This document shows, one piece after another, positions 1 through 64,000 of a stretch of 64,000 nt of DNA. Source of the DNA: an uncultured Hellea sp. (GTDB lineage Bacteria; Pseudomonadota; Alphaproteobacteria; Caulobacterales; Maricaulaceae). Where the stretch lies: positions 186,001 through 250,000 of the forward strand of contig CALLMD010000001.1 in the NCBI GenBank assembly GCA_938007935.1, read 5' to 3'. The stretch's first letter is position 1, and the number at the start of each line of letters is the position of its first letter. The position numbers and the translations under genes were made by a program. The notes beneath the pieces were generated by a model. The model saw only the letters and a program-made list of their open reading frames with translations. It was not told the origin of the DNA and ran no database searches.

Positions 1-483
1 GCCTTCACCGGGAATGGCTTTGACGCCTGTGGGCGGGCTGTCCTCGGGTTTTGATAGAAAATGAATAAGCTCTTCAACATCGCGAGGGAAATTATTGGCG
101 GCGCGCTCATAATCTTTCCGCATGGCGCGAATGACGCCCATATCTCCGCCCGGGGCGCGGCCAAGGCCAAGGTCAATACGGCCGGGATGCAGGGTTGCCA
201 AAGTGCCGAACTGCTCCGCGATTAAAAGCGGGGCATGATTGGGCAGCATAATGCCGCCTGCGCCAAGGCGTATGGAGTTTGTATGAGCCGCAATATGGGC
301 AATTAAAACCGAGGTCGCAGAACTTGCCACGCTGGCGATATTATGATGCTCGGCATACCAGACGCGCTTATAGCCCAGCGTTTCTGCGCTTTGGGCGATT
401 TGAACACTGGCGGCAAAACTATCTGCAATCGTGCCGCCCTCAACAACTTGGGCGAGGTCAAGAATAGAGAAAGGAATACTCAT
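1..483 (-). CDS. LLM-class flavin-dependent oxidoreductase (luciferase-like), partial
   Basis: The frame is open from an ATG at 483 to the left edge, so only the N-terminal 161 residues are present. The protein begins [17 protein letters not shown] and contains [26 protein letters not shown] and [16 protein letters not shown]. These are typical of the MsnO8-like branch of the bacterial luciferase-like FMN monooxygenases (TIM barrel, FMNH2 or F420 dependent). The C-terminal part lies outside the window. It is the last visible member of a run of minus-strand genes (FMN reductase, nth, this gene). The FMN reductase two genes upstream could in principle supply reduced flavin, but that is inference. 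The substrate cannot be told from the sequence. Confidence 0.88.
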
Positions 484-502
484 GAGCGTTTATCTTCAGC
501 GT

Positions 503-1189
503 TTAATCTTCTGGTCTTAGGGTCTTGGGCCTATACTTACATATATCCTTGATCGCGCAATTATAACATTTGGGTTTTCTCGCGATACAGGTGTAACGGC
601 CATGCAGGATAAGCCAGTGATGGGCATGGAGCAAAAATTCCTCTGCGGTTACGCGCAGCAGGTTAAGCTCGACCTCATAGACATCTTTGCCGGGGGCCAT
701 GCCCGTGCGGTTTGAGACCCGAAAAATATGCGTATCAACCGCCATTGTCGGATGTCCAAAGGCTTCATTCATCACAACATTGGCTGTCTTGCGCCCCACC
801 CCCGGGAGCTTGATAAGCGCGTCGCGGTCTTCGGGCACAACCGAGCCAAAATCATCAATGAGCATTTGAGAGAGCTTGATAACATTGGCGGCCTTATTCT
901 TATAAAGCCCAATGGTTTTGATATGCTCCCGTACGGTGTCTTCACCTAGGGCAACCATTTTTTCGGGTGTGTCCGCTTTTTCAAAAAGCGCTTTGGTCGC
1001 CTTATTGACGCCAACATCTGTGGACTGCGCAGAGAGCGCAACGGCGACGACAAGTGTGTAAGGGTTGCTGTAATTCAGCTCAGTACGCGGGGCGGGGTCG
1101 AGCGTTTGAAGGTGGCGATAAATGGCGCTGATCTGCGCGCGGTTAAGCTTGGGACGGGGGAGGTCTTTATAGAGCTTCTCTTTGGCCAT
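503..1189 (-). CDS. nth: Endonuclease III (DNA glycosylase/AP lyase)
   Basis: Base-excision repair enzyme that removes oxidised pyrimidines and cuts at AP sites. The 228-residue protein shows the helix-hairpin-helix LPGVGRKTANVV with the catalytic lysine (about K134) and the catalytic aspartate in AVDTHIFRV (about D152). The C-terminal [4Fe-4S] ligands have the exact C-x6-C-x2-C-x5-C spacing (CIARKPKCYNCAIKDIC). I chose the ATG at 1189 (MAKEKLYKDL). An upstream in-frame start at 1216 would overlap the preceding gene and adds a stretch that is not family-like. The gene lies 10 bases downstream of the FMN reductase stop, so the two are probably co-transcribed. Confidence 0.97.
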   Translation of the reverse strand: MAKEKLYKDLPRPKLNRAQISAIYRHLQTLDPAPRTELNYSNPYTLVVAVALSAQSTDVGVNKATKALFEKADTPEKMVALGEDTVREHIKTIGLYKNKAANVIKLSQMLIDDFGSVVPEDRDALIKLPGVGRKTANVVMNEAFGHPTMAVDTHIFRVSNRTGMAPGKDVYEVELNLLRVTAEEFLLHAHHWLILHGRYTCIARKPKCYNCAIKDICKYRPKTLRPED

Positions 1190-1199
1190 AATCGCCCCG

Positions 1200-1748
1200 T
1201 TAGGTTTTTTCCGCAATCCGCGCGAGCATGGCGCTCATCATAGACTCGGCCAGCGTTGCAGCGGGCTGCGCGATTAGGTTGCCTTTGGCGTCAAAGGCCT
1301 TATCGGAATTTCCGCATCCGGCTTGTATAGGGATAATATCTGCGCCTAGACGGGTGAGGATATATTGGACTTGGCGCATAACCATAATGCCGCTCATCGG
1401 GCCGGGCGTACAGGCGGCAATACCGTAAATAGGGCCTTTAATGTGTCCTGTCTCAACTGTGCTCGTCCAGTCTATGGCGTTTTTAAGCACGGGCGGCAGG
1501 CTGCCATTATATTCAGGCGTTACAATGATAATGCCGTCACAGGATTTCATTTTGCGGATCAGTTTTTTAACCCCAGCAGGGGTTTTCAAATCGCCGTGAT
1601 AGAGAGGAAGGTCATAATTGGCTAAATCAATGACAGTGGTTGTCGCGCCTGCTTTTTTAAACCGTTTTATCAGCGCTTTTTCTAAGATTTTATTCGTCGA
1701 TTTCGCCCGAAGCGAGCCGCAAAGAAAACCGATTTTAGGAGACGTCAT
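1200..1748 (-). CDS. NAD(P)H-dependent FMN reductase (flavodoxin-fold)
   Basis: 182 residues with the flavodoxin-like fold of the NADPH-dependent FMN reductase family (ArsH/ChrR/SsuE type). It has an N-terminal FMN phosphate loop (GSLRAKSTNKILEKAL, about residues 11-26) and the family motif TPEYNGSLPPVLKNAIDW (about 78-95). It would reduce free FMN or quinones in the cytoplasm with NAD(P)H. It starts at ATG 1748, is followed closely by nth, and the luciferase-like oxidoreductase follows that. The exact substrate is not deducible. Confidence 0.9.
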   Translation of the reverse strand: MTSPKIGFLCGSLRAKSTNKILEKALIKRFKKAGATTTVIDLANYDLPLYHGDLKTPAGVKKLIRKMKSCDGIIIVTPEYNGSLPPVLKNAIDWTSTVETGHIKGPIYGIAACTPGPMSGIMVMRQVQYILTRLGADIIPIQAGCGNSDKAFDAKGNLIAQPAATLAESMMSAMLARIAEKT

Positions 1749-1843
1749 GAAATATCCATATGAGGTAATGTCTGTATACGCGGCTTATAGGTTTAAAGTT
1801 TGCGCTTCAAGCCTTGCCTTGCGCATTTACATAAAGCGGAAGA

Positions 1844-3859
1844 TTATCCAGTTTTCCCAGCGGCCCATTGCTCATATTCGGTCCGATATTTTATATAGCG
1901 GGGGTGGTCCCTCACACTATCTAATCCAGGTTCTATTTTTAGGAGCAAATATATGTGCGGCCCCATAAGAGCCCGCATGCGGGCAATATAATCCATTGCG
2001 CGGTCCGGCTCTCCGCAGCGGGCGAAAGCTTCAGCAAAGTCACCGAGCTGCGTAAGCGCGATCATGGCATCATCAGGGGCATTATTTTCATAATCTGCCG
2101 CTAAGGCATCAACCGCTTCTAAGTCCTTTAAAAGACCGGGTATAACAACGGGAGAATAAGAAGTCGCGCCTGACCAATCAGTTTTGGATGGCCTGTCAGC
2201 GGCGCGCTGCTTTAGCTCGGTTAATTCGAGCTCAGCTGATTTTCCCATTGCGAGCAATCCTTTTATTTTTGCAAGATTATAGGTCTCTGGACTGCCATCG
2301 CTTGAGCGTGTCTCTTCGGGCCAAGCCTCTAATGCTGATAAAATTCTATCTGGATTGCGGGTCGCGATTGCGTAATTGACTTTTTGTTGTTGCACAATTG
2401 TCCCAGTTGGTATGAGCGCTTTAAAAGCTCCAATCGCGTCGCCTTGGAATTGGAGGATAGCGGCCTCAAAAGCGGCCCCTTGAATAGAGTCGGGGCGCAA
2501 GGTCTTTGCTTTGTTAATCATGTCATTGGATTGATCAAACTCGCCAATTAGCGCATAGGTCAGGCTAAGCTCTGGAATAAGATAGAATGATTTAGGGTCT
2601 AGGCGATGCGCTTTGGCAAGATCCTTTGCTGACCTTTCAAATCGGCCAAGGCGGCGATCTATAAACGCCTTACCAGCAAGGGCATCAACATTATTTGGCG
2701 CAATTTTTAACGCCTTATCAAATAAACCATCCGCAGTTCTAAAATCTCGAAATCCCCAATAATGATAAAAAGCATCAGATAAAACTGTATCTAAATTATC
2801 AGGGGCTAGCTCTTTGGCCTTGGTCAGTGAGCCCAGAGCGGCATCTCTATAAATTGTATTGCGCCCGTTAAACCAATATATGCCCATTTGGGCATAGGCT
2901 TTTTTGGCATAGGCCGCCCCAAATAAGGGGTCTACAGCAATGGCTTCATCAAAGCTTGCTATGGCATTTATGAAGTCTTTTTCTTTATTGCCATCAGCCC
3001 GCGTAAGGAGACGCCCTTGTATATAGGCTTCATAGGCTTGGATATCTTCGGTTGGTTTTGACCCAATAGCGGTTTTATCTTCGCCCGAAATAACCGTCTC
3101 AAGAGCCGTCGCGATGACCTGCGTAATTTCCGCCTGAATATCGAAAATATTATCCGTTGTTAAAGCGCGGTCATAATTCTCGGCCCAAAGATGGGTATCA
3201 TCCTCGCCGTCTATTAATTGCACTGTGATGCGAACGCGGTCACCCGAGCGCTGAACGGCGCCTTCGAGTATAACGGCGACGCCCAATTCTTTGGCTATAT
3301 CCGGGATTTTCTTTTCCGTCTCACGGTACCCCATCACCGATGTTCTGGAAATGACATCAAGTCCGGACACTTTTGAGAGCTGCGTTAAAAGGTCATCATG
3401 AATACCGTCCGCAAAGAAACTGTCAGATTCTTGGGCACTACGATTAGAAAATGGAAGGACAGCGACAGAGTGATCTTTCGCAAAACGAGCGGTTTTAACT
3501 GAATTACTGGGCATGAACCTATCCGCAATCATGAGCCCAGCAATAAGCGTCAAGCCTATAATTATCGCGATTTCCAATCTGCGTCCTGTTTTTGCCGCAA
3601 TGCTTTCTTCATGGCTTACAGCTTCCGTTCGCTTAAAACCTTCAGGCGTGAGTTCAAACGCCCAAGCCAGAATAATTGCAACTGGAGCGCCCAAAATCAT
3701 AAATGACATGAATAGTGAGTCGAACCAGTCGGGGAGGTGCATTACGGCCTCTAGCGTGTAGGCCGTTTGAACAAGAAACCATGCCCCTACGAAATAGGTA
3801 CCCGTCACACGAAATACGTTTCGGCGTCTCATTTCTGCAAAAAACTTTATTGGGTCCAT
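1844..3859 (-). CDS. Membrane-anchored FlgO/TolB-N-like and TPR-repeat protein
   Basis: 671 residues from ATG 3859 (MDPIKFFAEMRRRNVF). An upstream in-frame ATG at 3925 is less likely because the family characteristically begins with this FFxEMRRRNVFRV segment. Three hydrophobic helices lie at roughly residues 15-35, 48-70 and 96-114. A FlgO-like region follows (SVAVLPFSNRS to DGEDDTHLWAENYDR, about 130-235), of the type seen after adenylate-cyclase or winged-helix domains. The C-terminal 400 residues are degenerate TPR-like helix pairs (for example FDEAIAVDPLFGAAYAKKAY, LGRFERSAKDLAKAHRLDP). No cyclase or DNA-binding domain is present. The family is common in Alphaproteobacteria and has no firm role; scaffolding or signalling at the inner membrane is inference. 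Confidence 0.85.
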   Translation of the reverse strand: MDPIKFFAEMRRRNVFRVTGTYFVGAWFLVQTAYTLEAVMHLPDWFDSLFMSFMILGAPVAIILAWAFELTPEGFKRTEAVSHEESIAAKTGRRLEIAIIIGLTLIAGLMIADRFMPSNSVKTARFAKDHSVAVLPFSNRSAQESDSFFADGIHDDLLTQLSKVSGLDVISRTSVMGYRETEKKIPDIAKELGVAVILEGAVQRSGDRVRITVQLIDGEDDTHLWAENYDRALTTDNIFDIQAEITQVIATALETVISGEDKTAIGSKPTEDIQAYEAYIQGRLLTRADGNKEKDFINAIASFDEAIAVDPLFGAAYAKKAYAQMGIYWFNGRNTIYRDAALGSLTKAKELAPDNLDTVLSDAFYHYWGFRDFRTADGLFDKALKIAPNNVDALAGKAFIDRRLGRFERSAKDLAKAHRLDPKSFYLIPELSLTYALIGEFDQSNDMINKAKTLRPDSIQGAAFEAAILQFQGDAIGAFKALIPTGTIVQQQKVNYAIATRNPDRILSALEAWPEETRSSDGSPETYNLAKIKGLLAMGKSAELELTELKQRAADRPSKTDWSGATSYSPVVIPGLLKDLEAVDALAADYENNAPDDAMIALTQLGDFAEAFARCGEPDRAMDYIARMRALMGPHIYLLLKIEPGLDSVRDHPRYIKYRTEYEQWAAGKTG

Positions 3860-4015
3860 CACCCCGCCCCGTACTCTCTTTATAGCCTTGTTGTTCAAGG
3901 CACTTATTGTACTTGGCTGTAACATGCTTTACGGAAACTGTCTAAGCTTCATAATTATTCTATAGTCAGAGGTCTTAGGCTTGATATAAATACGGTTTCG
4001 TTATTAAATTACATC

Positions 4016-4498
4016 ATGAAAAGTTTTGACGGAATATCCTTTTGGTGGGCCATTGCCTTGTTAGCCGTTATTGGCCTGGTCTATGCGCTTCGGGCCTTTA
4101 TTGGATACAAGCACGTGGCCCGAGACGCCGAGGCTGATTACGAATATAAATTTCCACAAGGGATGATAGATAGCCGCTTGTCTAAAGCAGGATATATTCG
4201 GGCATATCGCCGTTTTCATAATCCAAGAGGCTCTGCTTATGTTGCGGGTGCAATCGCAGCCATATTGATTTTAACAGGGCCAGCCATGGCGGTTTTAGAA
4301 TTTGTATTAGAACAAATTTGGCAGCTTTCAGGCCGGCCACGTAATATAGAGCCAGGTTTTCTTGTCTGGCAATTCATCATTTTCTTCTCGGTCATTGGCT
4401 TTTGGGTCTTTATAGCGTCGAGAGCGGCGCGGCGCTATCACCGCTATGCGCCCGTTACCTTTCGGGATGAAATGCTAAAAGAAATGGGAGAAGATTGA
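4016..4498 (+). CDS. Conserved membrane protein of unknown function
   Basis: 160 residues with three predicted transmembrane helices: an N-terminal one (WWAIALLAVIGLVYALRAF, about 10-28), a central one (AYVAGAIAAILILTGPAMAV, about 74-93) and a C-terminal one (WQFIIFFSVIGFWVFIASRA, about 118-137). Positively charged linkers follow helices one and three. I do not recognise the family. Its stop overlaps the start of the glyoxalase gene by one base (TGATG), so the two are translationally coupled in one transcript. That coupling is the only hint to function. Confidence 0.75.
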   Translation: MKSFDGISFWWAIALLAVIGLVYALRAFIGYKHVARDAEADYEYKFPQGMIDSRLSKAGYIRAYRRFHNPRGSAYVAGAIAAILILTGPAMAVLEFVLEQIWQLSGRPRNIEPGFLVWQFIIFFSVIGFWVFIASRAARRYHRYAPVTFRDEMLKEMGED

Positions 4499-4977
4499 TG
4501 GAATTTTTACATACTATGGTGCGTATCACAGACATTGATGCAAGCCTGAAATTTTATTGCGACGGTCTTGGTATGACCCAGTTAAGGCGGGTTGATCATG
4601 AAGCGGGACGTTTTACGCTTATTTTTCTCGCATGCCCTGATGATGTGAAACGCTCTGGCCTGAAAGGAGATGAATATCCCCTGCCCTCTGGGCTGCCCAT
4701 GATAGAGTTGACCTATAATTGGCCGGATGAGGATGGAAGCGCCGAGGCCTATGGTGAAGGCCGAAATTTTGGACATTTGGCCTACCGCGTTGATGATATT
4801 TATGCGGCCTGCCTAAGGCTTCAAGATATGGGCGTGACCATTAACCGTCCACCGCGAGATGGGAATATGGCGTTTATCCGAAGCCCTGATAATGTCAGTA
4901 TTGAGTTACTCCAAAAAGGAGAACGCCTTATGCCGCAAGAGCCGTGGGCGAGTATGGAAAATAGTGGGGTTTGGTAA
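4498..4977 (+). CDS. gloA: Glyoxalase I (lactoylglutathione lyase)
   Basis: 159-residue VOC-fold protein that isomerises the methylglyoxal-glutathione hemithioacetal to S-lactoylglutathione. All four expected metal ligands are present in family context: H5 (FLHTMVRI), E70 (MIELTYNW), H93 (FGHLAYRV) and E136 (SIELLQ). The layout matches bacterial Ni/Co-type GloA closely, with a short insertion before E70 (about residues 50-66). The ATG at 4498 overlaps the upstream stop; a TTG one codon earlier is not needed. A glutathione-synthetase-like ATP-grasp gene lies 10 kb away, but there is no direct linkage. Confidence 0.93.
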   Translation: MEFLHTMVRITDIDASLKFYCDGLGMTQLRRVDHEAGRFTLIFLACPDDVKRSGLKGDEYPLPSGLPMIELTYNWPDEDGSAEAYGEGRNFGHLAYRVDDIYAACLRLQDMGVTINRPPRDGNMAFIRSPDNVSIELLQKGERLMPQEPWASMENSGVW

Positions 4978-4986
4978 GAAGCGTAT

Positions 4987-5441
4987 TTATGACATCGGCA
5001 TGGTACATCTGCGCCTTGCCTGGGTTGAACCATGGATTTCATCATCGATAACCCAATCTTGCCTCACCCAAACGAAAATATCATCAGATGTAAATAGCAT
5101 ATTCCATAAATGTGGTTCTCCATTTTTCATTTTTCGTTCCTCATTGTCATATTTAAGAGTTATGAAAGATCTTCGTAGCGAATTATGTCTGCTGAAAAAC
5201 TTTCGCCCTTTTCTCCAAATTTAGCTGAATACCTTTTAGTTTCCGGATCAATACTAACAATTAGTGGTTCAATTCCGCACTTATATGTTTTTTCTAATTC
5301 TTCTGTCCTAAAATCCTCATTTGGAATTAACTCCCATCTCCCTTCAGCTAAAAAAAGCGCTGAAGAATGATTCTGAGCTAGTGCCGGTGAGAACACATTG
5401 GCTATGAGAAGGCTGACAATATATAGCGTTTTTCTGATCAT
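4987..5441 (-). pseudogene. Small secreted protein, apparently frameshifted
   Basis: From ATG 5441 the frame reads a clear signal peptide (MIRKTLYIVSLLIANVF, cleavage near SPALAQ) and about 70 mature residues with one cysteine (YKCGIEP). It stops at 5160 after IIRYEDLS. Shifted by one frame at exactly that point, coding-like sequence continues without a break: ITLKYDNEERKMKNG, then PHLWNMLFTSDDIFVWVRQ and DWVIDDEIHGS, ending at 4987. One missing base near 5162-5166 would join the two parts into a protein of about 150 residues. It is either a recent pseudogene or a sequencing error. No family is recognised. It lies between gloA and glnA. Confidence 0.6.
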
Positions 5442-5455
5442 GATAAAATTAATGA

Positions 5456-5479
5456 AAAGCCGCCCCGAAGGGCGGCTTT
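5456..5479 (-). terminator. Intrinsic terminator downstream of glnA
   Basis: A perfect 10-bp stem (AAAGCCGCCC, loop CGAA, GGGCGGCTTT) lies 20 bases past the glnA stop. Read on the minus strand it ends in CTTTTC, giving a short U-rich tail. It can also act for the plus strand. Confidence 0.85.
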
Positions 5480-5498
5480 CAAAGTCTGGGTTAATGAA

Positions 5499-6902
5499 TT
5501 AGCACTTATAATAAAGGTCAAATTCCACGGGGTTCGGATGCATTGCAACGCGGTGCACCTCTTCCATTTTCAGGTCGATATAAGCATCGATTTGATCATC
5601 ATCGAAAACGCCACCAGCCGTTAGGAATTTACGGTCGCTATCCAAAGATTCCAAAGCTTCACGAAGGGAGCCACAAACTTGTGGGATTTTATTCGCTTCT
5701 GCTGGCGTTAAATCGTAAAGATCGATATCCATCGCATCGCCCGGATCAATTTTATTTTTAATCCCGTCAAGTCCAGCCATAAGCAGAGCTGAATAGCAAA
5801 GATAAGGGTTTGCAGACGGATCTGGGAAACGCACTTCAAGGCGCTTACCATTTTTAGACGCCGTCCAAGGAATCCGCACAGAAGCCGAACGGTTACGCGA
5901 TGAGTAAGCGAGCATAACAGGAGCTTCGAAACCAGGCACCAAACGCTTATAGCTATTCGTTGATGGGTTTGTTAACGCGTTAAGGGCTTTAGCATGTTTG
6001 ATGATGCCGCCAATATAATAGAGGCAGTTCTTGGATAGACCCGCATATTCATTACCTGCAAATGTTGGCTTGCCATCTTTCCAGATCGACATGTGAACAT
6101 GCATACCTGTGCCGTTATCATTCCACATCGGCTTGGGCATGAACGTCGCCGTCTTGCCATAAGCGTGAGCCACATTGTGCACGATATATTTATAAAGCTG
6201 CATGTTATCACCCATATTTAGAAGGGTGCTAAACTTCATACCAAGCTCATGTTGAGCCGGGGCAACTTCATGGTGATGCTTTTCTGGCGCTAAGCCAAGC
6301 TCATCCATTACGGATAGCATTTCAGAGCGCATATCCTGAAGACTATCAATTGGCGGAACAGGGAAATATCCACCTTTTGGCCCAGGGCGGTGGCCCATAT
6401 TTCCGCCTTGATACATCGTCCCTGTATTTTGCGGGAGCTCGGTTGAATCGATTTCATAACCTGTTTTATTTGTATCGGTATCCCAGCGCACATCGTCAAA
6501 AACAAAGAACTCAGCTTCGGGGCCAAAAAAGACATCATCGCCAACTTTTGCTGAGCGCATATAGGCTTCAGCAGCTTTCGCTGTGCCGCGCGGGTCACGA
6601 TTATAGGCTTCGCCTGTATCGGGTTCTAAAACGTCACAGAAAACTGCCAATGTGTCTTGCTGATAGAAAGGATCCATCTTTGCAGTAGATGCATCTGGTA
6701 ACAAGACCATATCGGATTCATTAATATCTTTCCAACCTGATATAGATGACCCATCAAACATAGTCCCATCTTTAAAGAGGTCTTCATCGACCATATCTGA
6801 GTGGAATGTCACATGTTGCATTTTCCCTTTTGGGTCGGTGAAACGAAGATCGAGGAATTTTATATCCTCATCTTTCATTTTTTTGAGTAATTTATCTGAC
6901 AT
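5499..6902 (-). CDS. glnA: Glutamine synthetase, type I
   Basis: 467 residues, the normal length of the GSI-beta dodecameric enzyme that makes glutamine from glutamate, ammonia and ATP. Visible family blocks are [10 protein letters not shown] (about 49-58), [12 protein letters not shown] (about 124-135), the catalytic [16 protein letters not shown] region (about 257-272) and [18 protein letters not shown] (about 311-328). The adenylylation loop with its tyrosine ([11 protein letters not shown], tyrosine near residue 396) is present, so GlnE-type control is likely. It lies 45 bases downstream of glnB in the usual alphaproteobacterial glnB-glnA operon, so PII regulation is expected. Confidence 0.98.
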
Positions 6903-6947
6903 TTTCTGTCCTTTCCCTTATTTGAATTTTATTGTTTGTTTTGAAAA

Positions 6948-7295
<348 letters not shown>

Positions 7296-7323
7296 CTAGC
7301 TTTCAATCATCGCTAAAATGTTT

Positions 7324-7462
7324 GACTCACGTATAAGAGTCGAGAGGTGAGCGTAAACTCTTTTAGAACTGAGAAAATTGGACGGAAAATTGCCTGTTTT
7401 TTGGACTCTCTTATAGCGCTACGCCTTTTTTTTGGGCGTTTAATTAGGCCCAATCCCGAGTC
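7324..7462. promoter_or_regulatory. Cluster of four GANTC sites between glnB and maeB
   Basis: GANTC occurs at 7324 (GACTC), 7337 (GAGTC), 7404 (GACTC) and 7458 (GAGTC). The first two form an inverted pair with an 8-base spacer just upstream of glnB. GANTC is the CcrM methylation site in Alphaproteobacteria, and a random 5-mer with one free base is expected about once per 256 bases. The cluster is seen directly; methylation-dependent control of the divergent glnBA and maeB promoters is inference. Confidence 0.4.
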
Positions 7463-7549
7463 CAGGAGAATATTAGATTATGTTTTACCTATCCCGATCC
7501 AAAATTTAACGTTAAACACGCCTCGATTAAAGAAAACATCGAGTATAAT

Positions 7550-9844
7550 ATGCCTAAATTGGAAGTCCGCCCGCCAAAAAAGACTTATATTACAGATCAA
7601 CAAGCCTTAGATTTTCACGCCCATCCAACGCCGGGAAAACTGTCGCTTTTGCCGACAAAACCTATGGCGACTCAACGCGATCTATCTTTAGCTTACTCTC
7701 CGGGTGTAGCCGTCCCTGTCGAAGAAATCGCGCGGGACCCTGATCTTGCTTATGATTATACATCAAAAGGAAATATGGTAGCTGTAATCTCAAATGGAAC
7801 CGCGATTTTAGGACTTGGAAATCTCGGGGCTATGGCGTCCAAACCCGTCATGGAAGGAAAGTCTGTTCTCTTTAAGCGCTTTGCTGATATTGATAGTTTC
7901 GATATCGAAGTCGAAGAGGAAGACGCGCAAGCTTTCATCGAATGCGTCAAGCGGTTTGGGAATACATTTGGCGGGATTAATCTTGAAGATATTGGCTCCC
8001 CAGAATGTTTTATTATTGAGCAGGAATTACGTGACCTGCTTGATATTCCTGTCTTTCATGATGACCAGCACGGCACGGCGATTATTGCAACCGCGGGCCT
8101 AATTAACGCAGCGCATCTCACAGGCCGAAAGTTTGAAGATATGAAAGTTGTCCTATCAGGTGCAGGTGCTGCCGGACTTTCCGTTTTGGGGCTTATAAAG
8201 AGCCTCGGTGTCAAGAAAGAAAATGCCATTGTGCTGGATAGTAAGGGCGTTGTGTATGAGGGACGCCAAGAATATATGGATCAATGGAAAGCGCCTCACG
8301 CCGTCAATACAAAGATGCGAACCCTATCTGAAGCTATGAACGGCGCGGATGTCTTTCTCGGTCTGTCTGTTGCAGGCATTGTGACCAAAGACATGATTAA
8401 GTCTATGGCGAAGAACCCCATTATTTTTGCTATGGCGAACCCTGACCCGGAAATTACGCCTGAGGAAATCAAAGAGGTTCGCAACGACGCTATTATCGCA
8501 ACAGGGCGTTCTGATTATCCTAATCAGGTCAATAATGTCCTTGGGTTTCCTTATATTTTCCGCGGTGCGCTCGATGTACGCGCGCGTAACGTCAATGAAG
8601 AGATGAAACTGGCCTGCGCGCATGCCCTTGCTGATCTGGCCCGTCAAGACGTACCCGAAGAAGTCGCGGCGGCCTATCATGGTAAGCGGCCTAAATATGG
8701 CCCAGACTATATTATCCCTGCGCCTTTTGACCCGCGCCTAATTTCCGAAATTCCGCCTTATGTCGCGCAAGCCGCAATGGATACGGGCGTGGCCCGTAAA
8801 CCCATTGAGGATATGGATGCTTATAAAAAAGCATTGGCCCAAAGACAGGATCCAACAGCCGCGATTTTGCAAGGAATAGCATCTTCCGTTGTTGAAAATC
8901 CGAAAACGATTGTCTTTGCCGAAGGCGAAGAACCAGCCGTTATCCGCGCGGCGCAAGCCTTCCAACAGCGCGGTCTTGGCAAAGCCATTTTAGTTGGCCG
9001 TGAAAAACCAATTTATGACAATATGAAATTATTGGGTGTGGAGAAACCCGAAAACTTTACAGTCCTCAATGCACGCCTCTTTGACCGAAATGCTGAATTC
9101 ACTGAATATCTCTATTCGCGCATGCAGCGCCGAGGATTTTTACGCCGTGACGCGCAGCGCCTCGTCAATAATGACCGTAATGTCTTCTCCGCTTTGATGC
9201 TGCATCACGGACTGGCCGATGGTATGGTGACGGGCGTGACGCGGAGCTACGACATTGCCCTGCGCGATGTCCGTCTTGTCCTTAATCACAGAGACGATGA
9301 GCGCACCATGGGCGTCTCTGTTGTTGTTAATCGCAACCGCACACTTTTCATTGCTGATACCAATATTGCCGAACTTCCCACGGCCGATGACCTTGCTGAT
9401 ATAGCCGTAACGACAGCTGGATTTGCGCGCCAATTTGGATTTGAACCGCGCGTCGCTTTCTTATCCTATTCAACATTTGGTAATCCCGTGGGCGAACGTA
9501 TGGAGAAGGTTCGCCGGGCCGTTGAAATATTGGATCGACGTGAGATTGATTTTGAATATGAAGGCGATATTGCGGCCGATGTGGCGCTCGACCCACTACA
9601 TACTTTGACATATCCCTTCTCGCGATTAACCGGAGCGGCTAATGTATTAATCATGCCCGCTATTCATTCTGCCTCAATTTCAACGAAACTACTAGATACC
9701 GTTGGCGGCGCGACTGTTCTGGGACCATTTTTAACAGGTCTTGAAAAGCCTGTTCAAATCTGTCCATTAGGCGCCACAGCCTCTGAGATTGTGCAAATGG
9801 CAACATTAGCGGCATTTGCCCCCACCCACAGAGATGATGATTAA
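7550..9844 (+). CDS. maeB: NADP-dependent malic enzyme with phosphotransacetylase-like C-terminus
   Basis: 764 residues, the usual size of the large malic enzyme that decarboxylates malate to pyruvate. Residues 1 to about 430 form the malic enzyme, with KPMATQRDLSLAYSPGVAVP (about 36-55), the metal region (ECFIIEQEL; FHDDQHGTAIIATAGL) and the nucleotide site VLSGAGAAGLSVL. Residues from about 440 onward match phosphate acetyltransferase (ENPKTIVFAEGEEPAVIRAA, GMVTGVTRSYDIAL), which in this family is thought to act as an allosteric acetyl-CoA-sensing domain. Start ATG 7550. Only five bases separate it from the MATE gene, implying co-transcription. Confidence 0.96.
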   Translation: MPKLEVRPPKKTYITDQQALDFHAHPTPGKLSLLPTKPMATQRDLSLAYSPGVAVPVEEIARDPDLAYDYTSKGNMVAVISNGTAILGLGNLGAMASKPVMEGKSVLFKRFADIDSFDIEVEEEDAQAFIECVKRFGNTFGGINLEDIGSPECFIIEQELRDLLDIPVFHDDQHGTAIIATAGLINAAHLTGRKFEDMKVVLSGAGAAGLSVLGLIKSLGVKKENAIVLDSKGVVYEGRQEYMDQWKAPHAVNTKMRTLSEAMNGADVFLGLSVAGIVTKDMIKSMAKNPIIFAMANPDPEITPEEIKEVRNDAIIATGRSDYPNQVNNVLGFPYIFRGALDVRARNVNEEMKLACAHALADLARQDVPEEVAAAYHGKRPKYGPDYIIPAPFDPRLISEIPPYVAQAAMDTGVARKPIEDMDAYKKALAQRQDPTAAILQGIASSVVENPKTIVFAEGEEPAVIRAAQAFQQRGLGKAILVGREKPIYDNMKLLGVEKPENFTVLNARLFDRNAEFTEYLYSRMQRRGFLRRDAQRLVNNDRNVFSALMLHHGLADGMVTGVTRSYDIALRDVRLVLNHRDDERTMGVSVVVNRNRTLFIADTNIAELPTADDLADIAVTTAGFARQFGFEPRVAFLSYSTFGNPVGERMEKVRRAVEILDRREIDFEYEGDIAADVALDPLHTLTYPFSRLTGAANVLIMPAIHSASISTKLLDTVGGATVLGPFLTGLEKPVQICPLGATASEIVQMATLAAFAPTHRDDD

Positions 9845-9849
9845 ACCGA

Positions 9850-11229
9850 TTGGCTTCGCCTTCTAAAACCAATGTCCTAGAAGGCTCTATCACGCGGCAT
9901 GTACTGCGTATGCTTGGGCCATTTTCAATTGCCATTATTGCGATGATCTCAACGGGGATCGTCGATACGATTTATCTAGGCCGCCTCACAGATGTAGCCC
10001 GCCCCAACCTAGCGATTATGGCGCTCGCGGCTTTGGGTTTTGCTTTTCCGCTCACTTTTTTAGGTAATAGCGCCAATATCGGCCTCGGCGCGGGAACAAT
10101 GTCAGCTGTTTCGCGCGCCCTTGGGCAAGGCGATACTGAAAAAGCCAGACGCCATGCAGCCGCCGCAATCTTACTTGGACTTTTTATAATGACGATTCTC
10201 GTCAGCCTGATGTTACTTGTCGCGCCGTCGGTATTGCCATTGGCAGGCGCGTCTGAAGAGGTCGCAAAAATGGCCTTTAGCTATCTAGCCATTTCGCTTC
10301 CGGGTCTTGTAGTTATATCTGTGTCCTCAATGTGTAATAATATATTACGCGCGGCGGGAGAAGCGGCTCTACCTAGCTCCATTATGATTATGGGCGCTGT
10401 TATCAATATCATTCTTGATCCTTTCTTGATTTTCGGATGGGGGCCTTTTCCGCGTATGGAAGTTGCGGGCGCAGCTCTTGCCACATTAATTGGCAACATT
10501 ATGGGGGCCTGTTTCGGGTTCTACCTCGTTTTTTTCCACCGAAAGGCTATTAACTTTGTCGGCATGACCTTTGGCTCCATGAGGCGGGCTTGGACCATTA
10601 TCGGCCAAGTCGGACTACCTGCTGCCGTTACCAACATTATCGTCCCCGCAGCAACTTTTGCAGCCGTGGCTATCATCGGTAATATACTGGGCGAAACCGA
10701 TGTCGCGGCTTTTACTGTTGCCAGCCGCGCGGAGCTTTTATCCGTGGGTATGCTCTATGCGCTCTCTGCCTGTATTGGCGCGATCACGGGACGTAATGGC
10801 GGGGCCGGTAAGACGGAGCGGGTGCGCAAGGCCTTTAAAGTTTGCTATTTGATTTGCGTGATTTGGAGTACAGTGATTGCCGTACTCGTCGCCTTATTTG
10901 CCCCGCAAATCGCGCGGATATTTACTAATGACGCTATATTAATTTCCAAGGCTTTACCCTATTTCTATATCGTCCCGATAACCGTTTTTGCTTATGGCTT
11001 TGTCTTTGTCAGCGCGGCAGGGCTTAACGCCATAGGCCGTCCTATTTATGGCTTTACCTACACAGTTATTCGCTCGCTGGTTTTATATGTCGGACTGATC
11101 TTTATCGGGGTTCAAACGGCGGGTTTAACAGGGGCCTATGTAGGCGTTGCAGCCGCGAACATCATTTCGGGATTGATTGCGATTTATTGGACTTTGAATC
11201 GGGCCCCTATGAGCGCTAAAAAGAGTTAG
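9850..11229 (+). CDS. MATE-family multidrug/cation efflux transporter
   Basis: 459 residues with twelve hydrophobic helices in two related halves, the normal MATE (MatE/NorM/DinF-like) architecture. The first half begins TRHVLRMLGPFSIAIIAMIS and contains FLGNSANIGLGAGTMSAVSRALGQ, including the xGAGTMSAVSRALG signature. The second half repeats this as ALSACIGAITGRNGG. It exports organic cations or drugs using a Na+ or H+ gradient; the substrate is not deducible. The start is a TTG at 9850, five bases after the maeB stop, chosen because family N-termini include the LEGSITRHVLRML stretch. The next ATG (9910) would remove it. Confidence 0.9.
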   Translation: MASPSKTNVLEGSITRHVLRMLGPFSIAIIAMISTGIVDTIYLGRLTDVARPNLAIMALAALGFAFPLTFLGNSANIGLGAGTMSAVSRALGQGDTEKARRHAAAAILLGLFIMTILVSLMLLVAPSVLPLAGASEEVAKMAFSYLAISLPGLVVISVSSMCNNILRAAGEAALPSSIMIMGAVINIILDPFLIFGWGPFPRMEVAGAALATLIGNIMGACFGFYLVFFHRKAINFVGMTFGSMRRAWTIIGQVGLPAAVTNIIVPAATFAAVAIIGNILGETDVAAFTVASRAELLSVGMLYALSACIGAITGRNGGAGKTERVRKAFKVCYLICVIWSTVIAVLVALFAPQIARIFTNDAILISKALPYFYIVPITVFAYGFVFVSAAGLNAIGRPIYGFTYTVIRSLVLYVGLIFIGVQTAGLTGAYVGVAAANIISGLIAIYWTLNRAPMSAKKS

Positions 11230-11313
11230 ATACGCGCATAAAGGTGCTTGATTTTCGTTTCAAATTCTCCCATATGCCGCTGACCAATCCTTACGTAGTA
11301 AGTTCATATCTGT

Positions 11314-11398
11314 GCGGGTGTGGTGGAATTGGTAGACACGCTAGATTTAGGTTCTAGTGCCGCGAGGCGTGAAGGTTCAAGTCCTTTCACCCGTACCA
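11314..11398 (+). tRNA. tRNA-Leu (anticodon UAG)
   Basis: 85 bases with encoded CCA. The acceptor GCGGGTG pairs with CACCCGT. A D-arm (TGGAATTGGTAGACA), an anticodon stem CTAGA/TCTAG around loop TTTAGGT giving anticodon TAG, a long class-II variable arm (TGCCGCGAGGCGT) and the T-arm GGTTCAAGTCC are all present. The long variable arm is typical of tRNA-Leu. It stands between the MATE gene and the convergent folE. There is no integrase or duplicated 3' end nearby, so no sign that it serves as an attachment site. Confidence 0.97.
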
Positions 11399-11429
11399 CT
11401 TGCCGCTAAGGCGACATTTAGCTTCATGT

Positions 11430-12050
11430 TTAAGTCGGTTTAATCAACCGTAAAAATCGCTCTTGCAAAGCGGGGTTTGTTTTAAACTCACCTGTGAATT
11501 GTGTTGTGATGGTCGAAACATTGGGATGATGCACGCCGCGCGTACTCATACATTGATGAACCGCGTCAATCATCACGGCGGAGCCGCGCGGTTTAAGGGC
11601 GCTATCAATCGCCTCCGCGATTTGAGCTGTCATCGTTTCCTGCGTTTGAAGGCGCTTGGCGAATATTTCGACGACTTTGACAAGTTTGGATATGCCCACC
11701 ACCTTATCCGTGGGCAGATAAGCGACATAGGCTGTGCCTAGAAATGGCGCCATATGATGCTCACAATGACTTTCAACGTCGATTTCGCGCAAGATAACCA
11801 TATCGTCATAGCCCGAAACATCTTCAAAGACGCGCGAGAGTTCATCTTCGGGCTTCAGGTCATAACCACGAAACCATTCTTTATAAGCATTAACCACACG
11901 CTTAGGCGTGTCTTTCAGACCTTCACGATCAGGATTGTCACCGGCCCAGGCGATAAGCGTGCGCACAGCGTCCATCGCCGCCTCTTTAGACGGGCGCGGC
12001 GCGCCATTCACTGCTTTCAGAACGGGCTTTTTTGGTGTTTCTTTACTCAT
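11430..12050 (-). CDS. folE: GTP cyclohydrolase I
   Basis: 206 residues; converts GTP to 7,8-dihydroneopterin triphosphate at the head of folate (tetrahydropterin) synthesis. Zinc ligands are seen in [11 protein letters not shown] (Cys and His) and in HQCMSTRGV (second Cys). Other family blocks are [14 protein letters not shown] (about 39-52) and [11 protein letters not shown]. The N-terminal 30 residues are low in conservation. Start ATG 12050. It is convergent with tRNA-Leu and has a long gene-free stretch upstream. Confidence 0.97.
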
Positions 12051-12252
12051 GACGGCTCCTTTAGCCTATCTAAGGTGCAAAAAGCCAGCCACAAAAGCGC
12101 GCAGGGCTTATACAGATATGTAGGCGATTGATCTAATTTAAACAAAAGACGGATTTACCCTGCCACCTGACTCGGATTTAAAAAAAATCCGCTAATCAGT
12201 TGAATTTATCGAAGATAAAATCAACAGAACCTGCCAACAAAAAGTGGACAGT

Positions 12253-12320
12253 CCGCAGAGTCAGGTACCCTGATGGAGTACCAAATAAAAAAAGTGTTTT
12301 ACAGGGCCCTGACCCTGCGG
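12253..12320. repeat. Long imperfect hairpin in non-coding region
   Basis: CCGCAGAGTCAGG (12253-12265) pairs with CCTGACCCTGCGG (12308-12320) with one A-C mismatch. Directly inside it CCCTG (12268-12272) pairs with CAGGG (12302-12306), leaving a 29-base A-rich loop. About 18 base pairs in all, on either strand. There is no U-run of terminator type after it. It may be part of a small RNA or a remnant of a mobile repeat. Confidence 0.55.
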
Positions 12321-12654
12321 CGATGATTTTTGTGTAGCGGTCTCTTCGACTTTCCCGCAGTTACACCCGTACACGATCTCATTTTCCAAATCGCTAAGTG
12401 CAGCGGTCAGACTCCTCCACAAAGACCCGGCACCTCTGCAGTCGTAACTCCGCAGCGCTCAGTCTCACCGTCTAACCCACCGCTAAGCCAACGATCACTC
12501 AACTATCCGTGCGGGTCAAAACTTACATCATCGAGGATAGTTTCCCGACGATACAAGGAATATAACCCCACTTCGATAGAGTGAGGATTAATCTCTTAAT
12601 CCCTAAAGAAAATAGGGATTTAGCGGCGTTCCCATTGAGGACCTATTTTTTGAT

Positions 12655-12732
12655 GTCATCCCGGCCTTGAGCCGGGACCCATCCATAAACACCGAAATTT
12701 GTCGTTAGGTCCCAGCTCAAGGCTGGGATGAC
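12655..12732. repeat. Palindromic intergenic repeat (REP-like pair)
   Basis: Two 25-base arms in inverted orientation: 12655-12679 (GTCATCCCGGCCTTGAGCCG then GGACC) and 12708-12732 (GGTCCCAGCTCAAGGCTGGG then ATGAC), separated by 28 bases. The arms are imperfect inverse copies. Each arm also carries a small internal palindrome around CTTGAG/CTCAAG (for example CCCGGC-CTTGA-GCCGGG). The GTCATCCCGG...GCCGGGACC word is familiar to me as a dispersed intergenic element in Alphaproteobacteria. No second copy is in this window. Confidence 0.8.
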
Positions 12733-12822
12733 AATCATATGAGTGAGTTTATACTCTAATGACGATCAGGACACTATATATTAATGCTTTTTGTGTAATT
12801 GCTACCTAGGGAGGAATTAGGG

Positions 12823-13197
12823 GTGATATATTTAAGCGTTGCAGCAGTTCTTGGTATTTGTGTTGGTATATTCAGCATTTATCATCAACGGACTTTCATG
12901 GTCATTTTACTTGGTCTTCCGCCTATAATTATTGGCTGTATAAATTTCTTTGCGCCAACTTTGATGGTTCTCGGCGTGAATGAAGGCTCTGGAATGTCAG
13001 GCGTAATGAATATGTATTATGGCTTGCCGAAAGTCATCCAAACAAGCATCATTGTCTTTCCGATGTGTCTTTTCATTGGACGTATGTTTGCGTGGCTGCG
13101 GGTCAGACTTGGAAAGCCGAAACAAGAATGTCCAAAAGCCCGTAAAAAACGTATTCTAAAAGAATATGGATACACTAAAATGCCAGAGTGGCATTAA
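12823..13197 (+). CDS. Small multi-pass membrane protein of unknown function
   Basis: 124 residues with three likely membrane helices: YLSVAAVLGICVGIFSIYH (about 3-21), TFMVILLGLPPIIIGCINFF (about 25-44) and TSIIVFPMCLFIGRMFAWL (about 78-96). A basic cytoplasmic tail follows (RLGKPKQECPKARKKRILKE). I chose the GTG at 12823 because a strong GGGAGGA ribosome site lies eight bases before it. A TTG at 12799 is in frame but has no ribosome site. No family recognised. It is a single gene between the repeat-bearing stretch and a convergent DUF5710 gene. Confidence 0.65.
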   Translation: MIYLSVAAVLGICVGIFSIYHQRTFMVILLGLPPIIIGCINFFAPTLMVLGVNEGSGMSGVMNMYYGLPKVIQTSIIVFPMCLFIGRMFAWLRVRLGKPKQECPKARKKRILKEYGYTKMPEWH

Positions 13198-13210
13198 ATC
13201 ACTATAAGTT

Positions 13211-13435
13211 TTAACCCGCTAACGGTAATTCAAAATTCTCGTTTTGTGCGGGATGCTGTTGTGGTGATTTAACGTCCGCCGCTTCGCCGCGCCATTTAAA
13301 GATAGTGGCCAGAGGCGAACCTACAGGACAATACCAACGCTGAACGGAGGGATCCCAGCGGGCCCCCAGACGTTTGGCAAGTTCCCTATCGGCATATTTA
13401 ACGTTCAAAAATTTTTTTGCAGGTCTACGTGACAT
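13211..13435 (-). CDS. DUF5710 domain protein
   Basis: 74 residues from ATG 13435 (MSRRPAKKFLNVKYADREL). Residues 9-50 match the DUF5710 pattern: FLNVKYADRELAKRLGARWD, then VQRWYCPVGSPLATIFKW. The invariant GARWD and RWYCP features are both present. This small domain is often fused to DNA primases, TraC-like or conjugation-related proteins, but here it stands alone. Function unknown. The tail is polar and low in complexity (SPQQHPAQNENFEL). Confidence 0.8.
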   Translation of the reverse strand: MSRRPAKKFLNVKYADRELAKRLGARWDPSVQRWYCPVGSPLATIFKWRGEAADVKSPQQHPAQNENFELPLAG

Positions 13436-13582
13436 AGGACATCCTATTATATTATTCGAATTGAAATGAGAACATAACAAGAACATGCTAGGAAATCAAT
13501 CCTAATATGCAGTTATTTTATTCGACACAGAATCAAATGCCTCCTAGTTTTGAAAAACGAATCAATTTGGAGGGGGAGCTGA

Positions 13583-13801
13583 ATGAGTGCGTTAAAACCC
13601 GGCGATATCGTTCACCTCAACAGTGGAGGGCCCGCTATGACGTTAGAAACGCTTGGCACGGGTAAACGCGTTATCGCGCGCTGCACCTGGTTTGATGGCC
13701 CTAATAAAAATAGCGAGAATTTCGTTGTCACCTCGCTCAAGGCTTACAAGCCTGTACAAAAACCTATTGTTGATCTGGTCAAGAAAAGAGCAAGTTTTTA
13801 A
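13583..13801 (+). CDS. YodC-family small protein (DUF2158)
   Basis: 72 residues matching the DUF2158/YodC pattern: LKPGDIVHLNSGGPAMTLET near the N-terminus, then ARCTWFDGPNKNSENFVVTS with the C-x-W-F motif typical of the family. It is a small beta-barrel-like cytoplasmic protein of unknown role. A strong ribosome site (GGAGGGGGAG) precedes the ATG. It is divergent from the DUF5710 gene across a 150-base AT-rich promoter region and convergent with the desaturase gene. Confidence 0.88.
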   Translation: MSALKPGDIVHLNSGGPAMTLETLGTGKRVIARCTWFDGPNKNSENFVVTSLKAYKPVQKPIVDLVKKRASF

Positions 13802-13828
13802 GCCCTTCTTTTAAGAGCCATAATATTC

Positions 13829-14845
13829 TTAAGCGCAGGCTGTTTTGCGGGTTGAGAACGACACCATTTTCTTGCGGGTTTCGCACCACAAAGCCAATCT
13901 GACCGTCTTAAAGCTCTGCCATAATGTTAAGCGGCCGACAGTCTTAAGCTCGGGATGTGCTTTTAAAATACGCGGTAATTGATAGAACGGAATACGGCTA
14001 GAGAGATGGTGTACATGATGCACGCCAATATTCCCCGTGACCCACATAAGCGGGGCGGGCAAATCATAGTAAGAGCTACCATGCAGCGCTGCATCTTCGC
14101 GGGTCCATTCTTGTGTGCGCGACCAATGGGTTTCGTCAAATTGATGCTGGACATAAAACATCCACACGCCAATCGATGCGCCAATGATGATGATAGGCGT
14201 TTGAATCAAGAGGAACGCTTTGAGACCCACCCCCCAAATCAAAAGACCATAGAGAATGGCAACGCCTAAATTTGTTGTCAGCGTGCTAATCCACGGCATT
14301 TTTCGTTTCATCGCGCCAATAGGCAAGCGATTGGCGAGAATAAAGACATAGGCTGGCCCCACACCAAACATCACAACGGGATGACGGTATAGACGATATT
14401 TAAGCTTTTCAAATTTGCTCAGCGCCTCATATTCTTCAACCGTGAGCGTTGTAATGTCATCTCCCATACCGCGCCGATCAAGATTACCGGAACCTGCATG
14501 GTGAAGCGCGTGACCGCGCCGCCAATGATCATAAGGGGTCAGCGTCATTAAGCTGATAAAACGCCCGACCCAATTATTCGCATTTTTGTGCGAAAACATC
14601 GACCCATGTCCACAATCATGCTGGATGATAAAGAGCCTGACAATCAGCCCCCCCGCAGGAATGACGCCAAGCAAGGCCCAGTAATGTCCTTGCCCGAGAA
14701 GCGCCCACATGCCGGCCCAAAGCGCAAGGAACGGAATGAGCGTAATAAGTAACTCAAAAATGGCGCGCCCATTTTCTGCGCTGCGATAAGGCGCTAAGCG
14801 GTTAAACCAAAGCTTTGCGCTTGCAGCGGGGTTGGGAAGTGTCAT
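13829..14845 (-). CDS. Fatty acid desaturase
   Basis: 338 residues; membrane-bound non-haem di-iron desaturase of acyl-lipid type. The three histidine boxes are present: HDCGH (76-80), HWRRGHALHH (107-116, with RGHALHH) and HHVHH (about 275-279). Hydrophobic pairs flank them (FELLITLIPFLALWAGMWAL about 30-49; YWALLGVIPAGGLIVRLFI about 55-73; two more about 170-225). It would introduce cis double bonds into membrane acyl chains and so tune fluidity. Regiospecificity cannot be told. Single gene with its own upstream region. Confidence 0.93.
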   Translation of the reverse strand: MTLPNPAASAKLWFNRLAPYRSAENGRAIFELLITLIPFLALWAGMWALLGQGHYWALLGVIPAGGLIVRLFIIQHDCGHGSMFSHKNANNWVGRFISLMTLTPYDHWRRGHALHHAGSGNLDRRGMGDDITTLTVEEYEALSKFEKLKYRLYRHPVVMFGVGPAYVFILANRLPIGAMKRKMPWISTLTTNLGVAILYGLLIWGVGLKAFLLIQTPIIIIGASIGVWMFYVQHQFDETHWSRTQEWTREDAALHGSSYYDLPAPLMWVTGNIGVHHVHHLSSRIPFYQLPRILKAHPELKTVGRLTLWQSFKTVRLALWCETRKKMVSFSTRKTACA

Positions 14846-14962
14846 TTATCAGCCTTAAAAATTCATCAGTTGAAAAAGAATCAACGTGAGGAGATTCTGT
14901 TACCAATTTATGAAGTCTCAAGCAGGAATTACACCTAAATAATTGGAGAGAAAGCAGTTCGC

Positions 14963-15871
14963 CTATTGATCAAGCTTTTTTGCGAGTGCTTGGGCGAGTT
15001 TCTGCGCGCCTTCATTTTCTGCGCCCTCACCTTTAGCGTGCGCCAGATAAAGATAAGGCTCTATCATTTCAAGCTCGATGAGTTTGAGGCGGCCATCAAG
15101 GCCTCGCAGCAAATCCACACGCGCATAGAGCGGCGTAAAATCAAGAGCATTTAACACAGCCCGCGCAGAGGCCCGCTCGGCGCTTGAAGGCTCATAAGTC
15201 TCTTCCGTCCCGCCATAAAGAGACTGTATGCGGTAATCCCCCTTTTTAGGCCGTTTGATAAGGCCGTGAGAAAATTGTCCGCCGAAATAAAGAAATGAAT
15301 ATTCACCCTCATCTATCACGCTGGGAAGAAAGGCTTGTATCATCGCGCCTTCGGGCGGGAGCTCATCTTTGCTGGGAAAGGAATCGCCTTTTTTATATAG
15401 CACCTGCCGCCACGCCCCGCCGCCAATTTGAGGTTTAATCACCAGCGTGTCCGTTTCCAATTCAGCGAAAGCCTTGTTCACAGCCCTTTCGCTGACCCGG
15501 TCCACAGTTATTGTGCCGATAACAGGCGCGCCTTCGTGTTCAAGCTCATCTAAATAGGATTTATTGGCATTCCATTTTAAGGTCGAAAACTTATTAAAAA
15601 GCTTTGTCTTAGCCTCTATCTTGGCCATCTCAGCGGTGAATGCGATTTCATTACCCTCAAAATAGTCCCAGACCAATAAGGGCAGCATGGCGTCATATTC
15701 ATCCGCTTTCTCAGACGCGCCGCGCCAAGGTATAAGATCAAGCGCCATGCCCTGCGCGGCAAAAGCAGGGACGAGCTTTCCCATCTCTTCGTCGCGCTCA
15801 AAAAAGTCGGCCCGTTCATCAGGATGACCCGGCATCATATTATCTGAGGCCAGAATAGCTACCTTTTTCAT
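14963..15871 (-). CDS. ATP-grasp ligase, prokaryotic glutathione-synthetase-like
   Basis: 302 residues with an ATP-grasp core. The lysine strand and glycine loop are in TLVIKPQIGGGAWRQVLYKK (about 145-164). The adenine-binding strand is MIQAFLPSVIDEGEYSFLYF (about 182-201), and the metal-binding end is LIELEMIEPYLYL (about 268-280). Homologues are usually annotated as glutathione synthetase-type ATP-grasp or as RimK/DcsG-like ligases that join a carboxylate to an amine. The substrate is not deducible. True glutathione synthetase (GshB) is normally linked to gshA, which is not here. It is divergent from the PfkB kinase gene. Confidence 0.85.
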   Translation of the reverse strand: MKKVAILASDNMMPGHPDERADFFERDEEMGKLVPAFAAQGMALDLIPWRGASEKADEYDAMLPLLVWDYFEGNEIAFTAEMAKIEAKTKLFNKFSTLKWNANKSYLDELEHEGAPVIGTITVDRVSERAVNKAFAELETDTLVIKPQIGGGAWRQVLYKKGDSFPSKDELPPEGAMIQAFLPSVIDEGEYSFLYFGGQFSHGLIKRPKKGDYRIQSLYGGTEETYEPSSAERASARAVLNALDFTPLYARVDLLRGLDGRLKLIELEMIEPYLYLAHAKGEGAENEGAQKLAQALAKKLDQ

Positions 15872-15937
15872 TTCACAAACTCCGTAAAATCCGTTAGCGG
15901 GATAAGCCTATACGCTTCATCCAACAAGGACTTTCAA

Positions 15938-16912
15938 ATGAAAACGCAGTATGACGTTATTGGCATTGGCAACGCAATTATGGATATAATATCACCTGTT
16001 TCTGAGGCGTTTTTAAAAACACATGACATGGATAAGGGCGGGATGGCGCTTATCGACCAGCCGCGGGCTTTAAAGCTCAATAAGGCCCTCTCCTCTGGAG
16101 GTAAAACGCAAGAAATTGCGGGCGGCTCGGCCGCCAATACCATGGTCGGAATTTCGGCGCTGGGTTGCCGCGCAGCCTATATCGGAAAAGTGGCCGATGA
16201 CGCGATTGGTAAGCGGCTCTCTAAAGGGTTTAATGATGTGAATGTTGATTTTTCAACCAAGCCCATCACGAAAGGCCCCGCCAGCGCGCGATGTATGATT
16301 GCTGTCACTCCAGATGGCGAGCGCACCATGAACACCTTTCTTGGTGCCTCCAGCCACTTTACCCCTAGCGATGTTACGAAATCCAAAATCGAAGCCGCCA
16401 AGGTACTATATCTTGAAGGCTATTTATTCGATGCCGAGCCCGCCAAAAAAGCTTTCGTGCGCGCCTCTGAAATAGCCCAAGCGGCAGGCCGCCAAGTCGC
16501 GCTGACGTTATCGGATAGTTTTTGTGTTGGCCGTCACCGCGAGAGCTTTCGCCACCTTGTGGATAACCATGTGGATATCCTGTTCGCAAATGAAGATGAA
16601 ATTCTCAGCCTTTATGAGACGGACCGCTTGGATACGGCCCTTGATAACCTCACAAAAACCAAGACAATTGCCTGTATTACGCGCAGTGAGAAAGGCTCTA
16701 TCATTCAAGACCATGAGAGGCGTTATCTTGTCCATGCTGCCCCTGTGGATAAAGTTGTGGATACAACGGGCGCAGGCGATCAATATGCAGCCGGCGTCTT
16801 AGCGGGCCGCGCTATGGGGCTTGGCTGGAAAGATGCTGGCTATTTGGGCAGCCTTTGCGCTGCAGAAGTTATTAGCCATTATGGCGCAAGGCCCGAACGC
16901 GAAATCGTTTAA
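15938..16912 (+). CDS. PfkB-family carbohydrate/nucleoside kinase (adenosine-kinase-like)
   Basis: 324 residues of the ribokinase/PfkB fold. The N-terminal strand is YDVIGIGNAIMDII, the substrate glycine motif is AGGSAANTMVGISALG (about 68-83), and the catalytic signature is VVDTTGAGDQYAAGVLAGRA (about 274-293), where the aspartate of GAGD is the base. The layout most resembles alphaproteobacterial adenosine/ribose-type kinases. Start ATG 15938; a ribosome site (AAGGA) lies just before. Substrate specificity is inference. Confidence 0.9.
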   Translation: MKTQYDVIGIGNAIMDIISPVSEAFLKTHDMDKGGMALIDQPRALKLNKALSSGGKTQEIAGGSAANTMVGISALGCRAAYIGKVADDAIGKRLSKGFNDVNVDFSTKPITKGPASARCMIAVTPDGERTMNTFLGASSHFTPSDVTKSKIEAAKVLYLEGYLFDAEPAKKAFVRASEIAQAAGRQVALTLSDSFCVGRHRESFRHLVDNHVDILFANEDEILSLYETDRLDTALDNLTKTKTIACITRSEKGSIIQDHERRYLVHAAPVDKVVDTTGAGDQYAAGVLAGRAMGLGWKDAGYLGSLCAAEVISHYGARPEREIV

Positions 16913-16923
16913 AACTGAGCGCG

Positions 16924-16938
16924 TTAACCCCGCATTAA
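16924..16938 (+). promoter_or_regulatory. CtrA-type box (TTAA-N7-TTAA)
   Basis: TTAACCCCGCATTAACC gives two TTAA half-sites with exactly seven bases between, the consensus bound by the cell-cycle regulator CtrA in Alphaproteobacteria. It sits 124 bases upstream of lolA and just past the PfkB kinase stop. The match is exact; binding is inference. Confidence 0.6.
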
Positions 16939-17061
16939 CCATAAACATGACAACCCTTAAAGATGGGGGTTTTGTAACTTTTCTGAACTCAATATTCAGC
17001 CCCTGTTAAACTGGTTTCAGCTAAGACAGGCAAGACTTAGAGACTAATCAAAGGATTCGTC

Positions 17062-17733
17062 ATGAAAAAAGTATTGATGCTGACCGCCGCTATTGCTGTG
17101 ATTGTGCCCGCAGCCCACGCACAGCTACAACAAGCGCAAGTCCAAATGGCGCAAGCCGCCGCGCCTATGGCCGCTTTTACGGATCCACGTAACGTGCCCG
17201 CAGATTTAGCGCGCGTTGACGCGGCCATGAATAGCACAGTCAGCTTTTCTGGACGCTTTGCGCAATATGCCTCTGATGGTTCATTTGCGCAGGGTCAGGT
17301 CTATATTAAACGCCCCGGCAAGCTCCGCTTTGAATATGACGCGCCTAATCCGCTTCTTATCGTCTCTGACGGCGTGACCCTGACGCAGCAAGATAAGGCC
17401 CTAGAGACCATTGACCGTGTGCCGCTTTCAGCGACGCCGCTTAATTATTTCCTCAAGGAAAATATCAATCTTGAAAATGACACCGAAGTCACCTCGCTCA
17501 TCAAAACCTATAATGAATGGCGCGTCACAGCCCGTGACGGGTCCGGCGAAATGGACGGGGCTATCACCATGGTTTATGACGCCAATACTTTAGCCCTGAA
17601 AGAATGGATTATCGCCGATAGTTTTGGCGGAGAAACAAAAGTTCTTTTATCTGATCTGAAGTATAATGAGCGTATCAATCCAAGGCTCTTTGTCCTGCGG
17701 GATGAAAGCCGCCGTGAGCGCCGCCGCAGATAA
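17062..17733 (+). CDS. lolA: Outer-membrane lipoprotein carrier LolA-like protein
   Basis: 223 residues with a cleavable signal peptide (MKKVLMLTAAIAVIVPAAHA). The LolA fold follows: FSGRFAQYASDGSFAQGQVY (about 56-75), RPGKLRFEYDAPNPLLIVSD (about 80-99) and the second repeat VTARDGSGEMDGAITMVYDA. It would ferry lipoproteins through the periplasm from the LolCDE complex to the outer membrane. The arginine-rich tail (RDESRRERRRR) is unusual for mature LolA. Likely driven from the 149-base region upstream, which holds a CtrA-type box; xth follows 52 bases on. Confidence 0.9.
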   Translation: MKKVLMLTAAIAVIVPAAHAQLQQAQVQMAQAAAPMAAFTDPRNVPADLARVDAAMNSTVSFSGRFAQYASDGSFAQGQVYIKRPGKLRFEYDAPNPLLIVSDGVTLTQQDKALETIDRVPLSATPLNYFLKENINLENDTEVTSLIKTYNEWRVTARDGSGEMDGAITMVYDANTLALKEWIIADSFGGETKVLLSDLKYNERINPRLFVLRDESRRERRRR

Positions 17734-17785
17734 TTCTTCCTAGATAATTCTTGGCCTTGTGAATGAGGTGGGCTAGTCCCCTCTC

Positions 17786-18616
17786 ATGAAAATAAAAGTC
17801 GCAACATGGAACATCAATTCAGTCAGGCTGAGGATTGACCAAGTCATTCAATTTCTAAATGAGCAGCAACCTGATGTGCTTGGTCTGCAAGAAATTAAAT
17901 GCGAGACGGAATTATTCCCAAGCGAGCCCTTTATAGAGGCGGGCTATAACTTTATCGAAGTCGCGGGCATGAAGGGTTATCATGGCTGCGCGACAGTCTC
18001 AAAGCTGCCCATGGAGCGCCTTGGCACAAGTTTCTGCCCGCTTGATCACGCCCGTCATGTCAGCACAAAAGTCATAGCTGGCGATCAAGATTTCGAATTT
18101 CATAATTTTTATATTCCAGCGGGCGGCGATGTTGCCGACCCTGAAATCAATGATAAATTTAAACATAAGCTCGATTTCATCGAGAATATGCGCTGCTATT
18201 TCTCTGAGCGTTTTGCCTTTGGCGATGACCAACAAATCCTTGTCGGGGATTTCAATATCGCCCCGCATGAAAATGACGTTTGGAGTCACAAGCAACTCCT
18301 CAAAGTCGTCTCCCATACCCCGCTTGAAGTCGAGGTCTTGAAAACCTTGCAAGAGACGCATGACTTTACGGATTGTTCTCGCCTTTTCGCAGATGATGAT
18401 GAGAAGCTTTATAGCTGGTGGTCATATCGCGGCCGTGACCCAATGAAAAGTAACCGTGGACGCCGCCTCGATCATATCTGGGTCAGCCCTGCCCTAAAGC
18501 CCGCTGTAGAAGCGGGCGGAAAAGCCGCCCATGAAATCCATGTGCCCTGCCGCGTCTGGGCAGAAAAACCCTCAGATCACGTGCCGATGACTCAAATATT
18601 GGATCTCTCAGCCTAG
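17786..18616 (+). CDS. xth: Exodeoxyribonuclease III
   Basis: 276 residues of the exonuclease-endonuclease-phosphatase fold, a class II AP endonuclease in base-excision repair. Catalytic motifs: WNINSVR (about 8-14), the metal glutamate in LGLQEIKC (about 34-41), NFYIPAGGD, the Asp/Asn pair in VGDFNIAPHENDVW, RLDHIWVS and the SDHVPM histidine at the end. The last 9 bases overlap, tail to tail, the convergent thiolase-like gene. With nth it forms a second base-excision repair step in the same 18 kb. Confidence 0.96.
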   Translation: MKIKVATWNINSVRLRIDQVIQFLNEQQPDVLGLQEIKCETELFPSEPFIEAGYNFIEVAGMKGYHGCATVSKLPMERLGTSFCPLDHARHVSTKVIAGDQDFEFHNFYIPAGGDVADPEINDKFKHKLDFIENMRCYFSERFAFGDDQQILVGDFNIAPHENDVWSHKQLLKVVSHTPLEVEVLKTLQETHDFTDCSRLFADDDEKLYSWWSYRGRDPMKSNRGRRLDHIWVSPALKPAVEAGGKAAHEIHVPCRVWAEKPSDHVPMTQILDLSA

Positions 18617-20146
18617 CCAGGCAAAGCTAAAACTATTCCCGCTTTTGCCGCCCGTAACGAGGATAGGCTTATCCGTTAGCTCTCCCTGAGCAAGGCGTGC
18701 TAGCGTGTCTTCATCTGCGTTCTCAAGCTTGGCATAAAACCGTTCGCCGCCCCTATCCAAGCGCCCAATAATGATGGCGCCAATCGCTGCGCCGCGCTTA
18801 TATCTAACGATATAGCTTTCAATCTTAGCGGGCCCATCCGCGATATCTGTATAGGCGGCCAAATCGGATGTATCCTGCCAGTCATTTTGCGCGGGCGACC
18901 ACGGCTTAACCGGCGGGCGGGCGGAATAAATACCAACCGCATGTTTGCTCATCCAGCCGCCATTACCATAAGCAAGACCCATATCATCTGGATTTGCGCG
19001 CAACGTCTCTATCAAAGAGGCAATCCCGTGCAGCGTATAATTATTCCCCGGCCCGCCAAAAAAGGGCAGCCCTCCCGTTTGAGTTAGAGGCCTTGGGTCA
19101 TCATCCTCTATACTCAAAGCGTCTTTCGCTAAGCTCACGACAATCGGAAAACAGCTATAGAGGTCAAGATGTTTAATCTCACTGGCTGTCATACTGGCTT
19201 GCGAAAGCGCGGCGCTAAAGGCCGCCTCCATGGCATTTGATTTTGCGATGTTCTCCCGCTCAAGCATAAGCCGTTCTGAGCCCTGTGCATGACCGTACAG
19301 AAATACCCATTTTGTGGGCTCTATGCCCAGCGCTTTGGCTTTACCAACTGTCGTCATTATAACGGATGCGCCTTGATTAACGCCGTCTTTGGCCACGATA
19401 TATTTCGTATATGGCGAGACAAGCGGGCGGTTATCTGTAGTTATCTCGGCCAGTTCAGCGGCGCTATACCCCTTGGGAAACATAGCATATGGGTTTCGCG
19501 CGGCCACGTTTGACAGGGGCGCGAGTAAAGCTGCCATCTTATCTTGATAGGCTTGAACGCTGTCTCCGGCCGCAATGCGGCGCGCTGTTTCCATCATGCC
19601 GTAATACATAATAGGCTCATGCATGCCGTGATTAATTTCCGTCGCATTGATAATCATGGGGCCATGAAACTGACCACGATCCTCACATGCGCCCTCATGC
19701 GTTTCAGACCAGTCAAGCTTTACGCCCGCCCGTTGCCCCGCGCGCATATTGGCCAAGGCTTCCCCGCCCGCAATCAACGCGGTCTCATAAGTACCCGAGA
19801 TTAACCCCTCGGCGCATTCCGCCACCAAAGTTTGCGGCGTCTGACCACCAATAGAGTCATAAAGAGACGTTACCGGCTTTGCCCCTATCCGAGCCGCAAC
19901 CGCCAAAGGAAATTTATCCGCGCGCCCAAAGGGGCAAGCATAAGCAGGGCTGGAATCAGAAAATATGCGGGTGCAGGCGATATGATCGACATGCGTCTCT
20001 GATATACCCGCATCTTTAAGCGCCGCTAGCGCTGCCCGCCCCGCCATATCCGCGTGGGAAGCCGCAGTGAGCAGGTCGCTTGGGACTTGTTCCACAGATT
20101 GTCCGACTCCGATGATGATGGGGGTTTTATCGGGTATTTGTGACAT
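18608..20146 (-). CDS. Thiolase-superfamily acetyl-CoA acetyltransferase-like protein
   Basis: 512 residues from ATG 20146 (MSQIPDKTPIIIGVGQSVEQ). It has the thiolase fold with recognisable pieces (ALIAGGEALANMR, GGLPFFGGPGNNYTLHGIAS, YGNGGWMSKHAVGIYS). The block that normally holds the acylated cysteine reads TSLYDSIGGQTPQ, with no cysteine. The C-terminal C-x-G motif is also replaced (NGGWMSK). An extra domain of about 110 residues follows the thiolase part. This matches the long cysteine-less acetyl-CoA acetyltransferase-like branch known in actinobacteria and Alphaproteobacteria. Whether it is a condensing enzyme at all is open. Confidence 0.8.
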   Translation of the reverse strand: MSQIPDKTPIIIGVGQSVEQVPSDLLTAASHADMAGRAALAALKDAGISETHVDHIACTRIFSDSSPAYACPFGRADKFPLAVAARIGAKPVTSLYDSIGGQTPQTLVAECAEGLISGTYETALIAGGEALANMRAGQRAGVKLDWSETHEGACEDRGQFHGPMIINATEINHGMHEPIMYYGMMETARRIAAGDSVQAYQDKMAALLAPLSNVAARNPYAMFPKGYSAAELAEITTDNRPLVSPYTKYIVAKDGVNQGASVIMTTVGKAKALGIEPTKWVFLYGHAQGSERLMLERENIAKSNAMEAAFSAALSQASMTASEIKHLDLYSCFPIVVSLAKDALSIEDDDPRPLTQTGGLPFFGGPGNNYTLHGIASLIETLRANPDDMGLAYGNGGWMSKHAVGIYSARPPVKPWSPAQNDWQDTSDLAAYTDIADGPAKIESYIVRYKRGAAIGAIIIGRLDRGGERFYAKLENADEDTLARLAQGELTDKPILVTGGKSGNSFSFAWLG

Positions 20147-20240
20147 GGTCAGGATGTAAGCACCTCCCCAAACATCGTCCAGCAAAAACTACGGACATGT
20201 CATTTAAAGTCTGCTAGTCTATTCAAAAAGAGGAACCTTC

Positions 20241-21317
20241 ATGTCAGACCCCATAAAACTTAATCGCCGCAATCTCATTATTGGCGCGTCTGTAAGCGCA
20301 GCCGCCCTCGCGGCCTGTTCTAAATCCCCTGACGCCTCCATTGTAAAAGAGGCCATGGCTAAAGAGAAAGTGCCTCAAGAAAACACCCCTCAAAAGACTT
20401 CAGTTGAAACCCCTACTCAAGACAAGATTGATCTGACAGGTATATCAATTTTAATCACGGGCTGTTCTTCTGGCTTTGGCCGCTTAGGCGCAGAGCATTA
20501 TGCCCGCCTCGGCGCAAAAGTCTTCGCCACTATGCGTAACCTTCCAAGGCCCGAAGCGGCTGAACTTAAAGCCCTCGCCGCGGCGGAAAACCTTGATATC
20601 ACTGTGCTTGAAATTGACGTGACCAAGGACGACCAAGTCAAAGCAGGTACAGACGCCGCCATAAAAGCGGCGGGCGGCAAACTTGATGTGCTGATTAATA
20701 ATGCCGGTATGTCAATCGCAGGACCCATAGAAGCCCAAGATATGGCCGCAACGAACCTCATATTTGATACAAATCTATTCGGTCCGCAGCGTATGAGCAA
20801 AGCCGTCTTGCCCGCCATGCGCGCCGCAGGTAGCGGATATATCTTCAATGTCACGTCACAGCTAGGCCGCGTTATCATTCCCGGTTTTGGTCAATATTCT
20901 CCAACCAAATTTGCCCTTGAAGCGATGAGCGAGCAAATGGCTTATGAGGTCGCGCCTCACGGTATTGACGTGACCATCATTCAGCCCGGCGGCTACCCCA
21001 CCAAAATATGGCATAATCAAAACGCGCCCTCGGCAGCGCTCAAAGCGCGCCTGACAGAGGACATCATCACGGCCTATCCAGCATTCACAGCAGGCATGGG
21101 TAAACGTGAAGCTGGCGGCGGTGAGGCCGACCCTATGGATATTCCCCGCGCCATTGCTGGCGCGATTGCCATGGATAAGGCCGCGCGCCCGCTCCGTATT
21201 GCCCTTCATCCCGTCGCGCGGCCTCAAGAAGCTATCAACAAAGTCTCCGCGAAAATGCAACTCGCCGTGCTCGGCAACTCTCCCCTAGGCCCCATTGTAA
21301 AAGGCGTTTTGGATTAG
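20241..21317 (+). CDS. Short-chain dehydrogenase with Tat/lipoprotein-type signal
   Basis: 358 residues. A classical SDR core lies at about 68-300: ILITGCSSGFGRLGAEHYAR (cofactor loop TGxxxGxG), VLINNAGMSIAGP (NNAG) and the catalytic FGQYSPTKFALEAM (YxxxK), with a serine in NVTSQLGR. In front stands a twin-arginine segment and hydrophobic stretch ending in a lipobox-like LAAC (NRRNLIIGASVSAAALAACS, about 9-28). A polar 40-residue linker follows. Export of a nucleotide-dependent SDR would be unusual unless the cofactor is bound before Tat transport. The substrate is unknown. Confidence 0.82.
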   Translation: MSDPIKLNRRNLIIGASVSAAALAACSKSPDASIVKEAMAKEKVPQENTPQKTSVETPTQDKIDLTGISILITGCSSGFGRLGAEHYARLGAKVFATMRNLPRPEAAELKALAAAENLDITVLEIDVTKDDQVKAGTDAAIKAAGGKLDVLINNAGMSIAGPIEAQDMAATNLIFDTNLFGPQRMSKAVLPAMRAAGSGYIFNVTSQLGRVIIPGFGQYSPTKFALEAMSEQMAYEVAPHGIDVTIIQPGGYPTKIWHNQNAPSAALKARLTEDIITAYPAFTAGMGKREAGGGEADPMDIPRAIAGAIAMDKAARPLRIALHPVARPQEAINKVSAKMQLAVLGNSPLGPIVKGVLD

Positions 21318-21393
21318 GAAATAAAAGCGAAATAAGATTGGGAGCGCAACGCTCTGGCTAGCCTCTTATCTAATATCTCCAACAAATAAAAAA

Positions 21394-21413
21394 GCGCCGC
21401 TCGAAAGCGGCGC
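21394..21413. terminator. Bidirectional intrinsic terminator between SDR and DUF937 genes
   Basis: A perfect 8-bp stem GCGCCGCT-CGAA-AGCGGCGC lies between two convergent genes. It is flanked by an A-run (21386-21393) on one side and CTTT on the other, so it can end transcripts from both sides, best on the minus strand. Confidence 0.85.
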
Positions 21414-21437
21414 CTTTCGCAAGTAATTTAAATTCGT

Positions 21438-21854
21438 TTAGAGGAATTTCTTGGCGATACCGCCAAGTGCGCCGAGGCCGCCTATTGAATCTAAAAGCGA
21501 TCCGCCGCTACTGGATTTATCGACCATTTGCGGGATGGCGTCTTTTAGGCTTTCGAGTAATGAGCCTTCATCCGTGCCAAGCTTAGCTGCGGCTTCGGCG
21601 ACTTTTTCGCCGCCTAAAACGTCTTTAAGCTGGTCAGCAGAAATTTCGGCATTTTCGCCGTCTCCTAACCACGACTCAGCAACATCACCCAAGCCCTTTT
21701 CCTTAAGACCACTTAATAAGCTGCCCACATCGGCTTTGTCACCTTCGCCCAATAGGCTCTGCATAACACTACCAATAGCGTCATTATCTGCGCCTAATTT
21801 TGATGCCAGCAAACCTGTTGCAAGTTTCATAATATCCATAATCATATCTTTCAT
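21438..21854 (-). CDS. DUF937/YidB-like protein
   Basis: 138 residues from ATG 21854 (MKDMIMDIMKLATGLLASKL). It is helical and rich in G, L, D and S. The block ISADQLKDVLGGEKVAEAAA and the repeated glycine-rich tail (GGSLLDSIGGLGALGGIAKK) are typical of the DUF937/YidB family. Function unknown. The strand opposite also stays open for 149 codons, but that frame is rich in serine and proline and is a shadow. The gene ends just before the bidirectional terminator. Confidence 0.82.
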   Translation of the reverse strand: MKDMIMDIMKLATGLLASKLGADNDAIGSVMQSLLGEGDKADVGSLLSGLKEKGLGDVAESWLGDGENAEISADQLKDVLGGEKVAEAAAKLGTDEGSLLESLKDAIPQMVDKSSSGGSLLDSIGGLGALGGIAKKFL

Positions 21855-21941
21855 TTTGGGTGAGGTTAATCTCGGTCCCTTCCTACATGAAATCACATGA
21901 ATTGTTTAGCAGCTTCAGCAGTTATAGCTGACAAATAGCAG

Positions 21942-22559
21942 TTAAATTTGGGTGCTGAGCGCAAAGAGCGCTTGGGCGCCAAAATAAAGCGGCGTTATCG
22001 CAAGCGCATTAATCGGCTCTGCTTTAACGAACCTATCACGCGCGACGAATATATCAGAGGCGGCGAACATTACCCCTGCAAAAGCGGGTATAAGACGCCC
22101 GCTTCCGAGAGCATAAATCACCATCATCCCGATGATGAGCGCGTAAATCCCGACCATAAGCTGCATCGTGATATTGAGCTTAGGCCGCATATAAAGAAAG
22201 AAAGCGCAGACTACGATAATGACGGGCCAAATAATCACATGACTCACCGAAAAGCCATCTATCTGCCTTAGAGCAAAACAATAAATGACGTGGCCGATCG
22301 CAAAACTTGCCATGCCTAAAATGAAGAGGGATTGAGACTTGCGCGACAAAAGAAAGACATCGCCAAAGGCGCAAAAAACAAGCCCAGCTAAGATGAGCTG
22401 CCCATAAAGCGTCTCGAGCGCGCCGCAGGAAAGCGCCAAGAGAATAAAGCCAAGAGCAGCGAGCGGTTTAAACAGTCTTTGCGCGCGAATATCCTCTCGG
22501 TACTCAGCGGCAAGCAGAGCCAATATAATAGCCGCATATAAAAAAAGCGAGATCGTCAT
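21942..22559 (-). CDS. YhhN/TMEM86-family membrane protein (lysoplasmalogenase-like)
   Basis: 205 residues, almost all hydrophobic, with about eight helices. The family pattern is seen: FKPLAALGFILLAL (KPL motif about 30), LVFCAFGDVFLLS (GD motif about 66), FAIGHVIYCFAL (GH motif) and the C-terminal ASDIFVARDRF (SD motif). Animal members cleave lysoplasmalogens; bacterial members are largely untested. Start ATG 22559, ten bases before the preceding DUF937 reading direction changes nothing: it is an independent unit read toward DUF937. Confidence 0.88.
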   Translation of the reverse strand: MTISLFLYAAIILALLAAEYREDIRAQRLFKPLAALGFILLALSCGALETLYGQLILAGLVFCAFGDVFLLSRKSQSLFILGMASFAIGHVIYCFALRQIDGFSVSHVIIWPVIIVVCAFFLYMRPKLNITMQLMVGIYALIIGMMVIYALGSGRLIPAFAGVMFAASDIFVARDRFVKAEPINALAITPLYFGAQALFALSTQI

Positions 22560-22597
22560 GACCCCGCTTTAATCAACTTATGGCATGAATGAAATAT

Positions 22598-23305
22598 CTA
22601 ACCGAGTTCGAGGCGATAGCCGCCAGGTTCTGTGACCAATAAGGTGGCCGTGCCTTTTTCAGGTTCGATTTTCTGACGAAGGCGGTAAACATGGGTTTCA
22701 AGCGTATGTGTCGTCACGCCCGAATTATAACCCCAAACCTCATGCAGCAGCTCATCACGGCCAACGGGTTTACCGCCCGCGCGGTAAAGATATTTTAAAA
22801 TATTAGTCTCTTTTTCAGTTAGGCGAATGTCACGCGGCGGACGTTCACCTTCTATGGTAGGCGGGGTCAGCTTCTTAAAGGCAGGCGCGAATTCATAAGG
22901 GCCAACTTGGAAGACCGCATCCTCGCTTTGTTCAAAGCTACGCAAATGAGCGCGAAGCCGCGCGAGCAAAACGGCAAAGCGAAAAGGTTTGGTAACATAA
23001 TCATTAGCCCCGGAGTTCAGGCCTAATATCTCATTCATATCGCCATCATTTCCCGTGAGCATAACCACAGGCGCCGCCACGCCCGCGGCGCGCATGAGCT
23101 GGCATGCTTCCGTGCCGAGCATATCCGGCAGATCAACATCCAATAAGATAAGATCGAATGTCCCGTCCTCGGTCGCTTTAATACCTTCGCCCGCAGTGCT
23201 GACATCTGTGACGTCGAACTCTTTATATAAGGCAAATTGATCAACCAGCTCTTCGCGGAGCGTCTCGTCATCATCGACAATCAGAAGGCGTTTCTTTACG
23301 GCCAT
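22598..23305 (-). CDS. OmpR/PhoB-type response regulator
   Basis: 235 residues from ATG 23305. The receiver domain has its acidic pocket at D11-D13 (LLIVDDDE), the phospho-acceptor D56 (LLDVDLPD), the switch threonine in VVMLTGNDGD and the lysine of YVTKPFRF. A winged-helix DNA-binding domain follows (about 140-235) with EVWGYNSGVTTHTLETHVYR and an EPGGYRLE wing. No histidine kinase adjoins it, so it is an orphan regulator here. It is divergent from the L,D-transpeptidase gene across a 100-base region, which it might control. Confidence 0.93.
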   Translation of the reverse strand: MAVKKRLLIVDDDETLREELVDQFALYKEFDVTDVSTAGEGIKATEDGTFDLILLDVDLPDMLGTEACQLMRAAGVAAPVVMLTGNDGDMNEILGLNSGANDYVTKPFRFAVLLARLRAHLRSFEQSEDAVFQVGPYEFAPAFKKLTPPTIEGERPPRDIRLTEKETNILKYLYRAGGKPVGRDELLHEVWGYNSGVTTHTLETHVYRLRQKIEPEKGTATLLVTEPGGYRLELG

Positions 23306-23405
23306 AATTTTTCTCTCTATCAACTTAGCGCAGTCTTTAGACTTGTTATCCCTATAAGCCTAATGTCAGTATGCTCTCAATGCATCACAAAAATGAGAGT
23401 GATAA

Positions 23406-23909
23406 GTGAGCCTATTCATTAATACGTCGCAAGAAACACTAAAGTTTGATGGCAAGAGCTATCCTTGCCGTATTGGGCGCAAGGGCGCTATACCCGTCGA
23501 CAAAGGCCGTGAAGGCGACGAGATGACCCCTATGGGGCAATATGTTTTGCGCTTTGGGCTTTACCGTGCTGATCGTTTGCCAGCCCCCAATAGCCGTTTA
23601 AACTTTAGACCGCTGCGAGACGATGATGGATGGTGTGACGCGCCGGATGACCCCGCCTATAACCGATTTATTCGCCTACCCTACCCCGCAAGCCATGAAC
23701 GTCTATGGCGTGAAGATGGCGCTTATGATTTAATAATCGTCATGTCTCATAATGATGCCCCGCCCGTGCGCGGATTAGGTAGCGCAGTTTTTATGCATGT
23801 AACCCAACCAGATGATCGTAAAACGCTTGGTTGCGTCGCGCTTGATCCCGAAATATGGGCAAGGCTTTTACCACATGTCTATAGGGGCATGCCGATTCAC
23901 ATCACTTAG
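23406..23909 (+). CDS. YkuD-domain L,D-transpeptidase-like protein
   Basis: 167 residues starting at GTG 23406. The YkuD catalytic block is in the C-terminal third: AVFMHVTQPDD followed by KTLGCVALDPE, supplying the His and Cys of HxxxxxxxxxxxGC. The domain normally forms 3-3 crosslinks in peptidoglycan or attaches lipoproteins. There is no signal peptide or membrane helix, which fits a short cytoplasmic-looking alphaproteobacterial subfamily, so its site of action is uncertain. Divergent from the response regulator. Confidence 0.87.
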   Translation: MSLFINTSQETLKFDGKSYPCRIGRKGAIPVDKGREGDEMTPMGQYVLRFGLYRADRLPAPNSRLNFRPLRDDDGWCDAPDDPAYNRFIRLPYPASHERLWREDGAYDLIIVMSHNDAPPVRGLGSAVFMHVTQPDDRKTLGCVALDPEIWARLLPHVYRGMPIHIT

Positions 23910-23920
23910 CGGCTAAAACT

Positions 23921-23951
23921 AAAAAGGCCGGCCCGTTGGAGGGAGCCGGCC
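23921..23951 (-). terminator. Intrinsic terminator of the secreted TPR gene
   Basis: Stem GGCCGGC (23926-23932) and GCCGGCC (23945-23951), 12-base loop; on the minus strand it is followed by TTTTT. A second weaker inverted repeat (GATGACA/TGTCATC, 23955-23977) lies between it and the gene. Confidence 0.8.
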
Positions 23952-23991
23952 AATGATGACATAACTATGGTGTCATCAGGGGAGGATGTCG

Positions 23992-24399
23992 TTAAGGCTG
24001 GGAAATATTCTGAGCGAGCCTTATCGTGAGCGCGTTTTTATTGGCAAGGGCTGGCGCGTAATCAGGGCGAAGCTCTAATGCAGCCGCGCAGGCCTCTTGG
24101 GCCTTATCCATCATATCGAGCTTTGCATAACTCGCACATAAATTTGACTGCGCAATAGCCGTTTTCCGGCGAGATAATGAGGAGCGCAGCGCCTGTTCAT
24201 TCATTTTAACAGCGCGCTCATAATCGCCGCGCTTAAACGCTTTTACGCCTAATTTCACAAGTCCATCAGTGGTTGAACTGACTTGAAAGGTTCCTGTTGG
24301 CGCTTCGGCGGCCATGGCACTGGCAGCTGGAAGGGTGGCAGAAAAGGTCAGGGCAGCCAGGGTCACAAGACCGGCTCTTTTAAAGTCTCTATATGTCAT
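23992..24399 (-). CDS. Secreted TPR-repeat protein
   Basis: 135 residues with a signal peptide (RAGLVTLAALTFSATLPAAS, cleavage near AMAAEA). Two to three TPR-like units follow: LVKLGVKAFKRGDYERAVKM, AIAQSNLCASYAKLDMMDKA and CAAALELRPDYAPALANKNA. It is periplasmic and likely a protein-protein adaptor. Its 5' end overlaps, head to head, the non-coding leader of the LysR gene, so the two share a promoter region of about 90 bases and may be co-regulated. A strong terminator lies just downstream. Confidence 0.8.
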   Translation of the reverse strand: MTYRDFKRAGLVTLAALTFSATLPAASAMAAEAPTGTFQVSSTTDGLVKLGVKAFKRGDYERAVKMNEQALRSSLSRRKTAIAQSNLCASYAKLDMMDKAQEACAAALELRPDYAPALANKNALTIRLAQNISQP

Positions 24400-24488
24400 A
24401 TCGTTTCCTTTCGTTTGACTATTTCCATATAAATCATTTAAAAAAGAATGGAATTGACATAAATCGTATAAATGCTATACACAAATGT

Positions 24489-25499
24489 ATGAGTACATGG
24501 TCAGATTATCCAATTTTGTTAGCTGTAGCTGAAACAGGGAGCTTAACGGCTGCCGGGCGCAAGCTAAATATGAGCCAACCGACAGTCGGGCGGCGTATTC
24601 GCGCGCTTGAAGATCATTTCGGCACGCCCCTCCTTAAAAAAGAAGACGGTATTCTTGTCCCGACAAGTTTTGGCCACTCTATGCTCGACCATATCAGACG
24701 TATGCAACATGAGGCGAGCGCAATTGACCGCTCTTCTGCTACGCTTGAAACATCACTTGCGGGTGTTGTGCGTCTGTCCGCGACGGAAGGAATAGGCACG
24801 GCGTGGCTGCCACGGGTTTTGCAAGTCTTTCGCGAAAGCCATCCTGATATTCTCGTGGATTTGGGCATCGGCTTTCGAAATTATAACCTGGCGCAACGCG
24901 AAGCTGATATCGCTATTCGCTGGATGAGCCCAGGTGATCAAAACAGCCTTATTGGCCGAAAGGTAGCCACAGCCACTTTCGGGCTCTTCGCATCACCAGA
25001 ATATATTGCCCGCAAAGGCGCCCCGCAGTCGCTGGACGACCTTGCCAACCATGACGGGGTCATGGCGACAATTATGAATGATAAACAGCTCTGGCTGATG
25101 GAAAACGGCCAGGCGAAACATTTACCCGGACGGGTAACATTTCGCTCCAACTCTATATGGGCCTTTGATGAAGCCGTGAATGCGGGTTACGGCATTGGCG
25201 CGCAGCCTCTTTGCGGGGGCTGTCATGGAACTATGAATATTGTGCGCGTCCTGCCCAATGTCGCCCAACAAGAAGATATCTTCCTCGTTGCCCATGAAGA
25301 CTTAAGGCGCTCTGCGCGCATACGCGCCGTCTATGATTTTCTCGTTGAAGCTTTTGCCCAAGATGCGGCGTTCTTTTTAAATGGCGGACAATCCACCTTT
25401 GAAAATAATACATCTAGCATGGCTTGCGGCGGTACTAATGCTGACAATCCGGACCATGTACATGCCCCGGGGCGCCGCATGGCTGATGCGGCTGAGTAG
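24489..25499 (+). CDS. LysR-family transcriptional regulator
   Basis: 336 residues from ATG 24489 (MSTWSDYPILLAVAETGSLT). The winged helix-turn-helix is at about 14-60 (AGRKLNMSQPTVGRRIRALE), with a substrate-binding domain from about 90. The closest type is the GcvA/AlsR-like activator group. It is divergent from the secreted TPR gene, the usual arrangement for a LysR target. The last 22 codons (MACGGTNADNPDHVHAPG and on) overlap by 65 bases, tail to tail, the convergent SseB-like gene. The tail looks like an antisense reading of that gene and is not LysR-like. Confidence 0.92.
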   Translation: MSTWSDYPILLAVAETGSLTAAGRKLNMSQPTVGRRIRALEDHFGTPLLKKEDGILVPTSFGHSMLDHIRRMQHEASAIDRSSATLETSLAGVVRLSATEGIGTAWLPRVLQVFRESHPDILVDLGIGFRNYNLAQREADIAIRWMSPGDQNSLIGRKVATATFGLFASPEYIARKGAPQSLDDLANHDGVMATIMNDKQLWLMENGQAKHLPGRVTFRSNSIWAFDEAVNAGYGIGAQPLCGGCHGTMNIVRVLPNVAQQEDIFLVAHEDLRRSARIRAVYDFLVEAFAQDAAFFLNGGQSTFENNTSSMACGGTNADNPDHVHAPGRRMADAAE

Positions 25500-25884
25500 C
25501 CTTTTGTCCTAAAATTTCTGCAATATCCTCCGGCGCAAGCACAAGTCCGGCTGGCCCAGGATTTAAAATGGCGTAATGCCCCATTAAAGATGGAAAGAAA
25601 CTCGCACCCGCAGCCCGCGCGAACCGCGTACCCGCACTAGAAAATTCCCGCAAGCGGGCCTCGGATGAAAACAGCACGGCATGGGGCTGCCCATTTATCT
25701 GAATAGAGAGTAGCGAAACCCCGCCCGCCTTCGCTTGTTCCGAAGCGCTTTCTTCAACAGGTAAGAAAAAATCACTGGCGAGCAAAGCGACACTAAAAGC
25801 GCGTCTCGCAATGGGGTCATTTGCAAGGTCTTCTGGTTTAGTATCGCGAAGAAGTTTTTCAAAATCAGAAGATGTATCAGCCAT
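25435..25884 (-). CDS. SseB-like N-terminal domain protein with His/Cys-rich tail
   Basis: 149 residues. Residues 15-125 fit the SseB N-terminal domain (FEKLLRDTKPEDLANDP; ARRAFSVALLASDFFLPVEE; LLSIQINGQPHAVLFSSEAR). The C-terminus carries a candidate metal-binding tail, HQPCGAPGHVHGPDCQH, with five histidines and two cysteines in 17 residues. The SseB domain family has no settled biochemical role outside enhanced serine sensitivity in E. coli. The tail lies in the 65-base overlap with the LysR gene. Start ATG 25884. Confidence 0.72.
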   Translation of the reverse strand: MADTSSDFEKLLRDTKPEDLANDPIARRAFSVALLASDFFLPVEESASEQAKAGGVSLLSIQINGQPHAVLFSSEARLREFSSAGTRFARAAGASFFPSLMGHYAILNPGPAGLVLAPEDIAEILGQKATQPHQPCGAPGHVHGPDCQH

Positions 25885-25924
25885 ACCGAATAGAAAGAGA
25901 TTAAAACGCCTATGTCAATACAGC

Positions 25925-25951
25925 AAAAAAACACCCCCAATAAAGGGGGTG
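25925..25951 (-). terminator. Strong minus-strand intrinsic terminator
   Basis: CACCCCC-AATAAA-GGGGGTG; read on the minus strand the stem is followed by seven T residues. It lies upstream of the SseB-like gene, so it must end a minus-strand transcript coming from the right, where no annotated gene exists apart from a 20-codon frame. Confidence 0.85.
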
Positions 25952-25977
25952 AAGTTAAAGAGTAAGGAAGTGCAATG

Positions 25978-26040
25978 TCACATAACTATCGTAACATATA
26001 GGGTTCCATAAACCATAAGGATTAAGCCAGCGATAACCAT
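25978..26040 (-). CDS. Possible 20-residue single-helix membrane peptide
   Basis: Minus-strand frame MVIAGLILMVYGTLYVTIVM, which is one hydrophobic helix from end to end. It begins at ATG 26040 and stops 26 bases before the strong terminator at 25925-25951. No convincing ribosome site is seen before the ATG, and an overlapping frame (MAVKTWLSLA, ATG 26050) also exists. The peptide is proposed only because the terminator implies a minus-strand transcript here. That transcript could equally be a small RNA. Confidence 0.25.
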   Translation of the reverse strand: MVIAGLILMVYGTLYVTIVM

Positions 26041-26253
26041 GTCTTAACGGCCATTAAGCCTTTACCCAATATTCATGATGAATCGCATTTAAGACTTATA
26101 TCATCAAATTCACAGCTTTTGTTCAGGGAAAAAATGCCACTTATAACCTGCACGTTGTTTCTGGTGACTTAGTCGTGGGAGTGAAAGTTCGTCAAAACAA
26201 CGTGCATATTAATATCGAAGACGAAGTTTAATTTTTCAAGTTGATTACCGCCT

Positions 26254-26643
26254 ATGTTTCCTAAACCTATCAATGATATTCTTACAATACTCGCGATCAC
26301 TGTAGTCGTAGATAAGCGGGTATTTGCGAAAGAAGTGGATAGCTTTATCAACTCTGCTAGAAACTTGGATATAATAGAAACGCCTGATCTTGACCTCTCT
26401 CCAGCAAAACTACTGATGTGGTTTGAGAGCAATCGCGACGACCTTAAGGCCCGCATGAATCAGGCCCCAAACTTTGAAAAATGGTTTAATGCGATTATTG
26501 ATAATCTATCTGAACATCCCGCCCGTCATTCAATACTAAATAGAATGATTAAAATATCAAAAGCCGATGGAGAGCTTCATATTAGTGAAAAAGCTCTAAT
26601 CACCTTAGTGGCGAAGCGCTGGAACATAAAAATCGCCGTATGA
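26254..26643 (+). CDS. TerB-like (tellurite-resistance/DjlA N-terminal type) domain protein
   Basis: 129 residues, all-helical. The pattern fits the TerB/DjlA-type domain: the N-terminal helix pair (INDILTILAITVVVDKRVFA) starts the first acidic half-site, and the C-terminal ILNRMIKISKADGELHISEK matches the typical xADGxxxxxE signature. Members bind divalent metal or act at the membrane in stress responses; no specific role can be given. It is convergent with the PqqB-like gene (8-base gap). The start at 26254 (ATG) is supported only weakly by upstream sequence. Confidence 0.65.
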   Translation: MFPKPINDILTILAITVVVDKRVFAKEVDSFINSARNLDIIETPDLDLSPAKLLMWFESNRDDLKARMNQAPNFEKWFNAIIDNLSEHPARHSILNRMIKISKADGELHISEKALITLVAKRWNIKIAV

Positions 26644-26651
26644 TCCCTACC

Positions 26652-27641
26652 TTACAAACAGAATTTTTGACCGCGCTGAGCGACGTTAAATCCGCTGTCT
26701 TTGAGCGCCTTTGACTCTGAAGACTTCGGATCCCTGAGCGGGTTTGTGTGATTTATATGAATAAAGTGAACTTTGCTTGGTTGGTGTTTTAGACGCGTCA
26801 TTGACTCCGTCACGCGCGGGTGCGGAATTTTACTCATATCCCTGCCCGGTAGTTCATTATTATCATAGAATGTTGCGTCGATGAATGCCGCATCAACAGA
26901 GCTAACAATGCTCACAATATCTGTATCATATTCACTGTTCCACCTCTCCCAATCATCAATATCAGGCAAAAACAAGACTTTCTTATTTGGGCCTGCAATC
27001 ACAAACCCAACAGTTTCCGAATATTCGTCACGATGGGGCACCAGATAGGGCGTCACAAGAAGATCATCAGCCAGCTGAAAGGGCTGCTTATCAACCAAGT
27101 TCGCATCAAGCTTTATATTCTCAAGAGAAACCAATTGCGCCCACGGTCCATTGGTTTTTAAATATTCAGCCATACGCGGCATAACGGTGACATCCACATC
27201 ACGCGCCCCCGCAGATTCGCGGCCTAAAAACATGAGGCCCGCATAATGCCCGATATGCGCATGGGTGATAAATATATTTGAAATGCCCAGATTACTGCTA
27301 AGACCACTGCCCTCTTTAATCGGGGCTATATCATCCAGCAATTTAAGCTGTTCACGGATATCAGGTGTCGCTTCGAATAGATAACGCGCGCCATTTCGGT
27401 GATCAATCAAAGCAGCCGATGCCGCCAATCGGCGGGCCCCTAAATCCAACCAAGCGGCATCATTTGAATTACCAATTTGTGGCGTTCCGGCATCTTGCGA
27501 GGTACCCAATATAATAAATTCAACGGCGCAGGCCGCTGATTTTTCTGCTTTATCTTTTTGTGGCCCTAATGTTTGATTAGAGCAAGCGGCTATAAAGCCT
27601 ATGCTCAATAGCCCCGCAATAAGACTTTGATATTGTGGCAC
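26652..27641 (-). CDS. PqqB-like MBL-fold lipoprotein
   Basis: 329 residues. It opens with a lipoprotein signal (SLIAGLLSIGFIAACSNQ, lipobox IAAC), then EFIILGTSQDAGTPQIGNSN as in PqqB. The MBL metal motif reads FITHAHIGHYAGL, HxHxGH, so the aspartate of HxHxDH is absent, as in PqqB. Later metal-type residues are seen in YLVPHRDEYSETVGF and FIHINHTNPL. It is a predicted hydrolase of unknown substrate at the cell envelope; no other pqq gene is near. It overlaps the NfeD stop by one base, so it is the third gene of a band7-nfeD-MBL operon. Confidence 0.83.
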   Translation of the reverse strand: MPQYQSLIAGLLSIGFIAACSNQTLGPQKDKAEKSAACAVEFIILGTSQDAGTPQIGNSNDAAWLDLGARRLAASAALIDHRNGARYLFEATPDIREQLKLLDDIAPIKEGSGLSSNLGISNIFITHAHIGHYAGLMFLGRESAGARDVDVTVMPRMAEYLKTNGPWAQLVSLENIKLDANLVDKQPFQLADDLLVTPYLVPHRDEYSETVGFVIAGPNKKVLFLPDIDDWERWNSEYDTDIVSIVSSVDAAFIDATFYDNNELPGRDMSKIPHPRVTESMTRLKHQPSKVHFIHINHTNPLRDPKSSESKALKDSGFNVAQRGQKFCL

Positions 27642-28111
27642 TAGACCGGGACGACCTGCAATGTAGTCCCTTTAACGGATACGACCCGTAATTCCTGACC
27701 TGCGGAGGCTGTACCGTCAGCAATAGAAGCACGCCACTGCGTATCGCCAACTTGCACGCGGCCCATACCCGTTTCAAAATCCGCAATGGCTTTTACGCGC
27801 ATGCCAACCATAGACCGAGCCCGATCGTTAAGGTCTGATGGCTCTCCGCCCTTCATTTTCGGGCGAACAAATTTATGTCCAACAACAAGCAATATCGACG
27901 ATAGGATGAAGAATAAGAGGAACTGCATTTCCCAGCCAAGCGGAAGAACAAAGGCTATAACGCCAACGATCAACGCCGCCACGGCAGGCCACAAAATATA
28001 GGTCGTGCCGGTAACGACTTCGAGGATTAGCAGCAAGACACCGACAATAATCCACTTTGTGCCCGACATGCTCTCCAGCATCTGGACGAGAACATTTGCA
28101 TCACCGTTCAT
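27641..28111 (-). CDS. NfeD-like membrane protein
   Basis: 156 residues from ATG 28111 (MNGDANVLVQMLESM). Three transmembrane helices lie between about 15 and 85 (WIIVGVLLLILEVVTGTTYI, AVAALIVGVIAFVLPLGW, MQFLLFFILSSILLVVGHKF). A C-terminal OB-fold-like domain follows (GMRVKAIADFETGMGRVQVG; QELRVVSVKGTTLQVVPV). NfeD proteins pair with SPFH proteins, and the upstream neighbour is exactly that, ten bases away. An upstream in-frame ATG at 28273 would run through the SPFH gene and is rejected. Confidence 0.92.
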   Translation of the reverse strand: MNGDANVLVQMLESMSGTKWIIVGVLLLILEVVTGTTYILWPAVAALIVGVIAFVLPLGWEMQFLLFFILSSILLVVGHKFVRPKMKGGEPSDLNDRARSMVGMRVKAIADFETGMGRVQVGDTQWRASIADGTASAGQELRVVSVKGTTLQVVPV

Positions 28112-28121
28112 AATAAAGCCC

Positions 28122-29042
28122 CTATTTGGTTTTCTTCTTACCGGCTTCAAGCAGCCCTGAAATACCGCCAACGGTCGCCGCCAGTCCCGACAGTTCTGCA
28201 GGCACAATAACCGTTTTTTGATTAGGCGATTTCGCAAGCTCTCCAAAGGCTTTGACATAATCTTGCGCCACAAAGTAATTGACCGCGTTCACATCACCCT
28301 TGGCAATGGCCGCGCTGACCATAGCGGTTGCGCGGGCTTCCGCTTCGGCTTCACGTTCACGCGCTTCAGCGTCAAGGAAAGCCGATTCTTTACGGCCTTC
28401 AGCTTCGCGGACAGCCGCTTCTTTTTCGCCCTCGGCTTTAAGGATTTGGCTTTGCTTTTGACCTTCGGCCATCAAAATGTCAGCCCGCTTTTCACGTTCA
28501 GCTTTCATCTGCTTATTCATCGCCTGCGTAATATCAGCTGGCGGTGACAGATCTTTAATCTCAATCCGCGTGACTTTGGTGCCCCACGGATCTGTCGCTT
28601 GGTCAATCACAGCCAAGAGCTTGGCGTTAATCGCATCGCGCTTTGAGAGCGTTTCATCAAGATCCATTGAACCGACAACCGTCCGCACATTTGTCAGACA
28701 AAGGTTCTTAATCGCATTATCCAGATTATTCACTTCATAAGCCGCCATGCGGGCATCAACCACTTGGATAAAGACAACGGCATCGGCTGTGACCATAGCA
28801 TTATCTTTGGTAATCACGTCCTGAGAGGGAATATCAATCACCCTCTCCCGCATATTCATTTTATAGCCGATGTTCTCGATAAAAGGGACGATGAAGGAGA
28901 GGCCCGGTTTCAAGGTTTTTGTATAGCGTCCAAATTGCTCGACGGTATATTCCATACCTTGCGGCACGGCTTTGACCGCTTTTAAAATAACGACCACTAT
29001 CAAGACAACCAATACGATTGGTACATAACTTCCGATGTCCAT
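28122..29042 (-). CDS. SPFH/band 7 membrane protein (stomatin/QmcA-like)
   Basis: 306 residues. One N-terminal transmembrane helix (YVPIVLVVLIVVVILKAVKA), then the SPFH domain (YTVEQFGRYTKTLKPGLSFI; RVIDIPSQDVITKDNAMVTA; VVGSMDLDETLSKRDAIN). A heptad-rich coiled coil follows (MNKQMKAEREKRADILMAEG and repeats of KAEGEKEAAVREAEGR), with a short hydrophobic end (LAATVGGISGLLEAG). It forms membrane microdomain oligomers and is first in the operon with NfeD and the PqqB-like lipoprotein. Confidence 0.95.
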   Translation of the reverse strand: MDIGSYVPIVLVVLIVVVILKAVKAVPQGMEYTVEQFGRYTKTLKPGLSFIVPFIENIGYKMNMRERVIDIPSQDVITKDNAMVTADAVVFIQVVDARMAAYEVNNLDNAIKNLCLTNVRTVVGSMDLDETLSKRDAINAKLLAVIDQATDPWGTKVTRIEIKDLSPPADITQAMNKQMKAEREKRADILMAEGQKQSQILKAEGEKEAAVREAEGRKESAFLDAEAREREAEAEARATAMVSAAIAKGDVNAVNYFVAQDYVKAFGELAKSPNQKTVIVPAELSGLAATVGGISGLLEAGKKKTK

Positions 29043-29083
29043 GAGACTCCCCTTTTAAATTATTTTATGTTTAATGTTAGCGC

Positions 29084-29566
29084 TTACAGATTCTCCAAAA
29101 GATAATCAGCTGAAGACACTTTAAATTCTCCGCCCTGTTCAACGAATATATTCTCAACCACGCCATTATCGACGACCATCGCATAACGTTGTGAGCGGCC
29201 GCCCATACCAAAGCCTTTGGCGTCAAGCTCAAGTCCAACAGCCTTGGCAAAATCACCATTGCCATCAGCGAGCATAACCATTTCGCCGTCCACGCCTTGG
29301 TCTTTACCCCAAGCATTCATCACAAAGACATCATTAACCGATGTACAAGCAATTGAGTCAATGCCCTTGGCTTTTAACGCATCAGCTTGTTCTTTAAATC
29401 CAGGTAAATGCTTTGCTGAACATGTCGGGGTAAACGCCCCGGGCACTGCAAATAAAGCAACGCGTTTTCCTGAAAAAAGCTGCTCACTGGTCATGGGTTC
29501 TGGCCCGTCTGCGCCCATTGTCATAAATGTTGCGGCAGGGACATTATCCCCTTTTTGAATAGCCAT
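29084..29566 (-). CDS. Peroxiredoxin, Prx5 type
   Basis: 160 residues; reduces H2O2 and organic peroxides. The peroxidatic cysteine is C49 in VPGAFTPTCSAKHLPGF, with the conserved arginine further on (GGRSQRYAMVVDNG). A second cysteine, C74 (SIACTSVN), is at the place seen in PRDX5. No glutaredoxin domain is fused. Single gene, divergent from YqgE. It is 42 bases from the SPFH gene start and may be transcribed with it. Confidence 0.95.
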   Translation of the reverse strand: MAIQKGDNVPAATFMTMGADGPEPMTSEQLFSGKRVALFAVPGAFTPTCSAKHLPGFKEQADALKAKGIDSIACTSVNDVFVMNAWGKDQGVDGEMVMLADGNGDFAKAVGLELDAKGFGMGGRSQRYAMVVDNGVVENIFVEQGGEFKVSSADYLLENL

Positions 29567-29667
29567 ATGTTTCTCTCCCTAGTGGTAATTCATTTACTTA
29601 TATATGGTACGGGTGCGACATCTTTACAAGACTATTGAAGATGGATTTCGCGCGCTAAGGTAAGGTT

Positions 29668-30243
29668 ATGACGCAAAAGCAGACACCGACGAGCTTCACA
29701 GGCAGGCTTTTAATTGCGACGCCCAATATGGGTGACCCTCGTTTTAAACGCGGCGTCATATATATTTGTTCTCATGATGCTGATGGCGCGATGGGTATTA
29801 TGATTAATAAAGGCCGTGGTGGACGGATGCTCTCGGACATGCTCGTCAACATTGGCATTGAGGGTGATGTGAAGGTTGCAGATGCGCCAGTTCTACTTGG
29901 CGGCCCCGTTGATATTGATCGCGGCTTTGTTTTGCATTCGGCTGATTATTTTAAAACGGATACCAGCCTTAAACTCTCGGACACGCTGCACCTCACTTCA
30001 ACCAAGGATATCTTAGAAGCTTTGGTGATGGAAGATTGTCCTGAAAAAGCCATGCTTGCTGTGGGCTATTCCGGTTGGGGCGCAGGTCAGCTTGAAAAAG
30101 AAATTCAGGATAATTGCTGGATTGTCGCCGAAGGCGATGAAGCTTTAATTTTTGATGTCGACCTTGAAGGTAAGTGGACGAAAGCTCTTGGCAGCCTAGG
30201 TATTAAGCCTGAGATGCTCTCACAAACAGGCGGCTCCGCCTAA
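29668..30243 (+). CDS. YqgE/AlgH family protein (UPF0301)
   Basis: 191 residues matching UPF0301: LLIATPNMGDPRFKRGVIYI (about 14-33), GAMGIMINKGRG, VLLGGPVDIDRGFVLHS (GGPV motif) and AVGYSGWGAGQLEKEI (about 128-143, with Y-x-G-W-x-x-G-Q-L-E). It is cytoplasmic and widely conserved; a role in transcriptional regulation has been proposed for AlgH in Pseudomonas but is not established in general. It is convergent with and overlaps the GNAT gene by 4 bases. Confidence 0.94.
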   Translation: MTQKQTPTSFTGRLLIATPNMGDPRFKRGVIYICSHDADGAMGIMINKGRGGRMLSDMLVNIGIEGDVKVADAPVLLGGPVDIDRGFVLHSADYFKTDTSLKLSDTLHLTSTKDILEALVMEDCPEKAMLAVGYSGWGAGQLEKEIQDNCWIVAEGDEALIFDVDLEGKWTKALGSLGIKPEMLSQTGGSA

Positions 30244-30815
30244 TCACCTGAAAGCTTGGCATAGATGTCATGATCTTGCCATTTCCCATTTATTTTAAGG
30301 TAATCGCGAGCCACGCCTTCTCGGGTAAAACCGACATTCTCCAAGACTTTTATTGAGGCGAGGTTATCCGGCTGCACGGCAGCCTCGACCCGGTGAAGAC
30401 CTAATGTTTCAAAACAAAATTTACATGCCGCTGTTACTGAGGCGCGCGCGAAACCTTGGCGTCCGTAATGCTCGCCAACCCAATATCCAAGCTTAGCCGA
30501 TTGCGCGGCGCCGCGCTCAATATGGGTTATGTTGCAGGCCCCAATAATACGCTCATCAGAGGCTCTAAAAATATGAAACGGATAGGCATCTCCGCTACTC
30601 ACCATTTTTTTAAAGCGCGAGAGACGGCTGCGATAAGAGAGCCGCGATAAATGCTTGGCGTTCCATTCCGGTTCCCACGGCATAAGAAAATTTTTATTTT
30701 TCTCTCGTAGCGCGGCCCAATCGTCAAAATCAGCCCAGCGTGGATGGCGTAATAAAACAGAGCCGCCCTGCCCGACGCCCGAAAGTACAGTATTTACATT
30801 TGGTTTTACGACCAC
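30240..30815 (-). CDS. GNAT N-acetyltransferase, RimJ type
   Basis: 191 residues from GTG 30815 (VVVKPNVNTVLSGVGQ). The GNAT core is clear: VLLRHPRWADFDDWAALREK, CNITHIERGAAQSAKLGYWV, the acetyl-CoA loop GRQGFARASVTAACKF (about 118-133) and HRVEAAVQPDNLASIKVLEN with GFTREG. This is the RimJ/RimL branch that acetylates protein N-termini (RimJ: ribosomal S5). A longer reading to 30884 would overlap SURF1 by 79 bases; GTG 30815 gives only 10 bases of overlap and is preferred. It is last in the cytochrome oxidase operon. Confidence 0.9.
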   Translation of the reverse strand: MVVKPNVNTVLSGVGQGGSVLLRHPRWADFDDWAALREKNKNFLMPWEPEWNAKHLSRLSYRSRLSRFKKMVSSGDAYPFHIFRASDERIIGACNITHIERGAAQSAKLGYWVGEHYGRQGFARASVTAACKFCFETLGLHRVEAAVQPDNLASIKVLENVGFTREGVARDYLKINGKWQDHDIYAKLSGD

Positions 30816-31531
30816 GTCAGGCGCCCACTCCGATAATGCAGCATCACATAGATAATAATAAGAATAAGAGCAAAGCTGTACCATGTCAGCATATAATCAA
30901 AATGATTATTGCGAATTTCCGGGCTCTTAATCGGCAATAAAGAGGCGTCAGTTATATCCGCGTCAATATCGAGATATATCTGCGTATTAATCGCGCCGTC
31001 TTTATCCCAATCACCGGTTTGATTAAATTTGAAATAGCGATTTGCCTTTGGGCTGGCTTTAGACTTCACCCAAGCTTCGATACGCCCCATAGGATAATCC
31101 TTGCGGATGTAACCTGCAATCTGGGCTTGGCCTTGAGGCAGGAATGATAGCTCATAGCTATCTTTCTTATCATCCTTTACCACACCAAAAGCGCCGTAAA
31201 GCCTTTGACCGCTTTCGCTGAGGGGCGAGAAGGCGCGCCAATAAATACCATCTTTTCGGGGTTGATAGACAAGAAAAGGCGGCGCGATGCTCTCAACATC
31301 TGCGCTTAGGCCAATGCGCCGAAAATCAATCGGCTCGTTAGCTGCAACTGCTTTTTCTAAATCAAGGAGAGAGGTTAAAGGCGGGGCAGTTACAGCGGCT
31401 TCAACCTCCGCCAATAAAGCCGTTTTCCATTGCAAACGTTTATATTGCCATGTGCCAAGAGCTATGAGTATTGCCACGCAAATCGCGGTGACAACCGTCA
31501 GGCCAAGCATGGGCTGAAACCGCAATTTCAT
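30806..31531 (-). CDS. SURF1-family cytochrome oxidase assembly protein
   Basis: 241 residues with two membrane helices at the ends (LGLTVVTAICVAILIALGTW about 9-28; YMLTWYSFALILIIIYVMLH about 212-231) and a periplasmic domain between, the SURF1 layout. The N-terminal GTWQYKRLQWK (about 26-36) is the family hallmark. SURF1 helps insert haem a into subunit I of aa3-type oxidases. It follows ctaE by 54 bases and is overlapped by the GNAT gene. Confidence 0.93.
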   Translation of the reverse strand: MKLRFQPMLGLTVVTAICVAILIALGTWQYKRLQWKTALLAEVEAAVTAPPLTSLLDLEKAVAANEPIDFRRIGLSADVESIAPPFLVYQPRKDGIYWRAFSPLSESGQRLYGAFGVVKDDKKDSYELSFLPQGQAQIAGYIRKDYPMGRIEAWVKSKASPKANRYFKFNQTGDWDKDGAINTQIYLDIDADITDASLLPIKSPEIRNNHFDYMLTWYSFALILIIIYVMLHYRSGRLTWS

Positions 31532-31585
31532 TATGTGCTATGGCCCGCTCTAATGAGATGGCCCGCTTCGAGGAGACGAGCCGCC

Positions 31586-32551
31586 TTAATGGACACCGCC
31601 GCCTATTGCGAAGACGATGTAAACAAAGGCGAAAAGGAATAACCACACCACATCGACAAAATGCCAGTACCACGCCGCAGCTTCAAAACCGAAATGCTTC
31701 TCTGGCTTAAAGCCGCCCTTCATAAGGCGTGCCCAACAGACAAAGAGGAAGATCGTTCCGATAAGAACATGCAGCCCGTGAAAGCCTGTGGCCATAAAGA
31801 AGGCTGAGCCATAAGCATCATTACCAATCCAGGCTTCATGCCCAGTTTCACGTAAGTGATAGAGCTCGGCATATTCGATGAGCTGAAGGAAAGTGAACAA
31901 AACACCCAGTGCGATTGTGAGGAATAAGCCCCATTTCGCGCCTTTACGGTCCCCATGCATCAAAGCATGATGGGCCCAGGTCACGGTTGTTCCTGAGAGC
32001 AAAAGAATAAGTGTGTTCATCAGCGGTAGGTGCCACGCATTTACCGATGTTACGCCAGGCGCCATTGAATCGGCATAGCCCGCTGCATTTTCTAAAATAT
32101 CAGGATTCCATGTCGCGCGGACCTTATGGAAAAGGCCAAGTTCAAAGAACATCCAGAACCAACCGACAAAGAACATAGCTTCTTGCATGATAAACATGAT
32201 CATGCCGTAGCGCAGGCCAATATCAACAACAGGTGTGTGATCACCCGCTTCGGATTCGCGGGCAACATCGCGCCACCAGCCATACATGACATAGGCCGCC
32301 ATTAAAGAGCCGAGCAAAAGAAGTATCCACCCCCCATTGACAGAACCGTCACCTGTCATAGTTGACTTGAGGCTATCGAGCCCATTGGCGAAGAAAAACT
32401 CCATCATGGGGCTCTCGCCCGTACGGTCAACAAGGCCAGCAAAGAAAACAACCATGCCAAGGCCCCATATCATACAGGCGACGCCAGATAGAAACGGCCA
32501 AGGGCTTGGCGGTATCAAATGATAGTCATGTTCTACAGCGTGTCCTGCCAT
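31586..32551 (-). CDS. ctaE: Cytochrome c oxidase subunit III
   Basis: 321 residues with seven membrane helices. Family blocks: HDYHLIPPSPWPFLSG at the N-terminus, FIMQEAMFFVGWFWMFFELG, VNAWHLPLMNTLILLLSGTT, AFFMATGFHGLHVLIGTIFL and the terminal AAAWYWHFVDVVWLFLFAFV. The last two are the strongest signatures. A part of the aa3 oxidase that binds lipid and stabilises proton uptake. An acidic loop of about 45 residues between helices one and two (about 37-81) is longer than in mitochondrial COX3. Confidence 0.97.
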   Translation of the reverse strand: MAGHAVEHDYHLIPPSPWPFLSGVACMIWGLGMVVFFAGLVDRTGESPMMEFFFANGLDSLKSTMTGDGSVNGGWILLLLGSLMAAYVMYGWWRDVARESEAGDHTPVVDIGLRYGMIMFIMQEAMFFVGWFWMFFELGLFHKVRATWNPDILENAAGYADSMAPGVTSVNAWHLPLMNTLILLLSGTTVTWAHHALMHGDRKGAKWGLFLTIALGVLFTFLQLIEYAELYHLRETGHEAWIGNDAYGSAFFMATGFHGLHVLIGTIFLFVCWARLMKGGFKPEKHFGFEAAAWYWHFVDVVWLFLFAFVYIVFAIGGGVH

Positions 32552-32616
32552 GGTATCCTCATATTAGACTAAAGCGTCAGTGTGCCCGCTATAAACAAGC
32601 TCTTAGCTTCCTGCAA

Positions 32617-33213
32617 TTAATTTACGGCATCGCGGCGCAAGGTCGCATCTGCCTTTTCTTGGGGTGTTGACGTTGAGTGCGTGACCTCAATCGTCGGGTT
32701 TTCAACTTCGAAAAAAGTATAAGATAAGGTGATATCCTTAACATCAGCTAAGCGCTTTTCATCATCGAGTTGCGGATCAACGAAGAAAAGAACGGGCATC
32801 GACATCTCTTCACCCGGCTGAATGAGCTGTTCGGTAAAACAAAAACATTCCGTTTTAATAAAATAGGGCGCGGCTTTTATGGGCGTGACGTTAAAAGTCG
32901 CCGTACCAACAATAGGACGGTTAGAACGGTTTTTAACCTTGTAATAAGCCAAGCCGCTTTGACCAAGCTGCACTGTCATTTTACGCTGCTCAGGTTCAAA
33001 GTCCCAAGGCAGGTCTTTAACGTTAGAGTCAAAGCTGACCGTGACTTTACGGTCCAAAATTTCAGAGAGGTTTTCGTCAGCTGTCCGCGTTGTACCACCA
33101 TAACCCGTGACTTTACAAAATGTGTCATAAAGGGGTTTGGACGCGAAACCGAGCGCAAGCATCGCCAAGCCAATGCCAATAAGAGTAAATAGAGTTTTGC
33201 GGTTAGACGCCAC
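32617..33213 (-). CDS. ctaG: Cytochrome c oxidase assembly protein Cox11/CtaG
   Basis: 198 residues; delivers copper to the CuB centre of subunit I. One N-terminal membrane anchor (LFTLIGIGLAMLALGFASKP), then an immunoglobulin-like periplasmic domain with the copper-binding CFCF motif (KTECFCFTEQLIQPGEEM, about 121-138). LYDTFCKVTGYGG with its conserved cysteine follows the anchor. It starts with GTG 33213 and overlaps the CoxF-like stop by 11 bases, so translation is coupled. Confidence 0.96.
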   Translation of the reverse strand: MASNRKTLFTLIGIGLAMLALGFASKPLYDTFCKVTGYGGTTRTADENLSEILDRKVTVSFDSNVKDLPWDFEPEQRKMTVQLGQSGLAYYKVKNRSNRPIVGTATFNVTPIKAAPYFIKTECFCFTEQLIQPGEEMSMPVLFFVDPQLDDEKRLADVKDITLSYTFFEVENPTIEVTHSTSTPQEKADATLRRDAVN

Positions 33214-33367
33214 TGGGAATTACCCCTTTAGAGACCATGGTCACAAACACAAAAATCATAAAGAGCGCCAAAGATAGCGCAATCGCGACATTGCGCTTAT
33301 TACGGGCTTTCAGCTCTTCCGGTGTTGGCTGGTGAAAATCTTTTGGTTTATCGCGATACTCGGCCAT
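33203..33367 (-). CDS. CoxF-like small membrane protein of the oxidase operon
   Basis: 54 residues, short enough to be missed by length filters: MAEYRDKPKDFHQPTPEELK then a basic segment (ARNKRN) and one membrane helix (VAIALSLALFMIFVFVTMVS), ending KGVIPSGV. Its ATG overlaps the ctaB stop (TAATG) and its stop overlaps the ctaG start by 11 bases, so it is tightly coupled to both. A gene of this size and layout between ctaB and ctaG is typical of alphaproteobacterial cox operons (coxF). A role in oxidase assembly is inferred from position. Confidence 0.88.
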   Translation of the reverse strand: MAEYRDKPKDFHQPTPEELKARNKRNVAIALSLALFMIFVFVTMVSKGVIPSGV

Positions 33368-34377
33368 TATATCAAACCCTTAAGAACCGTCTCTAAAGCC
33401 ATAACGCCAAAGATGGCAAAGAGGTAGATAATTGAGAAGGCAAAGAGATTGCGCGCGGCGCGGTCACCCGATTTTACAGCATAAAGCGAAGCTTCATCGG
33501 AGCTTTCCGCGGTTTCGCCTGCGCGCGATTTCCAGACTTTAAAGGCAAGCGCCAGAAATGCGAGATTAAGGGCTATAGAAAAGACCGCAAATATAGGGCC
33601 GCCTAGGCCTGTGAAAATTGGCGCAATCGCAATCGCTGCCAAAAGAACAGAATAGGCCATAATCTGATTACGCGTTGATTTAGGGCCTTTGACATTTGGC
33701 ATCATCGGAATACCGACCTTCTCATAATCGCCCGTCTTATAAAGCGCGAGCGCCCAGAAATGCGGCGGCGTCCAGATAAAGATAATCATAAAGAGCAAAA
33801 TCGAGTTAAGCGTTATATCTCCGCTCACAGCGGCCCAGCCAATCATGGGCGGGAACGCACCCGCAGCGCCGCCAATGACGATATTTTGCGGCGTACTACG
33901 CTTAAGCCACATCGTATAAATAACCAGATAGAAAAAGATTGTGAAAGCTAGCAAAGCAGCGGCAACCATATTCGAAGCAATGTAAAGCGTCCAAATAGAG
34001 GCCACGCTAATCAACGTCCCAAACCCAAGCGCCGCACTTGGACTCATTTTACCTTGCGGAATGGGGCGCTTTTTTGTGCGGGACATCTTCGCGTCAATAT
34101 CCGCGTCATACCACATATTTAGCGCGCCAGAGGCCCCTGCCCCCGCCGCGATACAAATTATTGAGGCAATCGCCTTCCAGAGTGGCAAGACACCCGGCGC
34201 GCAAACAAGTCCCGCCCACGCGGTAAAGACCACAAGGCTCATGACACGGGGCTTCATTAGCGCAAAGAAATCCGAAGGCTGAGCCAGGCTCAAGCCAGAC
34301 GGCCCAACACCTAAATTAGCGAAGGCCACATCCGAAGACGTGGCCTCAATATCAGTAATATGTGAGGAACTCGCCAT
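33367..34377 (-). CDS. ctaB: Protohaem IX farnesyltransferase (haem O synthase)
   Basis: 336 residues; transfers farnesyl to protohaem, giving haem O for later conversion to haem A. UbiA-superfamily features: FFALMKPRVMSLVVFTAWAG (about 37-56), the first Asp-rich motif NMWYDADIDAKMSRTKKRP (N-x3-D-x-D-x3-M-x-R-T, about 107-125) and the second region (ALYKTGDYEKVGIPMMPNVK, with D and K). About nine membrane helices. The N-terminal 30 residues are a variable polar extension. ATG overlaps the ctaD stop (TAATG). Confidence 0.97.
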   Translation of the reverse strand: MASSSHITDIEATSSDVAFANLGVGPSGLSLAQPSDFFALMKPRVMSLVVFTAWAGLVCAPGVLPLWKAIASIICIAAGAGASGALNMWYDADIDAKMSRTKKRPIPQGKMSPSAALGFGTLISVASIWTLYIASNMVAAALLAFTIFFYLVIYTMWLKRSTPQNIVIGGAAGAFPPMIGWAAVSGDITLNSILLFMIIFIWTPPHFWALALYKTGDYEKVGIPMMPNVKGPKSTRNQIMAYSVLLAAIAIAPIFTGLGGPIFAVFSIALNLAFLALAFKVWKSRAGETAESSDEASLYAVKSGDRAARNLFAFSIIYLFAIFGVMALETVLKGLI

Positions 34378-36020
34378 TAGTGTCCGTCATCAGTGTCCTC
34401 AATACGGGGAAGCGTATTGAAAATATGAAATGGCGGCGGGGATGGCAGTGTCCACTCAAGTGTGGTTGCGCCTTCGCCCCAGTAATTCTCACTCGCTGGG
34501 CGACGACGAATAAACGCCTCAACAAGCATGGCGAAGAAGAAGAAGACCCCTGCGAGCGTGATATAGGCGCCGAAGGATGAGACTTGGTTCCAAAGCTCAA
34601 ACTCTTCTGGATAATCGATATAGCGGCGCGGCATACCATTTAGCCCGAGGAAATGCTGCGGGAAGAAAATTACATTCACGCCGATAAAGAAGAGCCAGAA
34701 GTGAGCGGCCGCAAGCCACTTATTATAAAGATAGCCCGACATCTTACCGAACCAGTAATAGAACCCGCAGAAGATACCAAAGACCGCACCCATAGACAGA
34801 ACGTAATGGAAATGGGCCACAACATAATATGTATCATGCAAAGCGACATCGACGCCCGCATTGGCCAACATAACGCCTGTCACACCGCCAACAACAAAAA
34901 GGAAGATGAAGGCTAAAGCCCACTGCATTGGAATTGTGAAACGAATAGAGCCGCCCCACATCGTCGCAAGCCATGAGAAGATTTTCACGCCAGTTGGCAC
35001 GGCAATCACGAGGGTCGCCGCGAGGAAGTAAGCCTTAAGGTCAACATCCATACCGACTGTGTACATATGGTGAGCCCAAACAACGAAGCCTACAACGCCG
35101 ATGGCAACCATGGCATATGCCATTCCAAGATAGCCAAAGATAGGTTTCTTGGAGAATGTCGACACAACATGAGAGACAATACCAAAGGCTGGCAAAATCA
35201 TGATGTAAACTTCAGGATGACCAAAGAACCAGAAGAGATGCTGGAACATTTCCGGGTCGCCGCCCATGGCCGGGTCAAAGAATCCCGTGCCGCCATCAAT
35301 ACGGTCCGTGAACAACATAAAGAGTGAGGCCGCCAAAACAGGAAGCGCCAATAAAAGCAAGAAAGCTGTTACAAGCACTGACCACGCGAAGAGCGGCATT
35401 TTGTGCATCGTCATACCCGGCGCGCGCATGTTCAGAATTGTCGTAATGAAGTTAATCGCGCCGAAAATAGACGAAAAACCTGCCGCGAGAAGCCCTATGA
35501 TGATAAAATCAAAGGCGGGCCCCGGCGCTCCAGAGGTCGAAAGCGGGGGATACATCACCCAACCACCGCCAAATCCATTGCCAGATGCACTTCCGGGGAC
35601 AGCAAAGCTAATTAGAAGACAAATCAAGGCCACAGGAAGTAACCAGAAAGACAGGTTATTCATACGCGGAAATGCCATATCTGGCGCTCCGATCATAATC
35701 GGAACAAACCAGTTACCAAAACCGCCAATAACGGCCGGCATAACCATAAAGAAAATCATGATAAGGCCGTGCATAGAGGCAAATACGTTATATTGATGGC
35801 CTGTATCAAAGAACTGAATGCCTGGCTCAGCCAATTCCATCCGCATCATAAAGGATAGATAGCCGCCAATGAGGCCAGAAATAATACCAAAAATCAGATA
35901 AAGCGTACCAATGTCTTTATGGTTAGTTGAGTAAAACCAACGGGCAAAAAATCCCGGCTTATCGTCATCATCATCATGCGCGCCGTAACCGCCAACTTTT
36001 CCTTCAGGGATAGCTACCAT
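34377..36020 (-). CDS. ctaD: Cytochrome c oxidase subunit I (aa3 type)
   Basis: 547 residues with twelve helices; the catalytic subunit with haem a, haem a3 and CuB. Seen: the haem a ligand region [20 protein letters not shown], the CuB histidine and crosslinked tyrosine in [17 protein letters not shown] (H and Y of HPEVY, with the D/K-channel glutamate), [11 protein letters not shown] (CuB histidine pair), and [20 protein letters not shown] (haem a3 and haem a ligands). An A-type oxidase. It lies 10 bases after ctaC. Confidence 0.98.
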
Positions 36021-36030
36021 GATCTCTCTC

Positions 36031-36858
36031 CTACTCCTGAGCCGCTGTGGCCGTGCCGCCTAAGGCCGCGACTTTTCTAAAACTTCCGCCATTGGCAACC
36101 CAACGTTTAAATTCATCTTTACTAACAACTTCAACTTCAATCGGCATTTTGTAATGGTTGACGCCGCAAAGCTCTGAACACTGCCCGTAATACGTGCCTT
36201 CTTTACCAGGCAGAACTTCGAACCATGTCTCGTTGATACGACCAGGAACGGCGTCCATTTTAACGCCGAAAGCTGGAACAGCAAATGAATGTAAGTTATT
36301 CGAGGAGGTCACAAGAACCTTTATTTTGGTATCAACAGGCACAACTAGCGCAGCATCTGTTTTTAAAAGATAAAGGTCGCCAGCATCGTCTTTTTCAAGG
36401 GGATTAGAAATGAAGGCCTCAACCTGGTCTTCTAAATCTGGGTAAGCATATTCCCAGTTCCACGTATTTCCGGTCACCTTAATGGTCATTTCAGTCTCAG
36501 GCAGAGCGTCTTGCATATAGAGAAGCTTCATGGACGGGACGACCATGACAAGAAGAATGATAATTGGAACAACCGTCCAAATAACTTCAATCAAAGTGTT
36601 ATGCGTTGTCTTGGACGGCACAGGGTTACGTTTCTCGCTGAAACGGAACATGATGTAACCCATTAAAACCATAACAAATAATGTGATTGCTGTGATAATC
36701 CAGAACACAAAATTATGCAGCTTTGTCAGCTCGACCATCACCGGCGTCGCCGCATCCTGAAGCCAATACCCGCCATCTGTGGGTTTGTTGGCAAAGGCCG
36801 CCGATGTCATCGCGAAAAACGCGGCTGAAGCGGCTAAAGTTAGGCGTTTCACACCCAT
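36031..36858 (-). CDS. ctaC: Cytochrome c oxidase subunit II
   Basis: 275 residues. A signal peptide ([17 protein letters not shown]), two membrane helices ([20 protein letters not shown] about 47-66; [20 protein letters not shown] about 88-107) and a cupredoxin domain with the binuclear CuA site: the first histidine in [15 protein letters not shown] and [20 protein letters not shown] with both cysteines, His and Met. No cytochrome c domain is fused. It is the first gene of the ctaC-D-B-F-G-E-SURF1 operon. The 171-base region upstream is shared with divergent tldD. Confidence 0.98.
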
Positions 36859-37029
36859 ATCAAATCTCTTTCAATCATCAGGCAGACTCATGCCTTGGAA
36901 TATATACGGCTCTATAGCGAAACAATGCGCGAAAATCAGGCGTGATTCGGCGGGCGGATTGTCGCATTGGGGCTTGTCTATCGCGCCAACAGCCTTAGAT
37001 AAAGCATTCAATTTTAAAAAGCGCCCAAT

Positions 37030-38469
37030 ATGTCCTCAAGCTCCAGACCTGATAGTCCTGATTTTGTCTTTCAAGATTGCGATTTAACCGCAGATATTGC
37101 GCAGGCCCATGTCAATGAGGTTATGCATGAGGCTGACGACGGCGAGCTTTTTATCGAACGTAGCGCCTCTGAAGGCCTCACCTTTGATGATGGCCGTCTT
37201 AGAAATGCAAGCTTTGATACGTCTCGCGGCTTTGGCCTTCGCTGTGTGGCAGGCGAAACCTCTGGCTTTGCGCAGGGAACGGAACTCACCCCCGCCGCCC
37301 TCACCCGCGCCGCATCTGCGGTGGTAATGGCGAAAGATGGATATAATGGCACGGCTGCGCCTTCGCCCAATCGTACCAACAGCCAGCTCTATCCCGATAT
37401 TGACCCTATCGCGCATCCCAATTTTGGCGTCAAAGTCGAGCTTCTACAAGAAATAGACGCCTATTGCCGCGCGCTTGATAGCAGCGTTGTCCAAGTCAGC
37501 GTCACGATAAGCGGCTCAAGACGCGCCATCTCTATTCTAAGGGCTGGAGGTGAGCGCTATGATGACATTCGCCCGCTTGTCCGGCTTAATATTTCTATCA
37601 CAGCAGAAAAAGATGGCCGCCGCGAAAATGGCTATGCAGGCGCGGGCGGGCGGCAAAGCTATGATAGCTATATTGATCCTGCTTTTTGGAAACCACTAGC
37701 CCAAGAAGCCCTGCGCGGCGCGAAAGTTAATCTTGAAGCCGTGCCAGCGCCCGCGGGCCAAATGGATGTTGTGCTAGGGCCCGGCTGGCCGGGTGTTCTT
37801 TTGCACGAAGCTATGGGGCACGGCCTTGAAGGCGATTTTATCCGCAAAGGCACCAGCGCATTTGCAGGAAAGCTTGGCGAGCAAGTTGCGGCCAAAGGTG
37901 TTACGATTGTCGATGATGGCACATTAATCGGCAAGCGCGGCTCTCTCACCATTGACGATGAAGGCACGCCGACATCGCGCACAACCCTCATCGAGGACGG
38001 CATCCTGACGGGCTTTATGCAAGACCGCATGAATGCGCGTCTTCTGGGCGTGCCCGCCACAGGTAATGGACGGCGCGAGAGCTTTGCTCATTCCCCTATG
38101 CCGCGCATGACCAATACGTTTATGCTGGGCGGCGAGGCCGAGCCAAAGCAAATGCTCGCGGAATTAAAAGATGGTGTTTACGCAACCAATTTTGGCGGCG
38201 GCCAGGTTGATATTACGAGCGGCAAATTCGTCTTCCAATGCACCGAAGCTTACCGCGTCAGAGACGGAAAAGTCGAAGAACCGCTCAAGGGCGTAACACT
38301 TATCGGCGACGGCCCAACAGTGCTGACCCAAATCCGCCACGTTGGAAATGATATGGCTCTCGACCCCGGCATCGGCGTCTGCGGTAAAGCCGGACAAGGC
38401 GTCCCCGTCGGCGTGGGGCAACCCAGCCTTTATGTGGAAAATCTAACCGTTGGCGGCAGCGCGGTTTAG
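37030..38469 (+). CDS. tldD: Metalloprotease TldD
   Basis: 479 residues. The zinc-binding motif HEAMGHGLEGDF (HExxxH, about 258-269) lies in VLLHEAMGHGLEG. The C-terminal end shows the conserved GIGVCGKAGQGVPVGVGQPS. TldD works with TldE (PmbA) as a heterodimer on unfolded peptides, known for microcin B17 maturation and CcdA degradation. tldE/pmbA is not in this window. Start ATG 37030. Divergent from the oxidase operon; homologues often sit next to coxB in Alphaproteobacteria, as here. Confidence 0.96.
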   Translation: MSSSSRPDSPDFVFQDCDLTADIAQAHVNEVMHEADDGELFIERSASEGLTFDDGRLRNASFDTSRGFGLRCVAGETSGFAQGTELTPAALTRAASAVVMAKDGYNGTAAPSPNRTNSQLYPDIDPIAHPNFGVKVELLQEIDAYCRALDSSVVQVSVTISGSRRAISILRAGGERYDDIRPLVRLNISITAEKDGRRENGYAGAGGRQSYDSYIDPAFWKPLAQEALRGAKVNLEAVPAPAGQMDVVLGPGWPGVLLHEAMGHGLEGDFIRKGTSAFAGKLGEQVAAKGVTIVDDGTLIGKRGSLTIDDEGTPTSRTTLIEDGILTGFMQDRMNARLLGVPATGNGRRESFAHSPMPRMTNTFMLGGEAEPKQMLAELKDGVYATNFGGGQVDITSGKFVFQCTEAYRVRDGKVEEPLKGVTLIGDGPTVLTQIRHVGNDMALDPGIGVCGKAGQGVPVGVGQPSLYVENLTVGGSAV

Positions 38470-38481
38470 TTCCTCAAGAGG

Positions 38482-38515
38482 TTAAAGGCAATTTACCCAA
38501 AATTCATAATGAATC
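38482..38515 (+). promoter_or_regulatory. CtrA-like site and 24-bp element upstream of the flp-like gene
   Basis: TTAA-N7-TTAC at 38482-38496 is one base short of the CtrA consensus. Overlapping it, 38492-38515 (TTTACCC...ATTCAT-A-ATGAATC) matches 22 of 24 bases with 26061-26084 and holds an interrupted palindrome ending in GAATC, a GANTC site. pilA of Caulobacter is CtrA-activated, so control of this pilin-like gene by CtrA is plausible but unproven. Confidence 0.45.
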
Positions 38516-38617
38516 AAAATTAGGAGATTCAGCCCCTAATCCTAAGAACATGTTCAGCTTTAACCGCTATATTTAGCCTGTGGAGCCTCAGATTAGAGGC
38601 AGTTTGGGAGATGTTAG

Positions 38618-38725
38618 ATGAAGGATTTGTTAGACACTCAGCCTAGTTCAAGTCATATTGAATATGGAATTATATTAGCACAAATCGCCATTGCAGTGAT
38701 GATAGGCGCGGCTTTTTTCGGATAA
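38618..38725 (+). CDS. Orphan Flp-type pilin-like small protein
   Basis: 35 residues beginning MKDLLDTQPSSSHIEYGIIL and ending AQIAIAVMIGAAFFG. The IEYG core followed by one hydrophobic helix is the hallmark of Flp/PilA type IVb pilins (usual form ATAIEYGLI...), with the glycine before the processing site replaced (SSHIEYG). A good ribosome site (GGGAG, seven bases before the ATG) is present. No tad/cpa genes are near. The 148-base region upstream has a CtrA-like site. It ends directly against the convergent holC stop. Confidence 0.7.
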   Translation: MKDLLDTQPSSSHIEYGIILAQIAIAVMIGAAFFG

Positions 38726-39169
38726 CTAAGCCTTTTTATCCCAGCCGCCCCGCTCATTTTGCTGATAATAGGCGAGCGTGGCCTCGGTGGTTTTGAGCGT
38801 TTTCCAGCGCTTTCGCTCGCGGGCAACGTCACTGTCTGAGCGTCCATTTATCATAATCATGCAGCGCTCAACGCCGTCCATATCTTTAATCTCGGCGCCA
38901 TCTATTAGAAACACCGCCTGATGCCCCATAGCTGTTTCCGTGGACGCACTCAACGTTATGGGCTGTTGATCAGAGAGCGGTTCATCATCACGCCCATGGG
39001 GCAAAAAACTATCCTCCCGGTAACTCCAGAGAAACTCATCCATGGATGCGAGCTTATCCGTTGGCAGCTTAACTAAAGCACGCCAACCTTTTTCGCGGGT
39101 CTTTTCCAAAAGGCCAGGCAGAATACCCTCAACTGTCGCGGCTTCGAGATGGTAAAACCAATATTCCAT
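38726..39169 (-). CDS. holC: DNA polymerase III chi subunit
   Basis: 147 residues: MEYWFYHLEAATVEGILPGL at the N-terminus, LVKLPTDKLASMDEFLWSYR, FLPHGRDDEPLSDQQPITLS and the terminal KLRE-type helix (WKTLKTTEATLAYYQQNERG). The chi subunit links the clamp loader to SSB. It follows pepA by eight bases, the standard alphaproteobacterial pepA-holC pair. Confidence 0.95.
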   Translation of the reverse strand: MEYWFYHLEAATVEGILPGLLEKTREKGWRALVKLPTDKLASMDEFLWSYREDSFLPHGRDDEPLSDQQPITLSASTETAMGHQAVFLIDGAEIKDMDGVERCMIMINGRSDSDVARERKRWKTLKTTEATLAYYQQNERGGWDKKA

Positions 39170-39177
39170 TAGGCTTA

Positions 39178-40662
39178 TTATTTGCCCTCGAAATTATCGG
39201 CTATCCATCGGTTGAGCAGTCTTGCGCCAAAACCCGTGCCAAAAGTTGTCTCTCGCGGATCATGACGATTTGACGGTTTCATCGCAGTCCCTGCCACATC
39301 AATATGCGCCCATGGAATCCCTTTACCGACGAAGCGCTGCAGGAATTGTCCCGCCGTAATCGAACCCGCCAGACGCCCGCCAATATTTTTCATATCCGCA
39401 TTCGGGCTATCCAAAAGCTTGTCATATTCGGGGCCCAAAGGCAGACGCCATGTTTTCTCTTTCGTTGTCTCAGAGGCATCAGCGATTTGCTTGGCTAATT
39501 TATCATTATTAGAAAATACCCCAGCATGTTCTGTGCCCAATGCAACGAGAATCGCGCCCGTCAATGTTGCGAGATTGATCATCGCTTTGGGCTTAATTTT
39601 CGTCGAGGCATAATGCAGACAATCGGCAAGAACCAAGCGGCCTTCCGCATCCGTATTTTGAACTTCAATTGTCTGGCCGGACATAGAGGTAATAATATCG
39701 CCAGGTAGAACAGCGTTCCCATCAGGCATATTCTCAACTAAGCCAACAATCCCCACAACATTGGCTTTGGCTTTACGCGCCGCCAATCCACACATCGCGC
39801 CGACAACGGCGGCAGAGCCCCCCATATCGCCCTTCATATCCCACATATTTGCGCCGGGTTTCAAAGAAATACCGCCCGTATCAAAGGTCACCCCCTTGCC
39901 GATAAGACAAGCGGGTTTATCGCCTTTTTTACCGCCATTCCACGTCATGATAACCATTTGGGATTCGCGCACAGAGCCTTGCCCGACACATAAAAGGGAA
40001 TTCATCCCCAAGGTCTTCATGCGTTTTTCCCCCAGCACTTGGACTTTAAGACCGAGTTTCTCAAGCTTTTTAATACGCGCTGCATAGGCTTTGGGATAAA
40101 TTACATTTGGCGGCTCATTGACTAGATCGCGCGCCAATATCGTACCATCGCAGACAGGCCCATGATAATTATTATAACTTGCCCGCGCCTTCGTAGGTTT
40201 ATCATAAGCAATTTTCAGTTTTTTTAGACTAGGTTTTTTACTCACGGGGAGTTTTGTCCGGTAATTATCAAATCTATAAGCGGCTAGCCGCGCTCCAACA
40301 GCGGCGCGCGCGGCTTGATCAGGTGTAAATCCAAGACCGCCAAGGTGAAGTGTAAGCTCACTTTCTCCGTTCATAAGGAGAGATTTGGTGACCTTTGCGC
40401 CAAACATTTCGGCATCAAAATCATCCCCTGTGCCAATACCCCAAGCCATAAGCCGATTAACTTTTGAGCCCGCAGGCGCAAAAATAGAGAAATTCTTACC
40501 CTTATCGCCTTTGAAGTTCGCAGCCTTCGCAGCAGCCTTAAACTGACCCTTGCTTGCAGCAACATAATCAGCTGCCCCGCCACCTGTTTTGAGACCGTTT
40601 TTGACGGCTATAACGGCAATGCCGGACGTTACGGGTGTGTCTGCGATAAAACTAACTTTCAC
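39178..40662 (-). CDS. pepA: Leucyl aminopeptidase (M17)
   Basis: 494 residues; di-zinc cytosolic aminopeptidase. The C-terminal catalytic domain has LIGKGVTFDTGGISLKPGAN (Lys and Asp ligands, about 257-276), MWDMKGDMGGSAAVVGAMCG and the signature NTDAEGRLVLADCL (about 337-350). PepA in gammaproteobacteria also binds DNA at cer/carAB; not shown here. Start ATG 40662. Divergent from the lptFG operon across 151 bases. Confidence 0.97.
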   Translation of the reverse strand: MKVSFIADTPVTSGIAVIAVKNGLKTGGGAADYVAASKGQFKAAAKAANFKGDKGKNFSIFAPAGSKVNRLMAWGIGTGDDFDAEMFGAKVTKSLLMNGESELTLHLGGLGFTPDQAARAAVGARLAAYRFDNYRTKLPVSKKPSLKKLKIAYDKPTKARASYNNYHGPVCDGTILARDLVNEPPNVIYPKAYAARIKKLEKLGLKVQVLGEKRMKTLGMNSLLCVGQGSVRESQMVIMTWNGGKKGDKPACLIGKGVTFDTGGISLKPGANMWDMKGDMGGSAAVVGAMCGLAARKAKANVVGIVGLVENMPDGNAVLPGDIITSMSGQTIEVQNTDAEGRLVLADCLHYASTKIKPKAMINLATLTGAILVALGTEHAGVFSNNDKLAKQIADASETTKEKTWRLPLGPEYDKLLDSPNADMKNIGGRLAGSITAGQFLQRFVGKGIPWAHIDVAGTAMKPSNRHDPRETTFGTGFGARLLNRWIADNFEGK

Positions 40663-40813
40663 GGAAAGCTCCTGATTTTTATATTTATGATTCTAATTAT
40701 TTATGTTGAGGTTATTTCATATCTTTGCGGTGGTAAACAACCCCGCAGCGTAATAGAAGTCTAAAAGCAATAGCGCTAGCGACTAACGAACAAATGAGAA
40801 AGGAAATTGGGCT

Positions 40814-41965
40814 GTGACACTCCTACAGCGATATTTTTGGACGCAAGCCCTATGGCCTTTAGTCTTATCTCTTACTGCGCTCGCTTTATTGGCCCTCCTA
40901 ACGCAAAGTCTGCAAACGTTGGACCTGATTGTTGAGAACCGACAATCCGCCATGACATTTTTTTACATCACCATTCTTGCCTTGCCCCAACTCATCGCGG
41001 TTATTATGCCTTTAGCGGTCTTCATGGCTGTCCTCTATGCGCTTAACAGGCTCAATAGCGATAGTGAAATGATTGTCGCCAAAGCATCAGGTGTAAGCCC
41101 GTGGCAAATTGCAAGTCCCGTCATGCGATTAGGTGTCTTTGCGATGATTATTCATTTCGTTTTAAATCTGTGGGCTCAGCCTTATTCTTTCAGAGAAATG
41201 CGAAGCGAAATATTGAAAGTAAAAACAGATATCGCATCTCAAATGGTACGCGCGGGTGAATTTGTAACGCCGACCCCGGGTCTTACCCTCTATGCACGTG
41301 AAATTCACTCTGACGGCGCCATGCAAGATGTTCTGATATATGATGAACGAGATGAAGCTGTGGAGACTATGCATACCGCTAAATCGGGCTTTATAACGAA
41401 AAACGGAAACTCAGCCCGCCTGACCCTAGAAAACGGAAATGTACAACAAAAACTTCCTAATGGGTCCTTTGATCTTATCGCTTTTGAAAATTACCAAATA
41501 GATTTAACTGACATTATGACCGATGACACAGCCTTGAGATTAAAAGCCTCAGATCGTTATTTACATGAGCTATTACGGCCCAATCCGCGTGAGTATATAA
41601 GTGGAAAATTCCGACGAGCTTTAGCCGCGGAAGGCCATTCACGCATCGCTACCCCTTTTTATAATCTTGCCCTCGTCATGTTAGCTCTGTGTTTTATGGT
41701 GCGCGGGCAACATCAACGCCTAGGATATGGTCGCCGTATTATGATATGTGCTGCCCTTGGCTTTACTTTACGGCTCTCTGGCTTTGGCCTGGCCTCTGCC
41801 GCGGAAAGCAAACCTGCCATGAATTGGGCCCAATATGCCCTTCCCATTTCAATTATAATGTGCTCAGCGCTTTATCTCTTGAGACGGCGAAGAATGCGAG
41901 GTTTGGGACGAGTCTTTAAAAAATCACGTATAAAACGCGTAACTCCGATAGCTGCCAATAGCTAA
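40814..41965 (+). CDS. lptF: LPS export permease LptF
   Basis: 383 residues, starting with GTG 40814. Six helices in the YjgP/YjgQ arrangement: three at the N-terminus (LVLSLTALALLALLTQSLQT; TFFYITILALPQLIAVIMPL; RLGVFAMIIHFVLNLWAQPY), a periplasmic beta-jellyroll (about 125-265), then three at the C-terminus. With LptG and LptB2 it extracts LPS from the inner membrane. First gene of lptF-lptG-surA-pdxA-rsmA. A highly basic tail (RRRRMRGLGRVFKKSRIKR) faces the cytoplasm. Confidence 0.94.
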   Translation: MTLLQRYFWTQALWPLVLSLTALALLALLTQSLQTLDLIVENRQSAMTFFYITILALPQLIAVIMPLAVFMAVLYALNRLNSDSEMIVAKASGVSPWQIASPVMRLGVFAMIIHFVLNLWAQPYSFREMRSEILKVKTDIASQMVRAGEFVTPTPGLTLYAREIHSDGAMQDVLIYDERDEAVETMHTAKSGFITKNGNSARLTLENGNVQQKLPNGSFDLIAFENYQIDLTDIMTDDTALRLKASDRYLHELLRPNPREYISGKFRRALAAEGHSRIATPFYNLALVMLALCFMVRGQHQRLGYGRRIMICAALGFTLRLSGFGLASAAESKPAMNWAQYALPISIIMCSALYLLRRRRMRGLGRVFKKSRIKRVTPIAANS

Positions 41966-43059
41966 TGTTCTCAGTTCTCAATCGATATCTCATCAAACGC
42001 GTTATCTTGGGAATCGCGCTCGCCTTTTTGATTGTCATCAGCATTATTATGTTAGTCGATTTTGTCGAAAGTTCCCGCAAATATGGCTCAGAAGAAAATA
42101 TCGGTGCTGGTACTCTTATTCTACTCACGCTCTTAAAAGCGCCAACATTGATCGAACAAACCGTTCCTTTTGTTATTTTATTTGGAATGATAGGCACATT
42201 GCACGGCTTAAACCGCAAAAGTGAACTCATAGTCCTAAGAGCTTCGGGCCTTTCAGCATGGCGTTTTTTGATGCCTGCCATCATCGTTACAGCTATATTT
42301 GGAATCATATGGTCGCTAGTACTTAATCCCTTAGCCTCAAAGGCTATGGATACGCACGACATCATGCTGCAAAAGATATCAGGCACGCAAAAACTATCAG
42401 TGGATGAAAGCGTTTGGCTGAGGGAAGGAAATGACGTCTCCCAAACCGTCATCTATGCGAAGCAGGCCGATATATTGGGGCACCGCCTGATAGATACAAC
42501 TTTTTATATTTTTAATTATGACAAGGACGGGACAGCGATCTTTAAACGCCGTTTTGATGCCAAAGAGGCCAAGCTCGTGACCCAAGGATATTGGCAACTC
42601 AAAGATGTCATAGAAAATGCGGAAGGCGAACATTCGCAAAAGCAATCCGCGATTTCCTTGCCGACGTCTATAACGACTGATGATATTCGCAATACAGCTG
42701 AGAAAAGAACCGCTATTCCTTTTTGGGATATTTGGCCTGAAATCAAAAAAACGGAAAAAGCAGGATTCTCCACAACAGGCCTAAAAATGCGGCTTAATAA
42801 ACTTCTAGTCCTTCCAATATTACTCGTAGCCATGACAGTCATTGCGGCGGGTGTCTCAATGCATTTAAACCGCGAGGGTGGAACGCTAAGATTACTTATC
42901 ACGGGCTGCGCGATTGGGTTTTTCGTTTATTTTGCAGATAATGTTGTTAGCGCTTTTGGAGAAGCAACTATCTTACCCATTATTCTAGCTGCCTGGGCTG
43001 TACCGCTCTTAGTGCTTTTATGTGGTCTTGTCTACCTTGCCAAGATTGAAGATGGATAA
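41965..43059 (+). CDS. lptG: LPS export permease LptG
   Basis: 364 residues of the same YjgP/YjgQ fold, overlapping lptF by one base (TAATG). The N-terminus LNRYLIKRVILGIALAFLIV with LVDFVESSRKYG and the permease signature LHGLNRKSELIVLRASGLSA (about 74-93) identify LptG. Three C-terminal helices end at about residue 360. It partners LptF in the LptB2FGC exporter. Confidence 0.95.
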   Translation: MFSVLNRYLIKRVILGIALAFLIVISIIMLVDFVESSRKYGSEENIGAGTLILLTLLKAPTLIEQTVPFVILFGMIGTLHGLNRKSELIVLRASGLSAWRFLMPAIIVTAIFGIIWSLVLNPLASKAMDTHDIMLQKISGTQKLSVDESVWLREGNDVSQTVIYAKQADILGHRLIDTTFYIFNYDKDGTAIFKRRFDAKEAKLVTQGYWQLKDVIENAEGEHSQKQSAISLPTSITTDDIRNTAEKRTAIPFWDIWPEIKKTEKAGFSTTGLKMRLNKLLVLPILLVAMTVIAAGVSMHLNREGGTLRLLITGCAIGFFVYFADNVVSAFGEATILPIILAAWAVPLLVLLCGLVYLAKIEDG

Positions 43060-43194
43060 AGCCAGTCAACTAACTGTAGCCTGACTGAAAATTAATATTC
43101 GCCGCATAATGGTAAGTTATAATAAAAGCGTAATGTCGAATTGCACTTTTGACCTAGACGCGTATATATCGCCTGAAATGGATATGAATTTAAA

Positions 43195-44433
43195 ATGATG
43201 AAACACCTTTATCTCAGCGCTCTTGCTAGCATAATCGGCGCCGGATTGATGAGCGGGACGGCATTTGCCCAAAGTCCGCATGCCATCGCCGCCGTTGTTA
43301 ATGATGACATTGTCACGACACATGATCTTCGCCAGCGGACATTATTTATGGTGGCGACAACAGGTATCGAGCGTGACGAAAAAAGCATTGCCCGCGCCCA
43401 GCAGCAAGCTCTGCGTAATCTGGTGGACGAACATATACAAATGCAGGAATCTAAAAAATATGATCAAACCATCGGCGATGATGAAGTCAATCAATCCGTT
43501 GCCCGTTTGATTGGCCGCAACGGACTTGATCCCAATGAAGTTGTTCAGCGCTTGGCCTCCGTTGGGGTCTCTATAGAAACCATGCGCGACCAAGTCCGCT
43601 CGGAGATTGCCTGGCAGCGCATTATCAACGGCTTATATGGCTCACGTATCCGTATTTCAGATGCGCAGATCGATGAAACCTTAAACCGAATTTCGGCCAA
43701 TGCCTCCAAACCGAATTACCGCGTGGCTGAGATATACATTGAAGCCACCGAAGATATTGGCGGCATGGACGGAGCTATAGAAGGCGCTAGAGCTATGATC
43801 CAACAGGTATCTGGGGGCGCGCCATTCCCGCTCCTTGCGCAGCAATTCTCAAGCTCACCAACTGCGGCGAAAGGCGGGGATATGGGCTGGGTCAGAGAAG
43901 GTGAGCTACGTCCCGAAATCGATAAAGTTATCATGCAAATGGACGTCGGTAATTTATCAACCCCTATTCAAGTCCCGGGGGGTGTTTACGTTGTGGCGCT
44001 TTTAGATAAGAAAATTTCTGAAGCCGACACGCTTTATAAATTACAGCAAGTTGTAGTCAAAAATGATGATATTGAGAGCGCCAAATCTACTCTGATTGGC
44101 CTGCGCGATACGCTCAATTCTTGTTCGACATTAAAAAATGATCTTGAGTCAGTTGAAGGTGTTAAATCAGCGGATATGGGCGAAATCAAAAGCAGCGACC
44201 TAACCGATGACGTCTTGAGAGTTCTTGAGCGCACAGATGTGGGCAGCATTAGCGATCCTATTGAACGCCCCGACGGAGCCGTTTCAATCATGGTCTGCTC
44301 ACGCGAAGCCTCAGGATCTGATGTCCCCACGCGCGATCAAATTGAAGATCGCCTCATGGATCAACAACTCGCCCAAGCCTCAAAGCGGCATTTACGTGAT
44401 TTGCGCCGCAAGGCGACAATCGTTGTTCGCTAA
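43195..44433 (+). CDS. surA: Periplasmic peptidyl-prolyl isomerase/chaperone SurA
   Basis: 412 residues with a signal peptide (LYLSALASIIGAGLMSGTAFA). The SurA N-terminal domain (IAAVVNDDIVTTHDLRQRTL, about 31-50) and central helices are followed by parvulin domain one (about 170-275; LAQQFSSSPTAAKGGDMGWV, typical FSSxxxAxxGGDLGW) and a second, divergent parvulin domain (about 280-385). It helps outer-membrane proteins to fold and so fits the lpt context. A 135-base gap separates it from lptG, so it may have its own promoter. The usual order in this group has lptD just before it; lptD is missing here. Confidence 0.93.
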   Translation: MMKHLYLSALASIIGAGLMSGTAFAQSPHAIAAVVNDDIVTTHDLRQRTLFMVATTGIERDEKSIARAQQQALRNLVDEHIQMQESKKYDQTIGDDEVNQSVARLIGRNGLDPNEVVQRLASVGVSIETMRDQVRSEIAWQRIINGLYGSRIRISDAQIDETLNRISANASKPNYRVAEIYIEATEDIGGMDGAIEGARAMIQQVSGGAPFPLLAQQFSSSPTAAKGGDMGWVREGELRPEIDKVIMQMDVGNLSTPIQVPGGVYVVALLDKKISEADTLYKLQQVVVKNDDIESAKSTLIGLRDTLNSCSTLKNDLESVEGVKSADMGEIKSSDLTDDVLRVLERTDVGSISDPIERPDGAVSIMVCSREASGSDVPTRDQIEDRLMDQQLAQASKRHLRDLRRKATIVVR

Positions 44434-44436
44434 GGT

Positions 44437-45456
44437 GTGTCTCTAAAACCGCTTCTTTTAACCCTCGGCGACCCTGCGGGTATTGGCCCTGAGATAACTG
44501 TAAAAGCCTGGGCTGCGTTAAAAGATCAAACCCAATATAGCTTCGCCGTTATTGCCCCGCCTGAAGCGATTTCCAAGGCAGGCGGAAATGTTCAGCCAGT
44601 TACGGATCTGGCTCACGTCAAAAACCTATTTAGCCATTCTATCCCTATTTTGCCTATATCAGGAAACGCGGCAAAGCCCGGTCATCCCTCATCCGAACAT
44701 GCAAGCACCATAACGCATTCCATTGAGCTTGCTGTGACAAAAGTTTTAGAGGGCGCGGGCGCAGCGATTGTGACAAACCCCATCGCCAAAGAGGTCTTAT
44801 ATGACTCTGGATTTAACTTTCCCGGCCATACAGAGTATCTCGGCCATCTAACCGCGCATATTGATCCACCCTATGCACGCGGCCCCGTTATGATGCTTGC
44901 TGGCGGTGGCTTACGCGTGGGGCTAGCTACCGTGCATTTGCCTTTAAAAGAGGCCGCGGCGCAGCTCTCAAAAGATACTATCTTAAAAAATGCTCGCGTT
45001 ATGAACGGCGCGCTGCGCTGTGATTTTGGTATTAAAGCGCCGCGTCTTAGCCTTGCGGGCCTTAACCCTCATGCGGGTGAAGGCGGGGCTTTGGGCCGCG
45101 AAGAAATTGAGATCATCAACCCCGCCGCTAAAATCCTACGCGACGAGGGCATTACGATTACCGACGCGCAATCGGCCGACACATTATTTCATACAGAAGC
45201 CCGCGCGGGCTATGACGCGGTCCTGGCCATGTATCACGATCAAGGTCTTATTCCGGTCAAAACGCTTGATTTCCACGGCGGGGTGAACATCACATTGGGA
45301 CTGCCCATTGTGCGCACATCGCCCGATCATGGCACCGCCTTTAATATTGCAGGACAAAATATAGCCCGCCCTGATAGCCTCATTGCCGCGATTAAATTAG
45401 CGCGCGAGATTGCGGATAACCGAGCGGCCTTTATCGGAAATAGCCATGTCACTTGA
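44437..45456 (+). CDS. pdxA: 4-hydroxythreonine-4-phosphate dehydrogenase
   Basis: 339 residues in pyridoxal-phosphate synthesis. Seen: LLLTLGDPAGIGPEITVKAW (about 6-25), the metal histidine in PGHTEYLGHL (about 131-140) and AMYHDQGLIPVKTLDFHGGV (about 265-284, second metal histidine), RTSPDHGTAFNIAG. It starts with GTG 44437 three bases after the surA stop and overlaps rsmA by 11 bases. The surA-pdxA-rsmA order is conserved widely in Proteobacteria. Confidence 0.97.
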   Translation: MSLKPLLLTLGDPAGIGPEITVKAWAALKDQTQYSFAVIAPPEAISKAGGNVQPVTDLAHVKNLFSHSIPILPISGNAAKPGHPSSEHASTITHSIELAVTKVLEGAGAAIVTNPIAKEVLYDSGFNFPGHTEYLGHLTAHIDPPYARGPVMMLAGGGLRVGLATVHLPLKEAAAQLSKDTILKNARVMNGALRCDFGIKAPRLSLAGLNPHAGEGGALGREEIEIINPAAKILRDEGITITDAQSADTLFHTEARAGYDAVLAMYHDQGLIPVKTLDFHGGVNITLGLPIVRTSPDHGTAFNIAGQNIARPDSLIAAIKLAREIADNRAAFIGNSHVT

Positions 45457-46303
45457 GCGCCTGCCGAGCCTGATGGAGACACTGAAAATTCACGGGCTTT
45501 GGGCGAATAAAAATCTTGGCCAGCATTTCCTACTCGACCTTAATATCACCGATAAAATCGCAAGACTCGCCGCGCCACTAGGCGGGGTCAATGTCGCAGA
45601 AATTGGCCCCGGCCCCGGCGGATTAACGCGGGCGATTATTCAAAATGGCGGACATGTTCTGGCGATTGAAATGGATGAACGCTTCCTCGCCCCCCTTGAC
45701 GATATCACCCGCGCAAGCGGTCAGTTAACCGTCCTGAGTGCCAATGGATTAAAAACCGATATCGCCGCTGAATTTAAAAAGCTTGGACAGGACACCCGCG
45801 AGATTAAAATTATCTCTAACCTGCCTTATAATGTTGGCACCAAGATGCTGATAAATTGGCTGACCGCTGATCCGCTTTTTTGGACGCAAGCTGTCCTCAT
45901 GTTTCAAAAAGAAGTCGCGCAGCGTATTGTTGCTGCGCCGGGCGATAATGCCTATGGACGCCTCGCCATTTTAACCCAAAGCATATGCCGCGCCCATATC
46001 GCTTTTGAGGTTCCGGCCAAGGATTTTACGCCGCCGCCAAAGGTGGACTCAGCGGTCGTCGTCCTCGACCCTCTGCCTTTAGAGAGCCGCTTTACCAATT
46101 TAAAGCTACTTGGCGAAGTGACGATGGCCGCCTTTGGCCAAAGACGGAAAATGCTACGTGTATCTTTGAAATCTATCGCCAAGAAATATGGGGTGGCCCC
46201 GATAGAGTGGTGCGAGGCCTGCGATATTGACCCGCAAAAACGTCCTGAAACTCTGCATGTCACAGACTTTCAAAGACTAACATCTTGGCTACCGCATCGC
46301 TAA
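45446..46303 (+). CDS. rsmA: 16S rRNA dimethyladenosine transferase (KsgA)
   Basis: 285 residues; dimethylates A1518 and A1519 of 16S rRNA in late 30S assembly. The start is ATG 45446 (MSLERLPSLMETLKIHGLWA), overlapping pdxA. Motifs: KNLGQHFLLD, the SAM site VAEIGPGPGGLTRAI (about 51-65), the acidic LAIEMDERFL, and the catalytic NLPYNVGT (about 129-136). The C-terminal helical domain (RRKMLRVSLKSI) is present. The last 15 bases overlap the convergent membrane-protein gene. Confidence 0.97.
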   Translation: MSLERLPSLMETLKIHGLWANKNLGQHFLLDLNITDKIARLAAPLGGVNVAEIGPGPGGLTRAIIQNGGHVLAIEMDERFLAPLDDITRASGQLTVLSANGLKTDIAAEFKKLGQDTREIKIISNLPYNVGTKMLINWLTADPLFWTQAVLMFQKEVAQRIVAAPGDNAYGRLAILTQSICRAHIAFEVPAKDFTPPPKVDSAVVVLDPLPLESRFTNLKLLGEVTMAAFGQRRKMLRVSLKSIAKKYGVAPIEWCEACDIDPQKRPETLHVTDFQRLTSWLPHR

Positions 46304-47083
46304 AATTGATTGTCCCATATCCTGAGGCGATAAATTCAAAGATTTTCCAATCATTGATAACCGGTCAATTGTTTTTGAATCCGTATTACCCGTATATTTT
46401 GCCATCTCACATAAGTTCCGAAACATTAATCTTGCGGAGGCATGGTTGCCATTAATCGCATATAAATAAGGCTTCACAAGATTTCTTAATTTCGGCCGCG
46501 CGGGCATAGACGCTGCGAGAGATTGGAAGGCTTGGCGGCGGCGGCCATCCCCAAGTTTTAAGAAACGTTCCATCGAAACAAGTGTCGCATTATTTTTATT
46601 AAACGCAAATAAAGCAAATTTAATCAAAGCGGTCGTTTTAACATCTAGGTTTTCAACCGCAAAATAAGCTGTAGAGCTTCCCATAAGTGTTGAAGGCACT
46701 TTTTGATGTGAATGTCCTAAAGAGGTGCCAGTTCGATTTGGCCGCCCTCTGCCTGATAATATTTGTAATTTTTCCATGACATCTACGTGCCAACCTTCCG
46801 AAAAAACCGCCCATATCCCAACGCATACGGCCCCCAACATTGTATAAGCTAAATGCTCATTAAATGCCGTGGATATATCGAAATATTTTTGACTATCAAA
46901 TTTATGACCACCTGAACGCCAGTTCAAAATAATTGTTATCCATGAAAAGAAGCATGCTGGAAGCATTAGAAAAATGAACGCGACCTTCATCTCATGAAAG
47001 CGATGAGCGATCAGCAACTTAAAAAAATACGCCAGCACAGCGCCAAAAATTATACACGAAAGACTTGGCATACCTGAAATCAT
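46289..47083 (-). CDS. Membrane protein of unknown function
   Basis: 264 residues. Three membrane helices lie in the N-terminal 110 residues (SCIIFGAVLAYFFKLLIAHR; VAFIFLMLPACFFSWITIIL; LAYTMLGAVCVGIWAVFSEG). A C-terminal soluble, helical part follows (SMERFLKLGDGRRRQAFQSL; SARLMFRNLCEMAKYTGNTD), ending in a stretch like DnaJ/TerB-adjacent helices (LSMIGKSLNLSPQDMGQSIL). No family assigned with confidence. Codon use and AT content are higher than in the neighbours. It overlaps rsmA tail to tail by 15 bases. Confidence 0.68.
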   Translation of the reverse strand: MISGMPSLSCIIFGAVLAYFFKLLIAHRFHEMKVAFIFLMLPACFFSWITIILNWRSGGHKFDSQKYFDISTAFNEHLAYTMLGAVCVGIWAVFSEGWHVDVMEKLQILSGRGRPNRTGTSLGHSHQKVPSTLMGSSTAYFAVENLDVKTTALIKFALFAFNKNNATLVSMERFLKLGDGRRRQAFQSLAASMPARPKLRNLVKPYLYAINGNHASARLMFRNLCEMAKYTGNTDSKTIDRLSMIGKSLNLSPQDMGQSILAMR

Positions 47084-47131
47084 AGCTGAATCAGATTAAA
47101 AAATTATTTCATGATTTTATAAAGGTTTAGC

Positions 47132-47788
47132 TCAGGTAGATTGGATAATCGACTTCACAAATCCGCTAATCCAAGGCTGACGTCGGCGGCGCATACGCTC
47201 TGCGGCCACGATTATGCGCAGCTCTTTCAGAGCTGTTTCAAGGTCTTCATTGACGATGACATAGTCATATTCTGCCCAATGACTGATCTCGGCTTCTGAC
47301 TTTGCCATGCGCTTGGCGATAACATCATCCGTGTCTTGCGCGCGAGTCTTCAACCGGTTTTCAAGCTCTCGCATATTAGGCGGAAGAATAAATATTTTAA
47401 CCAAATCATCAGCCGCCGCTTGAGTAAGCTGCTGCGCGCCTTGCCAGTCAATATCAAAAACAACATCACGGCCATCACTTAAGGCTTGCTCTACGGGCGC
47501 TCGAGGGGTGCCATAAAAATTATCAAAGACTTTGGCATGCTCCAAAAAGGCCTCATCATCCACCATCTCGGCAAATTTGTTCTTAGAGATAAAATAATAA
47601 TCTGTGCCGTCTTCTTCGCCGCGCCTTGGTGCCCGGGTTGTTGCCGAAACTGACATCGCCATATCGGGGTTTTCTTTCAAAAGCTTACGGGTGAGCGTCG
47701 TCTTGCCTGCGCCAGAGGGCGATGACAGCACAATCATAATGCCCCGTCTTTGGGCTTTCATCTCTTCCAGTGAAGATAGGCTGGCCAT
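47132..47788 (-). CDS. gmk: Guanylate kinase
   Basis: 218 residues from ATG 47788 (MASLSSLEEMKAQRRG), seven bases after the mltG stop. The P-loop LSSPSGAGKTTLTRKLL lies at about 21-37. The GMP-binding block is SVSATTRAPRRGEEDGTDYY, and the region EHAKVFDNFYGTPRAPVEQA with GRDVVFDIDWQGAQQL follows. It phosphorylates GMP to GDP. A 20-residue N-terminal extension before the P-loop is longer than in E. coli. It is the last gene of the fabD...gmk cluster. Confidence 0.96.
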   Translation of the reverse strand: MASLSSLEEMKAQRRGIMIVLSSPSGAGKTTLTRKLLKENPDMAMSVSATTRAPRRGEEDGTDYYFISKNKFAEMVDDEAFLEHAKVFDNFYGTPRAPVEQALSDGRDVVFDIDWQGAQQLTQAAADDLVKIFILPPNMRELENRLKTRAQDTDDVIAKRMAKSEAEISHWAEYDYVIVNEDLETALKELRIIVAAERMRRRRQPWISGFVKSIIQST

Positions 47789-47795
47789 ATCGTCT

Positions 47796-48884
47796 CTAAT
47801 TCTTTCTCTTTTGACGTTCAATTTTACGCCATTTATTTACATTATTCACATGCTCTCTATTCGTCTTAGCAAAAACATGCCCGCCTGTCCCATCTGCAAC
47901 AAAAAAGAGATAATCCGTTTTAGCAGGTTTCAATACCGCCGCTATCGCGTCTTTCCCCGGATTGCATATCGGCGTCTTGGGAAGGCCGTCAATTTGATAG
48001 GTATTCCAGTCGGTCTTTCTATCTATTTCCGAACGCCGAATGCCGCGCTGCTTGCCTTTGGAATTTCGCAGGATTTCACCTTTTGAAATACCGTAAATAA
48101 TTGTCGGGTCCGATTGCAAACGCATGCCAATGCGCAACCTGTTAATGAATACGCCCGCAACAACGTCGCGTTCACTTGAAATTCCAGTTTCTTTTTCCAC
48201 CACTGAGGCCAAAATAATCGCCTCGGCTTTGCTCTTAATTGGCAGATCTTTATCCCGCGTGAGCCATAATTCATCAATGGCATCTTTCTGGGCTCTTTGC
48301 ATTTTTTCCAATAGCTGTGAGTAGCTCATGCCGCGCGGCGTCATATAAGTCTCAGGCAGTAATGTGCCTTCTGCGGGCACTTTTGGACGATCGTCTTGCA
48401 AGGTCTCAACAGATGAAAAGCTGCGCAATATCTGGGCAGATGTAAGGCCTTCAGGCGCGGTGAATGGATATAAAATAGCCTTGCCTTCGGCAAGCTTATC
48501 ATAGACCGCGCGCATAGAGGCCGGAGACGAGACTAGAAATTCACCTGCTTTAAAATGAGCTTCATTGCCGCGCATCTTTGTCACTAATTTAAAAAGAAAA
48601 GCATTTTTTATAAGGCCTTCTTTTTCGAGCCGCGCCGCAATAGAGGACAATCCGCTCCCGCGCGGTACCTCGAACCTCACCTCTTTCGCCTCACCTTTGG
48701 GAGTCGCTTCATATTGATAATTTACAAAAGCATAGGACGCGATGGCGATGCCTGCCAGAAATGTAAGCGCGCCAAAAAAACTAATTAGCCCGAGCGTTCG
48801 TTTTTCGCGTTTCGCTAATGTGGGGGGCGCGCTCTTTTTCGCGTCATAAGGTTTAGTGCTATTGGGCGGAGGGTCGACCGCCAT
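47796..48884 (-). CDS. mltG: Endolytic murein transglycosylase MltG
   Basis: 362 residues: a cytoplasmic basic N-terminus, one membrane helix (FFGALTFLAGIAIASYAFVN, about 35-54), then the YceG domain. The catalytic glutamate is in IILASVVEKETGISSERDVV (about 214-233). RLRIGMRLQSDPTIIYG and IDGLPKTPICNPGKDAI are family blocks. It cuts nascent glycan strands in the periplasm. It overlaps fabF by one base (TAATG). Confidence 0.96.
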   Translation of the reverse strand: MAVDPPPNSTKPYDAKKSAPPTLAKREKRTLGLISFFGALTFLAGIAIASYAFVNYQYEATPKGEAKEVRFEVPRGSGLSSIAARLEKEGLIKNAFLFKLVTKMRGNEAHFKAGEFLVSSPASMRAVYDKLAEGKAILYPFTAPEGLTSAQILRSFSSVETLQDDRPKVPAEGTLLPETYMTPRGMSYSQLLEKMQRAQKDAIDELWLTRDKDLPIKSKAEAIILASVVEKETGISSERDVVAGVFINRLRIGMRLQSDPTIIYGISKGEILRNSKGKQRGIRRSEIDRKTDWNTYQIDGLPKTPICNPGKDAIAAVLKPAKTDYLFFVADGTGGHVFAKTNREHVNNVNKWRKIERQKRKN

Positions 48885-50173
48885 TAGGTCACTTTACTAA
48901 AAATGACAGCTGCATTCGTGCCGCCAAATCCAAATGAATTTGACATAACGGCGCTGCCCTTAAAGGGTTTTGCTTTAAGCGGAACAAGATCAATGGGCGT
49001 GTCGATAGACGGATCTTCAAGATTTAATGTCGGCGGCGCGATTTGGTCGCGCAAAGCCAATATAGAGAAAATCGCCTCTATCGCGCCTGCCGCCCCAAGC
49101 AAATGCCCCGTGCTTGATTTAGTCGAGGACATTTTTACATTTTTGGCATGATCACCCAGCAACCGCTCAACAGCTTTCACTTCAATCTCATCGCCCATAG
49201 GCGTGGAGGTGCCATGCGCATTGACATAGCCAATATCGGACACATCTAATCCAGAATTTTTCAGCGCCGCTTTCATCGCGCGGTAACCCCCATCACCATC
49301 CGGCGACGGGCTTGTAATATGATAAGCATCACCAGATAATCCATAGCCTTTGACTTCGGCATAAATCTTAGCCCCGCGCGCTTTGGCATGCTCATATTCT
49401 TCAAGGACAACAGCGCCGGAGCCTTCGCCCATCAAAAACCCGTCTCGCCCGCTATCATAAGGACGGGACGCTTTCTCGGGTGTATCATTATAAGCTGTGG
49501 TCATAGCGCGGCAGGCTACAAATGATGCAATGCCAAGACGGTTAATCGCCGCTTCTCCGCCGCCCGCCACCATCACATCCGCATCGCCATAAGCGATAAG
49601 ACGCGCCGCATCGCCAATGGCATGCGCGCCTGTCGCGCAGGCTGTCACCACAGAATGGTTGGGACCTTTAAAGCCGTTACGTATGGAGATTTGCCCAGAG
49701 GTCAAATTAATCAGCATCGCCGGTATAACAAAGGGACTTAAGCGGCGCGGTCCTTTTTCATGCAAGGTAATAGAGGCATCATAGGTGGTCTGAAGACCCC
49801 CTATACCAGAACCAAAAACAACACCTGTGCGCTCTTGCGCCTCGGTTTCATCTTCGCTTGGAGACCAAGCAGCATCCTTTAAGGCTTCATCGGAAGCCGC
49901 AATCGAGTAGAGGATGAAATCATCAACGCGTTTAGCATCACGCGCGCTCATCACCTTGTCAGGATCAAAGGCCCCTTCCATATCAGGGGACCCGCCAGCA
50001 CGGCCGTCAACACGCGGCATGACAGCGGCGACCTTGCAACCAAGGTCGCTAACGTCAAAATGCTCTATTTTGGAGGCTCCGGACTTGCCAGAGAGTATAT
50101 TTTTCCATGCGGTATCAACACCACAGCCGACGGGGGTAACAAGGCCCAGGCCTGTAACTACAACCCGCCGCAC
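48884..50173 (-). CDS. fabF: 3-oxoacyl-ACP synthase II
   Basis: 429 residues, condensing enzyme of fatty-acid elongation. The catalytic triad is complete: Cys in VVTACATGAHAIGDAARL (about 173), His in YVNAHGTSTPMGDEIE (about 318) and His in KSSTGHLLGAAGAIEA (about 355). The N-terminus reads RRVVVTGLGLVTPVGCGVDT. An insertion of about 15 residues (PRVDGRAGGSPDMEGAFD, about 53-70) is seen after the first 50 residues. It follows acpP by 15 bases. Confidence 0.97.
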   Translation of the reverse strand: MRRVVVTGLGLVTPVGCGVDTAWKNILSGKSGASKIEHFDVSDLGCKVAAVMPRVDGRAGGSPDMEGAFDPDKVMSARDAKRVDDFILYSIAASDEALKDAAWSPSEDETEAQERTGVVFGSGIGGLQTTYDASITLHEKGPRRLSPFVIPAMLINLTSGQISIRNGFKGPNHSVVTACATGAHAIGDAARLIAYGDADVMVAGGGEAAINRLGIASFVACRAMTTAYNDTPEKASRPYDSGRDGFLMGEGSGAVVLEEYEHAKARGAKIYAEVKGYGLSGDAYHITSPSPDGDGGYRAMKAALKNSGLDVSDIGYVNAHGTSTPMGDEIEVKAVERLLGDHAKNVKMSSTKSSTGHLLGAAGAIEAIFSILALRDQIAPPTLNLEDPSIDTPIDLVPLKAKPFKGSAVMSNSFGFGGTNAAVIFSKVT

Positions 50174-50188
50174 AAGCGTAAAGCCGGC

Positions 50189-50425
50189 CTAGCCGACTTT
50201 TTCAGAGATGAACTTTACGGCATCGCCTACAGTTTGGATGTGCTCAGCAGCATCGTCAGGAATTTCAATATCAAACTCCTCTTCGAACGCCATGACGAGT
50301 TCAACATTGTCCAAGCTATCCGCGCCAAGATCATCAATGAAATGGGCGTTGCCTGTTACTTTATCTTCTTCCACATCAAGATGCTCGACGACCATCTTTG
50401 TAACGCGAGCTAATACGTCTGACAT
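50189..50425 (-). CDS. acpP: Acyl carrier protein
   Basis: 78 residues, acidic, with the phosphopantetheine attachment serine in [20 protein letters not shown] (Ser37 of GADSL). It carries the growing acyl chain for the fab enzymes. A 143-base gap separates it from fabG, and a small hairpin (GCCAC...GTGGC, 50445-50462) precedes its ribosome site (AAGGAATAAACT ATG). It may therefore have a promoter or control of its own, in keeping with its high expression elsewhere. Confidence 0.98.
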
Positions 50426-50568
50426 AGTTTATTCCTTATAAGATGCCACGGTGTTTTGTGGCGGTTGCGAGGTGTAAGTAAGCCGTAAAAGCTGAAAAAC
50501 AACCCCTTTCTGCGACTAATGGGTGGATAGCATAGTTAAAATGGCCTGACTAGGGCGATAAAACCCAA

Positions 50569-51309
50569 TTAAATCATAGCCATACCGCCATTTACATGCA
50601 GGGTTTGACCCGTCACATAACTGGCTTCATCCGAGGCTAAATAGAGGGCTGCATTGGCAATATCACTGCCTGCACCTAATGTGCCTGCAGGAATTTTCGT
50701 TAAAATAGCCTCTTTCTGCGCCTCATTTAGTGCGTCCGTCATTGGCGAGGCGATAAATCCGGGCGCAATACAGTTAACAGTTACGCCGCGAGACGCCACT
50801 TCTTGGGCCAGTGATTTTGAAAATCCAATCATACCCGCTTTTGAGGCGGCGTAATTGGTCTGGCCAGGGTTGCCTGTGACGCCCACAACAGATGTAATGC
50901 CAATGATACGGCCCCAGCGCGCTTTCATCATAGAGCGCAAACAGGCTTTGGAGAGGCGAAAATAAGACTCCAGGTTTACTTTTTGAACCAAGTCCCAGTC
51001 TTCTTGTTTCATCCGCATCAAGAGGCCATCGCGGGTAATCCCCGCATTAGCGACAAGTATATCAACTGTCCCGCCCATAGCCTCGCCCGCCGTTTTTGGA
51101 AGCGCGTCAACTGCGTCTCCATCAAACAGGTTACAAGGCACGACAAAAGCGCGCTCCCCAAGCTCAGCTGCCAGAGATTCTAGCTTTTCTGCCCGTGTTC
51201 CCGATAAGGCAACATGTGCGCCTTGCGCATGTAGCAACCGCGCAATCTCACCGCCAAGACCGCCTGTTGCGCCCGTCACTAATGCGCGTTTTCCATCAAG
51301 ATTAAACAT
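50569..51309 (-). CDS. fabG: 3-oxoacyl-ACP reductase
   Basis: 246 residues, NADPH-dependent SDR. The cofactor loop is ALVTGATGGLGGEIARLL (about 9-26), ILVANAGITRDGLL (about 82-95), the catalytic serine in IGITSVVGVTGNPGQ and YxxxK in TNYAASKAGMIGFSKSLAQE. The C-terminal SYVTGQTLHVNGGMAMI is typical. It follows fabD by 3 bases. Confidence 0.98.
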   Translation of the reverse strand: MFNLDGKRALVTGATGGLGGEIARLLHAQGAHVALSGTRAEKLESLAAELGERAFVVPCNLFDGDAVDALPKTAGEAMGGTVDILVANAGITRDGLLMRMKQEDWDLVQKVNLESYFRLSKACLRSMMKARWGRIIGITSVVGVTGNPGQTNYAASKAGMIGFSKSLAQEVASRGVTVNCIAPGFIASPMTDALNEAQKEAILTKIPAGTLGAGSDIANAALYLASDEASYVTGQTLHVNGGMAMI

Positions 51310-51312
51310 TGC

Positions 51313-52257
51313 CTATCCTTTTAATTCAGTGGCGAAAGCTTCAAGGCTTTCGGGTGAGTTGAGCGCCGCGCCGTTCATAGCTTTAACAATACGTCTCAGC
51401 ATAACCGTCAAAACCTTACCACAGCCAGGTTCAGCGAGGGTTTCAAGCCCCTGCTCATGCATCCATTCCACAGATTCGCGCCAGCGAACGCGGCCTGTAA
51501 CCTGCGCGACAAGGTCTGCGCTTAATTGGTCAGGGTCAGAAACGGGCCGCGCCTGGACATTATTCACAATTGGCACGACGGGCGCGTTAAAGATTACATC
51601 TGCGAGCGCGTCGCGCATCGCCTCTGCGGCGGGGGCCATCATATCACAATGAAACGGGGCGGAGACATTAAGCATCATCGCCTTCTTAACGCCCATCTCT
51701 GTGGCGGCGTCACAAGCTGCCTGAACAGCGGCCTTCTCGCCTGAGAGTACAATCTGTCCCGTCGCATTATCATTAGCAATTTGGCAAATCCCTTTAGCTT
51801 GCCCGGCTTTGGCCGCCGCTTCCGCGTCTTCAACTGACGCCCCTAATAAGGCCGCCATCGCGCCCGCTCCGACTGGAACAGCGGCTTGCATGGCGTTACC
51901 GCGAATACGTAAGAGGCGCGCCGTATCAGCAAGCCCCAAAGACCCCGCCGCGCAAAGCGCCGTATATTCCCCCAAAGAATGCCCCGCGACATATTTCGCA
52001 TCACTTACATCAATATCAAATTCGTCTTTTAGGGCGCGCATAGCCGCAATCCCGCAAGCCATCAAAGCAGGCTGTGTATTAGCCGTAAGCGTTAAGTCCT
52101 CTATCGGGCCGTTCCACATTAATTTTGAGAGATTTTGATCCAAGGCATCATTGACTTCCTCAAAGACAGCTTTTGCGCTTGGAAAGGCCTGCGCAAATGC
52201 CTGGCCCATCCCTATCGACTGACTGCCCTGCCCCGGAAATGTAAATGCCAACGTCAT
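51313..52257 (-). CDS. fabD: Malonyl-CoA:ACP transacylase
   Basis: 314 residues. The nucleophile serine is in YVAGHSLGEYTALCAAG (about 87-103, GHSLGE). The oxyanion QGSQSIGMG is at 10-18 and the catalytic histidine in NVSAPFHCDMMAPAAEAMRD (about 200-219). It loads malonyl onto ACP. First gene of fabD-fabG-acpP-fabF-mltG-gmk. The region upstream (140 bases) is shared with the divergent coiled-coil gene. Confidence 0.97.
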   Translation of the reverse strand: MTLAFTFPGQGSQSIGMGQAFAQAFPSAKAVFEEVNDALDQNLSKLMWNGPIEDLTLTANTQPALMACGIAAMRALKDEFDIDVSDAKYVAGHSLGEYTALCAAGSLGLADTARLLRIRGNAMQAAVPVGAGAMAALLGASVEDAEAAAKAGQAKGICQIANDNATGQIVLSGEKAAVQAACDAATEMGVKKAMMLNVSAPFHCDMMAPAAEAMRDALADVIFNAPVVPIVNNVQARPVSDPDQLSADLVAQVTGRVRWRESVEWMHEQGLETLAEPGCGKVLTVMLRRIVKAMNGAALNSPESLEAFATELKG

Positions 52258-52397
52258 AAAAACCTCAATCTATAGCCATATGCGATTTAGAGGGTGACTG
52301 AATAGATATCCTCGAAGGCGCGTCAACCTGATTTTAGGCAAATGAAAGGCCATCTATTAATAAAAATAAAGACTCTATTAACCGTAGCCGAATACGA

Positions 52398-54347
52398 ATG
52401 AGCTATATTGGGATAATTGGCGGGAAAACTGTGCCTTTTTTTAAAAAAAGCAAATCAAGAAAAGATTCCACCGCCGCGCAACGCAGCGAAGTGGACATTA
52501 AGCAAGATATTGTCCACATGGATGAAGCGCTCGATTTAGATCAACAACTTGATGATTTAACAGCAAAATTGAACCTTTCTCCAAAAGATGACCTAGAGCC
52601 TCCTCAAGAGAATAAAATTTCTGCCATTGCGCCTGGAGCTATAGGCTCAATCAACCAAGGGATTGAAAAGTTTGTCTCCCCTTCCTTCAAAACGACCGCG
52701 AAGGATGTAACGCCAACGATAGATGTTACCAGCAAAACTCCAAAAGACGAAGACAAGACTGAACTTGATCTTCCCTCATTTGAGACAGAGAGCCCCACAT
52801 CAGATCCCAGCCGTATGAATATGGCTGAAATGCGTATGGATGTCGCCCGTATCAGCGCCGATATTCAAGGCGGTGAGGAGCTATATCGCCGCGCCCTGCA
52901 GCGCGTCGAAGGCCTAATGGGGCAAGTTGAGAAAGCCGAAGTTGATTTTTCAGTTTTAAACCGGCTAGAGCCTGAAAATCGCCGCTTAAAGGCCCGCCTG
53001 CGGACAGCTCAAAGTGAACTTGAGGGGAATAAAAGCAAGTTAAGTTTAGTTACGGCAGACCTTGAAGATCATCAGGAACGCCTTGATGAAAAGACAATTC
53101 AATATGAACAAACCCGTGTTAAATTAGTCTCCGCAACGAAAACACTTCATGAATATGACCGCGCGCTTAAACAATCAAAATCAGATGTTGAGCGTCATAC
53201 GTTAGCATTAGAGCGCAATAAAACAGCGCTAAATGTCGAAGGCCGAGAAAACAAAGTCTTACGCGAGAAAATTTCCGAATTATCGGAAGCTGTAGATGCG
53301 CGTCAAAATGAGTTTTTAGAAGCCTCAAAGATGGTTGAATCGCTACGGGTGGATTGCGAAGAATATCGCAAACAAGCCGAAGCTTACCGCTCTGAAGCCC
53401 AAGATCTTCGCATAACGCTCAATACGGCTAAGCGTCAGAATAATGTCATGAAAGGCGAAATGCTCGCCCTGCATGACGATATAAAGACCTTTAAAACCCA
53501 ATATGAGTTTAATGTTATTGATAGAGAAGATCGGGTTACAGACCTTGAAGTCCAACTGGCAACATTATCCAAAGAGTTAGACGTTAAAAAAGATGTTTCT
53601 GAAAAACGTGAAGCCGAGCTCTCGCAAATACGGCGAATTCGCGCCCAACAAGACATAGAACGCGATCGTCTTGAAAAAGCCTTAAGTGCAGCAAAAGCAG
53701 AAATTAGTGATTCAATTAAACTACGTTCAAATGAAAATTTGGAGCAAGTTTCGCTTTTGAAAAAAGATATTAATGAGCTGCAAGCTGATTTAAGACGCCG
53801 AGATGAGCTTACCAACCAACTTCAAAACGAAGCCGATGGATTAAAGCGCAAATTAACCTCGGCAGATTTGGAACGCGAGAAGTTACAAACACAATTGGAA
53901 ATCCAAGCCAAAGAGCAGGCTAAAGCAGACAATAATTCGCCTATATCTGACCTCGAAGCGAAGATCGCGACATTAACTGAGCAGCTCAAAATAAAAGATG
54001 AAATTGTTCAAAGCGCCGCCCATGACTTGACCACCATGCGCCAAGATCGTGAGACACAGACGCAGGAAAATAAGCGGCTGACAGACCTCATTCACGATCA
54101 GACCTATCAATTAGAAAATGCGCAAAAAGCTTTACTCGAATCCAAGCAAAATGAAACTGAGCTTGGACAGCGTTATAAAGATGTTGCAGCGGCCCTGTCA
54201 GTCAGCAGCGCGCGCCGTCAACCTGAGCAATCTGCCAGCCCTGATATCCAGCCCGATATTTCAGATGATTTATCCGATCTAGACGAAACCGATATTACCG
54301 AGCGTATTATGGATTATAAATTCGGTATTTCCGATAAAATCATCTAA
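52398..54347 (+). CDS. Long coiled-coil protein (cytoskeleton-like)
   Basis: 649 residues. A polar, disordered head (about 1-145) is followed by an almost unbroken coiled coil (about 150-600) with heptads such as NRRLKARLRTAQSELEGNKS, ENKVLREKISELSEAVDARQ and ADLEREKLQTQLEIQAKEQA, and a short tail (DISDDLSDLDETDITERIMD). No membrane helix or signal peptide. It has the architecture of bacterial intermediate-filament-like proteins such as crescentin, but sequence similarity is not evident to me. A GTG at 52431 (MPFFKKSKSRK) has a better ribosome site and may be the true start. Its stop overlaps the glycosyltransferase gene by 4 bases. Confidence 0.78.
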   Translation: MSYIGIIGGKTVPFFKKSKSRKDSTAAQRSEVDIKQDIVHMDEALDLDQQLDDLTAKLNLSPKDDLEPPQENKISAIAPGAIGSINQGIEKFVSPSFKTTAKDVTPTIDVTSKTPKDEDKTELDLPSFETESPTSDPSRMNMAEMRMDVARISADIQGGEELYRRALQRVEGLMGQVEKAEVDFSVLNRLEPENRRLKARLRTAQSELEGNKSKLSLVTADLEDHQERLDEKTIQYEQTRVKLVSATKTLHEYDRALKQSKSDVERHTLALERNKTALNVEGRENKVLREKISELSEAVDARQNEFLEASKMVESLRVDCEEYRKQAEAYRSEAQDLRITLNTAKRQNNVMKGEMLALHDDIKTFKTQYEFNVIDREDRVTDLEVQLATLSKELDVKKDVSEKREAELSQIRRIRAQQDIERDRLEKALSAAKAEISDSIKLRSNENLEQVSLLKKDINELQADLRRRDELTNQLQNEADGLKRKLTSADLEREKLQTQLEIQAKEQAKADNNSPISDLEAKIATLTEQLKIKDEIVQSAAHDLTTMRQDRETQTQENKRLTDLIHDQTYQLENAQKALLESKQNETELGQRYKDVAAALSVSSARRQPEQSASPDIQPDISDDLSDLDETDITERIMDYKFGISDKII

Positions 54348-55486
54348 GCAGATTTCCCGCGTACAAACCGCCATATTTTGCGCAAGATCTTTTTTATAAA
54401 ATGATAAGGCGAGCTTGCGATCCGCGTCATGCGTCGAATGCGCCTCCATTTCTTTCTCGCCACAGGTTCATATTCGGGCGTTAAGTAATTAAAGAAAATT
54501 TCAGTCACTGTGCTCCAGCTATATTTTTGGGCGTGACGCACAGCCTGCTCTCGGTCAAGCTCAAGACAGCCCAAACAGGCCTTGCGTAAATCTTCATCAA
54601 CAAGCCCAGCATTACTGTCTGGAATGATATCAATTGGCCCTGTGACAGGAAAAGCAGCCACAGGCGTCCCCGTTGCCATGGCCTCGATAATAACAAGCCC
54701 AAATGTATCTGTTTTAGAGGGGAAGACAAACACATCTGCATCGGCGAAATGGCGCGCAAGATCATCCCCAAATTTAGCCCCTAGAAAATGAACATCTTGA
54801 TATTTACGTTTGAGCTGCTCTTCTTGCGGGCCATCTCCGATGATAACTTTAGAGCCAGGCAAATCGAGCTCAAGGAACCCCTCTATATTTTTCTCAACGG
54901 CGACACGGCCCACATTAATAAAGATGGGCCGCGGAAGATCCTTATAAACATCAACAGGATTGAAACGTTTATCGGGACCAAATTGTTTTGTATTCACCCC
55001 TCTTGCCCATGGCGCTAAATTCTTAAATCCGCGCGCCGATAGAAATTTTACCATAGAGGGCGTCGTGACCATAACGCGTCCACCGCTATTATGAAATTCA
55101 CGGACGAATTTATAAGGCAGGGATAACGGGATAAAGGGAAAGCGGGCTTTAATATATTCTGGGAATTTGGTGTGATAGCTCGTTGTAAAGGGCATGCCCC
55201 ATTTCAAACATAAAGACCGCGCCGCCTGCCCTAGCGGGCCTTCGGTCGCAATATGAATAGCTTCAGGGCCAAATTTTATGATACGGCGTTCCACATCTCT
55301 TTTCGCAAAAGGAGCGAGCCGAATATCCGGATAGGTGGGCAGCGGCATAGTCCAATACCCATCAGACGGAGCAATAATTTCAACGATATGGCCCTTTAGA
55401 CGTAATTCTTCCACAGTCTTCGTCAATGTCCGGACAACCCCGTTCATTTGCGGCTCCCACGCATCTGTGACCAGAAGGATTTTCAT
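54344..55486 (-). CDS. GT4-family glycosyltransferase
   Basis: 380 residues, GT-B fold. The N-terminus is ILLVTDAWEPQMNGVVRTLT with the glycine-rich NGVVRT loop; the acceptor domain is followed by the GT4 donor site: INVGRVAVEKNIEGFLELDL, KVIIGDGPQEEQLKRKYQDV and the E-x7-E motif in FPSKTDTFGLVIIEAMATGT. This arrangement matches bacterial alpha-mannosyl- or glucosyltransferases (MgtA-like) acting on diacylglycerol or glycolipids. The C-terminal 45 residues are basic (VARKKWRRIRRMTRIASSPY) and probably bind the membrane. The acceptor is not deducible. Confidence 0.9.
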   Translation of the reverse strand: MKILLVTDAWEPQMNGVVRTLTKTVEELRLKGHIVEIIAPSDGYWTMPLPTYPDIRLAPFAKRDVERRIIKFGPEAIHIATEGPLGQAARSLCLKWGMPFTTSYHTKFPEYIKARFPFIPLSLPYKFVREFHNSGGRVMVTTPSMVKFLSARGFKNLAPWARGVNTKQFGPDKRFNPVDVYKDLPRPIFINVGRVAVEKNIEGFLELDLPGSKVIIGDGPQEEQLKRKYQDVHFLGAKFGDDLARHFADADVFVFPSKTDTFGLVIIEAMATGTPVAAFPVTGPIDIIPDSNAGLVDEDLRKACLGCLELDREQAVRHAQKYSWSTVTEIFFNYLTPEYEPVARKKWRRIRRMTRIASSPYHFIKKILRKIWRFVRGKSA

Positions 55487-55926
55487 CCCAGCGCCCTGAT
55501 TCTAAAATTCTTATTCAAAGTTAAGCAAATCACGCCTCTCCTGTGACAGAGTTTTTCCAAAAATTCGAGAAAAATGCCCGTTTCAGCCCGGTTTTTAACC
55601 TCAAAATTCTCAAGACCATAGTTATTTAGCCGGGCCGCCGCCCTCTTTCGTGGGGTTGTTTCGGAGGCGGGATAAAAAATTCATAACTATCCCAAGGATT
55701 TAAGCTCTCATTAACTAAAAATTTCCTTTTTTGGCACACAAGGTATTGACGAATGGAGGCAAATCAACACTATATATAGTATATGAGTTGACGGTATTAA
55801 CGCCAACACTTCATTCAAGAGAAAAGTTTCAGGCAATGCCGCCACGCGGCAAGGCGGGGGAATTTTGACGCAAAATCAGACCTTAGCGGGGGTGCAAAGG
55901 TCAAGTTAAGAGGGGGATTAATATCC
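55487..55926. other. 440-base upstream region of nrdA
   Basis: Between the divergent glycosyltransferase and nrdA. No coding frame is convincing. Besides the NrdR box and promoter (55746-55782) it holds an ATAGTTAT/ATAACTAT inverted pair (55618-55691 area) around a GC-rich segment and a small hairpin GCCGC-CAC-GCGGC (about 55840-55853) in the nrdA leader, and a ribosome site GAGGGGGA before the ATG. The 145-base leader after the promoter is long. Confidence 0.55.
55746..55782 (+). promoter_or_regulatory. nrdA promoter with NrdR box
   Basis: ACACTATATATAGTAT (55767-55782) matches the NrdR box consensus (ACACTATATATAGTGT) at 14 of 16 bases. It overlaps a likely -10 (TATATA, 55771-55776) with a -35 TTGACG at 55746-55751. 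A weaker half-like box (ACACAAGGTATTGACG, 55737-55752) lies 30 bases upstream, the spacing expected for paired NrdR sites. Repression of nrdA by NrdR is inferred. Confidence 0.75.
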
Positions 55927-57831
55927 ATGTCTGAGAATAGTAACGAATTTGTATCAGCCGCTGCAGAGGCAGAAATTGAAGCCCTTGATACCCAAACTAT
56001 CGTCAAGAAAAAGCCCGTCAATAAAACGGCAGATAATTCCCGTAAAATTGAGGCTGTAAAACAAGTTAGGTCTCGCGATGATCTATTGACAGATTTTGGT
56101 AAAAAGACCCTTGTTGACCGTTACCTTCTCCCTGAAGAAAATTATCAGGATATGTTCTCTCGCGTCTCCGAAGCCTATGCAGATGATACGGCCCATGCAC
56201 AGCGTCTTTACGATTATATGTCTCGGCTTTGGTTCATGCCCGCAACGCCTGTGCTCTCTAATGGCGGGGCTGACCGCGGACTGCCCATCTCATGTTTTTT
56301 AAACGCCGTTGATGATAGCCTTGACTCTATCGTTGGCGCGTGGACTGAAAATGTCTGGTTGGCTTCAAATGGCGGCGGTATTGGTACTTATTGGGGCAAT
56401 GTACGCTCTATTGGCGAACGTATTGGCCGCGCCGGCAAGACATCAGGCATCATCCCTTTCATTCGCGTTATGGATAGCCTCACCCTTGCCATCTCTCAAG
56501 GCTCGCTACGCCGCGGCTCGGCTGCTGTCTATCTGGACATTCATCACCCTGAAATCGAAGAGTTTTTGGAAATTCGTAAGCCCTCTGGCGATTTCAACCG
56601 CAAATCCCTAAATTTGCATCACGGGCTAAACATCACAGATGACTTTATGGACGCTGTGAAAAATGACGAAGACTTTGGCTTGCGTAGCCCGCATACAGGC
56701 GAAATCATCAAAGAAATTTCTGCCCGTAAGCTGTGGCAGAAAATTCTAGAGATGCGTCTGCAAACGGGCGAACCCTATATGATTTTCTCTGACACGGTAA
56801 ATAACGCCTTGGCGAAACATCAACATGATCAAGGGCTGCGCGTGCAGCAATCCAACTTGTGCGCCGAAATCATGCTGCCTACGGGTCTGGATAAATATGG
56901 CAAGCAGCGCACAGCCGTTTGCTGCTTATCGTCTATCAATGCTGAAAAATATGATGAGTGGAAACATGATGAAGGCTTCATTGAAGACATTATGCGTTTC
57001 CTCGATAATGTTCTTCAGGACTTCATCGATAATGCCCCAGACAAAATGAAAGACGCAAAATATTCCGCCATGCGCGAGCGTTCTGTGGGTCTTGGATTAA
57101 TGGGCTTTCATTCGATGCTTCAAAGCAAATCTATTCCCTTTGAAAGCGCAATGGCAAAATCCTTTAACAACCGCCTCTTTAGCCATATTCGCCGCGGCGC
57201 AGATGCCGCCTCTGTCAAGCTCGCCGAGGAGCGCGGCGCTTGTCCCGACGCGGCCGAAGCGGGCGTCATGGAACGCTTTAGTCATAAAATGGCGGTTGCG
57301 CCCACAGCGTCTATTTCAATTATTTGCGGCGGCACATCGGCGGGGATTGAGCCTATTCCGGCCAATATCTACACGCATAAAACTTTATCGGGATCCTTTA
57401 CGGTCAAGAACCGAATACTCGAAGAGCTTTTAGAATCCAAAGGGCTGAACACAGATGAAGTCTGGGGCACCATATTAGAAAATGAAGGCTCTGTTCAGTT
57501 CATGGATGAGCTCGATGAACATGAGAAAGCGACGTTCAGAACGGCGTTTGAAATTGATCAGCGCTGGGTCATTGAACATGCCGCTGACCGCGCGCCTTAC
57601 ATTTGCCAAGCCCAGAGCCTTAATATCTTCCTTGAAGGCGATATCGACAAATGGGACCTGCATATGCTGCATTGGCAAGCATGGGAAAAAGGCGTGAAGT
57701 CTTTATATTATTGCCGCTCTAAATCCATTCAGCGCGCTTCCTTTGCAGGGGCCGAGGATAAAACGGATATGGAAAAATCCATGGAGGCCGCCGCGCCAAC
57801 AGATTACGAGGAATGCCTCGCCTGTCAGTAA
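55927..57831 (+). CDS. nrdA: Ribonucleotide reductase class I, alpha subunit
   Basis: 634 residues; reduces ribonucleotides to deoxyribonucleotides. Class I is supported by the active cysteines (LPISCFLNAVDD; NLCAEIMLPTG, N-x-C-x-E; TAVCCLSSINAE), the tyrosine pair of the radical path in SLYYCRSKSIQRAS, and the C-terminal redox pair ECLACQ. There is no ATP-cone at the N-terminus; a polar 40-residue segment stands there instead, so overall-activity control by dATP is probably absent. The beta subunit gene nrdB does not follow in the window; the next gene is the convergent nhaA unit. Confidence 0.96.
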   Translation: MSENSNEFVSAAAEAEIEALDTQTIVKKKPVNKTADNSRKIEAVKQVRSRDDLLTDFGKKTLVDRYLLPEENYQDMFSRVSEAYADDTAHAQRLYDYMSRLWFMPATPVLSNGGADRGLPISCFLNAVDDSLDSIVGAWTENVWLASNGGGIGTYWGNVRSIGERIGRAGKTSGIIPFIRVMDSLTLAISQGSLRRGSAAVYLDIHHPEIEEFLEIRKPSGDFNRKSLNLHHGLNITDDFMDAVKNDEDFGLRSPHTGEIIKEISARKLWQKILEMRLQTGEPYMIFSDTVNNALAKHQHDQGLRVQQSNLCAEIMLPTGLDKYGKQRTAVCCLSSINAEKYDEWKHDEGFIEDIMRFLDNVLQDFIDNAPDKMKDAKYSAMRERSVGLGLMGFHSMLQSKSIPFESAMAKSFNNRLFSHIRRGADAASVKLAEERGACPDAAEAGVMERFSHKMAVAPTASISIICGGTSAGIEPIPANIYTHKTLSGSFTVKNRILEELLESKGLNTDEVWGTILENEGSVQFMDELDEHEKATFRTAFEIDQRWVIEHAADRAPYICQAQSLNIFLEGDIDKWDLHMLHWQAWEKGVKSLYYCRSKSIQRASFAGAEDKTDMEKSMEAAAPTDYEECLACQ

Positions 57832-57902
57832 CGTGAAGTATAGCGCGCGTTGTAAGAATGTGGTCATAAGCTGCTATTCTAGGGAGTAAAAACAATCCCG
57901 TG

Positions 57903-57965
57903 CTAAACCAGCCCTGTTGACATCGCATAGATATCAAACAGGGTTAGTTGTTGTGTTTCACTCAT
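57903..57965 (-). CDS. Possible 20-residue peptide downstream of nhaA
   Basis: Minus frame MSETQQLTLFDIYAMSTGLV from ATG 57965, 24 bases after the nhaA stop, with a good ribosome site (AAGGGG, six bases before the ATG). QLTLF resembles the beta-clamp-binding pentamer QL[SD]LF. It may be a real microprotein translated from the nhaA transcript, the start of a degenerated gene, or chance. No family recognised. Confidence 0.35.
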   Translation of the reverse strand: MSETQQLTLFDIYAMSTGLV

Positions 57966-57989
57966 GTGTCCCCTTATTTACCTTGAGGC

Positions 57990-59201
57990 TTATGCTGCCC
58001 TTTGGACTTGTAGTTTTTGTTTGGATTGATTGTTACTTGAACAGAACAACCTCAAAAGGATGAAGCCTAGCAGACCAGATGCAACTGAGCCCATTAAGAC
58101 ACCAAGTCGTACCGCATTAAGCAATTCATCACCTTCAAAAGCGAGTGTTCCGATGAACAGGCTCATAGTGAAACCGATGCCGGTTAGGCAGGCGACACCA
58201 TATAGTTGGCACCAATTTGTATCTTTTGGTAGCTTGGCTAAACCAAACTTTACGGCGATCCATGATAGCGAGACGACACCGATCTGTTTTCCTAGGAATA
58301 ATCCCAGAGCGATACCAAGTGGTAGTGGGGCTAATAGGTCCGCGAGGCTAACGCCTTTCAATGAGACACCTGCATTTGCAAAAGCAAATAATGGAAGAAT
58401 AAGGAAGGCTACCCATATGTGAAGGCCGTGTTCTGCGCGGTGTAATGGTGAACTATCCTCAGGCGTCTTCCCCTTCAAAGGAACAGCGAGCGCAGTAACA
58501 ACCCCTGCTAATGTCGCATGTACCCCTGATTTCAAAACACAAGCCCACACAAAGAGACCGATCAAGGCATAAGGGGTAATGCGTGTGACTCCTATTCGGT
58601 TTAATATGATTAGACCCAGCGTGCCCAATCCACCCCAACCGAGTGCGACGAGAGACAGGTCTTGTGTGTAAAAAAGCGCAATAATGATTATGGCAGCAAG
58701 GTCGTCAATAATGGCGACTGCGAGTAAAAGTATCTTTAAAGATACAGGAACTCGTGAGCCAACAAGGGCTAAAACACCAAGTGCGAAGGCAATGTCAGTC
58801 GCGGCCGGAATAGCCCAGCCTTGGATTGCTATTGGGTTGCCCCAATTTAGAAACACGTAAATAGCAGCAGGCGCAATTATGCCGCCAAGAGCTGCAAATA
58901 AAGGTAAAGCCGCCTTATCAAGGCTGGAAAGCTCACCTTCTAGAACTTCTTTTTTTATCTCAAGGCCAATGAGAAAAAAGAAAATCGCCATCAGGCCATC
59001 ATTGATCCAAAGCAAGAGGGGTTTTGCAATCTGAAAGCTTCCGAACTGAACCTCAACAGGTGTAGATAGAAAGCCCGAATACAACCCTGCGAGGGGTGAA
59101 TTATTCGCCATGAGCGCAAGCAATGCGACGACCATTAGAATAAAACCCGCTGAGGTTTCAAGCCTTAAGAAATCTTGTATTTTTGTCACAATGCGCGTCA
59201 T
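57990..59201 (-). CDS. nhaA: Na+/H+ antiporter NhaA
   Basis: 403 residues (E. coli NhaA is 388), with twelve membrane helices. Conserved residues: the ion-binding aspartate pair in LAVAIIDDLAAIIIIALFY (DD of helix V), the helix IV aspartate in PAATDIAFALGVLALVG, NDGLMAIFFFLIGLEIKKEV and the C-terminal LTGIGFTMSLFIGTLAF. It expels Na+ (or Li+) in exchange for protons, driven by the proton motive force, and matters at high salt and alkaline pH. Start ATG 59201. It is 75 bases behind an unrecognised gene on the same strand and likely shares its transcript. Confidence 0.97.
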   Translation of the reverse strand: MTRIVTKIQDFLRLETSAGFILMVVALLALMANNSPLAGLYSGFLSTPVEVQFGSFQIAKPLLLWINDGLMAIFFFLIGLEIKKEVLEGELSSLDKAALPLFAALGGIIAPAAIYVFLNWGNPIAIQGWAIPAATDIAFALGVLALVGSRVPVSLKILLLAVAIIDDLAAIIIIALFYTQDLSLVALGWGGLGTLGLIILNRIGVTRITPYALIGLFVWACVLKSGVHATLAGVVTALAVPLKGKTPEDSSPLHRAEHGLHIWVAFLILPLFAFANAGVSLKGVSLADLLAPLPLGIALGLFLGKQIGVVSLSWIAVKFGLAKLPKDTNWCQLYGVACLTGIGFTMSLFIGTLAFEGDELLNAVRLGVLMGSVASGLLGFILLRLFCSSNNQSKQKLQVQRAA

Positions 59202-59276
59202 AAATTTTCCAATAGAATATAGTTGCCCGGCTCTAGTCCGGGCTAAATAGAAATAGTTTGAGTTTTTAAAAAAAGC

Positions 59277-59747
59277 TTAGAGTAGGTAAGCTTTGCGAGC
59301 CTTAATTAGGGATAAGGCTCTAGGGTGTGGAGGTGTCGATTTTTGACCGAGAGTGGTCAGTTTTGAAATCGCTTGGTTCATCGCGTTATGAATCATAGCT
59401 CTGTGCTTGTTTATCCGTTCAGCTGCAGCGATAAGCTCATTTGCTGCACTATCGATGTCATCTTCCTCGAAATGGACTTGTGCTTGATTAAGATGGCTTT
59501 CAACAATGCTTGAGTCTAAGCGGTTAAGCCTATCGTCAGGACCAAGGCAACTAGAATGAGCTCCGCCTTCATCCTCCCAACGCTGTCTTTCAATGCTTTC
59601 ATAACAAATCTCCTTCGGTTGAAATAGGGTTTCAGGTTTTTGTTTGAGAGTATCGACATGAACAATTGAGCGGCTCTGACCGAGGGGAGACGGCTCATCT
59701 ACCGAAACTTCATCAAAGAAAGAGGGGGAAGTTATCTCAAAAGTCAT
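59277..59747 (-). CDS. Unrecognised 156-residue protein of the nhaA unit
   Basis: From ATG 59747 with a ribosome site (GAGGAATT). An acidic, low-complexity N-terminal half (MTFEITSPSFFDEVSVDEPS) precedes a helical C-terminal half (SHLNQAQVHFEEDDIDSAAN, LIAAAERINKHRAMIHNAMN) and a short basic end (HPRALSLIKARKAYLL). No membrane segment, no cofactor motif. It lies between the OxyR-like operator and nhaA, transcribed with both small neighbours. Function unknown. Confidence 0.6.
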   Translation of the reverse strand: MTFEITSPSFFDEVSVDEPSPLGQSRSIVHVDTLKQKPETLFQPKEICYESIERQRWEDEGGAHSSCLGPDDRLNRLDSSIVESHLNQAQVHFEEDDIDSAANELIAAAERINKHRAMIHNAMNQAISKLTTLGQKSTPPHPRALSLIKARKAYLL

Positions 59748-59768
59748 GTCGAATTCCTCAAAGTGTGT

Positions 59769-59984
59769 TTAGAACCAAGTCGTGCGGATATTGGTGCCCG
59801 ACGCGACTGCTAGCCTGCGAGAGCGGCGGCGACGTTTAAATGGTGTTGTAGCAAAGCTTGCTTTAACCATTTGGCTCGGTACATGTTTAGTCTTCACAGT
59901 CTTAACTTTAGCCTCAGTGTTAAAACGGCTAAGCAGGCCATCAAGTTTCTGTGGAAGTATTTGACTTTGTCTGACGCGAAACAT
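59769..59984 (-). CDS. Unrecognised 71-residue basic protein of the nhaA unit
   Basis: From ATG 59984 (MFRVRQSQILPQKLDGLLSR), with an excellent ribosome site (AAAGGAGA). A longer reading from 60008 has no such site. Rich in Lys and Arg with a patch FKRRRRSRRLAVASG; the protein may bind nucleic acid. No family recognised. It is the first gene on the minus strand behind the OxyR-like operator (60041-60077), so the best candidate for direct control by the divergent LysR regulator. Confidence 0.6.
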   Translation of the reverse strand: MFRVRQSQILPQKLDGLLSRFNTEAKVKTVKTKHVPSQMVKASFATTPFKRRRRSRRLAVASGTNIRTTWF

Positions 59985-60040
59985 TTTTATCTCCTTTGTT
60001 AACGCCATTTGTATTTAGGAAACTTCTTGTCATAGTTAAA

Positions 60041-60077
60041 ATATAAATATACTATTCTTATCATAGAATAAATTTAT
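60041..60077. promoter_or_regulatory. OxyR-type operator between the divergent units
   Basis: ATAT-N7-CTAT-N7-ATAG-N7-TTAT, 14 of 16 bases of the OxyR consensus ATAG-N7-CTAT-N7-ATAG-N7-CTAT, with exact seven-base spacing throughout. It lies 11 bases before the LysR-type gene start and 56 bases before the basic small gene, the right place for autoregulation and divergent activation. Confidence 0.65.
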
Positions 60078-60088
60078 ATATAAGTTTT

Positions 60089-60994
60089 ATGAAACCAAGT
60101 TTACGTCAACTTCAATATTTAATTGCCATTGCTGAAACAGGCACCATGAGTGAAGCTGCAAAGCGTACTTTCGTCAGTCAACCTAGCCTCTCTATTCAGC
60201 TCAAAGACATGGAAGATCAGCTTGGCGCATCACTTGTCGAACGCGGACGAAAAGGTGCAATCTTGACGCCACTTGGCATGGAAGTTGTTGCTCGTGCTCG
60301 AATTATTTTAAGACAAATTGAAGATCTGCGGTCCCTATCTCGTGAGGCATCTGGAACATTAGCAGGCCGAGTGCGTCTAGGTGTCTTGCCAACCGTTGGT
60401 CCTTATTTACTACCCCAAGCGACCCGTAAACTCCATAAAGATTATCCCGAATTACGGCTAACAGTACGCGAGGAGCGTACAGTGGATTTAGAAGCACATT
60501 TATCTGATGGGCGGTTTGATATGATTATTTCAACTCCCGAAGATCATCCTGGAACACGTTCTCATGCAATTGTTAAAGAAAACATTTATATTTGTGTGGC
60601 GCCAGATGACGTATTGGCAGAAGAAAGAAAACCGATAAATATATCCGAACTTAAAGACCGTGAATTTTTGACATTGGGCTATGGTCATAAATTTGCAACA
60701 GTAGTCAATAACTTAGCGGGAATAGCAGGCGCGACCACATCCGGAACTTATGAAGGCACGTCCCTTGATGCCATTCGGCAAATGGCCTCTATGGGTGAAA
60801 CGATTGCCGTACTCCCAAGCCTATACGCTATATCTGAAGCTAAACGCGACCCTCAACTTATTGTACGCCAAATCATTCATCCCCTCGCCCAAAGGCAAAT
60901 TTCTTTGATATGGCGAGATACATCACCTATGGGAGCAAAATATAATAAAATAGGTGATGTATTTGAGGACATTGCTCAGGATATCATGTCTTAA
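60089..60994 (+). CDS. OxyR-like LysR regulator lacking the sensing cysteines
   Basis: 301 residues. The helix-turn-helix (TMSEAAKRTFVSQPSLSIQL, about 19-38) and linker fit OxyR, as does SLSREASGTLAGRVRLGVLP. In E. coli OxyR the redox cysteines sit in GHCLRDQAMGFC. Here the aligned segment is GHKFATVVNNLA, so C199 is Lys and C208 is Ala, and the protein has only one cysteine (YICVAP) elsewhere. It therefore cannot use the known disulfide switch. It faces an OxyR-type operator and the nhaA unit, so it may answer to another signal, such as salt or pH (compare LysR-type NhaR). Start ATG 60089. Confidence 0.88.
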   Translation: MKPSLRQLQYLIAIAETGTMSEAAKRTFVSQPSLSIQLKDMEDQLGASLVERGRKGAILTPLGMEVVARARIILRQIEDLRSLSREASGTLAGRVRLGVLPTVGPYLLPQATRKLHKDYPELRLTVREERTVDLEAHLSDGRFDMIISTPEDHPGTRSHAIVKENIYICVAPDDVLAEERKPINISELKDREFLTLGYGHKFATVVNNLAGIAGATTSGTYEGTSLDAIRQMASMGETIAVLPSLYAISEAKRDPQLIVRQIIHPLAQRQISLIWRDTSPMGAKYNKIGDVFEDIAQDIMS

Positions 60995-61042
60995 ACGAGT
61001 CGAAGTTACCAATATGGCATCAAAAATAAAAAATAACACCAT

Positions 61043-61058
61043 CGTGACATAGGTCACA
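61043..61058 (+). promoter_or_regulatory. CRP/FNR-type palindrome
   Basis: CGTGACATAGGTCACA matches the TGTGA-N6-TCACA consensus at all but one base. It lies 154 bases upstream of the outer-membrane protein gene and 48 bases past the LysR-type gene stop. Binding is inference; no CRP gene is in the window. Confidence 0.5.
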
Positions 61059-61211
61059 GTGGCGTCTTTGCATTTACGCTATCTTAAGACGTGTTAAACT
61101 AAAATTAACGTAATTTATGTCTTTCGCTGGGACAATGGATAGATTTTATGGTAAGATTAAGTCAACGTTCAGTCGTGTGGGGCTGGTCGAACGGGAGTAT
61201 AATAATAAAAA

Positions 61212-61937
61212 GTGTTTAAATACAAACACATAACACGCCAGAGAGAGGCTCAGAAGCAGATTGCTAAAGTCGTAGCGATTGGCTCGGCTATGGCCATATT
61301 GCTGTCTTCACCCGCCACCGCGCAAGATAAAACGACCCCTACAGACGGTTTAAACCTCAATATTCCTACAAATGGCGTCGGATATGAAGGCTTAACTCTA
61401 GATATTGGCACACAAATTGAGCTACCTCCAGAAAGTATAGGATCAACATTATTCAAGCTTGATTTGACCAATACAGATTGCCTCACAGGCGGTGAAAATT
61501 GTCTACGCAGAGAAGAGACATTAAATCTCGGCTATCAAAAGGCCTTTACAAGCGTAAGTACGAAAGGTCTGGATCTCTCACTCACCCCCAGAGCTGCATT
61601 GCGCTTTAATGATGAAAGCTCAAGCGCCGTGGTCGGCGCTGTCGTTGAAATCGGAGAAGATCTGCGCAAGGGCTCCAACCTTGAAAATAACACGTGGTAT
61701 TTCTTTGCGGGGGCTGACGCCGAAGCGTTATCTTACTCGCCCAGTTCCATTGGCCGCTTAACAAGTGGTCAATTCCACCTTCAAGACCGTATCATTGTCG
61801 GCGACGCGCAAGCTGGTCTTGGCTATCGAATTGGTAATGCGGATTTGTCTCTCTCTTACCTACGCCGTGAAGCAACGGCTGAAGATTATAGCTTTAACGA
61901 AGACGCAGCGGCGCTCTCCTTTACCTGGAAACGCTAA
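61212..61937 (+). CDS. Predicted outer-membrane beta-barrel protein
   Basis: 241 residues starting with GTG 61212. A basic N-terminus and signal peptide (VVAIGSAMAILLSSPATAQD, cleavage after ATAQ) are followed by alternating strands (GLTLDIGTQIEL; TLNLGYQKAFTSVSTKGLDL; LDLSLTPRAALRFND; YFFAGADAEALSYS; AQAGLGYRIGNADLSLSYLR; DAAALSFTWKR). Two cysteines (DCLTGGENC) may form a disulfide. Strand number (about eight to ten) fits a small barrel, possibly of lipid A deacylase or OmpA-like type; I cannot settle it. Unlike typical barrels it ends in KR and not in Phe. Confidence 0.65.
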   Translation: MFKYKHITRQREAQKQIAKVVAIGSAMAILLSSPATAQDKTTPTDGLNLNIPTNGVGYEGLTLDIGTQIELPPESIGSTLFKLDLTNTDCLTGGENCLRREETLNLGYQKAFTSVSTKGLDLSLTPRAALRFNDESSSAVVGAVVEIGEDLRKGSNLENNTWYFFAGADAEALSYSPSSIGRLTSGQFHLQDRIIVGDAQAGLGYRIGNADLSLSYLRREATAEDYSFNEDAAALSFTWKR

Positions 61938-61961
61938 CTTACTTTCCAGTCCAAACTAAGC

Positions 61962-62870
61962 CTAGCCTCTTGAGCAACCTTTGGACTCTGGATCGGTTTT
62001 CTTTGCCGTCCAATTTAGAGCATTCACTAAAATCAGCCTCGCCTCAGCCCCCGCATAAGTATCATGCTGGTGACCCATGGCGGTATAGACACTCCTTGCC
62101 TGATTATCCCCATGACAACGTGCCCAAATAATCGGGTGATCTGCTGGCTTTGGCCCCATGCGTAAATCCGAGCGATCACCATACACAGTATTCACAGGGC
62201 TATAGCTACTCTCGTCCAAACCCGCGAGGAGAATAAAATTATCATTTGGCGGAGCTTCGAAAGTGTACCATTCATCAACCGCTTTAAACTCTACGGGCAC
62301 ACCCGCCATCACAGGATGGGAGGGCTGTAAGACGTTTACGCTTGCCTCTTGAAATTGTGGAGCCATAGGATGGCTGACAAAGCTCGCGCCCAAAATTTCA
62401 TTATGATAAAACGCCCAATCCTGATGCGAATTATCCCCAGCCCCGTGAATCAAGACTATACCGCCGCCTTTACCCAGCCACCGTGAAAAGGCGGCTTCTT
62501 GCGCGACCGTTAAAGCATCCCCTGTCATATTATTAAAAACGATGACATCGAAACGCGCTAAGTCTTTATCATTAAAGACGCCGCTATGTTCCGTGGTAAA
62601 AAATCCATATCCCATATCGCTCGCTGCCTCTATGACGGCGAGGTCCGCGGCGGCTATGCCGCCATCATGTCGCCAATCACGTGTTTCGGAAAAAACGAGC
62701 ATTGCTGGAGATGACATATGGCTAAATGAGCGTGCATTTGTTGTAGCAACTTCACCCCCGATGTTGTCAGAAAGCAGAGCATCTTGTCCGCTCTCATTAG
62801 TTGCTTGCGGTTTGCAAGCGCTAAATAAGATAAAAATTAAAACAATTAGGAAGCGAAGATATCTCATCAT
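61962..62870 (-). CDS. ThuA-domain lipoprotein
   Basis: 302 residues. A lipoprotein signal (FLIVLIFILFSACKPQ, lipobox FSAC) is followed by a ThuA (trehalose-utilisation-like, glutamine-amidotransferase-related) domain: MLVFSETRDWRHDGGIAAAD, FDVIVFNNMTGDALTVAQEA, RWLGKGGGIVLIHGAGDNSH and VYTAMGHQHDTY. The catalytic cysteine of amidotransferases is absent, as usual in ThuA. It binds or acts on carbohydrates by analogy. Start: second ATG of MMRYLRF, or the first, at 62870. Confidence 0.88.
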   Translation of the reverse strand: MMRYLRFLIVLIFILFSACKPQATNESGQDALLSDNIGGEVATTNARSFSHMSSPAMLVFSETRDWRHDGGIAAADLAVIEAASDMGYGFFTTEHSGVFNDKDLARFDVIVFNNMTGDALTVAQEAAFSRWLGKGGGIVLIHGAGDNSHQDWAFYHNEILGASFVSHPMAPQFQEASVNVLQPSHPVMAGVPVEFKAVDEWYTFEAPPNDNFILLAGLDESSYSPVNTVYGDRSDLRMGPKPADHPIIWARCHGDNQARSVYTAMGHQHDTYAGAEARLILVNALNWTAKKTDPESKGCSRG

Positions 62871-62961
62871 GAGAAAGAATATCGGCTTTTATCATTAAGG
62901 CAAGAGTAGATAAGATAACTCAAAGCTTTCTCTTTTGGCTTACGCCGTTTAACACAGCCCT

Positions 62962-64000
62962 ATGGAAACTTACGGATTACTCTCGCTCCTGCCCCCGCTT
63001 ATTGCCATTGGTCTGGCCCTGTGGACACGGCAGGTCTTTCTCTCGCTTTTAATCGGGATATGGATTGGCTTTGTTATTTTAGCAGGCGGCAATCCGGTGA
63101 GCGGAACATTTCAAACCCTTGATGGCCTCGTCTCTGTTTTTGAAAGCGCGGGGAATACGCGCATTATTATCTTCACCCTAATCGTGGGCGCTTTAATCGC
63201 GCTCATTCAGCGCTCCGGCGGCGTGCAGGGCTTTATCAACCGTATCTTAGGCTGGCTTGAAAAATCAGCCGAGAAAGCGGGGAGCCGCGGCCAAAGAAAG
63301 CGCGTGGAGCTTATGGCGCTGTTCACGGGCTTGGTGCTTTTTATTGAAAGTAATATTTCCATTCTAACCGTGGGAACGCTTTACCGTCCCGTCTTTGATA
63401 AGCTTAAAATTCCGCGCGAGAAACTGGCCTATATTGCCGATAGTTCCTCAGCGCCTTCTTGTATCCTGCTACCCTTTAATGCCTGGGGTGCCTTTATCAC
63501 GGGTCTACTCATGGCGCAGGGACTGGATAATGCCTTTGGCGAACTTTTGAAGGCGACGCTGTTTAATGTCTATCCCATGCTGGTGATAGGCACACTTATT
63601 TTTGTTATCGTCTCAGGACGCGATATAGGCGAAATGAAAACAGCCGAAAGCCGCGCCCGCGACACAGGCGCGCTGCTGCGCACGGGCGCTGTGCCGATGA
63701 TGAGCGAAGAAGCCTCCGATGTCCCGATGAAAGAGGGCATCACCCCGCGCGCGCGTAATATGATTATTCCCATCGCCGCCATGGTGTTCCTCATGCCGAC
63801 ATTTTTAATTATGACAGGCTGGGCAGAGGGCGAAGGCAGCGCCTTTAAAGCCCTGCAATCAGGCTCTGGGTCAAAATCGGTTCTCTATGCGACAAGCTTT
63901 GCCTGCGCGCTGGCCATCATCATGTATAAGCTGACTGGCAAGCTTGGCATCAGAGAGAGCTTTGATTTATCCCTTAAAGGCATGTCCGCCATGGTGCCGC
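62962..64000 (+). CDS. NhaC-type Na+/H+ antiporter, partial
   Basis: The frame is open from ATG 62962 to the right edge (346 residues). It is hydrophobic throughout: LSLLPPLIAIGLALWTRQVF, LLIGIWIGFVILAGGNPVSG, IIIFTLIVGALIALIQRSGG and ALFTGLVLFIESNISILTVG. These match the Na+/H+ antiporter family PF03553 (NhaC/YfkC-like), including the ADSSSAPSCILLPFNAWGAF block (about 166-185). It exchanges Na+ for H+ across the inner membrane. With nhaA it makes two sodium exporters within 6 kb. The C-terminal part is cut. Confidence 0.9.
   Translation, partial: METYGLLSLLPPLIAIGLALWTRQVFLSLLIGIWIGFVILAGGNPVSGTFQTLDGLVSVFESAGNTRIIIFTLIVGALIALIQRSGGVQGFINRILGWLEKSAEKAGSRGQRKRVELMALFTGLVLFIESNISILTVGTLYRPVFDKLKIPREKLAYIADSSSAPSCILLPFNAWGAFITGLLMAQGLDNAFGELLKATLFNVYPMLVIGTLIFVIVSGRDIGEMKTAESRARDTGALLRTGAVPMMSEEASDVPMKEGITPRARNMIIPIAAMVFLMPTFLIMTGWAEGEGSAFKALQSGSGSKSVLYATSFACALAIIMYKLTGKLGIRESFDLSLKGMSAMVP

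Follow-up and report, generated by a model that had tools for sequence, protein, structure and literature searches.

OxyR recognizes operators of the form ATAG-N7-CTAT-N7-ATAG-N7-CTAT, and the residues T100, T129, H198 and R266 are those that we take to form its peroxide pocket. In cyanobacteria, the regulators NdhR and CmpR stand alongside CcmR. Among the systems described so far, the OxyR-Like protein of Magnetospirillum gryphiswaldense lacks a sensing cysteine, has been proposed to respond to another inducer and has the site GATA-N9-TATC (PMC5308003), a single-cysteine OxyR has been described in Deinococcus (PMC2225504), NhaR of E. coli is the inducer of NhaA (PMC6307784), and CcmR exerts LysR-type control over inorganic-carbon uptake in cyanobacteria (PMC3401165). 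Among the matches listed in the open literature (titles and the starts of abstracts, with subscription journals mostly outside), none described the control of NhaA, SbtA or carbonic-anhydrase genes by a regulator of the OxyR branch.

The regulator gene examined here, from a bacterium akin to the marine genus Hellea, lies in a window of 64,000 nt, by which we mean the whole stretch of DNA that was analysed, and is flanked by an operator-like site and a set of divergent genes:

57990-59201, minus strand: nhaA, Na+/H+ antiporter (TIGR00773, E 7.9e-143)
59277-59747, minus strand: second divergent ORF, 156 aa, without a Pfam match and with one NCBIfam match far below the cut-off
59769-59984, minus strand: small divergent ORF, 71 aa, with an Arg-rich tail and a TTWF end, without a Pfam or NCBIfam match
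60012-60039, minus strand: possible divergent promoter, TTAACT (60034-60039), 16 bp, TAAATA (60012-60017), weak and found by eye
60032-60077, plus strand: putative extended clade operator, 46 bp, beginning with the conserved distal ATAG (60032-60035)
60041-60077, plus strand: putative OxyR-type operator, ATAT-N7-CTAT-N7-ATAG-N7-TTAT, 14/16, kept in relatives
60089-60994, plus strand: LysR-type regulator of the OxyR branch, 301 aa, with K at 199 and A at 208

In the same window, a ribonucleotide reductase gene faces nhaA, and the regulator is followed by a frame at 61212-61937 (plus strand) with similarity to the outer membrane protein LpxR (PF09982, 27.8 bits, cut-off 26).

The regulator has the domain composition of a LysR-type protein, with an N-terminal HTH_1 domain (PF00126, 67.0 bits, cut-off 26.6) and a LysR_substrate domain (PF03466, 129.7 bits, cut-off 28). 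Its best NCBIfam model was OxyR (NF008361), at 189.6 bits and thus below the 329-bit cut-off, which is not discriminating here because none of 41 genomes of the order exceeds it. The top solved structure by sequence was the OxyR chain 4x6g, and the regulator grouped with the OxyRs apart from other LysR regulators (support of 98, in quick trees with a few very long outgroup branches). Its identity is 31% with OxyR of E. coli and 27% with the canonical OxyR from the same genome. The possibility of an NhaR orthologue was rejected: E. coli NhaR fell with the outgroups, on a long branch, and the DNA-binding part of the regulator was 21% identical to E. coli NhaR versus 42% to E. coli OxyR. An alignment with OxyR of E. 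coli shows T100, T129, H198 and R266 to be conserved in the protein and both redox cysteines to be missing, C199 being replaced by K and C208 by A, in agreement with the initial annotation, which had read Lys and Ala at the two sensing positions. The sole cysteine is C169. A structure predicted from 8 sequences had a mean pLDDT of 53.8, too poor for checking the pocket.

Relatives of this regulator were collected from 398 genomes of the order, where 102 matches of at least 47% identity (counted by eye) all fell in two of the five families; among the matches listed from 385 sampled genomes of the class, the best from outside the order had 46% identity. The clade discussed below consists of 58 loci, 55 of them taken from these 102 matches (E of at most 6e-76) and three from a separate search, with a partial 53% match containing stops (G331:C58) omitted. 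Its named loci include Hellea balneolensis, which NCBI places in Maricaulales. Several genomes carry two or three clade paralogues, and one locus (L205, genome G907) has the operator and nhaA together with a regulator frame that is apparently broken. Position 199 is R in 37 members, K in 19, A in one and G in one, and position 208 is A in 57 and S in one, while the pocket positions are largely kept (R266 in 56, H198 in 52, T129 in 50, and T or S at 100 in 57). For comparison, 33 loci of the order were termed canonical OxyR, three of which (L071, L076 and L080) keep C199 and have F at 208.

The initial annotation had proposed that the signal changed while the DNA code was retained. That the regulator responds to something other than oxidation of C199 and C208 is well supported, because position 199 is R or K in 56 of the 58 members and position 208 is A in 57, four members are free of cysteine, and a canonical OxyR with both cysteines is present in the genome. 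That the signal changed away from that of OxyR is unproven. In the quick tree, the clade (100) was nested in a wider group (99), the remaining sequences of which for the most part carry H or R at 199 together with C208. The canonical sequence L161 adjoined this wider group (97), a placement that suggests that C199 was lost first and C208 later. However, a tree with all canonical OxyRs as one clade was not rejected (AU p 0.385), so that the cysteines may be an acquisition of OxyR and not a loss in the clade. The trees kept 89 and 84 rows, with near-copies and some outgroups omitted.

Since C169 is kept in 49 of the 58 members, sensing through this residue is possible for most of them, and the regulator might still be a redox sensor acting via a sulfenic acid or an intermolecular disulfide at C169. 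There are precedents in the Deinococcus OxyR, which functions with one cysteine (PMC2225504), and in LsrB, which employs cysteines at other places (PMC11975290). The single cysteine of the Deinococcus protein is, however, the conserved sensing one (PMC2225504), which is missing from this regulator, and the four cysteine-free members of the clade are all still found beside NhaA. We regard redox sensing through C169 as quite improbable.

Allowing up to three mismatches, the OxyR template had a single match in the window, at 60041-60077 (plus strand), with two mismatches and the boxes ATAT, CTAT, ATAG and TTAT; the four tetranucleotides with N7 spacing and 14 of 16 bases reported in the initial annotation were thus recovered by the template search. 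The site ends 11 bp before the start codon of the regulator gene. The match alone is not striking, because 22 of 100 shuffles of the window gave at least one match at this threshold (mean 0.26); in dinucleotide shuffles of the 150 bp upstream of the regulator gene, 14/16 was reached in 0 of 200. Across the genome there were 15 template sites with up to three mismatches and equally 15 for a reversed-pattern control, indicating that the bare 16-letter template is not specific. The genome count was accordingly rejected as sole evidence, and the case for the operator rests on the comparison across relatives.

Among the clade loci, the best template match in the upstream 150 bp beat 200 shuffles at p of 0.05 or less in 50 of 58 (p was above 0.05 in the other 8), and the same test was passed by 18 of the 33 canonical OxyR loci of the order. 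The best match lay at most 35 nt from the assumed start in 56 of the 58. Mean fits for boxes 1 to 4 over the 58 loci were 2.8, 2.6, 3.7 and 3.3 of 4 letters; boxes 3 and 4 fit the template better than boxes 1 and 2, indicating that the proximal half carries the signal. The consensus of 40 chosen clade sites was ATAGtTcaAATatAAa.at.cTaT..tt...ATAG.tt.aa.cTAT, and that of 20 chosen canonical sites was AAT.GATtgTttct......g..ATAG..aa..tCtAT; both are optimistic, because the rows were chosen by hand (40 of 58 clade and 20 of 33 canonical loci) and weak or site-less loci as well as near-copies are among those omitted. In these chosen loci, the proximal ATAG-N7-CTAT half is common to clade and canonical sites and the distal half is different, so that the DNA code said to be retained is shared in its proximal half and departs from the canonical one in its distal half. 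The window site follows the same division, its 14/16 match to the OxyR motif comprising a conserved proximal half and a distal half unlike the canonical one. In addition, ATAG or ATAA occurs 9 bp before box 1 in 30 of the 40 chosen clade sites. The window has ATAG at 60032, and this conserved element (60032-60035) falls outside 60041-60077 on the distal side. A 46-bp pattern that includes it had one match with up to three mismatches in the genome, at 60032-60077, and none for the control; since the pattern was drawn partly from this same site, the match is expected and only its uniqueness is informative.

Sites of this kind were also found away from the regulator locus. At up to two mismatches, the 46-bp pattern had 13 matches in 59 genomes of the family, most of which precede a clade regulator, and in one genome (G153) a second site with 0 mismatches lies on another contig before a delta-carbonic anhydrase gene (PF10563, E 1.3e-65). 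Upstream regions of delta-carbonic anhydrase genes were scored with a weight matrix from 13 close loci at 29 of 30 loci (L239 could not be scored). The best site was unreached in 100 shuffles, which keep base make-up only, in 12 of the 29 regions, and 11 of these 12 sites have one orientation. Three of the 12 (45.4, 41.0 and 24.7) exceed the best non-operator background position seen (21.5), and the other nine are weaker. No such site was found before the delta-carbonic anhydrase gene of the window's genome (L224, 30 of 100 shuffles as good), though the regulator is present, or before that of G348 (L212, 72 of 100 shuffles as good), though this genome holds a regulator with 72% identity.

These results bear on whether the site is an A/T-rich promoter region, with the -10 and -35 elements of two divergent promoters, that resembles an OxyR box by chance. 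The equal genome counts for template and reversed control agree with such an origin, as do the G+C content of the window's upstream region (26%, the lowest of the 58) and the TATACT and TTAACT elements that overlap the site by eye. Against it, the spacing of the boxes next to the start is kept in relatives, the upstream region has a G+C content of at least 45% in 25 of 58 loci, and the operator occurs unlinked before delta-carbonic anhydrase genes. A chance resemblance is highly improbable.

The neighbourhood of the regulator was compared between clade and canonical loci. NhaA was a neighbour in 33 of the 58 clade loci (on the divergent side in 28 and downstream in 5), SbtA in 9, beta-carbonic anhydrase in 8 and SulP in 6; two of the 8 beta-carbonic anhydrases had no more than 33-34% identity with the query. 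On representative neighbours, Pfam confirmed SbtA, SulP and carbonic anhydrase. At least one of the four was present at 47 of 58 clade loci versus none of the 33 canonical OxyR loci of the order, in a count where upstream flanks ranged from 0.5 to 4.4 kb (1.5 kb being usual for canonical loci) and where the clade loci are not independent because they are related. With flanks set equal, at 1.5 kb before the start and 2.3 kb counted downstream from it, the counts were 45 of 58 versus 0 of 33. None of the four was found beside canonical OxyRs fetched from the phylum. None was present at 11 of the 58 clade loci. At L135 (genome G252, one of these 11 loci) and at L218, the clade regulator is immediately preceded by a delta-carbonic anhydrase gene of the same orientation. 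Outside the clade, 6 of 28 OxyR-like loci without C199 (12 and 16 from two sets) had such a neighbour: NhaA at L115, L118, L178 and L184, SbtA at L189 and SulP at L114. A second set of clade regulators is divergent from a beta-carbonic anhydrase and SulP gene pair (L029, L089, L095, L097 and L101). An amino-acid permease gene follows nhaA at L140, L139, L010, L012, L141, L132 and L133 and is absent from this position in the window.

At 38 of 58 clade loci, versus 2 of 33 canonical loci, a small divergent ORF was found that encodes an Arg-rich tail and has a sequence resembling a ribosome-binding site. Changes at its third codon positions are, in two sets of relatives, about twice as frequent as at first and second positions, which is consistent with a translated gene. 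This ORF lies across the operator from the regulator in the window, L013, L028, L027 and others; three forms of it were tested and had no Pfam match, and its C-terminus in close relatives is a TTWF, STWF or SSWF-like motif. A RWEDEGG or RWESEGG-like motif of the 156-aa ORF is, by eye, common to the small ORFs of L028, L020 and L038.

A canonical OxyR that might share the site, a possibility raised in the initial annotation, is indeed encoded elsewhere in the genome, on contig 8 (C8:15282-16175), with both cysteines and a 14/16 site before its own start. The five genome sites with up to two mismatches to the template include this one, one before katG (15/16) and that at 60041-60077; one genome therefore holds two OxyR-branch regulators with similar sites. 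The operator could belong to the canonical OxyR, with the regulator gene and nhaA under peroxide control and the adjacent regulator a bystander or competitor. The 14/16 and 15/16 sites of the canonical OxyR and katG are in line with this, the proximal half-site is identical in both consensus sequences, and in relatives the 46-bp pattern, at two mismatches, also falls in two katG promoters and near a Dps-like gene, so that some overlap between clade pattern and OxyR sites remains. On the other hand, the distal half is different and the 46-bp pattern matches one place in the genome only, the transporters are beside none of the 33 canonical OxyR loci, and the operator accompanies the gene lacking the sensing cysteines in 50 of 58 clade loci. 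We consider ownership of the operator by the canonical OxyR to be unlikely.

We are moderately confident, from sequence comparison, that the regulator is instead an OxyR relative without a redox role whose targets are Na+/H+ and inorganic-carbon genes as well as its own gene. Because clade regulators adjoin nhaA, sbtA, carbonic anhydrase and SulP genes, the regulon is probably concerned with Na+/H+ balance and inorganic-carbon uptake. A tetramer of the regulator would bind the operator at 60032-60077, repress its own gene and activate the divergent genes, namely the small Arg-rich ORF, the 156-aa ORF and nhaA. The by-eye minus-strand promoter TTAACT-N16-TAAATA would start transcription near 60004, which would put the proximal dyad at about -66, where LysR-type regulators usually have their recognition site; an automatic promoter search chose another -10 than TAAATA. 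The pocket that in OxyR receives peroxide would probably accommodate a small ligand as the signal, perhaps an anion bound by the Arg or Lys found where OxyR has Cys199. The basic side chain at this position and the transporters encoded nearby suggest bicarbonate or a similar small anion, or else a ligand tied to pH or Na+, and clade regulators may respond to ions or inorganic carbon rather than to peroxide; this step, like bicarbonate itself, is a guess. More tentative, and rather doubtful as a whole, is the extension to the entire clade, in which the peroxide pocket would sense bicarbonate or another pH- or Na+-linked anion, the regulon would comprise NhaA, SbtA, SulP and the beta- and delta-carbonic anhydrases, and the small Arg-rich protein would be part of the module. 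Here a well-studied redox switch and relatives that lack its cysteines exist side by side in nature, with most of the pocket and part of the DNA site retained in the latter, which makes signal change in LysR regulators directly testable. If the regulon is as proposed, it points to a possible control of bicarbonate, sodium and pH in bacteria of this group.

Compared with OxyR of E. coli and P. aeruginosa, the window regulator has an OxyR chain (4x6g) as its top solved relative, keeps H198, R266, T100 and T129 and is preceded by a site with ATAG-N7-CTAT geometry, but it lacks C199 and C208, lies beside ion and bicarbonate transporters and has a distal half-site unlike the canonical sites of the order. 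Like OxyR-Like of M. gryphiswaldense, it is an alphaproteobacterial OxyR homologue without a sensing cysteine, a likeness drawn by description and not by sequence; OxyR-Like is reported to act on pdh and magnetosome genes (PMC5308003). LsrB of Rhizobiales is likewise a second OxyR-related regulator beside a canonical OxyR, but senses redox state by C144/C273 and C236/C244 (PMC11975290), whereas the window regulator has C169 alone; the two are set apart by description. With CcmR the proposed system shares LysR-type control of inorganic-carbon uptake (PMC3401165), again by description and not sequence, and the hosts of CcmR are photoautotrophs. Finally, NhaR of E. coli is also a LysR-type regulator whose gene adjoins nhaA, but it falls outside the OxyR branch, and nhaR is located downstream of nhaA on the same strand.
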